From assembly GCA_018402345.1 (NCBI GenBank), contig JAGYIV010000012.1, positions 1 through 64,000 of the forward strand: DNA of 64,000 nt, written 5' to 3'. Shown piece by piece: positions 1-64,000 of this stretch. Under the pieces are notes generated by a model. The model saw nothing but the letters and a program-made list of their open reading frames with translations. It did no database searches and was not told the origin of the DNA. The position numbers and the translations under genes were made by a program. This DNA comes from Terrimicrobiaceae bacterium (lineage in GTDB: Bacteria; Verrucomicrobiota; Verrucomicrobiia; Chthoniobacterales; Terrimicrobiaceae). Every line of letters starts with the position of its first letter. Position 1 is the stretch's first letter.

Positions 1-4
1 ACGG

Positions 5-2434
5 CTAAGGGGTTTGATTGCTCGGGTTTGCGCCGAAGCGATCGACGGGGAAGACAAGGATGCGGGAGCCGTCCTTTTGATTTTCGGGTGTGCAGGCGGC
101 GAGGACGGCGATGACGGCGCCTTCTTCGTCGAGGACGATATTCGGCCGCTCGATGCGCTGAAATTTCTCCTCGCTGCCGTCGGCGAAGCGGATGGGGATT
201 TGGTTGGTGAAGAGAGGGTCTTTTGAAACCAATTCGTAGGAGAGGCCGTCCTTGGAGGTGTAGTAGGCGAAGCTTTTGTGGAACCCGGTGGCGAAGCCGT
301 GGAGGTCGGTGAGGAGCATGTGGTAGCGCTCGCCGTCGTGCCAGAGGCAGGGGTCTTCGTTTTGGAAACCGCTGGGCAGGGCGTTTTCACTTCCTTTGTG
401 CAGCATCGTGTAGGGGCCGAAAATGGAGTCGGCGCGGAAGGCGTGGATGTGGTGCAGGAGTTCGTCGAATTCCTTGCTGCCTGGAAATTTGGGGTTTTCC
501 ACCTTCACTTTGCCGACGCCGTAAACGGTGCCGTCCTTGTGAATCCAAAGCCCCGGGTTGTTCGCGGGGATGCACCAATCCTTGCGGCGTTCCCAGGGGC
601 CCTCGACCGAGTCGCTCACCGCCACGCCGCTTTTCCAGGCCGGGATGCCGAGGTGGTAGAGGTAGTATTTCCCATCGTGGAAGGCGATCTTCGGGTTGTG
701 GCAACCATCGGAGTCAAAAAAATCCCCCGGGCGCGGGCGAAAGACCTCGCCGGCGAAGGAGTAGGGGCCGAGGAGGTTTTTCGAGGTGGCGCGGACGATG
801 TAACTGGATTTCCATAGGTTGAAATTTTCACTCGGCCAGCAGGAGGCGAACATGTGGTAGGTGTCGCCGACTTTGATGATCGAGGGGTCCCAGAGGTGGA
901 ATCCTTCGAGCCGGAAACCTCCGTCCCGGAGAGGCTCGCCGAGCTTGGCTTTGAGCGGATTGTCGGTGGGCATCTGGGCGTTGACGCTTTTGCGCCAGTC
1001 GTGCAACTGGGTGAGGAGTGCGGCGGTTTTTTCCGGCATTTTGTCGGCGAGGTTGTGTTTTTCCCCGAGGTCCTTCCGCAAGTCGTAGAGCTCCACACGC
1101 TTGTCCTCATACCACTCGATGAGTTTGAAACCATCCGCGCGCACGGCACCGTAGGGCGATCCGCCCTGGTTGCTGTAGTGCGGGTAGTGCCAGAAGATCG
1201 GGCGCTCGGGCGAATCCTCACCTTCAAGTTCGGGCACGAGGGTCGTGCCGTCGAGGTGCTGCTGCGGAAGAGGCGGCAGCCCGGCCATGGCGAGGATGGT
1301 GGGGAAAAAATCCGGGGAGGCCACCGGCTTGGGGCAAACACTGCCCGGGCGGGTGGTGCCGGGCCACTTGACCAAGAGCGGTTCGCGCACGCCACCTTCG
1401 TAGGCCCAGCCTTTGCCCGCACGCAGGGGCAGGTTGGACGTGGGCGAACCCTCTGTCATGGCCCACCTTGCGGCCGCACCCGCCAGACCCAGCTCGGCGG
1501 TGGAGAGGCCTCCGTTGTCTGAGGTGAAAATGACGATGGTGTTTTCGTCGAGTTTCAGCTCGGCGAGTTTGTCGAGGATGCGGCCGACATTTTCATCGAG
1601 GTTCTCGACCATTGCCGCGTAGGCGGGGTTGTTTTGAACCTGCCTCACGGCGCGGCCGTTGTCGTCAAGAAACTCAGGGGATTCGCCAATGGGGAGTTTG
1701 GAGGCCTTGGCTTTGTATTTTTCGAGCAAACCGGGTTTGGCTTGGAGCGGATTGTGGACGGCATAGTGCGAGAGGTAGACGAGGAATGGCTTGTCGCGGT
1801 TCTGCTCAATGAAGCCGATCGCCTCACTGGTGAGGCGGTCGGTGAGGTATTCGCCATCCGGGCCGTCGGGCAGATTCGGAAGTTTATACGGGCTGAAGTA
1901 GGATGGCGGAGTGCCCTTACCGCAGCCGCCGAGGTTGAGGTCGAAGCCTTGGTGCTCGGCCCAATGCTCCGGCGAGTCGCCGAGGTGCCATTTTCCGAAG
2001 AATGCGGTTTTGTAGCCGCCGGCTTTCAACGCCTCGGCGACGGTGATTTCTTCGAGCGGCAGGAAGGGCTGGATGCCGGAGTGTTTGAGCTTTTGCGAGG
2101 GACTGTCCTTGCGGCCTGGCAACCAGTCGGTGACTCCTAAGCGGGCTGGATATTTTCCGGTCAGGATGCTCGCGCGCGTCGGCGAGCAGACCGGCGCGGC
2201 GGCGTAGGCATCGGTGAAACGCATGCCCTGCTGGGCCAGGCGGTCAAGGTTCGGGGTCTCGTAAAAGTTACTGCCGTAGCAGCCGAGGTCCGCCCAGCCG
2301 AGATCGTCGGCGAGGATGAAAACGATATTTGGTTTTTTCTTGGCGGGAGCCGCGTGGAGCATGGCGGATGCGGCGAGCAGGCACGCGCCTGCGAAAAGTG
2401 CGCTTTTCCAAAATAGGAAGAGAGACGGTTTCAT
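5..2434 (-). CDS. Secreted S1-type sulfatase fused to a C-terminal GH43-like beta-propeller
   Basis: 809 residues. A signal peptide (about 1-29) is followed by a formylglycine-dependent sulfatase domain: metal-binding DD at 43-44, the sulfatase signature CSPTR at 83-87 (Cys83 would become formylglycine), GKWHLG near 150 and TSDNGG near 305. The sulfatase fold ends near residue 490. The remaining 300 residues start with LWDPSIIKVGDTYHMFAS and contain NPKIAFHDGKYYLYH and NEDPCLWHDGERYHM, the repeated blade pattern of GH43/GH32-like five-bladed propellers. It probably removes sulfate from a glycan, with the propeller binding or cleaving the same glycan. It lies downstream of the fucosidase with a 4-nt ATGA overlap, so translation is probably coupled. 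Sulfatase identity is firm; the propeller family and substrate are inferred. Confidence 0.9.
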   Translation of the reverse strand: MKPSLFLFWKSALFAGACLLAASAMLHAAPAKKKPNIVFILADDLGWADLGCYGSNFYETPNLDRLAQQGMRFTDAYAAAPVCSPTRASILTGKYPARLGVTDWLPGRKDSPSQKLKHSGIQPFLPLEEITVAEALKAGGYKTAFFGKWHLGDSPEHWAEHQGFDLNLGGCGKGTPPSYFSPYKLPNLPDGPDGEYLTDRLTSEAIGFIEQNRDKPFLVYLSHYAVHNPLQAKPGLLEKYKAKASKLPIGESPEFLDDNGRAVRQVQNNPAYAAMVENLDENVGRILDKLAELKLDENTIVIFTSDNGGLSTAELGLAGAAARWAMTEGSPTSNLPLRAGKGWAYEGGVREPLLVKWPGTTRPGSVCPKPVASPDFFPTILAMAGLPPLPQQHLDGTTLVPELEGEDSPERPIFWHYPHYSNQGGSPYGAVRADGFKLIEWYEDKRVELYDLRKDLGEKHNLADKMPEKTAALLTQLHDWRKSVNAQMPTDNPLKAKLGEPLRDGGFRLEGFHLWDPSIIKVGDTYHMFASCWPSENFNLWKSSYIVRATSKNLLGPYSFAGEVFRPRPGDFFDSDGCHNPKIAFHDGKYYLYHLGIPAWKSGVAVSDSVEGPWERRKDWCIPANNPGLWIHKDGTVYGVGKVKVENPKFPGSKEFDELLHHIHAFRADSIFGPYTMLHKGSENALPSGFQNEDPCLWHDGERYHMLLTDLHGFATGFHKSFAYYTSKDGLSYELVSKDPLFTNQIPIRFADGSEEKFQRIERPNIVLDEEGAVIAVLAACTPENQKDGSRILVFPVDRFGANPSNQTP

Positions 2435-4221
2435 GGAAGTGGAGTCAGTGTGAGGCTTTTGAAGAGCATGAGTTCTTTGCCGGTGATTTCGTCGGCTTTG
2501 ATGGCAATGTCACAGGTGCCGGGTTCAAGGGCGATTTGGCCGAGGTCGAGGGCGACATTCATGCCTGTTTGGGACACTTTGCCTTGGAGCGTTTGGTTCC
2601 CGATCAAGATGCTGAACTTACCGCCGAAGGATGGTTGGCTTTTGGCGGCGATGGGTCCGCCGTCGGTTTCGATCTTGGCTTTGTCCGCTTCTGGCGCGTC
2701 GTAGTGGACGGTGACTTGGAATGTGCTTGGGCGGGTCAGGCGGGTTTTCCAACGCACGACGCAGTCTTTGGTTTTCCAGCCTTTCGCATGGGCGGTGATC
2801 GAAGTGCCTTTGCCGAGGCTCCAGCCTTTGCGGTCCACCGGGCCGAGAAGCTCGGCGGTGAAGACGCTGAGGGTGTTGGTGGTATTGGTTTGCAGGAGTC
2901 GTGCGGCATCGCCGGTTGGGCGCTTTTTACATTCCAGCGCGATCACGCTATCTGCGGCATCCGGCGCGGCGGCGGGCAGTGTGATTTGGAGGTCGGGTCC
3001 GATTCGTTCAAAGACGAGCGGGGTCTTTGGATCGGCAAGGAGTGAGGCGCTGGAGACTTCGGCATCCAGCCCGCCGACGAGCAGTTTTCCATCCTTCGGC
3101 CAGTCGAAGACATGGAGGTAAAGGGTGTTTCCTTTGAGGGTGGATTCGCCCCAACTTTGCGGCGCGAGCGGGGTGCGTTCGGTGCCGCGAATGGAGTCGC
3201 CATTGACCTTCCACCATTTGGCGATGGCGTCGAGAATTTCGCGGTCTTCGGAGGCGAAGGTGCCGTCACCTTTCGGGCCGATATTCAGCAGGAGGTTGCC
3301 ACCGCGTGCGGCGGCCTTGGCGAGGAGTTGGATGAAGTGCCCAGGCGGTTTGTGGGATTTGTCGTGGGCGTGGTAGCCGTAGGATTCGTTGGTCGTTGGG
3401 ATGGCCTCCCAATCTTGCTCTTCGGGGGCGATCATGAGTCCGAATTCGGCGGGACGGTCGGTGGTGGTGTGGTAATCCCCGTAAGCGGAACCTGCGATGC
3501 GGCCGTTGAGGATCAAATTGGGATCTTCTTTGCGCAAGGCGTCGAGGATTTGGAGGTTCAGTTCCTGGGGATTATGGTGCGGGGTGTCCCCCCAGAGGAT
3601 CGCGGGTTGGTAATTGCGGATGAGTTCCAGCATTTGCGGCAGGGCCTTGCCTTCCACACAGGCCTTGCGGCGCTCGGGGCCGTTGGGCTCGGGAAAGCGG
3701 GGGTCGCCGGAGAGCGACCAGTCGATGGCGTGGGAGTAATAGACACCCAGCTTGATGCCGTGCTTGTCACAGGCGGTTTTGAGTTCGCGTAAGGGATCGC
3801 GGCCAAATCGGCTTGTCTTGGCGACACTGTAGTCGTCGGCCTTGGAATCGAACATCGCCACGCCGTCGTGGTGCATGGCGGTAATGATGATATAGCCCAT
3901 GCCGGTTTGCTTCGCGGCGCGCACCCACTCGTCGGCATTAAAGGATGCCGGATTGAAAGGCTTCACGACTTGTTCGAGATAGGTGTCGCGTTTGATTTTG
4001 GCGATGCGCTGGATGTGCTCCGCGTAGCCCTCGACCCTCTGTCCTTTCCACTCGCCCGCCAGCGAGGAGTAGACGCCCCAGTGGATGAACATGCCGAAGC
4101 GGGCTTCGCGCCACCAATCCATGCGGTTCAGAGCTTCCATCGACTTGGCAGCGTTCGTGCTGGCAGATGTGGAAAACAGGATTGCGAATGCGGCGGCAAG
4201 GGAGGGTAGAGTTTTTATCAT
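2431..4221 (-). CDS. Secreted alpha-L-fucosidase, GH29 family
   Basis: 596 residues with a signal peptide (about 1-24, ending TNAA). The catalytic barrel carries the GH29 hallmarks WWREARFGMFIHWGVYS (36-52) and the tract from MGYIIITAMHHDG to KLGVYYS. The likely nucleophile is Asp212 in AILWGDTP, matching the W-x-D position of the family. The last 150 residues form a beta-rich accessory domain, probably carbohydrate binding. It would release terminal L-fucose outside the cytoplasm. It is the first gene of a leftward operon with the sulfatase and is divergent from the GH2 operon across an AT-rich gap. The pairing of fucosidase and sulfatase suggests a sulfated fucosylated substrate (fucoidan-like, mucin-like or similar), which the sequence does not settle. 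Confidence 0.93.
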   Translation of the reverse strand: MIKTLPSLAAAFAILFSTSASTNAAKSMEALNRMDWWREARFGMFIHWGVYSSLAGEWKGQRVEGYAEHIQRIAKIKRDTYLEQVVKPFNPASFNADEWVRAAKQTGMGYIIITAMHHDGVAMFDSKADDYSVAKTSRFGRDPLRELKTACDKHGIKLGVYYSHAIDWSLSGDPRFPEPNGPERRKACVEGKALPQMLELIRNYQPAILWGDTPHHNPQELNLQILDALRKEDPNLILNGRIAGSAYGDYHTTTDRPAEFGLMIAPEEQDWEAIPTTNESYGYHAHDKSHKPPGHFIQLLAKAAARGGNLLLNIGPKGDGTFASEDREILDAIAKWWKVNGDSIRGTERTPLAPQSWGESTLKGNTLYLHVFDWPKDGKLLVGGLDAEVSSASLLADPKTPLVFERIGPDLQITLPAAAPDAADSVIALECKKRPTGDAARLLQTNTTNTLSVFTAELLGPVDRKGWSLGKGTSITAHAKGWKTKDCVVRWKTRLTRPSTFQVTVHYDAPEADKAKIETDGGPIAAKSQPSFGGKFSILIGNQTLQGKVSQTGMNVALDLGQIALEPGTCDIAIKADEITGKELMLFKSLTLTPLP

Positions 4222-4426
4222 GGGAGCCTTGAGGGAATGGGGGAAAAGTGAAAATCTGGGATCGAAATTCCGGGTTTTCGCGGACTGCAGAACGGATATG
4301 AAAATTGATGCGGCGTTGAGAATCGCATTATTGAAATTAAATGATGTAACATTTATTATTTATTTGAAACAAACATTGCAATTTGGTTTTATTTGTAAAA
4401 TTAAATCAGGAATTGAATGAAATACC
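4222..4426. promoter_or_regulatory. AT-rich divergent promoter region
   Basis: About 200 bases separate the starts of the leftward GH29/sulfatase operon and the rightward GH2 operon. The half nearest the GH2 gene (4318-4426) is very AT-rich with runs such as ATTTATTATTTATTTG and TTGCAATTTGG, in sharp contrast to the GC-rich genes. It must hold both promoters. I could not pick -35/-10 pairs with confidence, and no strong Shine-Dalgarno precedes the start at 4427. Confidence 0.5.
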
Positions 4427-7282
4427 ATGAAATTTATCTGTGAATTACCGCATTTTTTAGCCAAGCGCTGGGCGATTTTGCTTCTCCTGCTTTGGACTCT
4501 TCCAGTGGCGGGTGCAGATTCCCAATCACTGGCGGGCGAGTGGCAGGTTCGCTTGGATCCGAAGGTCGTTGGGCTCAGCCAAAATTGGATCGCGCCGGAG
4601 GTGCAGTTCGAGCAAACGATGACGCTGCCGGGGACCACGGACGAGGCGGGACTGGGCGTGGCACTCGCGATGCAACCGGTCGTCAGCAAAGAGGGGCTTG
4701 CGCGCTTGCACCGGAAGAATGCCTTCGTGGGTCCCGCTTGGTATCGCCGCACCATCGAAATTCCGCAGAATTGGAAAGGCCGCCGCATCACGCTCTCGCT
4801 CGAGCGGGTGATTTGGGAGAGCCAAGCGTGGATCGATGGGAGGGCTGTCGGGAAACAGAACTCCCTTAGCGCACCGCATGTTTTCGATCTCGGCAGCCTT
4901 GCTCCCGGGCGCCACGAACTCGTCATTCGCGTGGATAACCGTCAGCAATTCGATGTCGGCCGCTCTCACGCCTACATCGAGGACACCCAATCGATCTGGA
5001 ACGGCATCGTTGGAAAGATCGAACTCCGCGCGACTCCGCCGGTTTGGATCGATGCCGTCCGCATCGAGCTTGATCCCGCCAAGGCTGGTGCCGAAGTGCG
5101 GATTTCCAATACCACTGGCGACAAAGGCGAAGGGACTCTGGTGGGCAAGCTGACCGGTCCCGGAATCGACGAGGCGATCAGCGCCCCCGTGCAGTGGGAT
5201 GCCAAGGGCGGTTCGGTTTTTTTGGATTTCAAAAACAAAAACCTTCCGCTCTGGAGTGAATTCGCGCCGAACCTCTGCAAGCTCGCGCTCACGCTTCAGA
5301 CGCCCTCCGGCATTGACTCCAAAGAAGTCTCCTGCGGCTTCCGCAAAATCGCTACCCGTGGACCGGAACTCCTCCTCGACGGTCACCGCATCTTCCTGCG
5401 AGGCACGCACGAGGGCGTCACATTCCCGCTCACAGGCTACGCGCCGATGGATGTCGAAGGCTGGCGTCGCATTTTCAAAGTCCTGAAGGAATGGGGTCTC
5501 AACCACCTTCGCTTCCACTCCTACTGTCCCCCGGAGGCTTGTTTCACAGCAGCCGACGAGGAGGGCATCTACCTTCAAGCCGAGTTGCCGCTCTGGACCG
5601 GTGACCTCGGGAAGCCCGGCGACGCGAGCCGTGTGGCGTGGGTTCGTGACGAGGGGAAGCGGATTTTCGAGGCCTATGGGAACCATCCCTCGCTCGTCCT
5701 GTTCTCCCTCGGAAACGAACTCCACGGGACATACGAGTTCATGAAAACCCTGCTCGCCGAGTTGCAGCAGGCCGACCCTCGCCGCCTTTATACAAGCACC
5801 TCAAACCGCCTCTGGATCGTCGACGCACCCGAGAAAACCGGCGAGAAGGACGGTCCGCCCGAGACCGATGACTTCCTTGTCGAGCGGGCGATCCGCATCG
5901 ATGGTAAAATCCAAGGCATGCGTGGCCAGGCGTTCTTCGACCGCGAGCCAAACACTACCGACGATTTCAGCGCCATCCTCGCCCGCACCAACAAACCGCT
6001 GCTCACCCACGAGATCGGCCAGTGGAATGTTTTTCCCAACCTCGCCGAGATTCCAAAATACACAGGCGTCCTCCGCCCGATCAATCTGGAAGCCATTCGG
6101 GACGACCTCAAAAAGAACGGCCTTCTTGCACAGGCGCCAGACTTCACCCGCGTCTCGGGCAAATTCGCCGCCGAGCTTTACAAACAGGAAATCGAACTCG
6201 CCCTGAGGAGCAAACCCCTCGCCGGCTACCAACTCCTCGACCTCCACGACTACCCCGGCCAAGGCACGGCGCATGTGGGATTCCTCGATTCCTTCTGGGA
6301 GTCCAAAGGCGTCGCCGATCCCGCAGCATTCCGCGAGGTTGCTGCGCCTGTCGTGCCGCTCGTTCGCATGCCGAAGAGGGTTTTCACATCTGCGGAAACT
6401 TTCATCGGCAAAGTCGAGTTCGCCAACTTCTCGCAAAAGCCACTCGCCGCCGTCTCGACAAAATGGGAACTCCGTTCGCCCGATGGCCTGATCGCCGATG
6501 GCAGCCTGCCCGCAGTCGATATCCCTCTTGGAGCCTGCCATCCTGCCGGCGAAATCCAAATTCCCCTCACGAGCGTGGGCAAGCCAACCGAGGCCACGCT
6601 GACCCTCACGGCGGGCACCGCCAAAAACTCTTGGCGTCTCTGGATTGTCCCGCCGGCCGCCACCATCGATGCCGCAGGCGTGCTCGTCACCCCGTCGCTT
6701 CGGGAGGCCAAGGCCGCACTCGCGAAAGGCGGCCGCGTTCTCTACTCGCCCGCGCAAGGTGCCATCCGCCAGCGCCAGGACACCGCCTTCCTCCCGTGCT
6801 TCTGGAGTCCCGTCTACTTCACCAACCAAGCCGGAACCATGGGCCTCCTCATCGACAACAAACACCCGGCCCTCGCGGATTTCCCCACGGCCGACCACTC
6901 TGACTGGCAATGGTGGAGCATCCTCACGCCCTCGCCCGGTGCCGTGGTGCTCGATCAAGTCGCCCTCAAATCCAAACCCATCGTCCAAGTCATCGACGCG
7001 TTTTCCCGGAACCAAAAACTTGGCCTCGCCTTCGAAGCCAAGGTGGGCGCGGGTCATCTCGTCATCTGCGCAGCGGATTTCAGCGAAGCGGCGCTCCAAG
7101 ACCCCATGCGCCGCCAACTCCACGCCAGCCTCGTCCGGTATCTCTCAAAAACCACAACTCCCCCGCCCGACGAACTCACCGCCGCCCAGCTGGACCAGCT
7201 TTTTCAAGATGTTTCCGACAACGAAAAAACCATCCACGGCGAATGGGCCAAGGACCTCGAACCCCCGCCACCCAAAAAGTGA
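4427..7282 (+). CDS. Secreted GH2-family glycoside hydrolase
   Basis: 951 residues. A long N-terminal stretch with a hydrophobic core (about 15-30, ending VAGA) acts as signal peptide. The order of domains is GH2 sugar-binding jelly roll (about 60-205, with the AWYRRTI motif), immunoglobulin-like domain (205-310) and TIM barrel. Glu431 in LGNELHG fits the GH2 acid/base position, and a Glu near 540 in LTHEIGQW is the candidate nucleophile. The C-terminal 300 residues are additional beta-rich modules. It probably cleaves a beta-linked galactoside or similar residue in the periplasm or outside. It heads a four-gene run in which every junction overlaps by 4 nt. Exact specificity (galactosidase, glucuronidase, mannosidase) cannot be read from the sequence. 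Confidence 0.85.
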   Translation: MKFICELPHFLAKRWAILLLLLWTLPVAGADSQSLAGEWQVRLDPKVVGLSQNWIAPEVQFEQTMTLPGTTDEAGLGVALAMQPVVSKEGLARLHRKNAFVGPAWYRRTIEIPQNWKGRRITLSLERVIWESQAWIDGRAVGKQNSLSAPHVFDLGSLAPGRHELVIRVDNRQQFDVGRSHAYIEDTQSIWNGIVGKIELRATPPVWIDAVRIELDPAKAGAEVRISNTTGDKGEGTLVGKLTGPGIDEAISAPVQWDAKGGSVFLDFKNKNLPLWSEFAPNLCKLALTLQTPSGIDSKEVSCGFRKIATRGPELLLDGHRIFLRGTHEGVTFPLTGYAPMDVEGWRRIFKVLKEWGLNHLRFHSYCPPEACFTAADEEGIYLQAELPLWTGDLGKPGDASRVAWVRDEGKRIFEAYGNHPSLVLFSLGNELHGTYEFMKTLLAELQQADPRRLYTSTSNRLWIVDAPEKTGEKDGPPETDDFLVERAIRIDGKIQGMRGQAFFDREPNTTDDFSAILARTNKPLLTHEIGQWNVFPNLAEIPKYTGVLRPINLEAIRDDLKKNGLLAQAPDFTRVSGKFAAELYKQEIELALRSKPLAGYQLLDLHDYPGQGTAHVGFLDSFWESKGVADPAAFREVAAPVVPLVRMPKRVFTSAETFIGKVEFANFSQKPLAAVSTKWELRSPDGLIADGSLPAVDIPLGACHPAGEIQIPLTSVGKPTEATLTLTAGTAKNSWRLWIVPPAATIDAAGVLVTPSLREAKAALAKGGRVLYSPAQGAIRQRQDTAFLPCFWSPVYFTNQAGTMGLLIDNKHPALADFPTADHSDWQWWSILTPSPGAVVLDQVALKSKPIVQVIDAFSRNQKLGLAFEAKVGAGHLVICAADFSEAALQDPMRRQLHASLVRYLSKTTTPPPDELTAAQLDQLFQDVSDNEKTIHGEWAKDLEPPPPKK

Positions 7283-9354
7283 GAGTATTCTTTGTTGCCC
7301 TTCTCGGGCTCGCCTCTCTGGGACACAGCTCTGGGCGGGAAGTTGTGCCGCTGGTCGAGGATTGGAAGTTCCTCAAGCGCGAGATCGCACCCGACCAGAA
7401 CGCCGAGGAATGGCGAAATTTCAAAACGCCGCCGTGGGAAGTTGTAAGCATTCCGCATACTTGGAATGCAGAGGATGGCGCGAATGGGTTGGCTGCCGAT
7501 TCCGGCGTGCCAGAGGGCTACTATCGCGGTCCGGCTTGGTATGAGCGGGCGTTGCCGGTGCCGGCAGAGTGGAAGGGGCGGCGAGTCTTTGTGCGTTTCG
7601 AAGGCGTCTCGCTGGTGGCGGATGTTTTGATCAACCGCATCCCCGTCGGCCAACACCGTGGGGCGTTCGGGGCATTTTGTTTCGAGATCACTCCCTACCT
7701 CAAATTCGATGGCAAGGATGCGATGAGGGTTCGTGTGGACAACTCGCGGGCCTTCGATGTCGCCCCGCTTTCGGGGGACTTTACGATTTTTGGCGGCATT
7801 TACCGGCCGGTCGAAATTTTCAGCACCGGCGAGGTCTGCATCACGCCGACCTTCTTCGGATCGTCCGGCGTCTTTTTGACCCTTCAGAATATGGGCAAGG
7901 AAAAGGCCGAGGTCGAAGTGAAGACGCTCATTTCGAGCGAAGGTTCGGATTTGCAGGACATCGCACTCGAGATCGAAATCAAGAACGCCGAGGGTGTGAT
8001 GGTCGCCAAAAAAACCGAACACATCGGCAAGGCGGCACCCAACGGCCACACTGCCGCAATAGAAATCCCCTCCCCGCGCCTTTGGAGGGGAGTCGCTGAT
8101 CCTTATCTTTACTCCGCCACAGTGCGACTGAAGCGCGGCGGAGAATTGCTCGATGAGGTGACGCAGCCCTTGGGGATACGCACGGTGGCCATCGACAAGG
8201 AAGAAGGCTTTTTGCTGAATGGCGAACCCTACGCGCTGCACGGGGTGAACCGCCATCAGGAGCGCACGGACAAAGGCTGGGCACTTTCCAATGCCGACCA
8301 CGACGAGGACCATGCGCTCATCCGCGAGATGGGGGCCAATACCATCCGGCACGCCCACTACCAGCAGGCGGGATACTTCCATGGCCTCAACGACCGCCAT
8401 GGGATTATTTCGTGGGAGGAAATTCCGCTTGTCGATGCCGTGAGCGCCTCGCCCGAGTTCCTCGCCAACGCCCGCCAGCAGTTGCAGGAAATGGTTTACC
8501 AAAATTACAACCACCCATCAGTCGGCATGTGGGGAATCTTCAACGAACTCGACTGCGGCGCGATGGCCACAGCTCCGGCGGTGCCAGTCGTCGATGACCT
8601 CCAAAAACTCGCCAAGCAAATCGATCCGACCCGCCCAACGGTCGCGGCGTCATTTCGGCAGAACGCCGGAGCCAAACACAGAATCCCCGAGGCGGCGGCG
8701 TGGAATATTTATCCTGGTTGGTATAGCTCCAGTCCGGACGATGCCGCCGGCTGGATTGCCGATTTCAGCAAACAAATGGGCGCTCGCATTGGAATCAGCG
8801 AATACGGCGCGGGGGCGAATCCCGGGCAATTTCAAGAGGGCGAGCTTGTGCGTCCGGTCCACAATGGGTCACTGCATCCGCAGGAGTGGCAGAACTATTT
8901 CCACGAACGCCTCTGGACGCAGTTGAAGGACAACCCGAACCTCTGGGGCACTTGGATTTGGGCGATGTTCGACTTCGCAGTGGACAAGCGGAACGAAGGG
9001 GGAATCCCGGGCCTCAACGACAAGGGCGTGGTGACCCGCGATCGCAAAACAAAAAAAGACACCTTCTATTTTTACAAGGCGAACTGGAACCCCGATCCCA
9101 TGGTTCGTATCGCTTCCCGGGCTGCCTCGCCGCGCAAGCAGGCGGTCACCGAGGTGAAGGTTTATTCAAACTGCGCGGAGGTGGAACTTTTCGTGAATGG
9201 CCAATCCGCCGGGCTCGCCAAGCCCGATGCCAGCAAGGTTTGCCGGTGGCCCGCCGTCGCTCTCCAGCCCGGTGCGAACACGATCAAAGCCGTCGCGGAA
9301 CGCGAAGGTGTGTCCGATGCCTGCGAGTGGAATTTAGAAAAAACCAATCCATGA
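7279..9354 (+). CDS. Secreted GH2-family beta-galactosidase-like enzyme
   Basis: The open frame extends upstream, but the GTG at 7279 overlaps the previous stop (GTGA) and opens directly onto a signal peptide (VRVFFVALLGLASLGHSSG), so I choose it; this gives 691 residues. It has a GH2 N-terminal domain with PAWYERALPVP and GGIYRPVEI, then an Ig-like domain and a barrel with GVNRHQERTDKGWA. Catalytic candidates are acid/base Glu423 (GIFNELD) and nucleophile Glu508 (GISEYGAGA). The C-terminal stretch VELFVNGQSAG is the usual beta-sandwich cap. It is shorter than LacZ, fitting the secreted GH2 enzymes of glycan-degradation loci. It should act with its neighbours on the same extracellular polysaccharide. 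Confidence 0.88.
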   Translation: MRVFFVALLGLASLGHSSGREVVPLVEDWKFLKREIAPDQNAEEWRNFKTPPWEVVSIPHTWNAEDGANGLAADSGVPEGYYRGPAWYERALPVPAEWKGRRVFVRFEGVSLVADVLINRIPVGQHRGAFGAFCFEITPYLKFDGKDAMRVRVDNSRAFDVAPLSGDFTIFGGIYRPVEIFSTGEVCITPTFFGSSGVFLTLQNMGKEKAEVEVKTLISSEGSDLQDIALEIEIKNAEGVMVAKKTEHIGKAAPNGHTAAIEIPSPRLWRGVADPYLYSATVRLKRGGELLDEVTQPLGIRTVAIDKEEGFLLNGEPYALHGVNRHQERTDKGWALSNADHDEDHALIREMGANTIRHAHYQQAGYFHGLNDRHGIISWEEIPLVDAVSASPEFLANARQQLQEMVYQNYNHPSVGMWGIFNELDCGAMATAPAVPVVDDLQKLAKQIDPTRPTVAASFRQNAGAKHRIPEAAAWNIYPGWYSSSPDDAAGWIADFSKQMGARIGISEYGAGANPGQFQEGELVRPVHNGSLHPQEWQNYFHERLWTQLKDNPNLWGTWIWAMFDFAVDKRNEGGIPGLNDKGVVTRDRKTKKDTFYFYKANWNPDPMVRIASRAASPRKQAVTEVKVYSNCAEVELFVNGQSAGLAKPDASKVCRWPAVALQPGANTIKAVAEREGVSDACEWNLEKTNP

Positions 9355-10763
9355 AAACAAATGCCCCGAACCTCTGGGCTCTCGCCCTGGCGCTCGCTCT
9401 CCCTGCATTAGCGCGGGCGGAGCCGATCTTTAAAAACAACGACACGGTCTGCCTCATCGGCGACAGCATCACGCACAGCGGCCCATACCATTCGTATGTG
9501 TTCCTCTACTACGCGACGCGGTTCCCGCAGATGCGGCTCAAATTCATCAACTGCGGCATCTCGGGCGACTCGGCCTCGGGCATGATGGGGCGCCTGCAGA
9601 AGGATGTTTTTTCGAATAACGCCACCGTCGCAACCCTGAGCGCGGGGATGAACGATGTGAACCGTGGTCTCTACTCGCAGACCAAGGCTCCCGCTGACGC
9701 GGAAAACTCCAAGCGAAAGGCAATCGATGGATTCAAAAACAATGTCCGAAAAATCTCCCACGCTCTCGCGAGCAAAGGAGTGCGGCAAGTTTTCATCACT
9801 CCGACCATCTACGACGAAAACTTTGAATCGACTGTTGAGAACATGCGGGGAGTGAACGCGGCGCTCGGGGAGTGCAGTGATTTCGTTCTCGAATTTGCGA
9901 ACGCGCAGAACGCGCCGGTTGTCGATCTCTGGCATCCGATGAACGAGATCAACACGAAGCGCCAGTTGGCCGATCCGCAGTTCACCTTGATCGGGAAGGA
10001 CCGGATTCACCCCGGGCCGATGGGCCATTTGGTGATCGCGTATTTGTTTTTGGACCAGACCGGAGCGCCCCAGGATGTGTGGCAGCTTGCGATTGATGCG
10101 AAGTCGCAAAAAGTGCTGGAACAAAAAAACACCGAGGCTTCGAATCTTGCGGTCACGCCCGCCCGCCTGAGCTTTTCGAACAAGGAAATGGCCTTGCCGT
10201 TCCCGCTGATCGAGGATGCAGAAGCGGCTTATGATCTTGTTCCTTTCGTGGACCGTCTGAACCAGCAAGTGCTCCAAATCCGAAATCTGGCCGTGGGCAA
10301 CTACACGCTCAAAATCAATAGCACTGATGTCGGCTCCTTTTCCCAGAGCGATCTCGAGAAAGGCGTCAATCTCGCCACAAATACCGCCACACCGCAGAAC
10401 ATCCTCGCTCAAAAGATCGCCAGCCTTTGCAAGGAGCACCACCAACTCGGAAGCACGATCCGAATGCTTCGCCGCGTGGAAATGAAACATCTCGGCGGTG
10501 TGAACCTGAGCGACAAGGATGCTGTGAAAGCCAAACTCGAAGGGTTCATCGCGGAAATGCAGGCCAAGAAAAACGATCCCGCTGCGAACTCAGGCTACTA
10601 CATCACCACAGCTCGGACCTACTTGAAGGAAAGCGCGAATGAAGACGCCATGCGCGCCCGCATACAAGCCATCGAAGACGAAATTTACACCATCAACCAG
10701 CCACAAATCTTTTCCTACTCTCTCGAGAAAACCGTCGATCCTCAAGACCCCCTGAACCCGTGA
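9351..10763 (+). CDS. Secreted SGNH/GDSL-family esterase
   Basis: 470 residues from the ATG at 9351, which overlaps the upstream stop (ATGA) and starts a clear signal peptide (LALALALPALARA). SGNH blocks are visible: block I CLIGDSITHSG with Ser39, block II NCGISGDSASGM, block III LSAGMNDVN, and block V KDRIHPGPMGH carrying the Asp-His pair. This is the fold of carbohydrate acetylesterases and related lipases. Within an operon of GH2 enzymes, the likely task is removing acetyl groups from polysaccharide so glycosidases can proceed. The last 200 residues are a helical extension of unknown role. Confidence 0.88.
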   Translation: MKTNAPNLWALALALALPALARAEPIFKNNDTVCLIGDSITHSGPYHSYVFLYYATRFPQMRLKFINCGISGDSASGMMGRLQKDVFSNNATVATLSAGMNDVNRGLYSQTKAPADAENSKRKAIDGFKNNVRKISHALASKGVRQVFITPTIYDENFESTVENMRGVNAALGECSDFVLEFANAQNAPVVDLWHPMNEINTKRQLADPQFTLIGKDRIHPGPMGHLVIAYLFLDQTGAPQDVWQLAIDAKSQKVLEQKNTEASNLAVTPARLSFSNKEMALPFPLIEDAEAAYDLVPFVDRLNQQVLQIRNLAVGNYTLKINSTDVGSFSQSDLEKGVNLATNTATPQNILAQKIASLCKEHHQLGSTIRMLRRVEMKHLGGVNLSDKDAVKAKLEGFIAEMQAKKNDPAANSGYYITTARTYLKESANEDAMRARIQAIEDEIYTINQPQIFSYSLEKTVDPQDPLNP

Positions 10764-13700
10764 AAAAACTCCTGGTCGCCCTTCTTGTCGCTTTCACTCC
10801 CATGCTCCCCGCGATGGGGGACGGCTCCCCGCGTGAGCGGCTTTCTTTCGATCAAGGTTGGTTGTTCCACCAAGGCGACATTCCTTTTCCCGAAGTGAAG
10901 GGGCATCAACCCTCCTATCAAAATGCAAAGGCCGGTGCAGCCTCAGGGGCGGCAGCACAGGCCTTCGACGACACCGCTTGGCGCGAAGTCGATCTTCCAC
11001 ACGACTGGGCATCCGAGTCGCCGATCGACAAGGATGCGAATCTCGCGCAGGGATTTCGCAATCGTGGTTTCGGTTGGTATCGACGGCACTTCCAGATCGA
11101 TCCCGCCGACCGCGGAAAGCATTTCGAACTCCAATTCGATGGCGTCTCCACGCACTGCACCGTGTGGGTGAATGGCACGGTCGTGCACCGCAACTGGTGC
11201 GGCTACACTTCGTTCTCTGCCGATATCACTCCGCTGCTCAAATACGGCGATGAGTTCAACTCCGTGGCTGTGCGCGTCGATGCCGAGGCCCAAGAAGGCT
11301 GGTGGTATGAGGGCGCGGGAATTTACCGGCACACTTGGCTGGTCAAGCGCTCGCCTGTTCACCTCGTCACCGACGGCATCTTTGCGCAGCCTGTGAGGGC
11401 GCCGGATGGGAAATGGTCGATTCCTGCCGAGGTCACTCTCGCCAATTCGGGTGGGAAAAATGCCAGGCCTAAGGTGGAGGTCACGCTCCTTGACCCCGAG
11501 GGCAAGCCCGTTGGCACGGTATCCCAATCCTGCGAAGTCGTTGCCCTCGGCGAGGCGACGGCCAAGCTCACTCTGGCGGTCAAAAATCCAAGGCTTTGGT
11601 CGGTGGACTCGCCGACCATGTATTCGGTGAAAACCATCCTCAAAGACGGCGACCGCGTTCTTGACGAAACGGTCACCCCAGCTGGATTTCGCACGCTGCG
11701 CTTCGATGCTGCGACCGGCTTTCACCTGAACGACAAGCCGCTCAAAATCCAAGGCGTGTGCGTCCACCAGGACCACGCCGGCGTGGGCGTCGCGATGCCG
11801 GATTCAATGTGGGAATTCCGCGTTCGAAAACTCAAGGAAATGGGCGTGAATGCCATCCGTTGCTCGCATCACCCGCCCGCCGCCGAACTCCTCCAAGTCT
11901 GCGACCGCATGGGAATGCTCGTGATGGATGAGGCGCGGAATTTCAACACCTCGCCGGAATACATTCGCCAACTCGAGTGGATGGTCCGCCGCGACCGCAA
12001 CCACCCGTGCGTTTTCATGTGGTCGGTCTTCAACGAGGAACCCTTCCAAGGCACGGAGGTGGGCTACGAGATGACGCGACGATTGGTGGCCGCCGTGAAG
12101 CGTCTCGATACCACTCGGCCAGTCACTGCGGCAATGAGCGGGGGATACTTCACTCCGCTCAATGTCTCGCACGCAGTCGATGTCATGGGATTCAACTACC
12201 ACCAGAAGGAATACGACGCCTTCCACAAGCTGTATCCGAACCTCCCGATTCTTAGTTCGGAAGACACATCAGGCTTCATCACGCGCGGCGAATATGAGAC
12301 CAGCATGGAGAAACAAACCGCCGACTCGCGCGACACCTCCGCGGCCCGTTGGGGAGCCACGCACCGCGAGGGTTGGAAGAAGATCGCCGAGCGCCCGTTC
12401 ATTGCGGGTGGCTTTGTTTGGACCGGTTTCGACTACGCTGGCGAACCCACTCCCTTCGAGTGGCCGAGTGCCAGTTCCTCGTTCGGGATTTTGGACCTGT
12501 GTGGATTTCCGAAGTCGGCGTTTTTCATTCACCAGGCCCACTGGCGCAAAGACAAGGATGTGCTCGAAGTCATTCCCCATTGGAATTGGCCTGGCCGCGA
12601 AGGTCAGAGCATTCGCGTCATGGCGCTCTCGAATGCCGATACGGTGGAGCTTTTCCTCAATGGTAAATCCCTCGGCGAAAAACCGGTTGATCCCATCGAT
12701 ATGGTGGAATGGGATGTCACCTACGAACCCGGCGCGTTGCTGGCGGTCGGCAAAAAGCAAGGCCGTGAGGTCTCTCGAAAGCTCGTCGAAACGACGGGTG
12801 ATGCCGTCTCACTGGAACTTGTGCCGGACAGGATCGCGCTGGCTGGCGATGGGCGCGATGCCATGCCTGTGACGGTGCGGGCGGTGGATGCCAAGGGGCG
12901 CGAGGTTCCCACGGCGATGAACCCCGTCAAATTCTCGATCCAAGGCGGGGCGGACATCATTGGCCTGGGTAATGGCGACCCGCGTTGCCACGAACCGCAA
13001 AAAGGCAACCAGCGCTCGCTTTTCAACGGCCTCGCGCAAGTCATCCTGCAAACCCGTGAAACCGCCTCCGGTTCACTCACCCTGCGTGCCGAATCCGCTG
13101 GCCTCGCACCGGCCGAAATCAAAATCCCCATTCAGGCGGCAACCGCGCCCCCGTCATTTCCAGCGGCCCGCTACGAGCAGCGCATTGAGCGTTGGAAGGC
13201 CTCGCCCGGTTTCGCATCCAAGCCCGATCCTCTCATGAAGGCCGACAGCAACGACATGAACACTTGGGCGACCGTTACGCCTGGAACGCCCCTCGTCCGA
13301 TCTGGTGGGCCTTGGAGTGTGTTTTCCGCTTCCTTCGAGCCGTTCGCGGATATGCAGCGGGATGGCGGTGTGCTCGCTTTTCGCGGAATCCTTGGGAAGG
13401 CTGAAGTGTGGATTGATGGCAAGCTCGCAGCAACGAAATTGGAGTTCGAAAATGCGCCGCTCGTCGCACCCTTCCCCCCAGGCAATACGAGGCGCTCGGT
13501 GCGCATTCTCTTCGAAAGCGATGCCGACAAGCCGGTCGGCTTCACCTCCCCCGTCTCGGTTGTGCCCGTCGCGCCGACAGCCTTCAACGCCCAAGGGGAG
13601 ATGGTTGGCGAGGTGACGTCGCATAGCGCCCTTCTCCAGTCCCGCCTCACTGCCATTCCCGGACCAGCGCTTGATGCTGATGGCGACATCCCCGGCATCG

Positions 13701-13858
13701 CGGGAAAAGCCCGCTTTGAATGGAGCGCGGATGAGAATTTCGCCAAGTCCCAACTCACTCCCAAGCATCGAGGCACAGGCCGAGTCGGATTTCATCATCC
13801 GCGCCCAGTTGGCCGATCTGCAATCTGGCACGCGCTACTTCTACCGGTTGGTTTTTGA
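10760..13858 (+). CDS. Secreted GH2 beta-galactosidase; 3' end runs by frameshift into the PhoD-like gene
   Basis: GTG start overlapping the SGNH stop (GTGA), with signal peptide MKKLLVALLVAFTPMLPAMG. The GH2 signature runs LPHDWASESPID (79-90), GFGWYRRHF, GAGIYRHTWL, and acid/base Glu426 in WSVFNEEP; Glu506 in LPILSSEDTS sits where the nucleophile is expected. Later domains include VELFLNGKSLG and an Ig-like DUF4982-type module. After about residue 940 the text turns into the N-terminal domain of PhoD-like phosphatases (QGEMVGEVTSHSALLQSRL) and then becomes nonsense from about 13760 to the stop at 13858. A one-base excess between 13745 and 13766 explains this: removing it joins the frame to the next feature. 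The intact product may be one fused enzyme of about 1390 residues. Confidence 0.88.
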   Translation: MKKLLVALLVAFTPMLPAMGDGSPRERLSFDQGWLFHQGDIPFPEVKGHQPSYQNAKAGAASGAAAQAFDDTAWREVDLPHDWASESPIDKDANLAQGFRNRGFGWYRRHFQIDPADRGKHFELQFDGVSTHCTVWVNGTVVHRNWCGYTSFSADITPLLKYGDEFNSVAVRVDAEAQEGWWYEGAGIYRHTWLVKRSPVHLVTDGIFAQPVRAPDGKWSIPAEVTLANSGGKNARPKVEVTLLDPEGKPVGTVSQSCEVVALGEATAKLTLAVKNPRLWSVDSPTMYSVKTILKDGDRVLDETVTPAGFRTLRFDAATGFHLNDKPLKIQGVCVHQDHAGVGVAMPDSMWEFRVRKLKEMGVNAIRCSHHPPAAELLQVCDRMGMLVMDEARNFNTSPEYIRQLEWMVRRDRNHPCVFMWSVFNEEPFQGTEVGYEMTRRLVAAVKRLDTTRPVTAAMSGGYFTPLNVSHAVDVMGFNYHQKEYDAFHKLYPNLPILSSEDTSGFITRGEYETSMEKQTADSRDTSAARWGATHREGWKKIAERPFIAGGFVWTGFDYAGEPTPFEWPSASSSFGILDLCGFPKSAFFIHQAHWRKDKDVLEVIPHWNWPGREGQSIRVMALSNADTVELFLNGKSLGEKPVDPIDMVEWDVTYEPGALLAVGKKQGREVSRKLVETTGDAVSLELVPDRIALAGDGRDAMPVTVRAVDAKGREVPTAMNPVKFSIQGGADIIGLGNGDPRCHEPQKGNQRSLFNGLAQVILQTRETASGSLTLRAESAGLAPAEIKIPIQAATAPPSFPAARYEQRIERWKASPGFASKPDPLMKADSNDMNTWATVTPGTPLVRSGGPWSVFSASFEPFADMQRDGGVLAFRGILGKAEVWIDGKLAATKLEFENAPLVAPFPPGNTRRSVRILFESDADKPVGFTSPVSVVPVAPTAFNAQGEMVGEVTSHSALLQSRLTAIPGPALDADGDIPGIAGKARFEWSADENFAKSQLTPKHRGTGRVGFHHPRPVGRSAIWHALLLPVGF

Positions 13859-14930
13859 GGATGGTAGGAAGGGATCCACGCGTTCCTTCAAGACGCTCGA
13901 TCCCGAAGCCAAGAGCGTTTCTTTCACGATTGGAAGCTGCATGAACTACTTGGCATTCACCACCGGCATATCGAATGGAGGAGGACCCGTGACGGCGAGC
14001 GAAGAAGACAAGCAACTCGGCTATCCCGCCTTCGCGGCGATGCAAAAACTCAAACCCGACTTCTTCATTGGGGCGGGGGATGTCGTCTACTACAGCTTCC
14101 CGCTGGAGGCCCCAGCAAAGACGCTCCCTGCGATGCGCAAGAAATGGCACGAGCAATTTCGATTCCCGCGCATGGCCGAATTCTTTGCCAACACGCCCGC
14201 CTATTGGCTCAAAGACGACCACGACTTCCGTTTCGACGATGCGGATCGGTCCGGCGACAAGCTTCCGCTGGCCTCGACAGGTATGAGCCTCTTCCGCGAG
14301 CAAATGCCCATCCACCCGGCCGGTGATCAAACGACGCCGAACTACCGCACGCACCGCATCAGCAAGGATGTGCAACTCTGGTTCCTCGAAGGGCGCGACC
14401 ACCGCTCGGATAACAAATCCCCCGATGGGCCCGAAAAATCGCTCTGGGGCACCGAACAGCGCCAATGGCTCGAGCGCACGCTCGCGGCGAGCGACGCGAA
14501 ATGGAAAATCCTGATTTCGCCCACGCCGATGGTTGGCCCCGACCGCGCCAGCAAGAGCGATAATCACACGAACCCCGCCGGTTTTCGCGCCGAGGCCGAT
14601 TCGTTTTTTGAATGGCTAAAAAAGAAGGACATCAAAAATGTCCTCATCCTTTGCGGCGACCGCCACTGGCAATACCACAGCATTCATCCCACAGGAGTTG
14701 AGGAATTCTCTGTCGGTGCGCTCAACGACGAAAACTCGATCGTTGGCATCAAGCCCGGTGACCCGAAATCCACCGACCCCGAGGGCGAGATCAAACAGCC
14801 GTTTCTCTACGACGAGCCATCGGGGGGATTTGTGCAAGTCACGGCGAATCCTGACTCCACCTTGAGAATCGCGTTTTTTAACGATACTGGACGCCTGGTG
14901 CATCTGGTGGATAAACAACCCTATCGGTAG
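13671..14930 (+). CDS. PhoD-like metallophosphatase domain, frame-shifted from the upstream GH2 gene
   Basis: Real coding in this frame begins near 13765 (SIEAQAESDF); the first 30 codons are shadow sequence. Metallophosphatase motifs are FFIGAGDVVYYS, AYWLKDDHDFRFDD (compare the DDHDF/DDHE block of PhoD enzymes), ISPTPMVG and ILCGDRHWQYHS. The first half of its N-terminal fibronectin-like domain is encoded in the previous frame at the 3' end of the GH2 gene, and no signal peptide or separate start is visible. Either this is the C-terminal half of a GH2-PhoD fusion or a once separate gene that lost its start. PhoD-like enzymes hydrolyse phosphodiesters or phosphomonoesters outside the cytoplasm; here the substrate could be a phosphorylated or sulfated glycan. 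Confidence 0.85.
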   Translation: MMLMATSPASREKPALNGARMRISPSPNSLPSIEAQAESDFIIRAQLADLQSGTRYFYRLVFEDGRKGSTRSFKTLDPEAKSVSFTIGSCMNYLAFTTGISNGGGPVTASEEDKQLGYPAFAAMQKLKPDFFIGAGDVVYYSFPLEAPAKTLPAMRKKWHEQFRFPRMAEFFANTPAYWLKDDHDFRFDDADRSGDKLPLASTGMSLFREQMPIHPAGDQTTPNYRTHRISKDVQLWFLEGRDHRSDNKSPDGPEKSLWGTEQRQWLERTLAASDAKWKILISPTPMVGPDRASKSDNHTNPAGFRAEADSFFEWLKKKDIKNVLILCGDRHWQYHSIHPTGVEEFSVGALNDENSIVGIKPGDPKSTDPEGEIKQPFLYDEPSGGFVQVTANPDSTLRIAFFNDTGRLVHLVDKQPYR

Positions 14931-15087
14931 CTGAGGGATGAAAAACTCGTATGCAACTGGCCGGTCGCCAAATTGCATCATCCGGGACCAGAGTTTCTTT
15001 TCTCGCGCAACGGGATTCGCTGGGGGGGGCGACGGTGAACCGAGGTTTTTGTGGATGATTGGTGCGTCAAGAGTTAATCTAACCCTT

Positions 15088-15327
15088 ATGAATGCGGACC
15101 AAGATTTGCGTTGGATGAGTCAATGGCAGTCTGCAGGCCTCGAGCTTGAAAAAGTGAGGACTCGGGAACTGCGCGAAATGAGTGAAGAGTCGTCCGCCGA
15201 ACTTTTCAACCGCTGTGCCATTCCTGCCGCAGATTACTGGATCTCGCCAGAGCGTGCTGAGTCGTCCGGCCTTGTTGAACAGCAGGCCATCTTCATGAGG
15301 TCCCGGAGCCATGCATCCTGCTATTGA
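15088..15327 (+). CDS. Small protein paired with a nucleotidyltransferase (antitoxin-like)
   Basis: 79 residues from the ATG at 15088; an in-frame upstream ATG at 14938 gives a longer product whose first part looks non-coding. The sequence has an amphipathic helix (LELEKVRTRELREMSEESS) and the phrase SSGLVEQQAIF, which I recall from small proteins encoded just before minimal nucleotidyltransferases. Its stop lies 17 nt inside the next gene, so the two are translationally linked. I infer an antitoxin or partner role. No DNA-binding motif is visible. Confidence 0.65.
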   Translation: MNADQDLRWMSQWQSAGLELEKVRTRELREMSEESSAELFNRCAIPAADYWISPERAESSGLVEQQAIFMRSRSHASCY

Positions 15328-15898
15328 GGCGGCTCTTGAGTTGCAGCAATTCTTGGACGAGCACGGCGAAAAATTTTGCATCATCGGAGGACTTGCTGTG
15401 CAGCGGTGGGGCGAGGTGCGATTGACTGTCGATGCGGATGCCACCGTGCTGACAGATTGGTCAAGGGATGAAATTGTTACGGATTTGCTTCTTGGTTCAT
15501 CATTTTTTCCGCGGCACGCCGACGCGCGGGAGTTCGCGCTCAGAAACAGGGTGCTGCTTCTCAAGAATGAAAAGGGCACTCATGTGGATGTCGCGCTGGG
15601 TGCCATGGATTTTGAGAATCGCTCCGTCCTCAGAAGTTCTCTTTGGACGGTATCGGAATCAGCAAAACTTCGGACATGTTCCGCCGAGGATCTTCTCGTC
15701 CACAAAACCTTTGCGGGTCGCACTCGTGATTGGACCGACATTGAGGGAATTCTCCAAAGGCAGGGACCAAAGCTCGATCTCGGCCTTGTCTGCTCGGAAC
15801 TCAAGCCGCTCCTTGATTTGAAAGGCACCCCTGAGGCCATGAATCGCTTGGCGGCACTCTGCCGTGCCAATGCCCTTCATTTTCCACCAATTTCTTGA
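15311..15898 (+). CDS. Minimal nucleotidyltransferase-fold protein (AbiEii/MNT-like)
   Basis: 195 residues. The core reads CIIGGLAVQRWGEVRLTVDADATV: a GG motif followed by a D-x-D, the nucleotide- and metal-binding signature of the DNA polymerase beta-type nucleotidyltransferase superfamily. SAEDLLVHKTFAGRTRDWTDIEGIL is the C-terminal helical segment typical of these proteins. Members act as toxins that nucleotidylate a target, or as antibiotic-modifying enzymes. The overlapping small gene upstream makes a TA-like pair most plausible. It sits alone between the two glycan-degradation regions, so it is probably accessory DNA. Confidence 0.75.
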   Translation: MHPAIEAALELQQFLDEHGEKFCIIGGLAVQRWGEVRLTVDADATVLTDWSRDEIVTDLLLGSSFFPRHADAREFALRNRVLLLKNEKGTHVDVALGAMDFENRSVLRSSLWTVSESAKLRTCSAEDLLVHKTFAGRTRDWTDIEGILQRQGPKLDLGLVCSELKPLLDLKGTPEAMNRLAALCRANALHFPPIS

Positions 15899-15939
15899 AC
15901 CAGTGTTGCCAAATGGCCTCGCTGCTCGATGGTCGCGAA

Positions 15940-16272
15940 TCAGTGCTTTGCTTGAATTGGAATGCGTTTAAGCGTCGCTCGACGGGTGGCGCTGGTGTGT
16001 TCGAAATCGGGCATCAAACCGGATAGGTTGCTCCCTTCCGCTTGCACGAAGAGGTCGTTGATGTCCGTGAAGTGGATTGTTTTTCCGTCATCGAGCCTGG
16101 AAATGATTTCGTTGGCCTAGGCCAAAACATCCCGCTCCGGCGTGGGCTTTTCCCAGCGCTGGGTAATATCCAGACCTTGGGTCTCAAAGAATTCAACAAT
16201 CGAATCGCCGATGTAGATGAGGTCGATGCCGCCGGCTTTGGCTTTGGCATTCATAGCTTCGTGGCGCGCCAT
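15940..16272 (-). pseudogene. Remnant of an SGNH/GDSL hydrolase gene with internal deletion
   Basis: Read leftward, the sequence gives WMARHEAMNAKAKAGG and DLIYIGDSIVEFFET, the N-terminal block of the GDSL hydrolases common in planctomycetes and verrucomicrobia. It then jumps after ITQRWEKPTPERDVLA to an in-frame TAG and resumes with ANEIISRLDDGKTIHFTDI and GLMPDFEHTSATRR, which resemble the C-terminal part of the same family. The middle of the protein, including the GxND block, is missing. It abuts the stop of the pectin-lyase-fold gene, so it was probably the last gene of that operon. Not functional. Confidence 0.75.
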
Positions 16273-16287
16273 CCACCTCGGTTTGGT

Positions 16288-19191
16288 TTAAGGCACGGGT
16301 TCTGTAGATGAGTCGATTTGATCAGGCAGGATGATGGTTTCGTTCAGGCGATCGCCTGCGTAGGGGGTGGTGACATTTTTGAAAATGTTGTTTCTGGCGA
16401 GGATGTCGGTCGGCCCGCCTTGGAGGAAATCGGCCCAGCGGCCGCCGCGCGTGGTGACTTCGAGACCGATCTCCGCATCGCTTACGCTGCCGGCTTCGAA
16501 GAGGACATTTTGCACATTGCCGCCGACGAAGAAGCGGCCGTTGTTCGCGATGGTATTGCGGCGGAAGACCTGATCCAGAGCCATGGGGCCGTGGTAGTCG
16601 GGGGCGGTGACGGGAACGCCTTGGTCGGCTTGGAGTGTGCGGTCGTGGGAGATCGGCGGGTAGGTGAGGGTGCCGATGTTCGAGCCGCGCGGGAAGATGA
16701 ACGATGCGCCCCAAGTGGTGCCCTCGAGAATCTCGTTGTCGAAAAACTGCGCGCGCAGGCCGGGCAGGACCTGACCTTGGTAGGAAATGGTGATCTGCTG
16801 GATGGCGCCGCCGCGAATCGATTTGTTGCGGGCGGCGATGACCTCGATGCCGCCGCACCAGAAGAGAATGGTGTTGCCGGCATCGTGGGTGACATTGTCC
16901 ACCGCGATGACATGGTCGAGGGCTTTGCAGACGGAGATGAATGAGGTGGTGTCGAGTGGCACATCCCACGCTTTGTCGACGAGGAGAGTTTTTCCCGATC
17001 CGCCGGCGAGCGAGCGGTATTGGCCCGCGCCTTTTCCGTCGAGGACGACAACCACGGCGCCGAGCCACTTGGTCGCGAACTCGGGATCGTCGGTTTCCTT
17101 GGGCAGGACGAGGGTGGTGCCCTCGCATTTTTCCACAGTGCCGGTGTAGATGCCCACGGGAGCGTGGAAGTCGGAGTTGAATCCTCCGTCGCGATCGCCG
17201 CGGTAGCTGTCCTTCATGGCATTCCGGGCGATATAAATTTCGCGGGAATACATGCTTTGGATGCGCGTCTGGCCGTCGTTGGTAACCATGTCATGCACGC
17301 TATTGAGGCTCACGCCGCCGTCCGAGCAGTCGTTGTTTTCAAAGATCACTTTTTGCGTGCGGCGGCCGAAGACCGTCCAATGGCGGGGCACGGCGGAGAA
17401 CTTGTTACGGGCGATGTATCCCGAGGAACCGTTGAGCATGAGGACTTGGAGGGAGGAGTAGATGTCGCAGTCGGTGATCTGGATATTCGGTCCACCGACA
17501 TCGATCGCGCCGGTGCGCCGCTTGTCGCGCCAGCGTTTCAGGAAAACCTCTTCGGCATCGGAGAAGTGGCGGTTGGTGCGGTCGTTGTTGATGAAGCGGT
17601 CGAGCCGCATGAGGACGCGGCGGATCGTGACATGGCCGGCATTTGGCGAATTCACGGGAAGCTCGCTCTGGATGCCGGCATGGTGGTTGATCGCGTAGAT
17701 GGCGAGGTCTTCGACGGTGAAGTGGCCCTCGCCGCGGATGAGGTAGGGGTGGGGCTCGAAATCGACGCCTTTGATCGGCTCGAATTGCTGCGCGCCCCAG
17801 TAGAGTTTTTTCTGCCTCTGCTCGCGCGGCAGGAGATCGTCCACATAGGAGAGTGTGGTCAGGCCAGAACCTGCGCCGCGCAGGGTCACATGCATCGGAA
17901 TGGTGAGTCCTTTGGACAAAACGAAGATGCCGCGCGGGAATTGCACGATGCCGCCGCCGGCCTTGCCAGCGGCGTCGAGCGCCTTCTGGATGGCGTCTGT
18001 GCTGTCCACTTGGCCCTCGGCGAGCATGGCGGTGGTGTATTGGAGGTAGCCGGGTTCGGCGGGAACCGCGCCGTAGTTGGTGACATCGAAGATTCGCGAT
18101 GGAGCCCGCTTTTTCGGGCGATTTGAGTTTCCCGCTGTCGCAATTCTGCGGCGGCGTCCGCCAGGCCATTGTGGAATTCGACCATGTATTCGCTCTGGGG
18201 CTTGAGATCGGCGGGAGGAGGATGCGAGAATAGGCAAATTCATCGACCCTTCGGGGGTCAGCGAGATGGTTGAATCGCCCGCGCGGAGTGTGGCTTTGGC
18301 GCCAGGGTGTAAATTCAAATTCAGGCCGAAAGGCGGAGCTAACCGCCCAGGTGGCGGTCTCTGTCTCGTCGCCCTGCATCCACCAGAGTTTTGGGCGTTG
18401 AGGAGGGATGGTCCGGAGGATTCTTTTGCCATCAGCTGATGCGGAAGCGCACGATGCCGTCGCCGATCTGGGCGGGCAGGCGCAGGAATTTCAAGGTGCT
18501 GGGAGTTTGTTGAAGAACCTCGGCGGGCTGCCAATCGGTTGGATTTCGCTGTAGTTGGCATGACATCGAAGATTCGCGATGGAGCCTGCTTTTTCGGGGC
18601 GATTTGGATTTTTCCCGCTGTCGCGTTCGCGGCGGCGTCCGCCAGGCCATTGTGGAATTCGACCGTGTATTCGCCGGGCTTGAGATCGGCAGGAAGGGGG
18701 ATGCGAATGGCAAATTCATCGACCGCTTCGGGGGTCAGCGAGATGGTTGAATCGCCCGCGCGGAGTGTGGCTTTGGCGCCGGGGCGCAAATTCAAATTCA
18801 GGCCGAAAAGGCGGAGCCAACCGCCCGGAGTGGCGGTCTCTGTCTCGTCGCCCTGCATCCACCAGATTTTTGGAGCGTTGAGGAGGGATGGTTCGGAGGA
18901 TTCTTTGCCATCGCTGATGCGGAAGCGCACGATGCCGTCGCCGATCTGGGCGGGCAGCGCGAATTTCAAGGTGCTGGGAGTTTGTTGAAGAACCTTGGCG
19001 GGCTGCCAGTCGGTTGGGTTTCCGTTTTGCGAAAGGGAAATTTCCACAGCTGCCTTGCCGCCGAATCCATCGCCGCGCACGACGACGCTTTCGCCAGCGC
19101 GGACGGGATCGGAGGCCCAGATGACAACGGGTTTTGCGTGGAGGGTTGCCGTGCTCAGAGCGGCGAGTGCGAGGAGGAGGTTTTTTACCAT
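16288..19191 (-). CDS. Secreted pectin-lyase-fold protein with IPT/TIG-like N-terminus and an internal degenerate duplication
   Basis: 967 residues; signal peptide about 1-19 (LALAALSTATLHA). Residues 20-200 form an IPT/TIG-like beta-sandwich (VVIWASDPVRAGESVVVRGDGF). Residues of about 205-375 are a second copy of the same stretch, partly in the wrong frames (see the repeat entry). From FDVTNYGAVPAEPGY the pectate-lyase-3 pattern begins: DSTDAIQKALDAAGKAGGG, then VQFPRGIFVLSKGLTIP, then parallel beta-helix rungs such as VTIRRVLMRLDRFINND and NIQITDCDIYSSLQVLML. Such proteins are polysaccharide lyases or GH28/GH55-like hydrolases; no catalytic residue can be assigned. It overlaps the SASA gene by 7 nt and follows it in the operon. 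Confidence 0.8.
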   Translation of the reverse strand: MVKNLLLALAALSTATLHAKPVVIWASDPVRAGESVVVRGDGFGGKAAVEISLSQNGNPTDWQPAKVLQQTPSTLKFALPAQIGDGIVRFRISDGKESSEPSLLNAPKIWWMQGDETETATPGGWLRLFGLNLNLRPGAKATLRAGDSTISLTPEAVDEFAIRIPLPADLKPGEYTVEFHNGLADAAANATAGKIQIAPKKQAPSRIFDVMPTTAKSNRLAARRGSSTNSQHLEIPAPARPDRRRHRALPHQLMAKESSGPSLLNAQNSGGCRATRQRPPPGRLAPPFGLNLNLHPGAKATLRAGDSTISLTPEGSMNLPILASSSRRSQAPERIHGRIPQWPGGRRRRIATAGNSNRPKKRAPSRIFDVTNYGAVPAEPGYLQYTTAMLAEGQVDSTDAIQKALDAAGKAGGGIVQFPRGIFVLSKGLTIPMHVTLRGAGSGLTTLSYVDDLLPREQRQKKLYWGAQQFEPIKGVDFEPHPYLIRGEGHFTVEDLAIYAINHHAGIQSELPVNSPNAGHVTIRRVLMRLDRFINNDRTNRHFSDAEEVFLKRWRDKRRTGAIDVGGPNIQITDCDIYSSLQVLMLNGSSGYIARNKFSAVPRHWTVFGRRTQKVIFENNDCSDGGVSLNSVHDMVTNDGQTRIQSMYSREIYIARNAMKDSYRGDRDGGFNSDFHAPVGIYTGTVEKCEGTTLVLPKETDDPEFATKWLGAVVVVLDGKGAGQYRSLAGGSGKTLLVDKAWDVPLDTTSFISVCKALDHVIAVDNVTHDAGNTILFWCGGIEVIAARNKSIRGGAIQQITISYQGQVLPGLRAQFFDNEILEGTTWGASFIFPRGSNIGTLTYPPISHDRTLQADQGVPVTAPDYHGPMALDQVFRRNTIANNGRFFVGGNVQNVLFEAGSVSDAEIGLEVTTRGGRWADFLQGGPTDILARNNIFKNVTTPYAGDRLNETIILPDQIDSSTEPVP
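18081..19035 (-). repeat. 480-bp tandem duplication inside the pectin-lyase-fold gene
   Basis: The unit beginning TGACATCGAAGATTCGCG at 18561 recurs at 18081. The 18561-19035 copy reads cleanly in frame as the N-terminal beta-sandwich. The 18081-18560 copy differs by many one- to three-base insertions and deletions plus substitutions and is translated partly in the wrong frame (for example KSNRLAARRGSSTNSQ in place of QNGNPTDWQPAKVLQQ), yet stays open overall. The downstream copy ends at GTAGTTGG, also present just before the first unit, so microhomology may have made the duplication. It could equally be an assembly artefact from an uncorrected read. Confidence 0.85.
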
Positions 19192-20733
19192 AAATCGGTT
19201 CGGAATGGAGAGGCGGGAAGGCCCTCTTTGTTGTAGAGGTTTGCCCCAGCGGGGTCTTGGCAGTAAGCGTATCGGGCCGCCGCCGGTGCGGGCACTTCGG
19301 GGCTGGAGATGACAAGGTCCGCACCTTCAATGACGGCCACGGCGGGTTTGAAAATGCGGTCCTCGCCGGCGATTTCGATCCAAAGGAGTTTCGAGGCAGG
19401 ATCGGGCGCAACGGGTGCCAAGCCTTCTTTTTTTCCGATCATCAGACCGCTTTTCGCATGCTCGAACGAGACGCGGATTTTTCCATCCTCCACGCGGTGG
19501 CTTTTGTAGAGCGGTCCGGAGGGGGTGATGTCTTTTCCGTAGGGGCCTGCGAGTGCCCAGAGAGCGAGGCGTTTTCCGACATCCTGTTTGTTTTTGGGGT
19601 GGATGTCCTTCGAGTCGCCGATGTCGGTGGTGACGGCCAATCCTGTATTGGGAATCGAGAGGGCCTGCAACTGGGCTTCGCGAACTCCGGTCCATGAGGG
19701 GCTGTTGGGGCCGAAGTTCGAGAGTTGAACGATGTAAAACGGGAAGTCGCCTTGGGTCCACAGGGTGCGCCATCCGCCGATGAGTGCCTTGAGCTTGCCG
19801 AGATAGGCGGTGGAGGACTCCTTGCCGTTTGATTCGCCTTGATACCAGATCGCGCCACGCAAGGCGAAGGGGGCGAGGGGATGGATCATGCCCTTGTAGA
19901 GTTGGGTGGCTTGGGGGTTGTCCGCAAGCTGCCAAGGCGCGGTGGGTGGCTCGGTGAGCGACTCGTCATTTGCCAATGCGGCTTCGGCTTCGATGGTCCA
20001 TTTTTTGAGTGCGGCCAGGTATTTCGCGTGGAGTTTCTTTCCTTCGGGCGAGTGGCTGGAAAGGGAAAAAAGCTTGTTTTGGAGTTCGGTGAGATCCGGC
20101 GAAGAGGCGATGCTTTCGGGAGAGAGCCAGGGTTCGATCGCCGTGCCGCCCCATGTGGAATTCAAGAGGCCAATCGGCACATCGAGTTCCCGAAAAAGGT
20201 CGCGGGCGAAGGCGTAGCCAACCGCTGTGAATCCGCCAGCGGTTTCCGGCGAGCAGACCTGCCAGCCAGCCTTTGTATCCGCTCTTGCAAAGGCGCTGGC
20301 AGTGCGGGGAACCTTGAAATGTCGGATTTCGGGAAAATTGGCGGCCGCCTTTTCCTCCAAAGGATTCGCGGATTTTGCCACCGACCACTCCATGTTGGAT
20401 TGCCCGGAGCAGAGCCAGACTTCGCCGACGAGGACGTCTTTGAGGGTGATGGTGTTTTCGCCGGACACAACGAATGGTTGAGGCGTTTTGCTGGCTGTCA
20501 GTGGATCGAGAGTCAGTTGCCAAAGCCCGTTTTCACCGGCTGTGGTCGATTTTTCCTGTCCTGCGAAGGCGACGGTCACCTTTTCGCTAGGGGCTGCCTT
20601 GCCCCACACGGGGAATCGGCTTGTCACGCTGGAGGACCATGTTGTCGCCGAAGACGCTCGGGAGGGTGATGTCGGCGCGGAGGGGAGCGACCAAGACCAG
20701 AGCGATAGAAAAAACCAGGAAGCGAGAGTTCAT
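19185..20733 (-). CDS. SASA-type sialate O-acetylesterase-like carbohydrate esterase (frameshifted near its 5' end)
   Basis: The conserved region reads LCSGQSNMEW (catalytic Ser in GQSNM), LLNSTWGGTAIEPW, GAIWYQGESN and DSKDIHPKNKQDVGKRLA, the motifs of the DUF303/SASA acetylesterase family. The long open frame starts at 20627, but the signal peptide and first strand are in another frame from the ATG at 20733 (MNSRFLVFSIALVLVAPLRA, then LPSVFGDNMVLQR). The frames join if one base is removed from the GGGG run at 20610-20613. The corrected protein is about 515 residues. It should deacetylate a polysaccharide outside the cytoplasm. It lies 7 nt after the prepilin-like gene and overlaps the pectin-lyase-fold gene by 7 nt. 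Confidence 0.87.
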
Positions 20734-20740
20734 TGCTTGG

Positions 20741-21440
20741 CTAATTGTGTTTTATGTTCTTGGCGGGATCGATTTTGGTGCGGTCAATCGCTTCGATGTG
20801 GAAGTCTGCAAAAAGAGCATTCGCTTTTCCGTTATGGCGTGTGCCAATGATGGTTTGGTAGTTTGTGTCATCGAATTGCATCGTGTTTGCCGTAACCTGG
20901 CCATCCAGTGTCTGGCTATCCGTGATGAGGATGAGTTGGGATGGTCTCAGAAAAGCTATGGGCTTGCGGCGTGGGTAGGGAGATGTGGCGCCTGAGGGGA
21001 GAAAGCCCATCGCATATTTATTCGCCGTGTAGGTTCGAAACTTTGTTTTGCAGGACGGGCAGTTAAACGGATGCTTCGCAGTGGGGTTGTCATAGCTTGC
21101 CATGCTTGTGTATCGTGTTGATGGTGAGAGTTGCCCAATTCCGAGATAGTAAGCCAATGGGGCCTGCCAAGTGCTGAAGTTGTAGGAATGTCTCCTTTCC
21201 CTCGTAACTTGGACCCGAGGAGTAAGGAAAAAACCCATCATTTTCAGCTGAATATTGCTGAATGGCTCCGCCAATTTGCCGGAGATTGCTGACGCACTTG
21301 GCCGAATTCCCTTTTTCCATCATCGACCTGCTCATGGGAACGGCCAACGCTGCCAACACGGCGATGATAGCAATGACAACGAGCAACTCGATCAGCGTGA
21401 ACGCATGCTTTTTCTCTGGGGCGCTGTTTTTCTTTTCCAT
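20741..21440 (-). CDS. Prepilin-type N-terminal cleavage/methylation protein (DUF1559-like), frameshifted
   Basis: The N-terminus MEKKNSAPEKKHAFTLIELL followed by VVIAIIAVLAALAVP is a type IV prepilin/pseudopilin signal; an upstream in-frame start at 21476 is less likely. The frame is lost in the middle: residues up to KETFLQL are in one frame and STWQAPLAYYLGIGQL onwards in another. They join if one base near 21176 is removed. The C-terminus has GKANALFADFHIEAID, a variant of the H-x9-DG tail motif of planctomycete/verrucomicrobial pseudopilin-like proteins. The corrected length is about 232 residues. As first gene of an esterase/lyase operon, it may deliver or anchor these enzymes through a type II secretion-like pseudopilus; that is inference. 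Confidence 0.82.
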
Positions 21441-21626
21441 TAGGTGGTCCGGGGGCGGGGCAGGTTCGATGATCAAGAACCAATCGAACTATCCCATGGG
21501 GGTGTGCAACCCGCAACATAAATTATCATTTATTTTCATTTTATTAATGCAATGAAGCATTCTGAAAATAAAAAACTCTTATTTAATTTATAAAGCGTTT
21601 TTGGATATTGAAATCCGGCAGATTTT
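21441..21626. promoter_or_regulatory. AT-rich upstream region of the prepilin/SASA operon
   Basis: Between the LacI gene end and the prepilin gene start the DNA is strongly AT-rich. It contains an inverted repeat AATGCAATGAAGCATT near 21547 and the sequence ATAAAGCGTTTTT near 21592, whose AAGCGTTT core resembles LacI-family half-sites centred on CG. The adjacent LacI gene makes an operator here plausible, but no full palindrome is present. Confidence 0.35.
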
Positions 21627-22697
21627 CTATGGCGCTGCGATTTTCGGGGGGACCAGAAACGTTAGAATCTGGGCGGGCATGTTGTTGGCCCGTTGGATAA
21701 GTCGGTCCACGGCGACTGCGATGATTTCTGAAAAGGAGAGATCGATCAGGAGCGGAGCGGGATGGAGGTCTTTGACGAAAAACGGGGTTGTTCCGGCGAT
21801 GGCGAGTTTGACGCTTCCGTCGTTCAGCAACCCCTCCTCGCGGAGCGCCGCGTGGACTTGGGGGGCGTGGGATTCCAGGGTCAGGAAAACCCCGACGGGC
21901 TTGGGCATGGAGCGGATCGCCGTCGCGACGGTTTTGAAATCCTCGAATATTGAGAGGGGTTGGGGCCAGAAGTTGGTGGGGTTGGAGTAGAGGTTTTTCG
22001 ACGCGAATACATGGGTGGGGATTGTTTCGATCTGGGCGCGGTCGGTGAAGGCGCGTCCGCGCACATAGAGGGCTTCAAGAAAGAAGCTCGAGGCATTGAC
22101 GAGAGCCATCGATTGGCAGCCCGCGTCTTTCAATGACCGAAACGCCATATCGCCCACGGCAACATCATTCACGGTGACATGATCGACGCTGAAAATAGGG
22201 TGTCCGGGGGCAAAAATATGAACGCACGGAATCATGCCGGCGAGTTTGGTGATGCACTCGCGGCGATTGGCCGGCCGGCCTGAGATCAAAAGGATGGCAC
22301 CATCCACCTGGCGGGTCTCCACGCACAGCGGGATTTGATCGGTCGAGGTCATTTGATCCAGCAGCAAGTTGAGTTGCCGGGCGCGGCAGGTGCTTTGGAT
22401 TTGCTCGACCAACGAGGCCATGATGGGTTCCTGAAACAAGGAGCCGCTGCCTCCGATGGAGATCAAGGCGATCGAGCCGGTGCGAAGGCGCAGGGGGTGG
22501 GGCGCGCGGGGTTTCGGGCCTGGCCGGACCGAAGGGCGGACATAGCCCAGTTTATCGATGGCTGCTTTAACGAGTGCGACGGTCTTCGCTTTGACCAAGG
22601 GACTGCCGTTGATCACCCGGGAAACAGTGGCCCGTGAAACTCCCGCAGCATTTGCAATGTCTCCAATATTTAAATCTGGCATTGCTGAAATATCCAT
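21627..22697 (-). CDS. LacI-family transcriptional regulator
   Basis: 356 residues. The N-terminal helix-turn-helix LNIGDIANAAGVSRATVSRVINGSPLVKAKT is a classic LacI DNA-binding domain, followed by a hinge (LGYVRPSVRPGPKPRAPH) and a periplasmic-binding-protein-like effector domain. An alternative start at Met6 (22682) would bring the HTH closer to the N-terminus, as is usual. Such repressors sense a sugar and control neighbouring carbohydrate genes. It lies between the esterase/lyase operon and the symporter/GH2 operon and could control either. The last 40 residues lack the usual LacI-type tail and look slightly divergent. Confidence 0.88.
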   Translation of the reverse strand: MDISAMPDLNIGDIANAAGVSRATVSRVINGSPLVKAKTVALVKAAIDKLGYVRPSVRPGPKPRAPHPLRLRTGSIALISIGGSGSLFQEPIMASLVEQIQSTCRARQLNLLLDQMTSTDQIPLCVETRQVDGAILLISGRPANRRECITKLAGMIPCVHIFAPGHPIFSVDHVTVNDVAVGDMAFRSLKDAGCQSMALVNASSFFLEALYVRGRAFTDRAQIETIPTHVFASKNLYSNPTNFWPQPLSIFEDFKTVATAIRSMPKPVGVFLTLESHAPQVHAALREEGLLNDGSVKLAIAGTTPFFVKDLHPAPLLIDLSFSEIIAVAVDRLIQRANNMPAQILTFLVPPKIAAP

Positions 22698-22729
22698 GAA
22701 GTTGGTTCATTATTGCCAGACTTATTCTC

Positions 22730-25700
22730 TCAACATCGCGGCGGCTCGAGCAGATTGAGAGCGAAGAGATGGGCTGCGGGGTTGTCCTGGAGGCGGGGTA
22801 GGAGATCCACTTGGCAAACACGCCAACACCCTTTGCCATCACGGCGCTCGACAGAGACTGGCACCGGGCCCCACTTGCGCGCCCAGCCCCCATCGCCGCT
22901 GAGCAGAATCGGATTCCACTCCGGCGCTTCCAGAACAGTCGAAAGAATCGGCGAGGCATAGCCGAGTTGCTCGTTGAACCAGAATTTGAAATCCTCGCGC
23001 TGAAATCCCTCCACCATCGGATGGCCGGAATCGCACGAAACGAAATGGCGTGCTCCCATGCCGGAGGCTCGAACTTCGAGAGGGGCGTCGCCGAGGGTGT
23101 ATTGGCCTGTCGGTAGAGGTAAAAGAACAACGACTGCCCCGGCACGGACGGCTTGAGAGAGTGTTTGCGATTCGCTCGAGAGAATGGCCGGGTCGGACAC
23201 CAGGATAACTGCGTCGTCTTTTCTATTTCCTGAAGCCTTCGCGATTCCGAGGGTCTCGAGAGCCGCTTCGGCATTCGCATCTCCAGGAAAAACAAAAACC
23301 TCCCGCGCCTCGGGTTTGGGTTTTGGAAAAACAGCCAGCGAGATTTGCGAGTCGTGCAGAGCCGTTCCCTCGGCATCGACGAGAGCCGCCGAGATGGTTA
23401 GCTCGCTGCGTTCGCGGCAATCCGGCAAAGTGATCTCAAGCAACCCTTGTCCGGCAGGGGCGCAGCGGGCGAGGGAGGCTGGCGCGCGACCTTGGGCCAC
23501 GCATTGGCCTTGGTGTGTGATCTCGTATTCGAGAGTGCAGCCGGGCGGTGTCTCATCGAGATCATTGGCGACCCAGATTTCGACGGGCAACGACTCGCCG
23601 GAGAAGCCTGCCGTGCGGTCGCTGCGAAGCGAGATGGCCAGCGGTGACAGCGCATCACGGTAGGCGAACCATGCTTTTTTCGGGATGCGATTCACATCCA
23701 TGATCGTTTTCATCCAACCGGCCGGCCAGGCGTCGATGAAGAGGTGAATGGCAAACGTGTTCATCCCCGGGAGCCGGCGGAAGGCCTCCGTCATCAGGCG
23801 CGTGATCCACTCCTGATGGGCCTGGCTGGCCTCGATCCACTGCTCCAGCGTTTGCGGAGTGGGATACCATAGGTAGTGGAAATTCATCGACTGGGCCTTG
23901 GGAATAATGTCGGGAGTCCATTCTCCATTGGCGCCGCTTTTCAGCCACTCCTTCGGGTAGTGTTTCCGGGCGACTTCAAGGGAATCGAGCCCCTCGGAAC
24001 CGAACTCTCCGCAACCAAAGTGCCAGCCGGGTTTGACGGGCATCCAAGCGCCATGGTGCAAGGCGCCGATGTCAATGCCATGGCCGATATACCAACCGCA
24101 GTAGCAGTGGTTGTCCTGCATGCCCTCTGGCACTGGCGGGTCGTAGTCGCCATCCACGCACTTGATGACGCGGTCCGGATTTTCGCGGCGAACGGCCTTG
24201 GAGGCCATGTCGAAAAACAGCTCCATATCCTCGCGGAGCATGAACCGGTGGGGCTTGGCGCGGGCGGCGGGGAATGGTTCGTTGATGAAGGAAACGAGCA
24301 CACTGCTGGGATGCGAACGCACCAGCCGCTCCATCGCGGCCGACTGCCGCACGCACTCGTGAAATTGATTGCGTCGGATGGTGCCGAAGAGTGGCAGATC
24401 GGTCTGGAGCATCAACCCCAGGCGGTCGCAAGCCTCATACACTTCGCGCTGCACCGGATGCTGGGTGAGCCTGAGAAAATTCAGATTGGTGAGCTTGGCG
24501 AGGAGGATGTCGTCATGGAGTTGCTCGAAGTCGCCCCGAAAGACACACATGTCGAGATTGCCCATCGTGTTCGCTCCACGGAGTCGGATTTCGCGCCCGT
24601 TGAGGCGGAATTTCCCTTTCGGCGTCGAGGTTTCATCCTGCTCGAACCGTCGCATTCCAAATTGACGGCTTGCCGAGTCGAGCACCGCGCCGGCGGCATC
24701 GAGCAATTCGATTTGGGCCTCATACAGCCACGGGGTTTCGAGATCCCAAAGTCTCGCCTCCTCGATGGGCAGGGTGAGCGCGAGATAGTTTTTCCAGGCC
24801 CCATCAAGGCCGGCTCGGACTCCGGCGTGCCGTGGTCGAGGTCGCCAAATCCTCTCACCCACTCGCCGACGGCGCGATGCAGGTGCTTGTCATGAACGAG
24901 GGCGTCGAAATTCCGGCCGAAAATCGAAACGCGGAGCGCGGCTTCCTCGGGGGCTTTTGATCCTGAGCTTTGAATTTCCACCTGAATCTCGACCGCATCG
25001 AGCGAGGGGAGGGGACGCAGGAAAAGATCGGTGATTGCGAGCCTGGCGCGCGATTCGAAGCGAACCCCCTGCCAGATGCCCATTCCGGGCGGGCAGTGAT
25101 GCCATCCCTCCTCAGGATCGTCGTAGCCGAGGCCGGTCGCGGCGTAGATTTTGTCACCGTCGGTATCGCCATCCGAGAACGCCTGCCCAAGCATGGTGAA
25201 ATCATTTTCCACCCGCACCAACAGCACATTCCCGAAAGCCCGCGCGATGCCTGTGACATCAAATTCAAACGCCTCGAAAAATCCCTCATGCGTGCCGAGG
25301 CAGACGCCGTTCAGATAGACTTGGCAGCTGTAATCCACCGCATCGAAGCAAAGCACCTGCCTCTCTTGGGAAAACATTTCCGCCGGCAGGTCGAGCACCG
25401 TTCGATACAAGGTGGCCGCCGGACCAAGTGGGGGGCCGTAATGCGGAATCCGCACATCCTCCCACACGCCGATGCCGCGTTGCACGGATTCGAAATCCGC
25501 GCGGTCCGAGGCGGTTTCCACGCGCCACTGGAACTCGGCAATATCCAAAACCCGGCGCTTGGAAGCAAGCGGCGGTGCGAGGTTCGCCAGGAAGGGCGCC
25601 ATCCGCGCGCGCAGCGCCGCCAGTTCGGCGCGCAATTCCTGCGCCGTGGTGATTTTTCGCGCGCGCCGCATCGGATTTCCCAAGCCCCCGGCGCTCAGCG

Positions 25701-25818
25701 GCAGCAGATTCACCGGCTTCGAAGCTCGCTCGGGATGCACGAGGTCGGCATGCCGATTTGAAACCAACTCAGTGGCAATGGCGGCGAATTGGTCAATGGA
25801 TGATTTGTTCGTTTTCAT
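22730..25818 (-). CDS. Cytoplasmic GH2-family glycoside hydrolase (single frameshift)
   Basis: The start at 25818 (MKTNKSSIDQFAAIATELV) is 5 nt after the symporter stop, and no signal peptide is present, unlike the other GH2 genes here. The first frame covers residues 1 to about 335 (sugar-binding and Ig-like domains: WEDVRIPHYGPP, GIWQGVRFESRA). The second continues from AGLDGAWKNYLALTLPIEEA to the end. Restoring one base near 24811-24816 (GAGCC to GAGGCC on the coding strand) joins them into about 1029 residues. Catalytic candidates are SFINEPFP (acid/base) and FGCGEFGSEG (nucleophile). The C-terminal 150 residues resemble a class I amidotransferase-like or trimerisation domain. It probably cleaves oligosaccharides imported by the symporter. 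Confidence 0.85.
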
Positions 25819-25822
25819 GAAA

Positions 25823-27244
25823 TCAATGCCCGGCGGAAGGCGCGGTGGTCGGAACCTCGTTCTCAAACCCCGGCGGGCGGTAATCCTTGTCGCCGCCGAG
25901 CCGCATCCAGTGCCGATAAAGGAACAGGCACATCACAAATCCCGCCAAGGTGCATCCACCGCACCACACATAGATGAATCTGTAGTCTTTCAGCCCTTCG
26001 AGAAAGGCGCCGCACAACACCGGCGCCAGCGCCACACCCGCAAATCCAAAAATCTGGTTCGCCGTGAAAAACTGCCCGTATTTCGAGCGCGGCAGGAGCC
26101 GTGGCAGGATCGCCAGGTAGGCCCCCATGTAGATCGCCTGCGCGATGAAATTCACGATCAGCCAGAAAGTGAACGACCCCTCACTGTGAACGAAAAAGAA
26201 GTTCGCAAAAAAGGTCGCGCTCGAGAGCAGCATGCCGACCATGCCCACACGCAGCGGGTGGAAGCGGTCCACAAGCGGCCCCACCAGAAAAAACACCGGC
26301 ACCTGCACCAGTGAGCACCACCCGCGCGCTTGGCCGAAGGCGTCCAGACTCAGGCCCAGCGTGGGCGCGTAGCCCATGTCCTGCCCCGGCTTCGTTCCGA
26401 AAAACACCAGAAATGTCCATAGTGGCACGATCGCGCTCCAGAAGCAGAATGCCAACGAATAGGTCTTCAGATAAAACGAACGGCTGAAGCACTCCGTGAA
26501 ATACGCTTTTGTCGTTTTCACAAAACTCTCCTTGGGCGGTGGCTCGGGGTAGTCGCCCTCCTTCACCTTCCAGATCATAAGCAGAAACGACACGGCATAA
26601 AGGCCCGCCGAGATCACATAGATCCACGCTGTTTGCGTCTCCGCCTGGCCAAACATATAGCGGTGGAACACAAACGCCCCGAGCGCGCCCACGGCCCGGT
26701 AGCACCCCACAAATTTGCCCATCACCTCGGCCGGGATCACATCCACAAAGAGAAATTGATACACCTGCATGATGTAGGTGTTCGCCACCACAAAGACGAC
26801 CATGCAGCCCCCGATCCAGCCGATCTCCACGGCGGCAGGCGACTCCGCGCCGAATGCTCCGGAGAGAAACCCCGAGACCGGCTTGGCAAATCCCAAGCCT
26901 ATGAGCGCCACCACCACCAGCGGCGTCGCACCCAATAAAAACGGCCGCCGCCGCCCAAATCTCCCCCGGTGCCGGTCGCTCTGCACGCCAATCACCGGAT
27001 TCAGCAGAATCCCAAGCACCGCCGGCAGGCTCCCGGTGATGAACCCGATCAGCGTATCCGACGCGCTGGCCCATCGCAACTGCAGCGGCACCAGCGAGGT
27101 CGGCAACTGTTCCATGATCTGCAGGCACAAATCGCCCAGCAGCATCCAAAACATCACGGTGATCAATGCGCGACTGGTGTAAACCAGTGTCCCGACTTTG
27201 TAGGTTTTCACGCCGGCTTTCGGTTGCAATTCTTGGGGGCTCAT
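25823..27244 (-). CDS. MFS/GPH-family sugar symporter
   Basis: 473 residues with about 12 predicted membrane segments. The loop SDRHRGRFGRRRPF after the second or third helix is the characteristic motif A of the glycoside-pentoside-hexuronide and related sugar-cation symporters. Hydrophobic segments such as VVVALIGLGFA and WIGGCMVVFVVANTYIM are evident. It is the first gene of an operon with the cytoplasmic GH2, 5 nt apart, so the transported sugar is probably the GH2 substrate: an oligosaccharide released by the secreted enzymes. Transport mode and substrate are inferred. Confidence 0.87.
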   Translation of the reverse strand: MSPQELQPKAGVKTYKVGTLVYTSRALITVMFWMLLGDLCLQIMEQLPTSLVPLQLRWASASDTLIGFITGSLPAVLGILLNPVIGVQSDRHRGRFGRRRPFLLGATPLVVVALIGLGFAKPVSGFLSGAFGAESPAAVEIGWIGGCMVVFVVANTYIMQVYQFLFVDVIPAEVMGKFVGCYRAVGALGAFVFHRYMFGQAETQTAWIYVISAGLYAVSFLLMIWKVKEGDYPEPPPKESFVKTTKAYFTECFSRSFYLKTYSLAFCFWSAIVPLWTFLVFFGTKPGQDMGYAPTLGLSLDAFGQARGWCSLVQVPVFFLVGPLVDRFHPLRVGMVGMLLSSATFFANFFFVHSEGSFTFWLIVNFIAQAIYMGAYLAILPRLLPRSKYGQFFTANQIFGFAGVALAPVLCGAFLEGLKDYRFIYVWCGGCTLAGFVMCLFLYRHWMRLGGDKDYRPPGFENEVPTTAPSAGH

Positions 27245-27472
27245 GGATTGTCTGAAATGGGCACTTTAGAGTTTGACGACAATAATGCAAAATAAATGTA
27301 ATGGAATTTTGAAATGATGCCAAAGATGGTCTTGCATCAGCAAACTCCGATTAAAAAACAAATTTTCACATCGAAAAAATGCAATTTTTGAATTTTATAA
27401 AAATGTATATTATTGAAAAAAATTGTTGACGCATTCCGGTTTTCAACGGTATTTTTCATCCAAGTTCTCCCT
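27245..27472. promoter_or_regulatory. Divergent AT-rich promoter region with a sigma70-like promoter for the repeat protein
   Basis: This AT-rich gap separates the leftward symporter operon from the rightward beta-strand-repeat gene. TTGACG at 27426-27431 and TATTTT at 27450-27455, 18 nt apart, form a plausible -35/-10 pair for the rightward gene, leaving a short leader before the ATG at 27473. This argues for the 27473 start over the in-frame ATG at 27413. The leftward promoter was not identified. Confidence 0.45.
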
Positions 27473-30400
27473 ATGAATTTTTTAGCCGTTCAACAATTCC
27501 GTGACATCTCGGTGTCCTGCCGGGCTCTTGGTGCGTCTCAACGCTGGCAAAGTCATTGGTGCGCGGCGCTCTTTTCATTGATCCGTTCCACAGGCGTTTC
27601 GATTTTTTCTTCGGGCCGGTTGGTTGCCTGCGTCATCCTCGGCTTGGCCATTGCGATGGGAGGCAACGCCAATGCGGCCAACTACACTTACACGATCCCG
27701 GCATCGGGCACCGACCAGTGGGCTTCTGGAACAAATTGGGGCGGCGGCACGGCACCCGCGAGCTCATCCACCACGACCCTTATTTTCACGGGTTCGCAGG
27801 CTGCCGGTGCCACAGCCGATTCCAACAACGACATTGGCGGCACATTCCAACTGAACAAACTCACCTTCAGCGGCACTGGCCCAGGCTCTGGGACCGCTCC
27901 GGTTTTCAACATCACGGGAAATGCGCTGGAGTTCCTTAACAATGGCGGCACAGAACCAAGCATTGCCTTGTCCGGCTCAGGAACTATCAAAACAGCAGTT
28001 AACATCACCAACGACCTGATTCTCACAAACAATCTAGCCGTGACGTTGGCCACCAACCTCACTGGCAACCTCTCCGGCGTCATCAGCGGCTCCGGCAAAA
28101 TCTCCAAAAGCACCGGCACCTCCACTCTCGTCCTATCGAACACTGCCAACAGCTTCAGTGGCGGGGTTGCCGTAACGAATGGATTCCTCTCGGTCGCCTC
28201 GCTTGGAAACACCGGTGCGAACAGCGCGTTGGGCACCAATGGAACTATCAGTCTGTCAACCGCAAGCAACGCCGGCGGTCTGACCTGGACCGGCAACTCC
28301 GAGACCAGCAATAAGACGATCACCATCGGAACCTCCACCGGTGCGGTGACGCTTACCTCACAAACCGCTGGGCAAGTCCTCACCCTTCAAAATGCCCTCC
28401 AAATAACGAATTCCAGCTCAAAAATTCTGACAGTGAATGGAAACGGAGGTCTTGTGCTGGAGGGCGGCATTGCCGGATCGAACGCAACAGGAACATCGCT
28501 GGTCAAGTCTGGAAGCGGCACATTGGCCCTCGGAGGCGCTAGCACCTACAACGGCACCACGACGATAAATGCCGGCACCCTCCAAATTGGAAACGGCGCC
28601 ACAAGCGGTTCACTCTCCACAGCCAGCGCGATCACCAACAACGCCACGCTCGCCTTCAATCGCACCGACACCGTCACGCAGGGCACGGACTTCGCCAGCG
28701 CCATCGGCGGCAGCGGATCCCTCATCCAAGCGGGAAGCGGCAACCTTGTCCTCAGCGGCGTCAACACCTACACCGGCAACACCACCGTCTCGAGCGGCAC
28801 CCTTGAAATCTCGAATGCCAGCGCGCTCGGTGGGACCGGCAACGGCACCACAGTCTCCTCCGGAGCCACCCTCGCCCTTTCCGGCGGCATCACAGTCACC
28901 GGCGAAAACCTGACCATCAGCGGTTCGGGAGTCGGCGGCGCTGGAGCGTTGAGAAGCTTGTCAGGCAACAACACTTGGAACACCACAGGGGTCACCATCA
29001 CCCTCGCGGCCGATGCCACCATCGGAAGCGATGCCGACACGCTGACGCTGGAACGCACCAGTGGTTCTTTTATCACCGGAGCGAACCACACCCTCACGCT
29101 CGTGGGCGCGGGAAATTTCACGATCAAAAACAGCCTCGCGCTCGGCACGGGGGGTCTCACATTAAATGGAACCGGATTGGTGTCCCTCGGAGTGAGTTCC
29201 AGCAGTTCCTACACCGGCGCCACGACCATCAACAGCGGCACCCTCCAAATCGCCAACAGCAACCGCATCAACGACTCCAGCACGCTCGTGATCAATGGTG
29301 GCCGCTTCAATATGGTGAACTTCAGCGATACCGTCGCCGGCGTCACGCTCACCTCCGGCAGCATCACCGGCACGACTGGCGTCCTGACCTCTGCCAGCGA
29401 CTTCGACCTCCAGAGCGGCACGGTCGATGCGATCATCGCAGGCTCTGTGGGCGTGAATAAAACCACCTCCGGCACAGTCACCCTCTCCAAAGCGAACACC
29501 TACTCCGGTGGCACGACGATCAACGCTGGCACCCTCCAGGTCGGAGCGGGTGGCACGACAGGCAGCCTCTCGACATCCAGCGCGATCACCAACAACGGCA
29601 CAATCGCTTTCAACCGCTCAAATACCCTCACTCAAGGAACCGACTTCGCCAGCGCGATCAGCGGCACAGGGGCATTGATCCAAGCCGGCAGCGGCACACT
29701 CGTCCTTTCCGGAGCCAACACCTACAGCGGCGCGACGACGATCAGCGCCGGCACGCTCCAAATCGGCGCAGGGGGCACGACAGGCAGTCTCTCGACATCC
29801 AGCGCGATCACCAACAACGGCGCTTTGGTTTTCAACCGCTCCAACGCAGTCACCCAGGGCACGGATTTCAGCGGGGCCGCCATCACCGGCACCGGCATGA
29901 TCATTAAACAAGGCTCCAGCGACGCGACCCTCAACAATAGCGCCAACAGCTTCAGCGGCGGCGTCTGGGTGCAGAACGGCACGCTTTACGCAAACAGCTT
30001 CGGCGACAGCGGCAGTCGCGAGTTTTCTTGGAACCAATGGCACGATCAAGCTGGGCAGCACCAGCACAGGGGGCGGCCTTCGATTCAGCAATGGCTCCCC
30101 CGTTGAAACCACGGACAAAGTCATCGACCTCGCCGGAACCACCGGGGGCGGCACGATCACCGCAGCCAATGCCACCATCACGATGACCAGCGATCTCGCG
30201 ATGTCCGGAGCGGGAAGCAAAACGCTCTCTTTCAATTCCAGCGGAAACACAAATACCTTCAACCTCACCTTCGACGGCCTCCTCGCCGATGTGAACGGCG
30301 TGCTCTCCGTTGGTTTTGGCGGCAGTGGAAACGGGAATTTCCTACTGGGCAATGCGAACAATTCCTTCAGCGGACCGGTTACCATCAATGCCAATACCAC

Positions 30401-32297
30401 AGGCACGACCACCACACTGAGCGCGGCATCTTTTGGGATGACTGGCAGCAACAGCCATCTCGGAAAAAACGGCACCATTTTTATCGGTGCCTCCTCCACC
30501 ACAGCAACCAACATTCTCAAATACACGGGCACAGGAGAGACCTCGGATAAAAACATCAATCTCAGCCGTGGACCGACCGGCGGGGTCAGGATCGACCAAT
30601 CCGGCGCATCCGGCCAACTCGTGCTCACAGGCAACATCACCAATACGGGCTCTGGCACGAAGGCTCTCACCCTGCAAGGCTCCACCGCCGGCACCGCGCT
30701 CCTCAGCGGCACTATCGCCAACAGCAGCGGCGGCAATGCCACCAATGTGACGAAGGCCGGCACTGGCACATGGATTCTCTCGGGGTCAAACACCTACACC
30801 GGCACCACGACGATAAATGCCGGCACGCTCCAAATTGGAAACGGCGCCACAAGCGGTTCACTCTCCACAGCCAGCGCGATCACCAACAACGCCACGCTCG
30901 CCTTCAATCGCACCGACACCGTCACGCAGGGCACGGACTTCGCCAGCGCCATCGGAGGCAGCGGATCCCTCATCCAAGCAGGAAGCGGCAACCTTGTCCT
31001 CAGCGGCGTCAACACCTATACCGGCAATACCACCGTCTCGAGCGGCACCCTCGAAATCTCGAATGCCAGCGCGCTCGGCGGGACCGGCAACGGCACCACA
31101 GTCTCCTCCGGAGCCACCCTCGCCCTTTCCGGCGGCATCACAGTCACCGGCGAAAACCTGACCATCAGCGGTTCGGGAGTCGGCGGCGCTGGAGCGTTGA
31201 GAAGCTTGTCAGGCAACAACACCTGGAACACCACAGGGGTCACCATCACCCTCGCGGCCGATGCCACCATCGGAAGCGAAGCCGACACGCTGACGCTGGA
31301 ACGTGCCAGTGGTTCTTTTATCACCGGAGCGGACCACACCCTCACGCTCGTGGGCGCGGGAAATTTCACGATCAAAAACAACCTCGCGCTCGGCACGGGG
31401 GGTCTCACATTAAATGGAACCGGATTGGTGACCCTCGGAGTCAACGGCAGCAGTTCCTACACCGGCGCCACGACCATCAACAGCGGCACCCTCCAAATCG
31501 CCAACAGCAACCGCATCAACGACTCCAGCACGCTCGTGATCAATGGTGGCCGCTTCAATATGGTGAACTTCAGCGATACCGTCGCCGGCGTCACGCTCAC
31601 CTCCGGCAGCATCACCGGCACGACTGGCGTCCTGACCTCTGCCAGCGACTTCGACCTCCAGAGCGGCACGGTCGATGCGATCATCGCAGGCTCTGTGGGC
31701 GTGAATAAAACCACCTCCGGCACAGTCACCCTCTCCAAAGCGAACACCTTTACTGGAGCAACAACAATCACCGCCGGCACGCTCGGAGCCAACGCCACCG
31801 GCGCTCTTGGAAGCACGACGAACATCACCGTAACCGGCGGTTCCCTTCTTGTTGGGGCGGACGACGCGATCAACGACTCGGCGGACATAACCCTCGCCGG
31901 CGGCACGCTGGAGTTCGGCGGAAACATCAACGAAACCGTGGGCGCGCTCACGCTCTCCGCCAACTCGACGATCGACATGGGCGGGGGAAACGTCGCGCTC
32001 GAGTTCTCGAACTTGGTCACTCAACTCACGAGCACCACCCGCCTGAACATCTACAACTACACGCTGTATTCGGACCACCTCTACTTCACGAGCAACGCGA
32101 ACCTCTCCGACAGCCTGCAATATATCAGCTTCTACAGCGGGTTCGGCACAGGCTTTATCGGCAACAGCTTCATCGAAGGGATCAGCCCCTACGAAATCCG
32201 CCCCGTCCCCGAACCCGAAACCTGGGCCACCGCAGTCGCCCTGCTCGCCGGTGCCGGCATTGCCTGGGCAAGAAACCGCAGGCGTCGCAAGACCTGA
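27473..32297 (+). CDS. Autotransporter-associated beta-strand-repeat protein with PEP-CTERM anchor (single frameshift)
   Basis: A giant secreted protein of about 1607 residues. The signal segment is RLVACVILGLAIAMGGNANA after an extended N-region. The body is built of repeats of the pattern LxLSGxNTYTGxTTINAGTLQIG, the 32-residue autotransporter-associated beta-strand repeat, forming a right-handed beta-helix rich in Gly, Ser, Thr and Asn. The C-terminus is VPEPETW, a hydrophobic stretch (AVALLAGAGIAWA) and NRRRRKT: a PEP-CTERM signal processed by exosortase. The first frame ends at 30106, but coding switches at about 30017-30026: removing one base restores LGTNGTIKLGS. It probably lies on the cell surface or in an extracellular matrix. 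No enzyme domain is visible and no exosortase is in the window. Confidence 0.87.
28553..29500 (+). repeat. 948-bp internal repeat, copy 1
   Basis: This block recurs at 30801-31748 at a constant offset of 2248 with no insertions or deletions and only scattered substitutions (for example SDADT/SEADT, GANHT/GADHT and VSLGVSSSSS/VTLGVNGSSS in the protein). It encodes about 316 residues of beta-helix. The absence of gaps points to a genuine recent intragenic duplication or gene conversion. Confidence 0.93.
30801..31748 (+). repeat. 948-bp internal repeat, copy 2
   Basis: Second copy of the block at 28553-29500, separated from it by about 1.3 kb that contains shorter related repeats (29500-29880) and the frameshift. 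Homology ends abruptly at AGCGAACACC, after which the two copies continue with different sequence. Confidence 0.93.
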
Positions 32298-32324
32298 ACC
32301 GCGCGCCCGAGCCCGTCAAAAAAA

Positions 32325-32338
32325 TGGCCGATCGGCCA
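32325..32338. terminator. Perfect palindrome flanked by A tracts
   Basis: TGGCCGATCGGCCA is a perfect 14-bp palindrome preceded by seven A's and followed by six. Read leftward it is a GC-rich inverted repeat followed by a T tract, as in an intrinsic terminator for the minus-strand remnant. A hairpin would have almost no loop, so a protein-binding site is also possible. Confidence 0.4.
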
Positions 32339-32362
32339 AAAAAGTTGCGGGATTGAGGTTCG

Positions 32363-32710
32363 TTAGCAGACGGTTTGCATTTCGATGCCGAGGAGGGATG
32401 CGAGTTTTTTCAGTTTATGGGCGTTGTGGCCGATGCCGATGGCGCAGTGGTGGGCTGGGCCGTGGGCGTTCCATTGTTCCATAAAGGCGCGGGCTCCGAT
32501 GGGGAATTTGTAGCGGCTGTTGGTGTTTCCGATTTGCAGGATCGGGCCAGGGAAATGCCCGGCGAACTTGCGGAAAAACGATTCCTTGTCGAGGACCCAT
32601 ACCGTGCTTCCCCCTTCGACAATGCTCAGGAGCGGTTTCTCGAGCAAGTCGCGTAAAAAATTTCCAGTCGATTCACTTATCAATTCCTCCTTCAGGTCAA
32701 TGTGCACCAA
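32363..32710 (-). pseudogene. C-terminal remnant of an L-fucose/L-arabinose isomerase-like gene
   Basis: The 115-codon frame contains [20 protein letters not shown] and AWNxxGPAHHC-like sequence ([20 protein letters not shown]), which I recognise as the end of the FucI/AraA-like isomerase fold. The beginning ([10 protein letters not shown]) starts in mid-domain: about 400 residues are missing, and the upstream DNA is replaced by a transposon fragment. An isomerase for fucose would fit the fucosidase in this window, so this may be a pathway gene lost by insertion. Family is by pattern recall only. Confidence 0.65.
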
Positions 32711-32975
32711 TCCCGAGCGCCACGAACACCCTGATCGATCCAGGAAAACTCAGCAGCCCGCGCTCCAGTTCGCGGAGCAACCCCGCCGCCAAGCGCGCCT
32801 GCCCTTCAGTGGCAATCCGCAAACCGCGCCGCACTCATGCCCGCCCGCTCAAAGGCCTCAACAATCGCCTCGCACTTTTCCAAAGGCGTGCGACACGCCC
32901 CAGAGTGGCTTGCTTGAGAAGCTCGCCACCCGGCGAACCCACAGTGATTTCAGTTCCTGCTTTTGTTGGTGTCAT
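32702..32975 (-). mobile_element. IS66-family remnant (orfA tail and orfB start)
   Basis: Read leftward in three shifting frames, the sequence gives LEKCEAIVEAFERAGMSAARFA, then QARLAAGLLREL, then [14 protein letters not shown]. The first two match the IS66 accessory OrfA (helix-turn-helix and C-terminus) and the last the start of OrfB/TnpB. Everything between and beyond is deleted, and stops interrupt each frame. It lies exactly where the isomerase remnant is broken. Confidence 0.55.
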
Positions 32976-33072
32976 CGCCCAACCCTACGACACCTGCAGT
33001 TTCTCCAATAGTGGCGCTACGCGCACCGCTTACGGGGTGGCTTGATCCTGTCGCGGTAAAGAGTAACGGGTG

Positions 33073-33095
33073 GGAGCGCCAACGTCCCCGTTGGC
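33073..33095 (+). repeat. REP-like palindromic element, copy 1
   Basis: Contains the inverted repeat GCCAACGTCCCCGTTGGC (33078-33095; 6-bp arms) preceded by GGAGC. A near-identical copy lies in reverse orientation at 45073-45095. The surrounding 33.0-33.25 kb shows no convincing gene. Confidence 0.6.
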
Positions 33096-33261
33096 ATCGC
33101 GGACCTGTGCGGGCCGAGGAGGACCTCGGCGTTCCCATGCGGTTTTGACCCCGGCGGAATACGTTTTGCAACGGCGTTTCGAGGCTCCGCATAGAGTTCG
33201 GGTCGGCATCGTCGCTGAGAATGAGGTGTTTGACCTTTTGGGAGCATCGGTGCCTTGCGGC

Positions 33262-33336
33262 GCCGAGTGGCGAAATCGTGTTTTTCCCCAAGGTTCCCAA
33301 GCAACCGATGCTGCAGTCTCAAATTTCCCCTCCTGA
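33262..33336 (+). pseudogene. C-terminal remnant of a Phd-like antitoxin
   Basis: AEWRNRVFPQGSQATDAAVS is nearly the same as the tail of the intact antitoxin at 36655-36897 (AEWRNRVFPEGPQSTDSAID). The DNA upstream does not encode the Phd N-terminus, so this is a broken copy or recombination scar at the left edge of the TA cluster. Confidence 0.6.
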
Positions 33337-33387
33337 CTTTCTTCTCTCTCCCTTGACAACCCTGCGCCAGCGTAAGACCATCTTACC

Positions 33388-33642
33388 ATGACTGCTACCC
33401 TCTCATCCAAAGGGCAAATCGTTTTGAATGCCAGCTTGCGTCGCGTGCTGGGCCTTACTCCAGGGATGAAGTTTGAAGTTCGAGGTGAGAGCGACCGCAT
33501 CGTGTTAGAGCCTATTCGCTTGTCGAAGCCATCGGCCAGAATCATCAAAGAAACATCCGGCGGGTATTCTGTGTTGGATGTGGAAGATGCCCCCACGCTC
33601 ACCAGCGAGCGTGTAGCAGCCGCACTCGCCGACTTCCCATGA
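33388..33642 (+). CDS. AbrB/MazE-type antitoxin (VapB-like)
   Basis: 84 residues. MTATLSSKGQIVLNASLRRV followed by LGLTPGMKFEV is the swapped-hairpin SpoVT/AbrB DNA-binding fold of VapB and MazE antitoxins. The acidic-hydrophobic tail (TSERVAAALADFP) would bind the toxin. It overlaps the PIN toxin by 4 nt (ATGA). Such pairs repress their own promoter; TTGACA at 33353-33358 is a candidate -35 element. Confidence 0.88.
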   Translation: MTATLSSKGQIVLNASLRRVLGLTPGMKFEVRGESDRIVLEPIRLSKPSARIIKETSGGYSVLDVEDAPTLTSERVAAALADFP

Positions 33643-34025
33643 GCTATCTCCTCGATGTCAACGCGCTCATAGCGATCGGTTACAAAAAGCATGAGTTTCA
33701 TCAACGCGTCACTCTCTGGGCAAAAGGGAAAAATCTCTTCACTTGCAGCATTTCAGAGATCGGCTTCGTGCGTGTTCTTTCCGGCTTGCCCGAGGCAGTT
33801 GTCACTACCGCGCTCTGCCGACAGCTGCTCGCGCAAATGAAAGCCGATTGGAAACTGCAGCTCCTGCCAGATCACCGCGCTGCTGAAACTTTACCCGATT
33901 GGGTGCGGAGTCCGCGACAAGTTATGGATGGCCATCTCCTCGATTTAGCTCAAGCCAATACAGCCCAGTTGGCAACGACCGATGCCGGAATCCCCGGTGC
34001 CATTGTGATCCCCAACATCCCATAA
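33639..34025 (+). CDS. PIN-domain ribonuclease toxin (VapC-like)
   Basis: 128 residues. PIN-domain acidic residues are visible in MSYLLDVNALIAI (first Asp), SISEIGFVRVL (Glu), and VMDGHLLDLAQANTAQLATTDAG (two Asp). VapC toxins cleave tRNA or rRNA when the antitoxin is degraded. Encoded directly after its AbrB-type antitoxin with an ATGA overlap. Confidence 0.9.
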   Translation: MSYLLDVNALIAIGYKKHEFHQRVTLWAKGKNLFTCSISEIGFVRVLSGLPEAVVTTALCRQLLAQMKADWKLQLLPDHRAAETLPDWVRSPRQVMDGHLLDLAQANTAQLATTDAGIPGAIVIPNIP

Positions 34026-34070
34026 AAACTTCATTCCACACGACCCTTTCCCTATCACTTTCACTTTTTC

Positions 34071-34095
34071 TAGTCTCAGGTTTCAAATTCCACTC
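34071..34095 (+). repeat. TA-cluster spacer repeat, copy 1
   Basis: Core TAGTCTCAGGTTTCAAAT inside a pyrimidine-rich spacer. Copies recur at 35671-35700, 36461-36485 and 37386-37407, each after a complete gene unit. Confidence 0.75.
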
Positions 34096-34130
34096 TTCCC
34101 TTTTACTCCACGCTTTCACTCGCATCTTAA

Positions 34131-35586
34131 ATGACCCGCAATACAATCCAAAAGATCGATCAGAGGGCTTTGCTCTCTCGATTGATGCTGGATATATCCG
34201 GTGGCGAATCTGTGACTTTGGAGTTCAAAAAATCCACCGCCGAAAAAGACAAGGCTTGCCGCACGCTTTGTGCGTTTGCCAATGGGCAAGGTGGAGAACT
34301 GGTTTTTGGAGTGACGCCCTCAGGCAAAGTTATCGGTCAAAAAGTCACCGACCGCACATTGGAAGAGTTGGCTCAGGAATTCCGAGGTTTCGAGCCTGGC
34401 TTGAATCCCTATATTCAGCGCATTCCTATTGCGGCAGGCGAACAGGAGCTTGAGGCGCTGCTCGTCCGAGTGGAGCGCGCGTCCAACACTCCGGTTTCGT
34501 TTCGAGGCGTGCCCTATGAGCGCGTGCTCAACACCACGCGCGTCATGCCCCGAAGCGACTACCAGCGCCATCTTCTTGAATCCATGCATACCAGCGACCG
34601 CTGGGAGATCCAACCTGCAAAAGGTTGCAAGATTGAAGATCTCGATCTGAATGAATTGGTGGTTACCATTGAAGAATCGATCCGCCGTGGCCGCCTCTTA
34701 GATCCGGGCACGCGAGATTCTCTTGCGTTACTCAGAGGTCTCGGACTCTTGGTGCACAGTGACCAACTCAGTTGCGCAGCGGTGGCCCTCTTTTGCAAAG
34801 ACGACCAAGCATTGCCAGCATTTCCCCAATTCCAGCTTCGACTCGCCCGCTTCAAAGGCAAAACGCGCGAAGAGTTCTTGGATAATCGCCAATACAGCGG
34901 CAATGCATTTGGCCTTCTGCGCCGCGCAGAGCGGTTTGCTCGACTGGTTGCCCATTGCCAGCAAGATTGTGCCCAGTCAATTGGCTCGCACGGATACGCC
35001 CGCGCTCCCGCTGGAGGCCGTTCGAGAAGCCTTGGCAAATGCTTTTGCGCATCGCGACTACAGCAGTCCTTCTGGAGCAGTTTCTGTGGCCTTGTATGAC
35101 GACCGATTGGAAATCATCTCGCCCGGTGAATTGCACTTTGGACTCACCCCCGAAAAACTCTACCAACCCCATGAATCCAAGCCCTGGAACCCATGGATCG
35201 CTAAAATTTTCTACCGCCGAGGCCTCATAGAAACATGGGGGCGTGGCATCCTGCAAATCATCAAATTGATGCAAGACGCAGGTCTGTCCGCTCCACAGAT
35301 TCAATTAGGCCCTGATACTGTCAGCATCATATTTGCTCTGCCCAGCGTTCTCACACAGGAGAAAAGTTCGGAGAAAAGTTCGGAGAAAAGTTCGGAGAAA
35401 ATCCTCGAACTCCTCAAGCTGCAACCTGCTTTGTCCGCCAAAGCGCTTGCAGAAAAAATAAACATGACCTCCAGAGCCGTGGAAAAGCAAATTGGCTTGC
35501 TCAAGAAAAGCGGTAAACTCCGCCGCATTGGACCAGCAAAAGGCGGGCGCTGGAATGTTGTAAGCCAAGCTCCGCACTCGAACTAA
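34131..35586 (+). CDS. AlbA_2/divergent-AAA (Schlafen-like) ATP-binding transcriptional regulator (single frameshift)
   Basis: The N-terminal part ESVTLEFKKSTAEKDKACRT and FANGQGGELVFGVTPSGKV is the AlbA_2 domain. The middle part REALANAFAHRDYSSPSGAV and RLEIISPGELHFGLTP is the HATPase-like C-terminal region of the same family. The C-terminus has repeated SSEK units and a winged-helix segment (LSAKALAEKINMTSRAVEKQIGLLKKSG). The two frames (34131-35099 and from 34939) join if one base at about 34938 is removed, giving about 484 residues. Such proteins are often annotated as ATP-dependent helicase RecG-like or transcriptional regulators and are common in mobile and defence DNA. It sits between TA modules. 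Confidence 0.82.
35359..35400 (+). repeat. 12-nt coding tandem repeat
   Basis: GAGAAAAGTTCG is repeated three times plus a half unit, encoding EKSS repeats in the linker before the winged helix. Unit number could vary by slippage without changing frame. Confidence 0.9.
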
Positions 35587-35670
35587 ATGAGTTTGGCTCC
35601 AGTCTGATCCCAAAAATCCCATAAAAACTTCCCTATCCCCTTCACTCCCAGATTTTTTCCGGCTTCCGGT

Positions 35671-35700
35671 TTCCAGTCTCAGGTCTCAAACTCCACTCCA
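35671..35700 (+). repeat. TA-cluster spacer repeat, copy 2
   Basis: CCAGTCTCAGGTCTCAAACT with pyrimidine-rich flanks. The spacer also repeats the ATCCCATAAAAACTTC sequence found at the end of the VapC gene at 34016, as if a cassette boundary had been copied. Confidence 0.75.
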
Positions 35701-35747
35701 CACTTTTCTCGTTTTGACACTCTGCACACTTTGTGTATTTTTTAGAT

Positions 35748-35993
35748 ATGCATGCCACACTATCCCAATTGCACCGCGAGACTCGTCGCATCGTTCGTCC
35801 AGTCATTCATGGTGGCGAAGAGGTTGTGATCACCGATTTCGGAAAACCGGTCGCCCGCATCGTGCCCTACATGCCGACTGTCACCGTGAGCCCTTCGCAG
35901 GCTAGGGAAAGCGGCACCTTGGATGACGATAGTATCTTGGCAGCGGTAATCGAAGCCCGTGAGGACGAATTGGAACGCCTCGTCGCTCCGTGA
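35748..35993 (+). CDS. Phd/YefM-family antitoxin
   Basis: 81 residues from the ATG at 35748. HATLSQLHRETRRIVRPVIH with GEEVVITDFGKPVARIVPY is the Phd/YefM pattern (N-terminal DNA-binding domain). The C-terminus is acidic and helical. Its stop overlaps the GTG of the next gene (GTGA), typical of TA operons. Confidence 0.85.
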   Translation: MHATLSQLHRETRRIVRPVIHGGEEVVITDFGKPVARIVPYMPTVTVSPSQARESGTLDDDSILAAVIEAREDELERLVAP

Positions 35994-36421
35994 AGTATTA
36001 CGATACATCTGCCCTTTTGCGGGCGTGGAAAGAAGGCTGGATGCCGATTGAGGGTATGACCCGCTCGCACACGGTCGCCGAGTGGATTTCTATTCAGACC
36101 GGTCGCGGTTTGGTTTACCGCGATCCATACGGCCAATTGGTCAAACGAAATCTCTCTCCGACCGATGCCGCCCGTGAAGCGCAGCGAGTATTCGCACATC
36201 TGTCCTTCCGGGATTTATCAGGCCCGCAAACTTTAGAAGTCGCCCTATTAGCTGCTGCGCGGGATGGCGCTCGCGGAAGCAATTTCCACGACTTTCTGCA
36301 TGCACGCACGGCCGAAGCCTTCGGAGCTTCAAGCATAGTGACTTTAAACATGGCTGATTTCCGTAAGATGACGAGCTTGCCACTGGAGCACCCTCTGCAG
36401 CCTTTTTCGACCAAACCCTAA
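35990..36421 (+). CDS. PIN-domain toxin
   Basis: 143 residues from a GTG at 35990. MKYYDTSALLRAWKEG starts with the conserved PIN Asp. A central HTVAEW provides the second acidic residue, and FHDFLHARTAEAFGASSIVTLNMADF is the C-terminal PIN block with Asp/His. Partner of the Phd-type antitoxin just upstream. Confidence 0.82.
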   Translation: MKYYDTSALLRAWKEGWMPIEGMTRSHTVAEWISIQTGRGLVYRDPYGQLVKRNLSPTDAAREAQRVFAHLSFRDLSGPQTLEVALLAAARDGARGSNFHDFLHARTAEAFGASSIVTLNMADFRKMTSLPLEHPLQPFSTKP

Positions 36422-36432
36422 AAGCTCGCTCC

Positions 36433-36521
36433 CACTCCACCCTTATTTCAGGTTTCCAGTTTCCAGTCTCAGGTTTCAAATTTCTGGTCTCAAATTCCAC
36501 TCCACCCTTATTTCAGGTTTG
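36433..36521 (+). repeat. TA-cluster spacer repeat, copy 3 (doubled)
   Basis: CACTCCACCCTTATTTCAGG occurs at 36434 and again 66 nt later, framing a heptamer series (GTTTCCA twice, GTCTCAG, GTTTCAAA). The next 130 bases up to 36654 contain no gene; a shorter GGTTTCAAATTT copy is at 36602. Confidence 0.75.
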
Positions 36522-36654
36522 CCTCCTTCGCTCCCACTCATGTCACCCTTCGGGCTGCCTTTGGCAGGCTACCCAGCCAGCGCCCGCTGGCATGTGTTCA
36601 GGTTTCAAATTTTACCTTTTTCATTCTAAAAATCCATGATAGTTTTTCTCTCAT

Positions 36655-36897
36655 ATGAAAACTGCGACGGTTGCTGATCTGCGGAATCATTTTTCTGATA
36701 TTTCGCGTATCATTCATAACGGTGAAAAAATCACCATCACCAAGCGAGGCATGCCCTTCGCGATCCTCTCGCCTTTGCAAAAACGAAAATCATCCAGCAT
36801 GGAATGGCCTGATCGCGCGGAATGGCGAAATCGTGTTTTTCCCGAGGGTCCCCAGTCAACCGATTCCGCAATCGATTACGACCGACGCGATACTTGA
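36655..36897 (+). CDS. Phd/YefM-family antitoxin
   Basis: 80 residues. MKTATVADLRNHFSDISRII and GEKITITKRGMPFAILSPL match the Phd/YefM fold closely. The tail AEWRNRVFPEGPQSTDSAID is shared with the broken copy at 33262. It lies 2 nt before the PIN toxin. Confidence 0.9.
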   Translation: MKTATVADLRNHFSDISRIIHNGEKITITKRGMPFAILSPLQKRKSSSMEWPDRAEWRNRVFPEGPQSTDSAIDYDRRDT

Positions 36898-36899
36898 AA

Positions 36900-37337
36900 A
36901 TGAATTACGCCGACACGGGAATTCTGCTCAAAAGTTATGTAGAGGAGGAGAACTCCAGCTTGGCAGATCGCATTCTACACTCTCTTGGGGCCCCCTTTTT
37001 TTACTCCCACTTGCATGAGATCGAATTGCCAAATGCCATCCGCTTAAAAGTTTTCCGAGGTGAAATTAGCCAAGCTCAAAGCGAAACGGCACTGGGCGCA
37101 TTTCGATCTGATATCGAGGGTGGCCGCCTTGCTAGATTTTCTTACGACTTGGCTGGCATTTTTTCGGCTGCGGAGCGATTGTCCCTAAAGCATTCGGCAA
37201 GGATTGGAGCCCGGAGCATGGATCTTTTGCACATCGCCGCCGCCTTAGAGGCGGGGTGCACGCATTTCGCCTCTCTGGATAAACGCCAAAGAGAATGCGC
37301 TGCCCTCGAAGGTCTAACCATCCACCCAGCACAATGA
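36900..37337 (+). CDS. PIN-domain toxin
   Basis: 145 residues from the ATG at 36900; the open frame extends upstream into the antitoxin but this start fits the operon. MNYADTGILLKSYVEEENSS carries the first PIN Asp, SHLHEIELPNAIRL the Glu, and SMDLLHIAAALEAGCTHFAS with LDKRQRECA the C-terminal acidic cluster. A VapC-like ribonuclease is the likely activity. Confidence 0.88.
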   Translation: MNYADTGILLKSYVEEENSSLADRILHSLGAPFFYSHLHEIELPNAIRLKVFRGEISQAQSETALGAFRSDIEGGRLARFSYDLAGIFSAAERLSLKHSARIGARSMDLLHIAAALEAGCTHFASLDKRQRECAALEGLTIHPAQ

Positions 37338-37385
37338 GCTTTCTTTCCTTCCGCCCTTTCCCTTTCACTTTTTTCCAGTTTCCAG

Positions 37386-37407
37386 TTTCCAGTCTCAGGT
37401 TTCAAAT
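37386..37407 (+). repeat. TA-cluster spacer repeat, copy 4
   Basis: Heptamer series TTTTCCA, GTTTCCA, GTTTCCA, GTCTCAG, GTTTCAAA immediately before the glycosyltransferase gene. It is the right end of the repeat-spaced TA array. Confidence 0.75.
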
Positions 37408-37416
37408 ATCTCTTCC

Positions 37417-38172
37417 ATGCCTCCTCTCATCACCATAGGCATTCCGTGCTACAACGAGGGACAACGCGTGGTTGATGCCATTCGACACAACATCGAAGCA
37501 ATGACACGCACCGGGCATTCCTTTGAAATAGTTGTTGTAGACGACTGCTCAAAGGATAATTCTGCTGAACTTGTTACGAAGTTTGTAAAAGACCATCCCG
37601 AGTTGTCAATCACGCTCAAAGTCAACGAACGCAATCGTGGATTGGCCTACAATTTTGTCGAGTGTGCGTTGATGGGCAAGGGCACCTACTACCGCATGTC
37701 CTGCGGGGATGACCCTCAACCAACGGAAGCTCTCTACGCTGTGTTCAAACATCTTGGCACATGCGACCTGGTGATTCCCTACATGACGGAATATGGGCCC
37801 AGAGGCTGGAAGAGAAACCTTATCAGCCGCACCTTCACAGCACTCGTCAATCTCATCTCCGGCTACAAAATCCGCTACTACAATGGTTCCCCGATCTACC
37901 ACCGCAATCATGTCCTGCGCTGGCACCCAAGCTCTTATGGATTTGGATATTCTGCCGATATGATTACACGTCTGCTTGACTACGAGGGGCTTTCTTTCAC
38001 GCAAGTCCCCACATGGTCGGATGAAAAAAAAGGAAAGGGTTCGACTTCCATGACACTGCGAAACCTGCTTTCAGTGACACACAGCCTCCTGGAAATTGTC
38101 TTTCGCAGGTTGCGCCGTGCCATTTACGGACGTGAGAGCTCTCCACCCCGGGAACTCCATATACCCTCGTGA
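37417..38172 (+). CDS. Family 2 glycosyltransferase
   Basis: 251 residues. ITIGIPCYNEGQRVVDAI, FEIVVVDDCSKDNS and YYRMSCGDD (the DXD-like metal site) are GT-A/GT2 hallmarks. NERNRGLAYNF matches the usual N-x-G tract. No membrane segments are evident beyond a weak hydrophobic stretch. It would transfer a sugar from a nucleotide donor to a lipid-linked acceptor or polysaccharide. First gene of a five-gene operon; the next gene starts at a GTGA overlap. Confidence 0.88.
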   Translation: MPPLITIGIPCYNEGQRVVDAIRHNIEAMTRTGHSFEIVVVDDCSKDNSAELVTKFVKDHPELSITLKVNERNRGLAYNFVECALMGKGTYYRMSCGDDPQPTEALYAVFKHLGTCDLVIPYMTEYGPRGWKRNLISRTFTALVNLISGYKIRYYNGSPIYHRNHVLRWHPSSYGFGYSADMITRLLDYEGLSFTQVPTWSDEKKGKGSTSMTLRNLLSVTHSLLEIVFRRLRRAIYGRESSPPRELHIPS

Positions 38173-39458
38173 GAACGCCCGCTGACCATCAGAATTTCGC
38201 AACCGCACGAGAGCGGAAAGCGTGCCGACTCTGCAACTCAGATGATTTGCGACTTGTAGTGCCTCTTGCTCCAACTCCCGTTGCCGAGAAATATTCGGAT
38301 AGCCTCGAAGAAGCCCCCAATGTGCCAGTCCACCCGCTTGATTTGTTCATGTGCCTCCACTGCGGACATGTGCAGCTCCTGCATATCGTCGATCCGGAAT
38401 TTCTCTATCGTGACTTCAACTACCGCAGCGCGGGAACTCCCTCACTTGTTGAGCACTTTGATGACACTGCGGAATTTGTTTCCTCCAATTACCATTTTTC
38501 CAAATCCCCTTTAGTCGTAGATATCGGGAGCAACGACGGTTCTCTACTCAATTGCTTTAAAAAACGCGGATTCAGCGTTCTTGGAGTCGATCCGGCACGC
38601 GACATCGCCGCTGAAGCCTCGGCTGCCGGAATCCCCACGCTCCCGGAGTTTCTAACGCCGACGATAGTTAAACGGATCATCGGGGAACACGGTCCAGCCT
38701 CGGTCGTTTGTGCCTTCAATGTCTTTGCCCACACAGACGACCTTGAGGGTATGACGTCATGCATCCGAGACCTGCTCGCGCCGGATGGAATCTTCGTGTT
38801 CGAATGCTCCTACCTTGGGGACATTCTCGAAAGAATGCTTCTTGGCACCATCTTTCACGAGCACTTGAGCCATCACTCGATCACCCCACTTGCTGCTTTT
38901 CTCTCTCGGATGGGCTTGGAGTTGGTGGATGTCCGAAGAAATGCCATCCAAGGCGGTTCAATCGTGGGCACAGCCCAGAAAACGGGAGCCTCCCACCCGG
39001 TGCTTCCCACGGTTCACAAAATTCTGGCCAACGAAGCGCAAGCCCGAATCACCGCCCCCGAGACCATCATGCAATTCAGTCGTTCGCTCTCCGATGCGGC
39101 ATCGAAACTCTCCGCGTTCATTGAGCAGCAACAAGCCGATAGCAAGAGCTTTTGGGGATTCGGGGCGGCACGTAGCGGAACCACGCTGATCACCCAACTC
39201 GATCTGGGCAAAATCATCGACTGCATTGTGGATGACAATCCTGCGAAGCAGGGAAAATTCACCCCCCTTCACGGCATTCCAATTGTCCCAACCAAGCTCC
39301 TCTATGAGGAAATGCCGGACTTCATTTTTATCCTCGCATGGATTCACACGGACACGATTCTCGCCGCACACCGACCATACCTTGAGGCTGGCGGAAAGTT
39401 TGTCGTTTGCTTTCCGGAGCCAAAAGTCGTCGGCTACCTCGAGACGATACTGTTATGA
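38169..39458 (+). CDS. SAM-dependent sugar C-methyltransferase-like protein
   Basis: 429 residues. The N-terminal zinc-binding motif CRLCNSDDLR with later CLHCGHVQLLH matches the putative zinc-binding domain of NDP-hexose C-methyltransferases. The SAM site is LVVDIGSNDGSLL. FEHLSHHSI-like sequence (EHLSHHSITPLAAFL) and a C-terminal Rossmann-like Methyltransf_14 domain (WGFGAARSGTTLITQL, CIVDDNPAKQGKFTP) complete the family architecture. It probably adds a methyl group to a keto-deoxysugar nucleotide. Confidence 0.85.
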   Translation: MRTPADHQNFATARERKACRLCNSDDLRLVVPLAPTPVAEKYSDSLEEAPNVPVHPLDLFMCLHCGHVQLLHIVDPEFLYRDFNYRSAGTPSLVEHFDDTAEFVSSNYHFSKSPLVVDIGSNDGSLLNCFKKRGFSVLGVDPARDIAAEASAAGIPTLPEFLTPTIVKRIIGEHGPASVVCAFNVFAHTDDLEGMTSCIRDLLAPDGIFVFECSYLGDILERMLLGTIFHEHLSHHSITPLAAFLSRMGLELVDVRRNAIQGGSIVGTAQKTGASHPVLPTVHKILANEAQARITAPETIMQFSRSLSDAASKLSAFIEQQQADSKSFWGFGAARSGTTLITQLDLGKIIDCIVDDNPAKQGKFTPLHGIPIVPTKLLYEEMPDFIFILAWIHTDTILAAHRPYLEAGGKFVVCFPEPKVVGYLETILL

Positions 39459-40693
39459 AGCCCGCCTGCTCGGCCTGTTCGGGACCTCTGGCTCCACACG
39501 GCCTCGATCTGGGGTTCCTGCCTCTTAGCCATGATCTCTCCTGCGAGCCCCAAGTTGGGCTGCAAACCTTTCGGAGCATTCCCTTCCACCTGGTTCAATG
39601 TCCCGCGTGCGCGCTCGTGCAAAGCCTTGAGCCACCCCTTGCCGAAGACCTCGTTCCGCGCGGAGATTGGGTTGCCTTCAACGAACCAAGCCTTCATCTG
39701 GACGAGCTCGCGTCAAAAATCCTCTCCCTGTCCAACACCACTGAGACATCAACCCTCGCCGGGATTTCCTCGAAGGATGATACGCTGCTGGAAATGCTCG
39801 CCGCCAAAAGCAGCGCAACATCTTGGCGCATCGATCCAACGAAGGATGCCGGATTCAGTGGCAACTCCGCCGGGGTGGCATGGTTGCAGGATGTCTTGGA
39901 TATCCGCGTGGCCGAACACCTGCGATCCACTCGCGGATGCGCGGATATCCTCGTCGCCCGACATTTTCTCGAACACGCCTCGGAACTCCCTCGCGTTCTC
40001 TCGGCAATGATGTCGCTATTGAATCCTGGGGGATTCGTGGTGATGGAAGTTCCCGATTGCGAGTCGGGACTCCGACTCGGAGACGATTCCATTCTTTGGG
40101 AGGAACACCACATTTGCTTCACTGCCGCCACCTTGAGACGCGCGTTGCGACTCGCAGGTCTTGAGATCGTTTGGTCAACAGCATACCCTTTTCCTAACGA
40201 AACCTGTTTGGTTGTCATCGCGACCCCCGCCTCCCCGATCGAACTCGAGACGTCACCTCCCACACCTGAGGAATTCGACGCCTTTTCTTCATTCGTTGAG
40301 GGATTTCCGGAACGTTGCCGTCACATCCGCCAACAACTTGAAACTTGGCGCAGCCACGGGCAAATTGCCATCTACGGAGCGGGTCACCACGCCAACACCT
40401 TCCTCCATGCCCACAGGATCACGGACCTGATTGACCTTGTCATCGATGACAACCCCCACAAAACAGGAAAATACATGCCCGGCACTGACATTCCTGTGCT
40501 TTCCTCCGATAGGCTACGCTGGCCTGAAGTTTCGGTCTGCCTGTCGTCTCTCGGTTTCACTGCCGAACAACGCGTCGTCTCGGCATCGCAGCACTTTACC
40601 AATGCCAGAGGCGCATTTTATTCTATCTTCCCCGAAAACAACCGCTCGCCATTCCGCTGGCTTGCGGGGAAACATTGCCAATCTGATGACTGA
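39455..40693 (+). CDS. Second methyltransferase-like protein with degenerate SAM motif I
   Basis: 412 residues from the ATG at 39455 (ATGA overlap). It has the same layout as the preceding gene: CSACSG and CPACALVQS zinc ligands, LVARHFLEHASELPRVL, LLNPGGFVVMEVPD, HHICFTAATL, and a C-terminal domain GAGHHANTFLH with LVIDDNPHKTGKYMPG. The usual glycine-rich motif I (VVDIGSNDG in the neighbour) is replaced by STLAGISSKDDTLLEML, so SAM binding may be altered or lost. It may be a methyltransferase homologue with a structural role or a different acceptor. Confidence 0.8.
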   Translation: MKPACSACSGPLAPHGLDLGFLPLSHDLSCEPQVGLQTFRSIPFHLVQCPACALVQSLEPPLAEDLVPRGDWVAFNEPSLHLDELASKILSLSNTTETSTLAGISSKDDTLLEMLAAKSSATSWRIDPTKDAGFSGNSAGVAWLQDVLDIRVAEHLRSTRGCADILVARHFLEHASELPRVLSAMMSLLNPGGFVVMEVPDCESGLRLGDDSILWEEHHICFTAATLRRALRLAGLEIVWSTAYPFPNETCLVVIATPASPIELETSPPTPEEFDAFSSFVEGFPERCRHIRQQLETWRSHGQIAIYGAGHHANTFLHAHRITDLIDLVIDDNPHKTGKYMPGTDIPVLSSDRLRWPEVSVCLSSLGFTAEQRVVSASQHFTNARGAFYSIFPENNRSPFRWLAGKHCQSDD

Positions 40694-41224
40694 TTTTGAC
40701 GAACTCGCCCCGAACATCCTCGCTTCCCGCGTGCCTTCCCTTGTGATCACGCCGTCGGGCATTGAGGACCTCAAGCGCAGAGCGATCGCCTCTCCCCTAC
40801 AAAGGGCGAGAATCCTCGCCCATGGGCACCCCCATGCTTCTTTGCATGAAATGCTCATCGTCCAAGCCGGCGGGGTCTATGTCCGCCCCCACCGCCATCA
40901 CGGAAAATCCGAGTCCCTTCATGTCATCGAAGGATGCGCCAAGATTGTATATTTCAACGATACCGGAGATATCGAGGAAACCCTCGATGTCGGACCCGCA
41001 GCCTCGAACGCCGCTTTTTTCTCCGGAACGACTCTCCCCGCTGGCACACGCAGGTCGTATTGACGCCATTTTTGGTGTTCCACGAAGTCACAAACGGGCC
41101 CTTCCGGCGCGAGGACACCGAGTTCGCCACTTGGGCACCCGACGAAAACGACACGGCGTCCGTTAATGTGTTCATGAAAGGCCTTGCGAACCGTATTGGC
41201 CTGAACCGCTTGCCAGAACCGTGA
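40686..41224 (+). CDS. WbuC-family cupin (frameshifted)
   Basis: The start at 40686 overlaps the previous gene by 8 nt. YVRPHRHHGKSESLHVIEG is the metal-binding cupin motif of WbuC-type proteins found in O-antigen and exopolysaccharide clusters. The frame goes wrong after TTLPAGT at about 41050, and the expected tail (WHTQVVLTPFLVFHEVTNGP) continues in another frame to the stop at 41224. The family consensus PPGTWHT suggests that a 7-nt CTGGCAC direct repeat collapsed to one copy. Corrected length about 180 residues. Confidence 0.78.
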
Positions 41225-42138
41225 AATTTCTCATTGTCGGAGCTTCAGGGTTCATCGGCTCCCATCTTTTGGATGAACTACGTCGATCTGGTCACGAGGT
41301 GATCGGCACCGCTTCACGTCCGGGTGTCCATGGACTCCTCAAACTCGACCTGCTGAATGACAGACTCATTGATGCAGTCCCCATGCAGTTTTTGGAATCC
41401 GGAGAACCGCCCGTCGTTGTCTTGACCGCCGTGCAGGGAAACATGGATCGATGCCTCACCGATCCGGAAACCAGCCACCTCATCAATGTCGCCAAACCCA
41501 TTGCACTCATCCGCGATGCCATTGGCTTTGGGTGTCCGGTGTTTTTTCTCTCGACCGGCCATGTTTTTGACGGAGCGTTCGGCAACCGAGGCGAGGGCGA
41601 TCCAACAAACCCCGTCAACCAATACGCTCGCCAAAAATTCGAGGTCGAGCAGTTCCTCCAAAACGAATGCCCAAGCGCCTTCATCGCCAGAATGGACAAG
41701 GTCATTGGCGAAACCACGCAACATCACCATCTTCTCACGGAGTGGATTAGACTCGCGCGTGACCAAAAACCGATTGTCTGCGTGGAGGGCATGGAAATAT
41801 CTCCCACGTCCGTCAATGATATCGCCCGGGGATTGCATCGCGCCGCCGAACTCGGCTTGAAGGGCACCTATCACCTCGCGGGACCGGATCGAATGACGCG
41901 CGCCGAACTCGCCCATGGATTTTGTGCCAAAGGAAATCTGAGCACTCAGGTCATTGAAAAACCACTCTCCGCGTTCGGGTTTTTGGACCGACGTGCGCTG
42001 AAATCGAGCCTCAACGGAAATAAATTTTGCGATGCCACCGGCATGGGCTTTTCCACGGCAGGCGACATCCTCGAAAGATTCTTCAAGAATCTCGGTGGCC
42101 ACGCATCACCACCCGATCACGGTTCCATCCACATTTAG
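41221..42138 (+). CDS. NAD-dependent nucleotide-sugar epimerase/reductase (RmlD-like extended SDR)
   Basis: 305 residues starting at a GTG that overlaps the cupin stop (GTGA). FLIVGASGFIGSHLLDEL is the Rossmann GxxGxxG motif; STGHVFDG and QYARQKFEVEQFL give the Ser/Thr and Tyr-x3-Lys catalytic set. This is closest to dTDP-4-dehydrorhamnose reductase-type enzymes that finish deoxysugar nucleotides. It is the last gene of the five-gene glycan operon and converges with the next gene, overlapping it by 33 nt at the 3' ends. Confidence 0.87.
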   Translation: MKFLIVGASGFIGSHLLDELRRSGHEVIGTASRPGVHGLLKLDLLNDRLIDAVPMQFLESGEPPVVVLTAVQGNMDRCLTDPETSHLINVAKPIALIRDAIGFGCPVFFLSTGHVFDGAFGNRGEGDPTNPVNQYARQKFEVEQFLQNECPSAFIARMDKVIGETTQHHHLLTEWIRLARDQKPIVCVEGMEISPTSVNDIARGLHRAAELGLKGTYHLAGPDRMTRAELAHGFCAKGNLSTQVIEKPLSAFGFLDRRALKSSLNGNKFCDATGMGFSTAGDILERFFKNLGGHASPPDHGSIHI

Positions 42139-42813
42139 GAACACCCCGTTGCCCTCGGGAGTTGCCGCATCGATCAGTGGCAACATCGCCGCCACGCTCT
42201 CCGATGGATCGCCGGGGGCATCCCAACCGCCAGTTTCGGTTTTCACCCACCCAGGGTGCAAGGCAACCACGGAAACCCCTTGCGCCCGCAAGTCGAATCC
42301 TATGGCTTTTACCGCAGCATTGAGTGCCGCCTTGCTAGTTCTGTAAATGTAAGGCCCACCTTGCTTATGATGAGGTTGCGAACCCCTGAGCGAAATGCTT
42401 CCTGCCATGCTCGAGATAAATACCAGCTTCTTTTGAGCACTCTGCAGCACATTGGGCAACAATGCCTCCGTCAGCTTGATTGGGGCCATGGCGTTCACCT
42501 TCATGACTTCCATCCAGGCATCCAGATCGATTTTCCCAAAGGTTCCTGAAGCATCTCGTGGGCCGTGGATCGCTGCGTTGTTGACCAAAATGTCGATAGG
42601 CTTTTCCTTCAGAGTATCCGCCAGCGCAGCAATTGATTTCCCAGAGGTAACATCCAAAGGCAAAATTGTAACTTTCCCGGAGAGTTGCTTGAGGTCAGTG
42701 GCACTATCGGGGTTTCTGCAGGTCGCCACCACCTCCCACCCCAATTCGGAATACGCACGGCAAAATGCCAAACCTATCCCTCGATTAGAACCGGTGATTA
42801 GAATTGTAGACAT
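42106..42813 (-). CDS. Short-chain dehydrogenase/reductase
   Basis: 235 residues from Met at 42813 (MSTILITGSNRGIGLAFCRA); an upstream in-frame start at 42834 is possible. It has TGSNRGIG, NNAAIHG, the Ser in FISSMAGS and YIYRTSKAALN (Tyr-x3-Lys): a complete classical SDR, of the C-factor-like subgroup. Substrate unknown. Convergent overlap with the epimerase suggests it is a separate transcription unit. Confidence 0.87.
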   Translation of the reverse strand: MSTILITGSNRGIGLAFCRAYSELGWEVVATCRNPDSATDLKQLSGKVTILPLDVTSGKSIAALADTLKEKPIDILVNNAAIHGPRDASGTFGKIDLDAWMEVMKVNAMAPIKLTEALLPNVLQSAQKKLVFISSMAGSISLRGSQPHHKQGGPYIYRTSKAALNAAVKAIGFDLRAQGVSVVALHPGWVKTETGGWDAPGDPSESVAAMLPLIDAATPEGNGVFLNVDGTVIGW

Positions 42814-42834
42814 AAAGATGGGCGGCAAAATCAT

Positions 42835-43230
42835 TTTTAGCAGCAGTCGGGGTGCAGTTCTCGCGCAGTGAATAGACTGTCATGGTGCAGAGCCTCACCT
42901 TAATCCCAAAACGAGGCAACAATCACAAGGCTCCAAAGCAGGATGGGGAAAGGCATGAAAAAGTTTTCAGTTTGGAGTTTTCAGCAGGTTTTAACCACAA
43001 TCGAGGATCGGGGTGGATGCGAGAAAGAGCAACCAAAGGTTGGCCCGAAGGGCGAGGGAGTGGGAACGAGCAAGTCAAAGGACACGGTGAGCACGGAGGT
43101 TGGGGGTTAGTCAGTGTAGGCAAATTTATTTTCTTAAATTCTGTTAATTGACTCGCTTTGCTCACCCTGCGGGCAAGCTTCGCTTGTCGATCTCCGCTCC
43201 GCTCCGGGTTTGTCTAAAAAACATTTAAAA
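42835..43230. other. Gene-free stretch
   Basis: About 400 bases without a supported gene. A short sequence CCAAAACGAGGCAACAATCA near 42907 resembles CCAAACGAGGCAAAAATCA near 43954. Open frames here have no recognisable fold and irregular composition. Confidence 0.5.
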
Positions 43231-43638
43231 TCACAGATTTAAAATTTGGATGGCGGAGTGGTCTTTGTTCCATTCGATAATTTTTTTGTCTGCAGTCATC
43301 AATGGGAGGCCGAGGGTCATGGCTGTTGCGACGATGAGACGGTCCGCGGGGTCGCCGTGGAATTCCGACAAGCGGGAACTTGCGGTGCAAATGGCTGGTG
43401 AGAGTGGCTCGAGTTCGACGGGGCGCTTCAGATTTGCTGATATCCAAGTATCGACATCGGGAGCGAGATCAAGGCGGCCTTTTTGAACAAGCATGCCTAC
43501 TTCCCATACGGAAATTGCTGAAACAATCGATCGGCCTCGAAATGCGGCTGCTTTGCGAGCTTCTGGTGCGCCTGCACTCATCCAGACCCACGCATGGGTA
43601 TCGAGCACGGCGGCGGCAATTTGTTCAAGACTCTGCAT
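43231..43638 (-). CDS. PIN-domain toxin (VapC-like)
   Basis: 135 residues from Met at 43638 (MQSLEQIAAAVLDTHAWVWM); longer frames upstream run into the antitoxin. The first PIN Asp is in LDTHAWVW, the Glu in SIVSAISVWEVGML, and DPADRLIVATAMTLGLPLMT with ADKKI gives the C-terminal acidic residues. This LDTHAWVW type is common among VapC toxins paired with Phd antitoxins. Overlaps its antitoxin by 14 nt. Confidence 0.87.
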   Translation of the reverse strand: MQSLEQIAAAVLDTHAWVWMSAGAPEARKAAAFRGRSIVSAISVWEVGMLVQKGRLDLAPDVDTWISANLKRPVELEPLSPAICTASSRLSEFHGDPADRLIVATAMTLGLPLMTADKKIIEWNKDHSAIQILNL

Positions 43639-43849
43639 TCCAGACTTCGCCTGTGTTGTTAAGGTCGCCAAGAATCCGGGTGCTATGAGTGGAGCGTCCG
43701 AAGAGTGGAGCTTCTGGAGAACCCGCAAAAGGAATCACCTCGGCAGCAGGTCGCCCATATCGGGTAATGACAACGCGTTCTTTTTTGTTTGCGATATCTT
43801 CGACAATTGCGAGGCACTTTGCTTTGAAGTGGGAGACGGTGAGTTCCAT
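43625..43849 (-). CDS. Phd/YefM-family antitoxin
   Basis: 74 residues. MELTVSHFKAKCLAIVEDIA and KERVVITRYGRPAAEVIPF are standard Phd-like features, with a short acidic tail. First gene of a leftward TA operon. Confidence 0.88.
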   Translation of the reverse strand: MELTVSHFKAKCLAIVEDIANKKERVVITRYGRPAAEVIPFAGSPEAPLFGRSTHSTRILGDLNNTGEVWNAES

Positions 43850-44239
43850 GTTTTGACTATATGGTGACTACTGCAAAACGCAAGAGGCGGCAAGAATCTT
43901 TTGAGGAAGGACCTCTGCGGTGGCACTGCGCAGAGCTTCGCTAAAGACCCCAAACGAGGCAAAAATCACAGCCAACATATTAATTCAAAGCTATGAAACT
44001 GAAACTCCTTTCGCAAGCCCAGCTACAATTAGGAAAATTTGCAAAGTTTAGCTGCAAGATGAAAACCTCTACAGAGCCGAGGAAGCCCGCCCAGAGGGTG
44101 ACCATTTGCGTAGATGGGTTCCATGGATTTTAGAGCATCTCAGGGGGCTGGCACTTCGTGTTCATGGGTTCAAAGTTCCGAACGCCGGACGATCTCCTCT
44201 GCGGAGAAAATCTAGGCGTTCACAACAAGCGCCTGTCAT
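43850..44239. other. Gene-free stretch between TA modules
   Basis: No convincing open frame on either strand. The left edge would hold the promoter of the leftward Phd-PIN pair. The CCAAACGAGGCAAAAATCA sequence near 43954 is the second copy of the one near 42907. Confidence 0.45.
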
Positions 44240-44325
44240 TTTTGTTCCGGTCCATTCCAAACGGGCAGTCCGGCGGCGCGGGCGAGGTTGGCGTCGATAA
44301 AAAGATGCAAACGGCCGAACATTTT
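44240..44325 (-). pseudogene. C-terminal scrap of a PIN toxin gene
   Basis: Read leftward it encodes LFIDANLARAAGLPVWNGPE, the end of the same PIN subtype as the remnant at 45126. The 38 bases 44255-44292 are identical to 45151-45188. No other part of the gene is present. Confidence 0.65.
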
Positions 44326-44329
44326 GTGA

Positions 44330-44740
44330 TTACGATACCGTGGGCGGGCAAAGTGAGTTCTGCATCAGTAATTTGCGTGGAATGGATTCAAAGTGTGGGT
44401 CTCGGTGAACGAGAACCATATTGTGAAATGATGCTGTCGCAGCAATGAGGGAATCCACTGTGGGCAGTCGGTCACTGCATGCACGACGAATTTCCACAGC
44501 ACGGCCAACGATCTGAACATCCAGCGAACATGTTGTCAGAAGATTGGAGAGTTCCAGCCAATCCGGCCCGAAATGAGATTCCGCACCCAGAGATTTCAAT
44601 CTGGCCCAAAACTCCAACTCGGTGACGCAGCAAATGGAAGGAGGATTTTTTGTATCTGCCAGAAGTGCCTCGACCCGCTCGGCGCCATCCTCCTCAAAGT
44701 AATAGGCCAACACGGCGGATGTATCCAAAAGGTGCGTCAT
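44330..44740 (-). CDS. PIN-domain toxin (VapC-like)
   Basis: 136 residues. MTHLLDTSAVLAYYFEEDGA, CCVTELEFWARL and TVDSLIAATASFHNMVLVHR with a following DPHF give the full set of PIN acidic residues. It is 12 nt downstream of an AbrB-type antitoxin and forms a VapBC-like pair with it. Confidence 0.9.
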   Translation of the reverse strand: MTHLLDTSAVLAYYFEEDGAERVEALLADTKNPPSICCVTELEFWARLKSLGAESHFGPDWLELSNLLTTCSLDVQIVGRAVEIRRACSDRLPTVDSLIAATASFHNMVLVHRDPHFESIPRKLLMQNSLCPPTVS

Positions 44741-44752
44741 GGGGAAGGGTGG

Positions 44753-44995
44753 TCAGACTTCCTTGGAGCGCTCCTCGATCAAATCGGCAATGGCACTGCG
44801 CCCTTTCGGCAAAAACTTTTTTCCGCGTCCGCGAAGGGATTTGACGACCTGCTCCAGGGGCGGGAGCGGTCTGGCTCTCAGCTCACCGTTTTTTGCAAGC
44901 GACCAGTGCAACCGAAAGCCTGCGGCAATGCCAGCTTGAGCGACAAGGGCCGCTGGCAAGGTGACTTGGTTTTTCATTGTGATAGTTGTGGTCAT
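44753..44995 (-). CDS. AbrB/MazE-type antitoxin
   Basis: 80 residues from Met at 44995 (MTTTITMKNQVTLPAALVAQ), the SpoVT/AbrB pattern; a start six codons upstream is possible. The basic tail (LRGRGKKFLPKGRSAIADLI) ends in EERSKEV. Partner of the PIN toxin. Confidence 0.85.
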   Translation of the reverse strand: MTTTITMKNQVTLPAALVAQAGIAAGFRLHWSLAKNGELRARPLPPLEQVVKSLRGRGKKFLPKGRSAIADLIEERSKEV

Positions 44996-45072
44996 TGATA
45001 AAAAATATTGCAAGGAAACAGGGTTTCAAGTGCAAAAATCCTGACGATTTTGTGGGGAATGTCTCATAGGGA

Positions 45073-45095
45073 GCCAACGGGGACATTGGCGCTCC
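45073..45095 (-). repeat. REP-like palindromic element, copy 2
   Basis: GCCAACGGGGACATTGGC (45073-45090) followed by GCTCC; reverse-complement match to the element at 33073-33095 with one difference in the arm or loop. Confidence 0.6.
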
Positions 45096-45125
45096 TGAGC
45101 GCTTTACGGGCGGGCAAGCTTGGTT

Positions 45126-45430
45126 TCAGGAAGACTGGGCATTTTTGCCTTTCCAAACGGGCAGTCCGGCGGCGCGGGCGAGGTTGGCTTGGTCTTCGTC
45201 CAAGGTGAGAAATGCGTCCGCGCCGACCTCGCAGGCGATGGCGATGTGGAAAAGCTTCATTGCCCGGATGGGCAGGTCCCGGGAATGGACCGCACTGAGT
45301 TCGTTGGCGGTGCGGACGGCATCGGTCCAGCGACACTCGACATGGGGCCAGTAGCCGAAGCGGATTTCCTTTTCGAGGGCGCGGATGACGACCGCGGGAA
45401 CCGCGAAGAAACTTTTTCCATTTTGCGCGG
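45126..45430 (-). pseudogene. 5'-truncated PIN-domain toxin gene
   Basis: The frame retains WTDAVRTANELSAVHSRDLP, KLFHIAIACEVGADAFLTLD and QANLARAAGLPVWKG, the C-terminal two thirds of a PIN toxin. The N-terminal LDTSAL-type block and its start are absent: the reading frame continues into the ychF promoter and gene. No antitoxin is present. Recombination near 45430 probably removed the 5' end. Confidence 0.7.
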
Positions 45431-45452
45431 CTGTCGCTAACCTCCCGCGCCT

Positions 45453-46569
45453 ATGCTCAAAACCGGAATCGTCGGTCTGCCCAATGTCGGGAAGTCCACC
45501 CTCTTCAATGCCGTGACCCGCACCCGCAAGGCGCAGGCGGCGAATTTTCCCTTCTGCACGATCGAGCCGAATGTCGGGATCGTGAACGTGCCCGACGACC
45601 GGTTGCAGAAATTGACGACGCTTTCCAAGTCCGAAAAAATCCTGCCCGCCGCGATCGAGTTCGTGGATATCGCCGGGTTGGTCGCGCGGTGCCAGCGAGG
45701 GCGAGGGGCTCGGGAACCAGTTTTTGAGCCACATCCGGGAGGTGGATGCGATCATCCAAGTGGTGCGTTGTTTCGAGAGTTCGGACATCCACCACGTCTC
45801 GGGTTCCGTCGATCCGGTGCGGGACATCGAGGTCATCAACACCGAACTCATCCTCGCCGATCTGGCCTCGGTGAAAAAGCGCGCCGAGCGGAACCAGAAA
45901 GCCGCGCGCAGCGGCGACAAGCAGGCGAAGGCAGAGGTCGCGCTGGCCGAGAAGTTGATCCCGCATCTCGATGCTGGAAAGCCCGCGCTCACGATCGAAC
46001 TCGAGGCCGTAGAGAAGGACATCCTGCGCGGGTTTTTCCTGCTGACCTCAAAGCCCACGCTCTTTGCCTGCAATGTCGGGGAAAACGATCTCGCCTCGCT
46101 GGCTGGGGAGTCATCCGCCGCGAAACATGTCAATGCCGTGCGTGAATACGCATCGAAGAATCTCGGGTGCGAGGCCGTGGTGATCAGTGCGCAGATCGAG
46201 AGCGAGCTTGCCGATCTGCCCCCCGAGGAAGCGAAGGAATTTCTCGCCGGACTCGGGGTGGAGGACAGCGGGGTGGGTCAACTCATCCGCGCCGCCTACC
46301 ATCTCCTCGGCCTGCGCACCTATCTCACAACCGGTCCGAAGGAAACACGTGCGTGGACGATCCACGCCGGCGACAAGGCACCCGCTGCGGCGGGGGTGAT
46401 CCACAGCGATTTCGAGCGTGGCTTCATCGCCGCGCAGATCGTATCCTTCGAGGATCTCATGGCCTGCGGCTCCGAGGCGAAAGCCAAGGAGGCTGGAAAA
46501 CTGCGGCTGGAAGGCAAGGAATACGTCGTGCAGGACGGCGACGTGATCGAGTTCCGCTTCAACGTGTAG
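45453..46569 (+). CDS. ychF: Ribosome-binding ATPase YchF/OLA1 (single frameshift)
   Basis: The N-terminus [20 protein letters not shown] is the Obg-like P-loop, and VDIAGLVA is the start of the G3 region. After this the frame is lost; the expected [20 protein letters not shown] is encoded in the next frame, which continues to the end with the YchF helical domain and a C-terminal TGS domain ([16 protein letters not shown]-like, then [20 protein letters not shown]). Removing one base at about 45687 gives an intact protein of about 371 residues, the usual length. YchF binds the ribosome and hydrolyses ATP. As a near-universal housekeeping gene, its frameshift suggests a sequence error rather than loss. 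Confidence 0.92.
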
Positions 46570-46650
46570 GTCGGGTGCCGAGCCGAACGCTGGTGAAATT
46601 TTTCATCAACGGACTGGAATCGCCGCCGTGCTTTGGAGAAGCATACAGGC

Positions 46651-47471
46651 ATGGGATTCGCACCACCGCTTGAAGACACCGCCGGAGACATTCTTTCCAA
46701 GGCGCAACGGGGATTGAAACTGGACGACGCCGCTCTGAGGGAGCGGTCGGGGGTTTCAGTGGACGTGATCCAACCGCTGCGCGCGGGGGAGGGGGCCGAT
46801 GAGGCCGCGCTGGGGGCGGTTGCGGAGGCTTTGGGATTGCATGCGGGGGCGCTTCTCGCGATCGCGAGTGGGCGTTATGTGCCGGCGGCGATTCCTGAGA
46901 TCGAGGGGTTGCGTGCGTTCAACTCGCCGTTTGACGACATGACGGTGAATTCGTATCTCGTGTGGGATCCGGAGTCGCGCGAGGCCGCGATCTTCGACAC
47001 AGGTGCCGACGGCCAGCCGATGCTGGACGCCGCAAGCGATCTTGGGCTTTCCGTGAAGGCGATCTTTTTGACCCACACCCACACCGATCACATTTTTGAT
47101 TTGGACCGGTTGGTGGAAAAGTCGGGTGCACACGCTTGGACGGGAGATCGCGAACCGCTTGCCGGCGCCGAGTCGTTCGCCGCAGGGCGGGAATTCAACA
47201 TCGGGGGGCTGCGCGTGGAAACCAGACTCACCTCGGGGCATTCAAATGGCGGGATCACATATGTCATCGGTGGACTCTCCAGGCCGGTGGCGGTTGTCGG
47301 CGATGCGGTCTTCGCCGGGTCGATGGGCGGCGGCATGGTCTCCTACAACGAGGCCTTGCGCTCGAATCGATCGGAAATCCTCTCGCTGCCCGACAACACG
47401 GTCATTTGTCCAGGACACGGCCCGCTGACGACGGTGGGTGAACAGAAGATTTCGAATCCTTTTTTCGCTTG

Positions 47472-47472
<1 letters not shown>
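46651..47472 (+). CDS. Metallo-beta-lactamase-fold hydrolase with an N-terminal XRE-like domain
   Basis: 273 residues from the ATG at 46651. The catalytic core has THTHTDHIFD (zinc ligands H-x-H-x-DH), TSGHSNGGITY, GDAVFAGS and VICPGHGPLTT: a glyoxalase II/lactamase-type hydrolase. The first 75 residues (LDDAALRERSGVSVDVIQPL, then LGAVAEALGLHAGALLAI) look like a helix-turn-helix or XRE fold, an unusual N-terminal addition. Substrate unknown; perhaps a thioester or lactone. It overlaps the next gene by 1 nt (TGATG). Confidence 0.85.
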
Positions 47473-48377
<905 letters not shown>

Positions 48378-48386
48378 CACCACGCT

Positions 48387-48466
48387 CGCCGTAGCGGACC
48401 CAAGCTTCAGGCGTGAAGCGCCGTCTGCGCCCACAGTTGCATTTCAGCGACGCAGAGCCTACGGCG
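48387..48466. other. Intergenic inverted repeat between convergent genes
   Basis: CGCCGTAG at 48387-48394 and CTACGGCG at 48459-48466 bracket about 65 bases between two convergent genes. It could form a long stem-loop acting as a bidirectional transcription end or be an intergenic repeat. No T tract follows. Confidence 0.35.
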
Positions 48467-50861
48467 AATCCGCCGCTTGCAACACGGCATCGGCTTGCGC
48501 GGTGGCTCCGAGTTGGCGGAGGGCTTGGGCGAACTTTTGGGCGTTCTCCAGCCGCACTTGTGGCGGGGCTTCCTTGAGAGAGGCGATCATCTGGTCCTTC
48601 GCTTCATCGAAGCGCCTTTGCCCCAGATACAACTCGGCCAATTCGAAGCGGACCACATTTGACTGCGGGACCCGTTCGACGAGGCCCTTGAGCATGATCT
48701 CGGCGGCCACCGGGTTATTGTCGGAAATCCGCAGATAACGGGCCAAGTGGAATTCCGCCTCGTCTTTGCTTTGATCTGGCACGATCTCCAGAAGCAGCAC
48801 ATCCTGCTTCAGCGCATTGGTCAGAAAGTTCCTCGGATACGGAATGGGCCGAGCCCATTGGGGGATTTGTTTTTTGAAAAGAGCCTTTTGACCAAACGAA
48901 TTTTCCAAGGACAAGCCTGGCTGTGGCTTGGGGTGGATGATTTGAAAATACGGCCCGATGAAGTTTTCCCATGACATAAATGCCACATGGGTCACGCCGT
49001 GCTCCTTCAGCATGGCCAAGGCTTCTTCATCTGACTGAGCATTCAGAATGTGGGCGGCTGTTTGCAATCCCTCGACGTTTTCCCAATACAATGTGCCGAT
49101 TGTTTTAAAACCTCCAAACGTGGAAAGCAGGCAGGAACTGTTTGGACTGCTCAAGAGCGTGATCGGTTTTCCATTGGCACTTTGAAGCAGTGTCTTGGCG
49201 AGATCCCGATGCAACAGGGCGAGTAGTTGGCCGGGCCCCACCTGAATGTTTTTCTTGCTCGTGTATTGGGCCCAAAACGGAGCGACCATGCCACGCACGG
49301 TGTCTGCCGAAAAAAGATAAACCATCCCGGCAAGACACAGCGAAGCGGCGAGACGAACGACTCGGATGCGGGGCAAAATCCGCCAGACTTGAGGAATCAC
49401 CAAACCGGCCAAGGCGATGTAGGTCGGTCCATTCAACATGCCCCACCGGACTTGAAGAAATTGCATGGCCGTGACCACCACGATCGGGCAGATGAAAATC
49501 AAAAACACGCCCTTTGCTGCTGAACACATTCTTGGCACAAACAATAAAATCAATGCAGCCAGCAAGAAGAGTGGGAAATATCCGAAGGCAACCTTCCATG
49601 AGATGGCACCCATGCTGATCCGCGTCATCAGTGGCAATACCTCGGCGATGTTTTTCATCAGTCCAAGCATGAACTCATGCTGAATGGTGTAATACGTTGG
49701 GCCGCCGATGAGGATAAAAGCAGGGAGGGCCGTGCATCCCAGAACGGGAAGAATAAGGTGCTTCCACGGAAACGGGGAGGGTCCTGACCGGATCGCAACA
49801 ATCCATTTTGTCATCTCGTAGATCACCCAACCGCCTCCCAGCCACGCCAGCGCATAGAGAGGGTGGTTCACCTCGAGTCGCATCGAGAGGTGATTTGGAA
49901 AATATTCGAGCAGGTAAAAGGCAAAACTTCCCAATGCCGTCACCAGCGACCAAAGTTTCCAAAGTTCCGGGTGGTATTCAAACCCTTCCGAGGAGGCTCT
50001 TTTCGTAAAAAGTGCCACGCCAAGCATCGCTCCAAGACCTATTCCGAAGGCAATCACAGCAGTGGAAAACCCACTGATCCAAAGAGCGGTCGCGGCACTG
50101 ACGCCGGAAAAGATCATTCCGTGACGTGCCTGCTTCACAGACTTTGGAGGCAAGAAGGCTTTGCCGTCCGGTTGCTGCACCCAGCCAGCGCCTGCCCAAG
50201 CGATTCCAAAAACAAGTCCCAAGAGTGCAAATGCCGTGATCCCATGGTGATCGGGATAGCCGGGTAGGAAGCCTTCGTAGAACGAGGCGGTCGTCACCAT
50301 GCCGATCGCCAGCACGGAGCCACACAGAGGACCGAAGCGCCGCGCCGACAGCGTCGCGAACAGCCCCAACGCCATGACCAGCAGAATCGGGTTTGCCCAG
50401 ATCGACATCCGGAAGATGCTGTTGCGCAGAGTGTCGCCGGTGTAGTGGCTGTAAATCTCCCCGAGTCCGCGCAGATACAGCGCAAACCCCGAACTCCAAT
50501 GCACCTCGCGGCCCTCGGGCGCATTGTCCATATCCGTGTATCGCACGCGCCACTCGCCGTCCTCCCCGAGTTTTTCCGCATGCCTGTTCCAAACATACCC
50601 GTCGAAGGCGATCTCGAGCAGCGGCACCGGCAGCACCTCGGTGGGCTTCGCATCAGGGCCGTCCATCTCGCGGCAGAGGCGCACCGTGACCTGATCGATC
50701 AGGAACGCGTGGAACATCACATACCCCATGCAGGCGATGAGGATTGCCGTGAAACCGCACCAAGAAAGAATCTCGCCGGGCGATGCTCCGGCGGTGGGTT
50801 GTGGCGTCAACGGCAAGTCAGAGGGGGTGTTTTTTTTCTTAGCCACAAGCGAATGGGTCAC
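48459..50861 (-). CDS. Large GT-C-type membrane protein (STT3/oligosaccharyltransferase-like) with TPR-like tail
   Basis: 800 residues. A short cytoplasmic N-terminus is followed by about a dozen transmembrane segments. GYPDHHGITAFALLGL contains the DHH motif typical of the second external acidic loop of STT3/PglB-type enzymes, and MDGPDAKPTE with YTDMDNAPEG may supply the first acidic loop. A soluble C-terminal domain (from about 560) contains HVAFMSWENFIGPYFQI and ends with TPR-like helices (VVRFELAELYLGQRRFDEAK). I infer a glycan transferase using a polyprenyl-linked donor, but no WWDYG-type signature is clear, so other GT-C enzymes are possible. Confidence 0.72.
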   Translation of the reverse strand: MTHSLVAKKKNTPSDLPLTPQPTAGASPGEILSWCGFTAILIACMGYVMFHAFLIDQVTVRLCREMDGPDAKPTEVLPVPLLEIAFDGYVWNRHAEKLGEDGEWRVRYTDMDNAPEGREVHWSSGFALYLRGLGEIYSHYTGDTLRNSIFRMSIWANPILLVMALGLFATLSARRFGPLCGSVLAIGMVTTASFYEGFLPGYPDHHGITAFALLGLVFGIAWAGAGWVQQPDGKAFLPPKSVKQARHGMIFSGVSAATALWISGFSTAVIAFGIGLGAMLGVALFTKRASSEGFEYHPELWKLWSLVTALGSFAFYLLEYFPNHLSMRLEVNHPLYALAWLGGGWVIYEMTKWIVAIRSGPSPFPWKHLILPVLGCTALPAFILIGGPTYYTIQHEFMLGLMKNIAEVLPLMTRISMGAISWKVAFGYFPLFLLAALILLFVPRMCSAAKGVFLIFICPIVVVTAMQFLQVRWGMLNGPTYIALAGLVIPQVWRILPRIRVVRLAASLCLAGMVYLFSADTVRGMVAPFWAQYTSKKNIQVGPGQLLALLHRDLAKTLLQSANGKPITLLSSPNSSCLLSTFGGFKTIGTLYWENVEGLQTAAHILNAQSDEEALAMLKEHGVTHVAFMSWENFIGPYFQIIHPKPQPGLSLENSFGQKALFKKQIPQWARPIPYPRNFLTNALKQDVLLLEIVPDQSKDEAEFHLARYLRISDNNPVAAEIMLKGLVERVPQSNVVRFELAELYLGQRRFDEAKDQMIASLKEAPPQVRLENAQKFAQALRQLGATAQADAVLQAADSP

Positions 50862-50939
50862 AACTTGGTTTCTCCGACTTCTAAAAAAAAGAAAAATCTC
50901 CCCGCTTGCAGATAGCGCGCGCAGCGCTTGCCGCCGTTC

Positions 50940-52787
50940 CTATTTCTCAAGTTGCCGCAAGGCGGTTTGGCGAACGCTGGGATGCCGGTCCTCGGCGAGT
51001 TCGCGCAGTGTGCGGCGCGGGGTTCGGCCGCACCGCGCCACAAGAAACCGCACAAAGGGATTTCGCGACCGCGCAAGAAGGCGCAAGGCGGGCACAGAAG
51101 GCGTCGTGTCGCCGTGGTAGACTGATACGCTGTCGATCCGCGTTCCGAAACGCTTCACGAAATCGATCATGACCCCATACGGCCAGCGGGTATGCTCGAG
51201 CACGGCGTTGCGGATGTATGGTTCGGGGTCGTCGAGCAAGATGCCGAGCGCCCGCGGAGGCGCCTCGGGACACGTTGCGATCTCCTGCCTGACGAGTTCG
51301 TCGGGGTCGCGCGCCAGTTTCGCAACGAGTGAGGCTTTCGCATTGTAGATGTCGCGGTAGGGATGCAACCGCCGGTTGTCGCGGCATCCGACAAGCGATC
51401 CGAGGACGGCGCACAGCGCTTTCTTGCGCACGCTAGGGTCGGGGTCGCTGAAAAACACCGCCGTGGCGCCTTTGTTCAACCGCCAATCGGTGCACACCCT
51501 CTCGCGAATGCGGGGGTCGGGGTCGCAGCCAAAGGCATTCACCAGCGCGATGTTTTTTTCATGCGGGGAGTTGTTGTGCCTGTTGGTGATCCGCTGAGCG
51601 ACAGCGAGACGCACCTCCGGGTGCTTGTCGCGGGCAAGGTCCTCGACGATCTCGCGGCGTAGGCCTGGAGCCCCTGCGAGGTTCTCCAGCGCAACTGCAG
51701 ACACCACATGCTTCACGGTCCTGTAAAAGGAAAGCGTGAGGGATTTTCCCATGCTCGCCAGCACACGGTGCACCTCGGGCGAGGCCTCGAGGAGGATTTT
51801 CGTGCGCAGGGAGGTGTCGGCCTTCGGATGCAAAAACACTGCCTCCACCACCGAGGGCTTGTCGCCGAGGCTGAACAAATCCAACACCTCTCTGGACAGG
51901 CTTGCGTTCTGAGCCAGTTCCCTCCGCACCTCGGGCGAGCGGTCCCGCCGGAGAATGGCATGGATTTCCGGCGCCTGGGACCGCCTGGCCACCGCAATCC
52001 GCACCTCCGTCGAGGAGTCCTTCGCAAGCCTCACCACCACATGTGGCGGTGCGAATGCGCACCCGCTCAGCGCCTCGCGGATACACGCGTCCGGCGACTT
52101 GGAAAGCCGCTCGACGAGATCGGCGGGAATCCACTTGCAGTGCGCCAGGTGTTTGTCCACCTCCGGCCTTCCATCCTTCGCCAGATGCCGCGCGGCGGTG
52201 GAGTAGATGTCGAGGCGTTCGGGGGGCTTTTTCTCCGACACGGAGCGGAGGAGGACCGAGAAATGCAATCGCACCTCAGGGTGCGGATCCGTTGCGAACA
52301 GTTCCCAGATCTCATCGGGCGCGTAGAGTTGGTAGATGTCCTGCAGCTCTCCATTGCGCGGATACTCCACCATGCGCACCCGCACCTCCGGGTCTTTCTC
52401 GTGGGGGAAATGCTTGAACACCGCTCCGTCGAAATGGTGCATCCCCCAGCGAGCCAGATAAGCCAATGTTTTTGGAGTGAAAAGATCCTCTGGCAGCTCC
52501 GCTCCCGTGTCGCGGAGGTGGTTGTAGAGCGCGAGCATGGCGCGGTCGCCGAGTTTTTTGGCGGCCGAACCGGCATTGGTGAATTCCCAGAGCGTCAGCA
52601 GCGGATTCTCCAAAATGGACTCGGGAAACCGCTGCCACAACTCCTGGAGCAACTCCTCGGGCACGTTGGGATTTCTCGCCAATACCCGCAGAACCCCGGG
52701 GTCTTTGATTATTGAGAGCGAAAGGAGATCCTCCACCGGAGTGGCTGGATCGGAGGCGGCAGCGAGGGATGCTTCGTTGGTGTTCAT
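50940..52787 (-). CDS. HEAT/leucine-rich-variant repeat protein in the MoxR operon
   Basis: 615 residues from Met at 52787 (MNTNEASLAAASDPATPVED); the longer frame upstream lies in the neighbouring gene. About 15 helical repeats follow the pattern DPxPEVRxxVAxxP: DPGVLRVLARNPNVP, DKHPEVRLAVAQRI, DPDPRIRERVC, DPDPSVRKKALCAVL, DPDELVRQEIATCP, DPEPYIRNAVLEHT and HPSVRQTALRQLEK. Such LRV/HEAT solenoids bind proteins or nucleic acids. No catalytic domain or membrane segment is present. It follows the metallopeptidase/VWA gene by 56 nt in the same direction and probably serves as the recognition or scaffold component. Confidence 0.8.
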   Translation of the reverse strand: MNTNEASLAAASDPATPVEDLLSLSIIKDPGVLRVLARNPNVPEELLQELWQRFPESILENPLLTLWEFTNAGSAAKKLGDRAMLALYNHLRDTGAELPEDLFTPKTLAYLARWGMHHFDGAVFKHFPHEKDPEVRVRMVEYPRNGELQDIYQLYAPDEIWELFATDPHPEVRLHFSVLLRSVSEKKPPERLDIYSTAARHLAKDGRPEVDKHLAHCKWIPADLVERLSKSPDACIREALSGCAFAPPHVVVRLAKDSSTEVRIAVARRSQAPEIHAILRRDRSPEVRRELAQNASLSREVLDLFSLGDKPSVVEAVFLHPKADTSLRTKILLEASPEVHRVLASMGKSLTLSFYRTVKHVVSAVALENLAGAPGLRREIVEDLARDKHPEVRLAVAQRITNRHNNSPHEKNIALVNAFGCDPDPRIRERVCTDWRLNKGATAVFFSDPDPSVRKKALCAVLGSLVGCRDNRRLHPYRDIYNAKASLVAKLARDPDELVRQEIATCPEAPPRALGILLDDPEPYIRNAVLEHTRWPYGVMIDFVKRFGTRIDSVSVYHGDTTPSVPALRLLARSRNPFVRFLVARCGRTPRRTLRELAEDRHPSVRQTALRQLEK

Positions 52788-52843
52788 GGTCTGAGTGAGG
52801 GCAGTCTCACCCGGTGCCTGCCGCAATTGCTGCCACACCTCCG

Positions 52844-53962
52844 TCACTCCCCGAGCATGCGCGCCGTCTCGCCGAAGGGAAACGCCTCGCTTTTCAAACC
52901 GCCGGGCGTCACGACCCAGAGGATGGGAAACACCGGGGCCTGCTTTGGGAACTCGCCATAGCCATCCGTCAAATACACCGCCACCCCTGGGTTCGCAGCA
53001 GCGTGTTCCATGCCCTCGAAAAACGGCACAAAACTCGTCCCGCCGCCGCCATGAATCTTCGGCACCGGGCACTCGGGAGTATCGAGCTTCCACGGGCCCC
53101 GCAACTTCGTGTCGCATGTGTGGAGGTCCACGGTGATCGCGGGATACGCCCCAAGGATCGCGCGGATTTCATTCAGAAACCTGCCAAGCTCGTTGGAGTT
53201 GATCGATCCGCTTGTGTCGATGCAAACGGCCACGCGCACCGTCTCGCCGTCCATCGCATCAAGATAAAGCCCCTCGCCGATGAACCGACGGTCATACGAC
53301 AGGAAGTCCACCGGCGTTTTTGTCAGATACCGCCAGAGCATCGCACGCCAATCCAGCGGCGGATCGGTCACCGCCGCGATCGCCAACTCGATGCCGGCGG
53401 GAAGCCTGCCGTGCCCGCCCATCCGCGCCACCACGGCCGCCTGCGAAAGCGCCCCATTCCAATGGTCGCGCAGGGTTCCGGCATCTTCAGCGGAGGGTTC
53501 GAGCAGATCGCCGCCGAGATAGCGGATTCTTTTCGGGAGTCCCTCGCGCTTGAGCAAGATCTCGTAGACCTCCTCCACGGGAAACTCCTCCAGCTCCCCG
53601 TCGATCAACGCGCTCGCCGGAAGCACCAGACCATTGGTTTTGCGGATCATGCCGTTCACCACAATATCGGCCGCGATGTTCCACAGGTGCGGATCCGCCG
53701 TCGCCCGCCGCTCGACATGCCGCAACGCGGCGTGGAGGAGTTCGTGCACGAGAACGCCCAATTGCTCGGCCACCGTGTGGCTTCCCATGAACGAAGGATT
53801 GAAAAACAACCGTCGCCCGTCCGTCGCCGCTGTCTCGACCTCGCCGGTGGTCCGCGACTCCGCAAACAACGCCAACGCTCCGAAAAACGGGGACACGTTT
53901 CTCAAGTGGAAAATCAGCAGCGGCAAATCGAAGGCCTCATTTGGGGTGGGGGAGGCGCTCAT
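52844..53962 (-). CDS. DUF2201-type metallopeptidase/VWA-like protein
   Basis: 372 residues from the ATG at 53962. The N-terminal half has the zincin motif VHELLHAALRHVE (His73, Glu74, His77) of the putative metallopeptidase domain. The C-terminal half has VAVCIDTSGSINSNEL, the MIDAS D-x-S-x-S of VWA domains, with GGGGTSFVPFF and VYLTDGYGEFP completing it. Upstream frame extensions are shadow sequence. It overlaps the MoxR gene by 4 nt (ATGA). VWA proteins encoded beside MoxR ATPases commonly act as substrate adaptors; the zincin motif suggests proteolysis or a metal-binding role. Cytoplasmic: no signal peptide. Confidence 0.88.
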   Translation of the reverse strand: MSASPTPNEAFDLPLLIFHLRNVSPFFGALALFAESRTTGEVETAATDGRRLFFNPSFMGSHTVAEQLGVLVHELLHAALRHVERRATADPHLWNIAADIVVNGMIRKTNGLVLPASALIDGELEEFPVEEVYEILLKREGLPKRIRYLGGDLLEPSAEDAGTLRDHWNGALSQAAVVARMGGHGRLPAGIELAIAAVTDPPLDWRAMLWRYLTKTPVDFLSYDRRFIGEGLYLDAMDGETVRVAVCIDTSGSINSNELGRFLNEIRAILGAYPAITVDLHTCDTKLRGPWKLDTPECPVPKIHGGGGTSFVPFFEGMEHAAANPGVAVYLTDGYGEFPKQAPVFPILWVVTPGGLKSEAFPFGETARMLGE

Positions 53963-54969
53963 TTCTCGGCGAGAAGCTTGCGGTAGGAATCGAGGAACTT
54001 TTTCACCTTCGGATTCGACGCCAGCGTGGCGGCGATGATGCCCAGGCTGTTGTCCGCCACCGCCGTGTCGAGCTTCGCGTGGATGAACAATTGAATCCAC
54101 TCCGGGTCGGCCTTTTCCACCACCCAGTCGAGGGCGTTCTTCACGCTCTTCTGATCCTTCGATCGCGCCGCAAGACCGATTGTCGTGGCATAGCGGGCGT
54201 CGGGGGTCGATGGAAACGCTGTGGATTTGCCTTTCCCCGTAAGGATGCCATCCAGATCGGGAAGCGAGGCGTAGACGCGCTCGAAGGCCGTGAACTCGCC
54301 GGCGGCACCCTTGCCCACGGCCGGTTCGACCGTCAGCCCCGCCCCATAGAGGAGGTTCGCCGCGGCCCACGCGCGGGGCGATGGCCAGGCGGGTTGCGCT
54401 GCGTCGCGCTTGTGCAACAACTGCGGACGAAATGCCAGAAACGCCACGATCCGCTCGTGGATGCCATGCCCGAGCGCCCACTGGCGGAAGCTCTCGAAGG
54501 TCGCCTCGACCGACACATGCACAAACCTGTTTTGCAGCGCCGAGGGCATCTGGAACACCGATGCGCCATCCTCGGCGCGGTTCCCCGCCGCCCAGACATG
54601 CCATCCCTCCGGCAGCTTGTAGGAGCCCACCTCGCGGTCGAGCACAAGTTGCTGCGCGATGCCCTGCATGGCAGGCGGCGCCATGTTCAATTCATCAAGG
54701 AAAAGAATGCCCTCGCCCGAGCGGGGCAGAAATTCCGGCGGATACCATCTCGCCGCGCGCGCCTCGTGGTCCGCCACCGGCAGCCCGCGCAGGTCGGTCG
54801 GCGCCAGTTGGCTGAGCCGCAGGTCGATCAGATCGATCCCCGCACCGCGGGCCACCTCCGCCACGGTCTGCGATTTCCCGATCCCCGGCGCCCCCCAGAT
54901 CATCACGGACTGCTGCAGGCGTTTGGTGACAAGGGTTGATAGGAATTGTTGAAGAGATTTCGGATTCAT
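53959..54969 (-). CDS. MoxR-type AAA+ ATPase
   Basis: 336 residues from Met at 54969 (MNPKSLQQFLSTLV). Walker A is GAPGIGKS (26-33), Walker B GILFLDELN (about 87-95), and AAGNRAEDGASVFQMP supplies sensor 1. The sequence DLRGLPVADHEA is typical of the MoxR/RavA clade. These ATPases work as chaperones with VWA partners. It is the first gene of the three-gene leftward operon and is divergent from the AbiEii-type pair. Confidence 0.9.
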   Translation of the reverse strand: MNPKSLQQFLSTLVTKRLQQSVMIWGAPGIGKSQTVAEVARGAGIDLIDLRLSQLAPTDLRGLPVADHEARAARWYPPEFLPRSGEGILFLDELNMAPPAMQGIAQQLVLDREVGSYKLPEGWHVWAAGNRAEDGASVFQMPSALQNRFVHVSVEATFESFRQWALGHGIHERIVAFLAFRPQLLHKRDAAQPAWPSPRAWAAANLLYGAGLTVEPAVGKGAAGEFTAFERVYASLPDLDGILTGKGKSTAFPSTPDARYATTIGLAARSKDQKSVKNALDWVVEKADPEWIQLFIHAKLDTAVADNSLGIIAATLASNPKVKKFLDSYRKLLAEK

Positions 54970-55171
54970 AAATGTCGTTCGTTGAATCCAGACCTTGCCA
55001 TCCACACGGTCGCAGGAACTGCAACAGCAATCACCCCACCACCCGAGCGCGTGCCTGCGATGCGCTCCCGATACGAAGCCCGCGCACAGGGCTTTGGTGC
55101 GAGGGGCGGAGGCGGGAGACATGGCTTTTTACTTTCTTGACAGCATGGAAAAATGCTAAGCTCCCTCTATA

Positions 55172-55441
55172 ATGGACGCTTCGCTTCAACGGCTTTTTTG
55201 GTGGGAGACCAAAACCCCTCCCTCCCCGCAGCGGATTGCCGCGCAAGTCATGGTCATGGGAACTCTTGATGACATTCAACGGGTTAGCGAACTCTATGGA
55301 GATCAAATTTTTTGCGAGGTTCTGGCCGATCCGCCACGCGGCCTTTTCGATGCAAAGTCTTGGGTCTTTTGGCACAAAAAAATGAATCGCACAACGATCC
55401 CTCCCCTTCCTTCCCAAGTTGTTGCGTGGCCCTCGTTATGA
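55172..55441 (+). CDS. Small partner of an AbiEii-type nucleotidyltransferase (antitoxin-like)
   Basis: 89 residues. DDIQRVSELYGDQIFCEVLA and LFDAKSWVFWHKKM recall the small protein regularly encoded before AbiEii-type toxins. It overlaps that gene by 4 nt (ATGA). TTGACA lies at 55137-55142, but no matching -10 at proper spacing is evident. Confidence 0.75.
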   Translation: MDASLQRLFWWETKTPPSPQRIAAQVMVMGTLDDIQRVSELYGDQIFCEVLADPPRGLFDAKSWVFWHKKMNRTTIPPLPSQVVAWPSL

Positions 55442-56073
55442 AATGGCACCTTGACATCCTGCCTTCGGTGCAAAGGGCACTTTGGGATTCCCGCATCTAC
55501 GCAGGATTTGCGGGATGGGTCCTCTACGGAGGGACGGCTCTGGCATTACGATTGGGCCACAGGGAGTCGGTTGATTTCGATTTTTTTTCAAGCAAACCAT
55601 TCGAACCGCTCACCTTCAAAGAGGAGCATGCGCTCCATGGCGAAGTATTGCAAGTGGGGCGCAACACGATCACGCTCCTGCATCAAGGAGTGAAGTTATC
55701 ATTTTTTGGGGGCTTGTCGCTCAAGGTTATTTCACCGCCCGACTCGATTGAAGCGTGTCGCATTGCTTCTCTGGATGATTTGGCCGCGTGCAAACTCGCG
55801 GCGTTGGTGAACCGTGTGGAACTCAAGGATTATCTCGATATCGTAGCGCTTCTTCAAAGTGGGATGCCCCTTGCTCACATGCTGGGATGCGCAAATGCCG
55901 TGTATCGTGGCGAATTTCCAGTCACCGCCTGCCTCAAGAGCTTGGCTTGGTTTGATGTCACGGAATTGGCTGAACTCCCAGAATCGCACCGGCTCATTCT
56001 TGAAAAAGCGGCGACCCAAGTGCACGCGATTCCGAAAATAGATGCGCTAACGAGTCTTATCGGCACCGTGTAA
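55438..56073 (+). CDS. AbiEii-type nucleotidyltransferase toxin
   Basis: 211 residues from the ATG at 55438. VLYGGTALALRLGHRESVDF with DFFS gives the GG(T/S) and D-x-D nucleotidyltransferase motifs of the AbiEii/DUF1814 family. DLAACKLAALVNRVELKDYL is the conserved Lys/Asp helix of the family. AbiEii proteins act as bacteriostatic or phage-exclusion toxins. With the small upstream gene it makes a TA pair next to the MoxR operon and a tRNA gene. Confidence 0.87.
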   Translation: MKWHLDILPSVQRALWDSRIYAGFAGWVLYGGTALALRLGHRESVDFDFFSSKPFEPLTFKEEHALHGEVLQVGRNTITLLHQGVKLSFFGGLSLKVISPPDSIEACRIASLDDLAACKLAALVNRVELKDYLDIVALLQSGMPLAHMLGCANAVYRGEFPVTACLKSLAWFDVTELAELPESHRLILEKAATQVHAIPKIDALTSLIGTV

Positions 56074-56183
56074 CTGGATCAATTACTCGAGCATGCCGAA
56101 ACTGCAGTGCTTCCCGTAAACCGAATCAGGGATTGTAAGAGATAGCGGCGTGGATCGCCACAGGAACTCTCATCAAATAGGGG

Positions 56184-56254
56184 AGCGGGTGAAGGGAATC
56201 GAACCCTCGTATGCAGCTTGGGAAGCTGCCGTTCTACCATTGAACTACACCCGC
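56184..56254 (-). tRNA. tRNA-Gly(CCC)
   Basis: The reverse strand folds as a complete 71-nt tRNA: acceptor stem GCGGGTG/CACCCGC, D-arm GTTC-AATGGTA-GAAC, anticodon stem GCAGC with loop TTCCCAA (anticodon CCC, glycine), and T-arm with TTCGATT loop. The discriminator is T; the following CCC shows that the 3' CCA is not encoded. Confidence 0.95.
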
Positions 56255-56436
56255 GGGGAATGGGTTGGAATTTGGGCGAATGGGTGCGGGTTCGCAAGTC
56301 TGGAATGCGGGGGGGCGGTGGCTTGAGTCGGGGGAGGATCCGGCTTGTGGCACTCATGAACGGGGATCATCCCAGCATCGCGCTTCACCGGGACCAGTCG
56401 CCCAGCATCAACAACATCGGATTTCGGAGCGGTTGA

Positions 56437-56712
56437 ATACCTCACCAATGCCGCCTCGAACAGGTCGAGCGCGCACTGCGGCATGATCAATATTGCACCA
56501 TCACAGACATCGCTTTCGCCAGTGGGGTCCACTCGAGCCAATACTTCGCCACCGCTTTCAAAAAGTATTTCCGACAATCCCCGGGCACTTATCCAAGCCC
56601 GGAAAACTTCTCTGCTTCCCCAGAAGTTGACGTCACCGGAACCTCGGAAATCGACAAAATCGGAAATGAGAACCAATTGACCCGGAGGGAGTCGAGGTGG
56701 CACGCAGGCTGA
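56437..56712 (+). pseudogene. C-terminal remnant of an AraC-family regulator
   Basis: After an in-frame TGA at 56434 the frame reads RLEQVERALRHDQYCTITDI and then AFASGVHSSQYFATAFKKYF and RQSPGTYP, the second helix-turn-helix of AraC/XylS regulators. The N-terminal effector domain and the first HTH are missing. It lies between the tRNA and the Verru_Chthon-like cassette. Confidence 0.72.
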
Positions 56713-56724
56713 AGTCAAAGTCTG

Positions 56725-56736
56725 TTTTACGTTTAA
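56725..56736 (+). promoter_or_regulatory. Shared 12-mer, copy 1
   Basis: TTTTACGTTTAA 64 nt upstream of the Verru_Chthon_A-like start. Identical copies precede two other starts in this cassette. The CGTTT half resembles LacI-family operator half-sites. Confidence 0.6.
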
Positions 56737-56788
56737 TAGATCCCTGCGTGGCGTTTTCATGTCTTTACAGTAGGGTGCGATAGATTCC

Positions 56789-59700
56789 ATGGAGTCCCCT
56801 CCTCATTTCCCTTCCCGCAATCGTTCGGCATCGGCATTGCTTCTGGTGTTGGGCCTGATCGTGCTTGTCAGCGTGGTGGTGCTGGCATTTTTTGCGTCGG
56901 CGACGACTGAACGAACTGCGGCGCACACCCAAGCGAATTCGGAGGCCGCCCGCAATCTGTCCAACAACGCGCTCCAGTTTGCGATGGCTCAGATAAGCGA
57001 TGGGACAAAAGGTGGAACGGCGCAGGCACCGCTGGCATGGGCCTCGCAGCCCGGCATGATTCGCACCTACGACTCCTCGGGCAATCCTCACCGGTATCAC
57101 AAGCTCTACAGCGCGCAGAATATGACGGTGTCAAATCCCGCGAGTTTCAGTGTGGGTGAGGATGCTCCTCCAGCAGATTGGAGGTCGAGCCCAGCGGTAT
57201 GGACAGACCTGAATGCCCCGGTGGCCGGTGTGGACGGGACCTTGAACTATCCGATTTTGGACCCAGCGGCTCTGACAGGGACCGCCTCCGTGCAGCCCAG
57301 CGGATTTTCTATCACCAATCCTCCCGGCTACACCGGCGGGAATTCCACGGTAGACAACAACCGAGCCCCCATGCCGGTGCGTTGGCTCTACCAGCTCAAG
57401 GATGGCACGATGGTGCCCGGCGTGGGCTCTGGAAACACTGCCACAGTGGCGGGCGCCACCGCTGCGAACCCGATTGTTGGGCGCATTGCGTTTTGGACGG
57501 ATGACGAAACCTGTAAGGTGAACATCAACACCGCCGCCGAGGGGACCTACTGGGACACGCCGAGGTTCTACCCGGGCAACCAGGTGAACATGGGTGCGGT
57601 GATGCAAGGAAATCCCCGATTGCCCGTCCAGAGCGAGGCATGGAAGTATCCCGACGTGGCATTCGCCTGCTACCAGCCGGCCCGTTTCGAGTTTCAGCGC
57701 TATCCGGGCCACCCGGCGCAGGTCGCGCTCAGCTCGGTCTTTCCGTCAGTGACCTCACAAACGGCCACCAGCCTCACGCCAAGGTTGGTCTGGCAGGGAA
57801 CAACCGAAGCCAGCACCGTATGGGCTGGAAACTCGACCGTCGACCTCTCCCTTGCGCCGCGCAAGGCTCCCTACGCAACGCTGGATGAGTATCAGTTCAG
57901 TGGGGCCAGCACCAGCCCCCGCACCGCCAACAGCGCTGGAAGCTTACTTGGCAAGGCGGACATCGAGGCCGCCAAATTTTTTGCCACCGCCACCAGCCGG
58001 GCCCCCGAGGTGAATCTGTTCAATCTTCCACGCGTCGCTATTTGGCCCGTGGACAAAGATCTGGCAACCAATCCGGCCAGTCCGCGCACCACCGCTTTTG
58101 ACCGCCTGATCGCTTTTTGCTCGTCCACACTCAATAGCACGACTCGCCTGCCTTACTACTTCCAGCGATTCGACGCCCAGAGCCCAACCAACGATTATGC
58201 CAATATCCCGCGCAACCGAGAGCTTTACTCCTACCTCCAGCGGCTTACGGGCGATCCGGTGCCAGGGTTCGGGGGGCGTTTCAGCCAAAAATACCCCGCA
58301 GACCGTGACCAGATCCTCACCCAAATCTTCGACTATATCCGGTGCACCAATCTGGTGGATCCGAATCTGAGCGGTTTTCCCATCACCATGCCGGCGGTTG
58401 ATGGAAAAGCCTGGCCCCGTTTAGCCAACCAGTTCGTTCCGGCGATCAGGACGCTATCGAGCGTCAACGGCAGCAATCAGCTTCTCGGTTTGGGGCAAGT
58501 CATGCCCATCCGTATAGGAAACACGGTCGGCTTCGGACGCTTCGCCGCGCTCAAGGAGATTGCGTTTGCCTTTGTGTGTGTGGGGGATGGGGCCCTGCCG
58601 GACACAGCAACCTGCGACGATGCTGATGGAGTGAATGACTACATAGCCAGCTCCGCTTTGCCCACCAGTGCAGAGGTGGAAAAAATGGTGAGCAACATGC
58701 CTGCGCTCAACACCAACGGCTTGCCAGTGACTGCCCCGGCTGCTCCTGCGGTATCTGCTTATCTGGCGACAAACCCTGCGGAATGGACACGCGTCCGTCA
58801 AAAATGGAGCTCCGCAATTTCCACGCTGGTTGCCACGCGAATGGCGGCCAACTCCAACGATCCGGGATACAACCTCGCGCTGGAAGGAGCGGCGCTTTCC
58901 CCTACGGAACGGCGAGTTCAAATTATGGTCGTGTTTCGCCTCAACGTGCCTGCCGCTGGATTGGCGCAGTTCAATCCCGACCTGCTCATCCGAATTAGGG
59001 GGCTGGATAGCGTGAGCGTCGCAAATGCATTTAATATAGGCCCTTCCGGAGGAACTGGCTCATTATTCAGCCTGCCAGCCAATTGCACGGATTGGATTTA
59101 CAAGACCAAGGAACCTTGGTCCCGCGTTTATTCCAACCCTTTGAGTTTCGACTCGCTCATCGGGGGCACCAATTACTTCACGGGCCTCCGACCGCCTTGG
59201 TATTCCACGAAGCTCACCAATTTTCAACCCGTCACCGTCAACCGCCCGAGTCTTCCTTATTACCCATTTATCAGTAGGGGATTTACGGTGAACGGTCCAC
59301 TTTCCTTCAGCGGTGCCGATTTAACGTTCGAGCTTTACCAAGGGAAAAATGTTTATGATCCGAAGAACAACGAACTTGGAGGCAAATTCAAGGATCCCGG
59401 GGCGCCCTCGCTCGACAGTGTGCTCGGAAACTCCGAATGCCTTCACCAGACTGCAACTATCAGTTTTCCGGCAGAGAATGTTCCTTTACCCACGCTAAAT
59501 GTTACCAAATCGAATACCACGAACGATATGTTTAAGGTCGAAACCCGTCTTAAACCTGAGAATGATGGACAGAAGGTGCTTTCGGGTGACGATATTATTC
59601 GCTCGCGGTGTTTCAACGGGGATGGGCGGTTGGCTGCCTTGATGACGAATATCCCTGCAACGTCATTCGTTGCATATCCCTCCAACGGCAGCCAGTTATC

Positions 59701-60789
59701 CGACCGAAGCGGGTTAAGTCTTGCGAGTTACCCAATTGGCGGAACCGGCAGTCTGACGACGAGTTCCACAATGATCCCGCCGGGAACGGCAGTCACGACC
59801 GGAGACTTTGACATCGCCTGTCGAATGGGGCCAGGCGGGTTCATCAACAAGCCCGATGAGGGCGATAATTCGCGGGGCACTGGAGGTTCTCCGCCTTATT
59901 ATTTTTTCTCTCAGGACTCCTCCAACAGCCTGCTCTATACCCCCAACCGGATCATGCCATCGCCGGGCATGTTTGGGTCCCTGCCGACGGGAGCCAAGGC
60001 GGGAGTGGGGTGGAAGACCCTTCTTTTCCGGCCGCAACCGTCGCACCCGAGCCACTCGACGACGATTCCCGATCACCTGATGATGGATTTGTTTTGGATG
60101 CCCATCGTTGAGCCCTACGCCATCAGCGAGAACTTCTCGACGGCAGGCAAGGTGAACATGAACTACCAGATCCTGCCCTTTACCTATATCAACCGCCCGA
60201 CTGCATTGCTGGCCGCGATGAAGGTCGAGATGGGCACGGCGGTTCCGAATGGGGGGCTTCATTTATAATGCCCCTCCCGGCACCGGCGATCCGGTCACCG
60301 GCGGCGACCACCTGGCGGAAAAACCTCAACCTCAGCGAGACCAACGGCACGCTGCGGCAGTTCCGCGAGAAATTTGCTGCTGGAGAGATCTTCCGGTCCG
60401 CCAGCGAGATCTGCGATGTCTATCTTGTGCCCAGAGGAGAAAGCTGGACCTCCAATGCGACTGCCGCGGCCTTCTGGAACAATCACCTCAATACCCCCGA
60501 CAATCTCCGTGAAAAACCCTACACCAACCTCTACGCCCGCCTGACTACAAAATCGAACACCTTCACGGTGCATGTGCGGGCGCAGGCGTTGCAGAAGGTC
60601 CCCGGCACGCCGGCGGACCAGTGGGTCGAGGGGAGGGACAAGGTCGTGGCCGAGGAGCGCATCTCCACAGTGGTCGAGCGATACTTGGATGCCGATAGCG
60701 GCCTGCCGGACTTCGCCACCGATGCCAACGCCTTGCTCTCCGATTATTACAGGATGAGGGTTCTCAGCAATAAGCGATTCTCTCCATGA
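56789..60789 (+). CDS. Verru_Chthon cassette protein A-like (two frameshifts near the 3' end)
   Basis: A PilX-like N-terminus (SASALLLVLGLIVLVSVVVL then AFFASATTERTAA) is followed by a very long secreted-type body rich in Asn, Pro and Gly, matching my recall of the TIGRFAM family Verru_Chthon_A. The main frame stops at 60268. The conserved C-terminus (LNLSETNGTLRQFREKFAAG, then FRSASEICDVYLVPRG and LREKPYTNLYARLTTKSNT) is encoded downstream. The frames join if one base is removed from the G6 run at 60251-60256 and one from about 60305-60311. Corrected length about 1332 residues. Role unknown; the N-terminal helix suggests a pilus-related or inner-membrane assembly component. Confidence 0.85.
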
Positions 60790-60804
60790 TGATAATCCGT
60801 TAGG

Positions 60805-60816
60805 AAACACGTAAAA
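60805..60816 (-). promoter_or_regulatory. Variant of the shared 12-mer over the LacI start codon
   Basis: TTTTACGTGTTT on the minus strand, one boundary overlapping the ATG at 60816. Suggests autoregulation if the LacI protein binds this motif. Confidence 0.4.
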
Positions 60817-62015
60817 TGGCACGGAAAAAACCCGAAACAACAGCCAAGCCGATTTCCCTTCGAGAGGTGGCGCGTCTCGCGGGGGTTTCGCCCGCAACAG
60901 TCTCGTTGGCGATGAAAGAAAGCCCGCGGCTCGCGCAGGCCACCAAGGAGCGGATTCGCGAGATCGCGAAAGAGCAAGGATATCGGCCCAACCCGCGACT
61001 TTCGCGGATTCTTTCCGAGACTGTTACCTCGCGATACGACAAACGGGGAGGGTTGATCTACCTCGTTGTCACCCGTTACACGCGGAAGAGCTGGAATCCG
61101 GAAAATCCTTGGTTTCTTGCGATGTCAACCCGTTGTCGCGAGCTCGGCTACGTTCTTGAGCCATTCTGGATCTTCGAGCCCGGCCTGACTCCCGCCCGTG
61201 CCAACAAAATCATGTATAGCCGGGGTGTCGATGGGCTCATCATTCACCCGCCGGCATATTCGCTGCGCAGCGGCGAAAGCCTGACCCTTCCGATCGAGTG
61301 GGAGAAATTCTGTGTGGTGGAGATCGACGATGTGATCACCGAACCAGTTCTTCACCATGTCCGGCATGACCACCTCTCGGGAATCTGGCTCGCGCTCCAG
61401 GAAATGGAGTCCCTCGGCTACCGACGGATCGGTTTTTGTCTTTCGCCAGATATCGATTTTGCCACCCACCATCGCTGGACAGCCGGCTACAGCTACTGGG
61501 CTGACACTCGCGGCTTGACCGGCCCGATTCGTTCTCCCTTGTTGTTTGATGGAAATCCTAAAGCCGTGCGAAAGTGGGTGAAAACCAATCGTCTGGATGC
61601 TGTCCTTGGACCTTCCTGCGAAATTCTTTCCGCCATGCAGGAAAGCGGACTGCGGGTTCCGAACGATGTGGCTTTTGCGGCGCTGGATGTGATGGGCAAT
61701 ACGTCCGGATTTACGCAGGAATTTGACCATTCGGGCTTAGACACTTCTTCACTTGGGCATGGTATCGCAGGTATCTTCCAATGCCGGGATGAGCAGTTCA
61801 CCCTCGCGGTGGACATGATCGCCGCTTTGATCGCACGACAATTCCGAGGGATACCAGACCCCTCATCAACGTGGATTCTTTCCGGTAAATGGCAGCATGG
61901 TGCGACGTGCCCTGCTCGCTCCGGCAAAGTGCATGCCGCGCTCACAGGCGAGGGGATTCCCCCGTTTCGCAAGCTTCCGAAGGCCTTGCGAAATAAGCCT
62001 GGCGGGGGGCATTGA
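60816..62015 (+). CDS. LacI-family transcriptional regulator
   Basis: 399 residues. ISLREVARLAGVSPATVSLA and the following MKESPRLAQATKERIREIA are a LacI-type DNA-binding domain with hinge helix. The effector domain (GLIYLVVTRYTRKSW, GVDGLIIHPPAYS, SLGYRRIGFCLSPDID, VPNDVAFAALDV) is the periplasmic-binding-protein fold of LacI/XylR-like regulators. It sits inside the Verru_Chthon-like cassette between A and B, so it probably regulates the cassette and the downstream pectin-lyase-fold gene in response to a sugar. Confidence 0.9.
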   Translation: MARKKPETTAKPISLREVARLAGVSPATVSLAMKESPRLAQATKERIREIAKEQGYRPNPRLSRILSETVTSRYDKRGGLIYLVVTRYTRKSWNPENPWFLAMSTRCRELGYVLEPFWIFEPGLTPARANKIMYSRGVDGLIIHPPAYSLRSGESLTLPIEWEKFCVVEIDDVITEPVLHHVRHDHLSGIWLALQEMESLGYRRIGFCLSPDIDFATHHRWTAGYSYWADTRGLTGPIRSPLLFDGNPKAVRKWVKTNRLDAVLGPSCEILSAMQESGLRVPNDVAFAALDVMGNTSGFTQEFDHSGLDTSSLGHGIAGIFQCRDEQFTLAVDMIAALIARQFRGIPDPSSTWILSGKWQHGATCPARSGKVHAALTGEGIPPFRKLPKALRNKPGGGH

Positions 62016-62067
62016 TGGTGTGGGCGGCTACGGATCGTTCGTCTCCGTCTCGATCGGTGCATTGGTG

Positions 62068-62079
62068 TTTTACGTTTAA
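62068..62079 (+). promoter_or_regulatory. Shared 12-mer, copy 2
   Basis: TTTTACGTTTAA 61 nt upstream of the first start of the Verru_Chthon_B-like gene, followed by AGGAG. Confidence 0.6.
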
Positions 62080-62128
62080 CATTAGGAGAGTTGAGGGACG
62101 ACTCATAAAGTGTCACATTTAAAAATTC

Positions 62129-62551
62129 ATGGTTTTCCTCCCTCAATACCGCAAGATGCGGCAGGCATTCAGCCTCGTCGAAGTGGTGATGGCGCTTGGA
62201 TTGATTTCGTTCGTCCTTGTCGGGCTTTTAGGTTTGATGTCGGTCGGCTTGGGTGGAATTCGAAATGCGAGCGATGAATCATCGTCGGTCATGATTGCCA
62301 AGAAACTGGTCGCGGAGATTGGGCAAAATTCGCTCGACGACATTTTGGTGTCCACATTTTCCGATCGCTGGTTTGATGCGGAAGGGCAGGAGGTCCCGGC
62401 CACAGATCCGTTTGTCGTTTACAGGGCAACAGCCAGCGCGGAACTCAACCCCGGCCCGCCGGAGAACCTCGGGAAAATTGTTGTCAGCGTCCAGCATCAC
62501 GCTGGAGTTGAGCCTCCAAGGATATGGGTGTCCTATGTTGCGGGGAATTAA
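62129..62551 (+). CDS. Verru_Chthon cassette protein B-like prepilin
   Basis: 140 residues. MRQAFSLVEVVMALGLISFV is a type IV prepilin signal with Glu5 after the cleavage site and a long hydrophobic helix. An internal ATG at 62156 would give the short leader usual for prepilins and may be the true start. The rest (MIAKKLVAEIGQNSLDDILV, FDAEGQEVPATDPFVVYRA) matches the size and layout of Verru_Chthon_B. It overlaps the next gene by 17 nt. Confidence 0.83.
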   Translation: MVFLPQYRKMRQAFSLVEVVMALGLISFVLVGLLGLMSVGLGGIRNASDESSSVMIAKKLVAEIGQNSLDDILVSTFSDRWFDAEGQEVPATDPFVVYRATASAELNPGPPENLGKIVVSVQHHAGVEPPRIWVSYVAGN

Positions 62552-63635
62552 GCGCAGAAGTCTCTCAGCTTTCACGATTCTCGAGGTGCTTGTCGCGAGC
62601 GTCGTGCTTGCACTGATTCTTGTCGTTATGGTCGGGGTCATTGATTCCGTTCAAAACACCCACCAGCGCTCCATGGCCCAGATCAAGGCGTTCCGGGAGG
62701 GGAGGCAGGCGGTGGATGTGATTTCCACCGCCCTTTCGCAAGCCACCCTGAATTCCTACCTCGACTATGTGGACGCAAGCGGGCGTTATCGGTTTCGTGC
62801 TGGAGGCAACGCGGCTTCGTTTGTTCCGGCCTCCTACAAGCGCACCTCGGAGCTTCGTTTCCGGAGCGGCAATCTACCAGAGGTCTCCACGGTCCGGCGT
62901 CCGTCCCATGCGGTCTTTTTTCAGGCGCCACTGGGTCTGGTCGGCTCGGGCTCCGCTGACACCGGACTCGAAAACCTGCTCAACTCGCTGGGTTTTTTCA
63001 TTGAGTTTGGCGATGACGTGGGGCAACGGCCGGATTTTTTTGGCAACCTCCCGAGCCAGCCGCCTTTTTCCTATCGCTATCGGTTGGTCCAGGCCATTCA
63101 ACCGGCTGAAAGTTTAACCCTCTACAATGAAACCGCTGCGAACCCCGGCTTGAAAAGTTCGGACGCCAACGGATTGCGCTGGCTTACCGACACGCTCGGC
63201 AGCGTCCGGCGCGTCGTCGCGGAGAACATCATCGCGCTTGTCGTCCTTCCGAAGCTCGGTGCTGCGGACCAGCAGAAGGGAGGCTACTCCGACGGGTCGC
63301 TCGCCCCGGATTATCTCTACGACTCGACTGTCGGGCGCTCCGACCCCATGCTCAACTCCAGCAGCCAACTCCCCCCGGTCGTCGAGATCACCTTGGTGGC
63401 GGTCGATGAAAAATCGTATGCCCGGTTTCAGGGGGATTCAACCACTCCCCGCGACCTCGGGCTTGACACGCTTTTCCAAACCGTCGGAGACACGATCAAT
63501 CCTGCCAATCCCGGCTACGCACAAGACTTCAAAACCCTTGAAGAGACCCTGACGCAAAACCGTATCGATTACCGGATTTTCAAGGTGTCTGTTCCAATAA
63601 AATCTGCGCGATGGAGCCGAGACCAAAAAGATTAG
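62535..63635 (+). CDS. Verru_Chthon cassette protein C-like prepilin
   Basis: 366 residues from the ATG at 62535, inside the end of the B gene; earlier frame extension is shadow. SAFTILEVLVASVVLALILV is the prepilin signal. AFREGRQAVDVISTALSQATLNSYL and ELRFRSGNLPEV are characteristic of Verru_Chthon_C/GspJ-like minor pseudopilins. The C-terminus is IKSARWSRDQKD. It would be a minor component of a pseudopilus assembled with B and a major subunit not seen here. Confidence 0.85.
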   Translation: MLRGIKRRSLSAFTILEVLVASVVLALILVVMVGVIDSVQNTHQRSMAQIKAFREGRQAVDVISTALSQATLNSYLDYVDASGRYRFRAGGNAASFVPASYKRTSELRFRSGNLPEVSTVRRPSHAVFFQAPLGLVGSGSADTGLENLLNSLGFFIEFGDDVGQRPDFFGNLPSQPPFSYRYRLVQAIQPAESLTLYNETAANPGLKSSDANGLRWLTDTLGSVRRVVAENIIALVVLPKLGAADQQKGGYSDGSLAPDYLYDSTVGRSDPMLNSSSQLPPVVEITLVAVDEKSYARFQGDSTTPRDLGLDTLFQTVGDTINPANPGYAQDFKTLEETLTQNRIDYRIFKVSVPIKSARWSRDQKD

Positions 63636-63665
63636 CCGCGACCGTCCCCTGCGCTGGAGTGGCAG

Positions 63666-63677
63666 TTTTACGTTTAA
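63666..63677 (+). promoter_or_regulatory. Shared 12-mer, copy 3
   Basis: TTTTACGTTTAA 61 nt upstream of the ATG of the last gene. Same spacing as copies 1 and 2. Confidence 0.6.
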
Positions 63678-63726
63678 CGATGAACTGGTGGAAGCTGCGG
63701 CCAAGCCTCCCTATGCTCGGTGCATT

Positions 63727-64000
63727 ATGTTGCAAATCCAAACAATTTTCCAACTTCTCCCCCAATCGCTATCCCGGCACATCGCCGACAACCCATTTAA
63801 GCGGACTCTTCGCAAGCTGAGCGCCATTCGGATGATGACTTTCATGTTCCTGAGTGCGGGTTGTCTGGAGGCAGGAACCCAGACAGAAAGCTCCGTCTCG
63901 ATTCTTGACTTTGGAGTGAAGCCCGGCTCCGGGCAGGATGCCACGCCTGCGATTCGCCAGGCGATCGAGGAATGCCGGGCGAAAGGGATCAAGCGATTGG
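63727..64000 (+). CDS. Pectin-lyase-fold polysaccharide-degrading protein, N-terminal part
   Basis: Cut by the window end; 91 codons are visible. A start at 63727 gives a 35-residue extension; the in-frame ATG at 63832 gives MMTFMFLSAGCLEAG, a short signal peptide with a lipobox-like SAGC. Then SVSILDFGVKPGSGQDATPA and IRQAIEECRAKG match the beginning of GH28/pectate-lyase-3 beta-helices. Likely a lipoprotein or secreted polygalacturonase-like enzyme co-regulated with the upstream cassette. Confidence 0.75.
   Translation, partial: MLQIQTIFQLLPQSLSRHIADNPFKRTLRKLSAIRMMTFMFLSAGCLEAGTQTESSVSILDFGVKPGSGQDATPAIRQAIEECRAKGIKRL

Follow-up and report, generated by a model that had tools for sequence, protein, structure and literature searches.

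The window, the whole stretch of DNA analyzed, comprises positions 1 to 64,000 of one contig (C6) in a genome of 3,136,542 bases and 17 contigs, and positions beyond 64,000 continue the numbering of that contig. A Verru_Chthon cassette begins at 56789. These cassettes encode pseudopilin-like proteins, and some genomes of the order carry numerous copies; no described function was found for them in the literature searched under the cassette name or its four TIGR numbers (TIGR02596 and TIGR02598-TIGR02600). The main part of Verru_Chthon A (profile positions 3-1102) is encoded at 56789..60268 on the plus strand and scores 659.8 bits with TIGR02600, above the curated cut-off of 332.3. The C-terminal part (profile positions 1122-1296; 182.8 bits, alone under the cut-off) follows in another frame at 60268..60789 (+), across a TAATG junction, leaving A broken over two frames. 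The Verru_Chthon B homologue at 62129..62551 (+) falls just below its cut-off (TIGR02598, 49.7 against 51.4 bits), whereas C at 62535..63635 (+; TIGR02599, 296.6 against 256.5 bits) and D, positioned 24 kb from C behind a SASA esterase (TIGR02596, 143.1 against 70 bits), exceed theirs. Homologues of all four components of the known cassette are present, but here D is distant, and a gene for a LacI-family regulator of 399 amino acids lies between A and the B-C pair (60816..62015, +). This protein matches PF00356 with 54 bits (gathering threshold 27; helix-turn-helix, HTH, residues 15-59) and PF13377 with 33 bits (gathering threshold 26.5; Peripla_BP_3, residues 197-291), and its gene begins 26 nt past the end of the A reading frame.

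Gene content and boundaries of the putative glycan cluster

Downstream of the cassette, the gene that starts at 63727 runs on the plus strand through the end of the window at 64000 to C6:65598. The earlier note described its product as a pectin-lyase-fold, polysaccharide-degrading enzyme; more exactly, it is a relative of the GH110 alpha-1,3-galactosidases (514.1 bits with PDB 7jw4; GLAA-B barrels). It is followed by proteins with Pfam matches to SDR, UxuA-like and GH2 families, a FucP transporter (504.7 bits, cut-off 280.4), MFS and SSF symporters, a GH95 enzyme (556 bits with FucOB, 7znz), and a CE2-like esterase, GH29 and TRAP transporter. Further Pfam matches are to beta-helix, GH43, GH29, SASA, GH116-type and DUF5703 proteins, and to a second SSF symporter followed by a RhaM-type mutarotase and an SDR. 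The catabolic run also contains an L-fuconate dehydratase (378 bits with 2hne), a fuconolactonase-like amidohydrolase (112.9 bits with the FuconLaconase model, below the cut-off of 400) with the second SDR of the run beside it, and a diketo-acid hydrolase, whose best solved relative is the L-2,4-diketo-3-deoxyrhamnonate hydrolase 8gsr (259 bits) and which scores 339.6 with the rhamnonate-hydrolase model, below the cut-off of 500. An autotransporter-like gene recognized by eye, without a Pfam match, a second GH116 and an RbsD/FucU-type protein complete the inventory.

The dehydratase, lactonase-like and hydrolase-like proteins and the two SDRs would fit a non-phosphorylated L-fucose pathway, with substrates assigned by homology only. 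With GH110, GH95 and GH29 enzymes, FucP and an L-fuconate dehydratase, the 76 kb stretch described below looks like a cluster for the utilization of fucosylated glycans; FucP, GH95, GH110, the dehydratase and the lactonase-like and hydrolase-like proteins fit one pathway. GH110 together with GH95 would fit B-antigen-like ends (galactose alpha-1,3-linked to fucosylated galactose) as a putative substrate. It is not certain whether the catabolic run serves fucose or rhamnose, since two of its proteins, the RhaM-type mutarotase and the rhamnonate-type hydrolase, are equally near to rhamnose enzymes. In Bacteroidota, polysaccharide utilization loci bring together the glycosidases and transporters for one glycan class with a regulator of their own. 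The cluster described here shares that arrangement, but its regulator is of the LacI family and no SusC/SusD-type match was found among the 41 cluster proteins scanned with Pfam, a set that includes neither the frames of 126.8-131.7 kb nor those at 67.7, 82.7, 90.0, 109.0 and 127.0 kb, which are short or doubtful.

The cluster genes span 56.8 to 136.3 kb. The left edge adjoins a tRNA-Gly gene (56182-56254), and the right edge lies before 136494, the start of a gene that by eye resembles a ketoacyl synthase gene. In a sister genome (G009), tRNA-Arg, tRNA-Gln and genes that by eye resemble AspS and HisS genes come after the matching gene, whereas no tRNA was found at the equivalent right-hand place in this genome. 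The cluster has therefore probably arisen by insertion or rearrangement specific to the lineage, which is consistent with the cluster, its regulator and its sites travelling together. Integration next to a tRNA, with repeats at the two ends, was rejected as an origin, since C6:1-154000 holds no 14-base repeat from the tRNA-Gly region.

Distribution and placement of the 12-mer

The earlier note reported an identical 12-mer upstream of three genes of this locus, and all three exact copies are present on the plus strand: at 56725..56736, 64 nt upstream of the Verru_Chthon A start, at 62068..62079, 61 nt upstream of the B start, and at 63666..63677, 61 nt upstream of the ATG at 63727, counted from first base to first base as originally given. 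The third distance depends on the choice of that ATG; an in-frame GTG lies only 22 nt from the word. Genome-wide, TTTTACGTTTAA has nine exact copies in 3.14 Mb, all within C6:56725-132285, a 76 kb stretch of one contig that makes up 2.4% of the genome; the reversed pattern used as a control has none. Allowing one mismatch raises the number to 14, of which 13 fall in this stretch; the reversed pattern then has 18 matches in the genome. This confinement clearly contradicts random scatter through the genome, one of the outcomes that would have counted against the earlier proposal. The exact word occurs in 21 of the 213 genomes of the order; outside this genome, with its nine copies, the other 212 hold 24 exact copies spread over 20 genomes, with at most two in each and never two on one contig.

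Intergenic DNA accounts for 14.4% of the stretch, yet 12 of the 13 sites in the cluster fall in it (p = 9e-10, based on our own, hand-adjusted gene calling). The 13th, at 97554, lies across the end of a disrupted Fic gene, and a 33-nt block upstream of it is duplicated upstream of the site at 99471; for these two reasons 97554 is probably a dead duplicate, and it was excluded from the orientation and distance counts. That duplication is a point in favor of reading the 12-mer as an artefact of chance or composition, or as a repeat copied along with the regions upstream of genes. We regard such an origin of the 12-mer as barely credible, as the flanks look unrelated apart from the pair 97554/99471, the exact word occurs in none of 100 dinucleotide shuffles of the window, in agreement with the earlier claim that its identity is not due to chance, and all nine exact copies fall in 2.4% of the genome.

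From the first base of the word to the start codon on the same strand, the 12 intergenic sites measure 64, 61, 61, 172, 60, 105, 57, 91, 112, 354, 200 and 118 nt. The constant spacing noted earlier thus holds for the three genes named above but not across the cluster, where the range is 57-354 nt and five of the 12 sites lie at 57-64 nt. At 11 of the 12 intergenic sites the word points the same way as the closest start codon, whichever strand that is on; the exception is one of two divergent sites (89912/89936), the second of which serves the other gene. A word on the coding strand 5' of genes, at 57-64 nt in five of 12 cases, is also what would be seen if the 12-mer were part of a leader RNA and influenced translation or the stability of the transcript. 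We consider this highly improbable: the distances vary, the flanks lack strong conservation, and a search of C6:54001-134000 with Rfam returned no family at gathering score except one tRNA.

Form of the site and its candidate regulator

The consensus of the 13 sites is G (11/13), TT, T (10) or C (3), TACGTTTA and A (12/13), so that the 12-mer is better written as (G)TT(T/C)TACGTTTAA. Taken as GTTTTACGTTTAAC, the site is centered on CG, and five of seven positions pair over 14 nt, with no extension of the pairing to 16-22 nt. The sequence is near-invariant, and the central CG is invariant across all 13 sites. Outside the word, no column is strongly conserved in the 13 sites, and the two weak ones are at +15 and +24 (0.9 and 0.8 bits). 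This near-invariance, together with an orientation shared with the closest start codon at 11 of the 12 intergenic sites, could be explained if the 12-mer were a promoter element of a dedicated sigma factor. That explanation appears very unlikely, however, with no sigma factor among the 41 scanned cluster proteins, no second conserved hexamer near the word in the 13 sites, no -35/-10 pair at a fixed offset from it, and distances to the start codon that range from 57 to 354 nt. Sigma-70 elements placed over the word do not outscore shuffled sequence: 768 and 757 of 1000 shuffles reach the observed sums (12 sites).

LacI is the likeliest binder of the 12-mer, as the only DNA-binding regulator found among the 41 cluster proteins and because the site is CG-centered. 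In a survey of LacI-family regulons (Ravcheev et al. 2014, PMC4052901), the motifs are described as highly conserved inverted repeats, even palindromes, mostly of 16-22 nt, with a central CG for 1173 of 1303 factors, more than 75% of sites 140-30 nt upstream of starts, and autoregulation in 72% of the factors surveyed. The present cluster resembles the local carbohydrate regulons described there in its single LacI-type factor, its CG center, its sugar catabolic targets and the placement of its sites, nine of the 12 intergenic ones lying in the 140-30 nt band. It differs from them in having about a dozen sites over 76 kb, a pilin-like cassette among the targets, and an imperfect, oriented site of 13-14 nt. 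The main text of that paper does not mention Verrucomicrobiota, and in the literature searched nothing was found on LacI in Verrucomicrobiota combined with a fucose regulon, or with polysaccharide and pseudopilin genes; for fucose-related gene clusters a single paper, on Gramella, came up. Weak symmetry, short length, near-invariance and a single orientation are features of the site that speak against a LacI operator; the fixed orientation is odd because a symmetric operator would not need one.

The same imperfect palindrome and fixed orientation, and the presence of five LacI HTH genes in the genome, leave room for the 12-mer to be the operator of a different regulator, another LacI or a factor encoded elsewhere, with the cluster LacI using another or an additional site. 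We judge this unlikely, given that the exact copies lie all around the cluster LacI, whereas none is near the LacI gene at C6:22.5 kb, and given the distribution of an 8-base part of the word, TTTTACGT. This part occurs 11 times in C6:1-154000, ten times within 12-mer sites (nine exact and one with one mismatch), and the sole stray occurrence in the 154 kb is at the start of the cluster LacI gene. There it belongs to a partial copy on the minus strand, TTTTACGTGTTT (60805..60816, three mismatches), whose last base coincides with the A of the LacI ATG, where the earlier note had placed it; at three mismatches the window holds 30 matches to the 12-mer, against 21.0 ± 4.6 expected. Only 26 nt separate the end of the A frame from lacI, and the site at 56725 could therefore control A and lacI jointly. 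Autoregulation by the cluster LacI is plausible, because a site precedes the A-lacI run and a partial copy lies on the LacI start.

We consider it probable, taking the explanation as a whole, that the 12-mer is the operator of this LacI, acting as the dedicated local regulator of the fucosylated-glycan cluster. The protein would bind about a dozen sites 5' of predicted transcription units across the 76-80 kb cluster, among them the A and lacI genes, the B-C pair, GH110, GH29 (twice), the SASA esterase-D pair, and two solute symporters, with the L-fucose catabolic run behind one of them. Binding of a repressor at promoters and its release by a pathway sugar is the ordinary mode of LacI proteins. 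In this cluster LacI would most likely act by repression rather than activation, until a sugar derived from the glycan releases it, the inducer probably being L-fucose or a metabolite of it, and it would control its own synthesis. The regulon joining the pilin-like cassette to glycan-degrading enzymes, as proposed in the earlier note, is well supported by a word that is confined to 76 kb, is intergenic in 12 of 13 cases and precedes cassette genes (A, B-C and the SASA-D pair each lie 3' of a site) and glycosidases alike. The local regulon is real and is best read as LacI-controlled, a known type of system with an unusual set of members.

Verru_Chthon cassettes and LacI regulators across the order

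Homologues of the cluster LacI at E 1e-20 are present in 61 of the 213 genomes of the order, including this one. Among the candidates scored (at most eight per genome) in the 213 genomes, no full-length homologue elsewhere exceeds 37% identity; no close homologue was found in the genus, nor in genome_contigs (two weak partial matches) or viral_contigs. With no more than two candidates per genome scored, Verru_Chthon A is over the cut-off in at least 43 of 213 genomes. In three many-copy genomes, for one of which (G052) 38 of 47 candidates were scored, fragments of one A gene were merged and matches below the cut-off, including one LacI, were dropped, giving 33 A genes and 121 LacI matches. A LacI HTH lies within 5 kb of 17 of the 33 A genes (permutation mean 5.2, none reaching 17) and within 10 kb of 23 (permutation mean 8.3, none reaching 23), while within 2 kb there is no clear excess (4 of 33 against 2.2 expected). 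The 2000 permutations were made within contigs, with contig ends set at the largest coordinate seen. When 30 genomes were scanned with an HTH profile derived from 26 of 45 loci, none had a LacI gene at a distance of about 1.5 kb or less from its top-scoring A gene.

A search for CG-centered intergenic repeats in 22 Verru_Chthon-LacI regions of 40 kb gave one clear case, one suggestive case (log10 p -3.8) and 20 without a shared operator (log10 p 0 to -2.1). Ten control regions, hand-picked from one contig of a single genome (G101) away from LacI matches, ranged from 0 to -4.4, and the two halves of the cluster studied here scored -12.9 and -7.4. The clear case, on contig C2 of G101 (log10 p -8.2), consists of CACATCCGGATGTG and close variants at five places: 5' of a B-C-A-D run in which A (978 bits), C (306 bits) and D (124 bits) exceed their cut-offs and B (31.7 bits) falls below, 47 nt 5' of a GH4 gene, 6 nt 5' of a gene outside the domain scan, 56 nt 5' of a PATR/PEP-CTERM protein, and at the start of a LacI gene (PF00356, 51 bits), 91 nt 5' of the more probable of its two candidate start codons. 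The shared-operator principle thus recurs at least once, with another CG palindrome, and most cassette-LacI pairs are without it by the same method.

The suggestive case, ATCACACGTGTGAT at three sites in G101, is well placed but lies inside the control range. Transfer of the word itself to homologues was not observed: the 12 regions around LacI homologues are without a comparable cluster. In one genome (G098), a pair of near-matches lies 51 nt 5' of a polysaccharide lyase-B-C-A run by a 37% homologue, but with a score of 13.5 it does not stand out from the 34 regions compared, whose best scores span 5.6-18.9, and it is not counted as a case.

A wider reading, which we offer tentatively and with more doubt than confidence, is that Verru_Chthon cassettes are substrate-specific machines for glycan capture or export, each induced jointly with a single glycan cluster through a LacI repressor and a private operator of its own. 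The sites common to the cassette, GH110, GH29 and the fucose-type catabolic genes predict growth on fucosylated glycans as the condition of expression, and the role of the cassette thereby becomes testable. The association with LacI genes in three other genomes suggests that the cassette-LacI link may be general, and if so, it would offer a route to predicting which glycan each cassette serves.

Paired candidate operator words and a direct repeat within the cluster

Two exact copies of the 12-mer, the candidate operator word, lie in opposite orientation with their starts 24 nt apart at C6:89912-89947 (L010:15912-15947; C6, the contig that carries the window), and this pair occupies the gap from which the SASA-D genes and a beta-helix gene are read in opposite directions. 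Elsewhere in the cluster, a 104-nt direct repeat occurs five times at C6:96407-99407 (L011:2407-5407), around a PDDEXK_3 gene and a Fic gene that is broken.

Left cluster edge and the second LacI-family gene

The left edge of the cluster is marked by a tRNA-Gly (CCC) on the minus strand (window 56182-56254), and no 14-base repeat of the tRNA-Gly region was found in C6:1-154000. Directly to the left of the cluster is an AbiEii-type nucleotidyltransferase gene (55312-56073, plus strand). A second LacI-family gene, encoded on the minus strand at 21627-22667, adjoins genes that we judged by eye to be esterase-like and MFS transporter-like; no 12-mer copies occur near it.

Frame break in Verru_Chthon A

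The gene for the pilin-like cassette protein Verru_Chthon A lies in two frames, with the break at 60249-60313, a TAATG junction at 60266-60270 and a run of six G close by. Among the matches listed, the full-length ones from relatives contain no internal stop. Either the gene is disrupted or the assembly contains an error here.

Related loci in other Chthoniobacterales genomes

On contig C31 of genome G098, where Verru_Chthon B, C and A lie downstream of a polysaccharide lyase, there are ACGT-centred near matches at L171:13453-13554 whose score does not exceed chance; the nearer one is 51 nt upstream of the lyase, and they are located 5 kb from a LacI homologue (37%). On contig C2 of genome G101, the palindrome CACATCCGGATGTG is present at five sites, from L122:10927 to L123:8865, two of which are preceded by TTGACA. 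This palindrome is common to a run of Verru_Chthon genes in the order B-C-A-D, to a GH4 gene and to a LacI gene.
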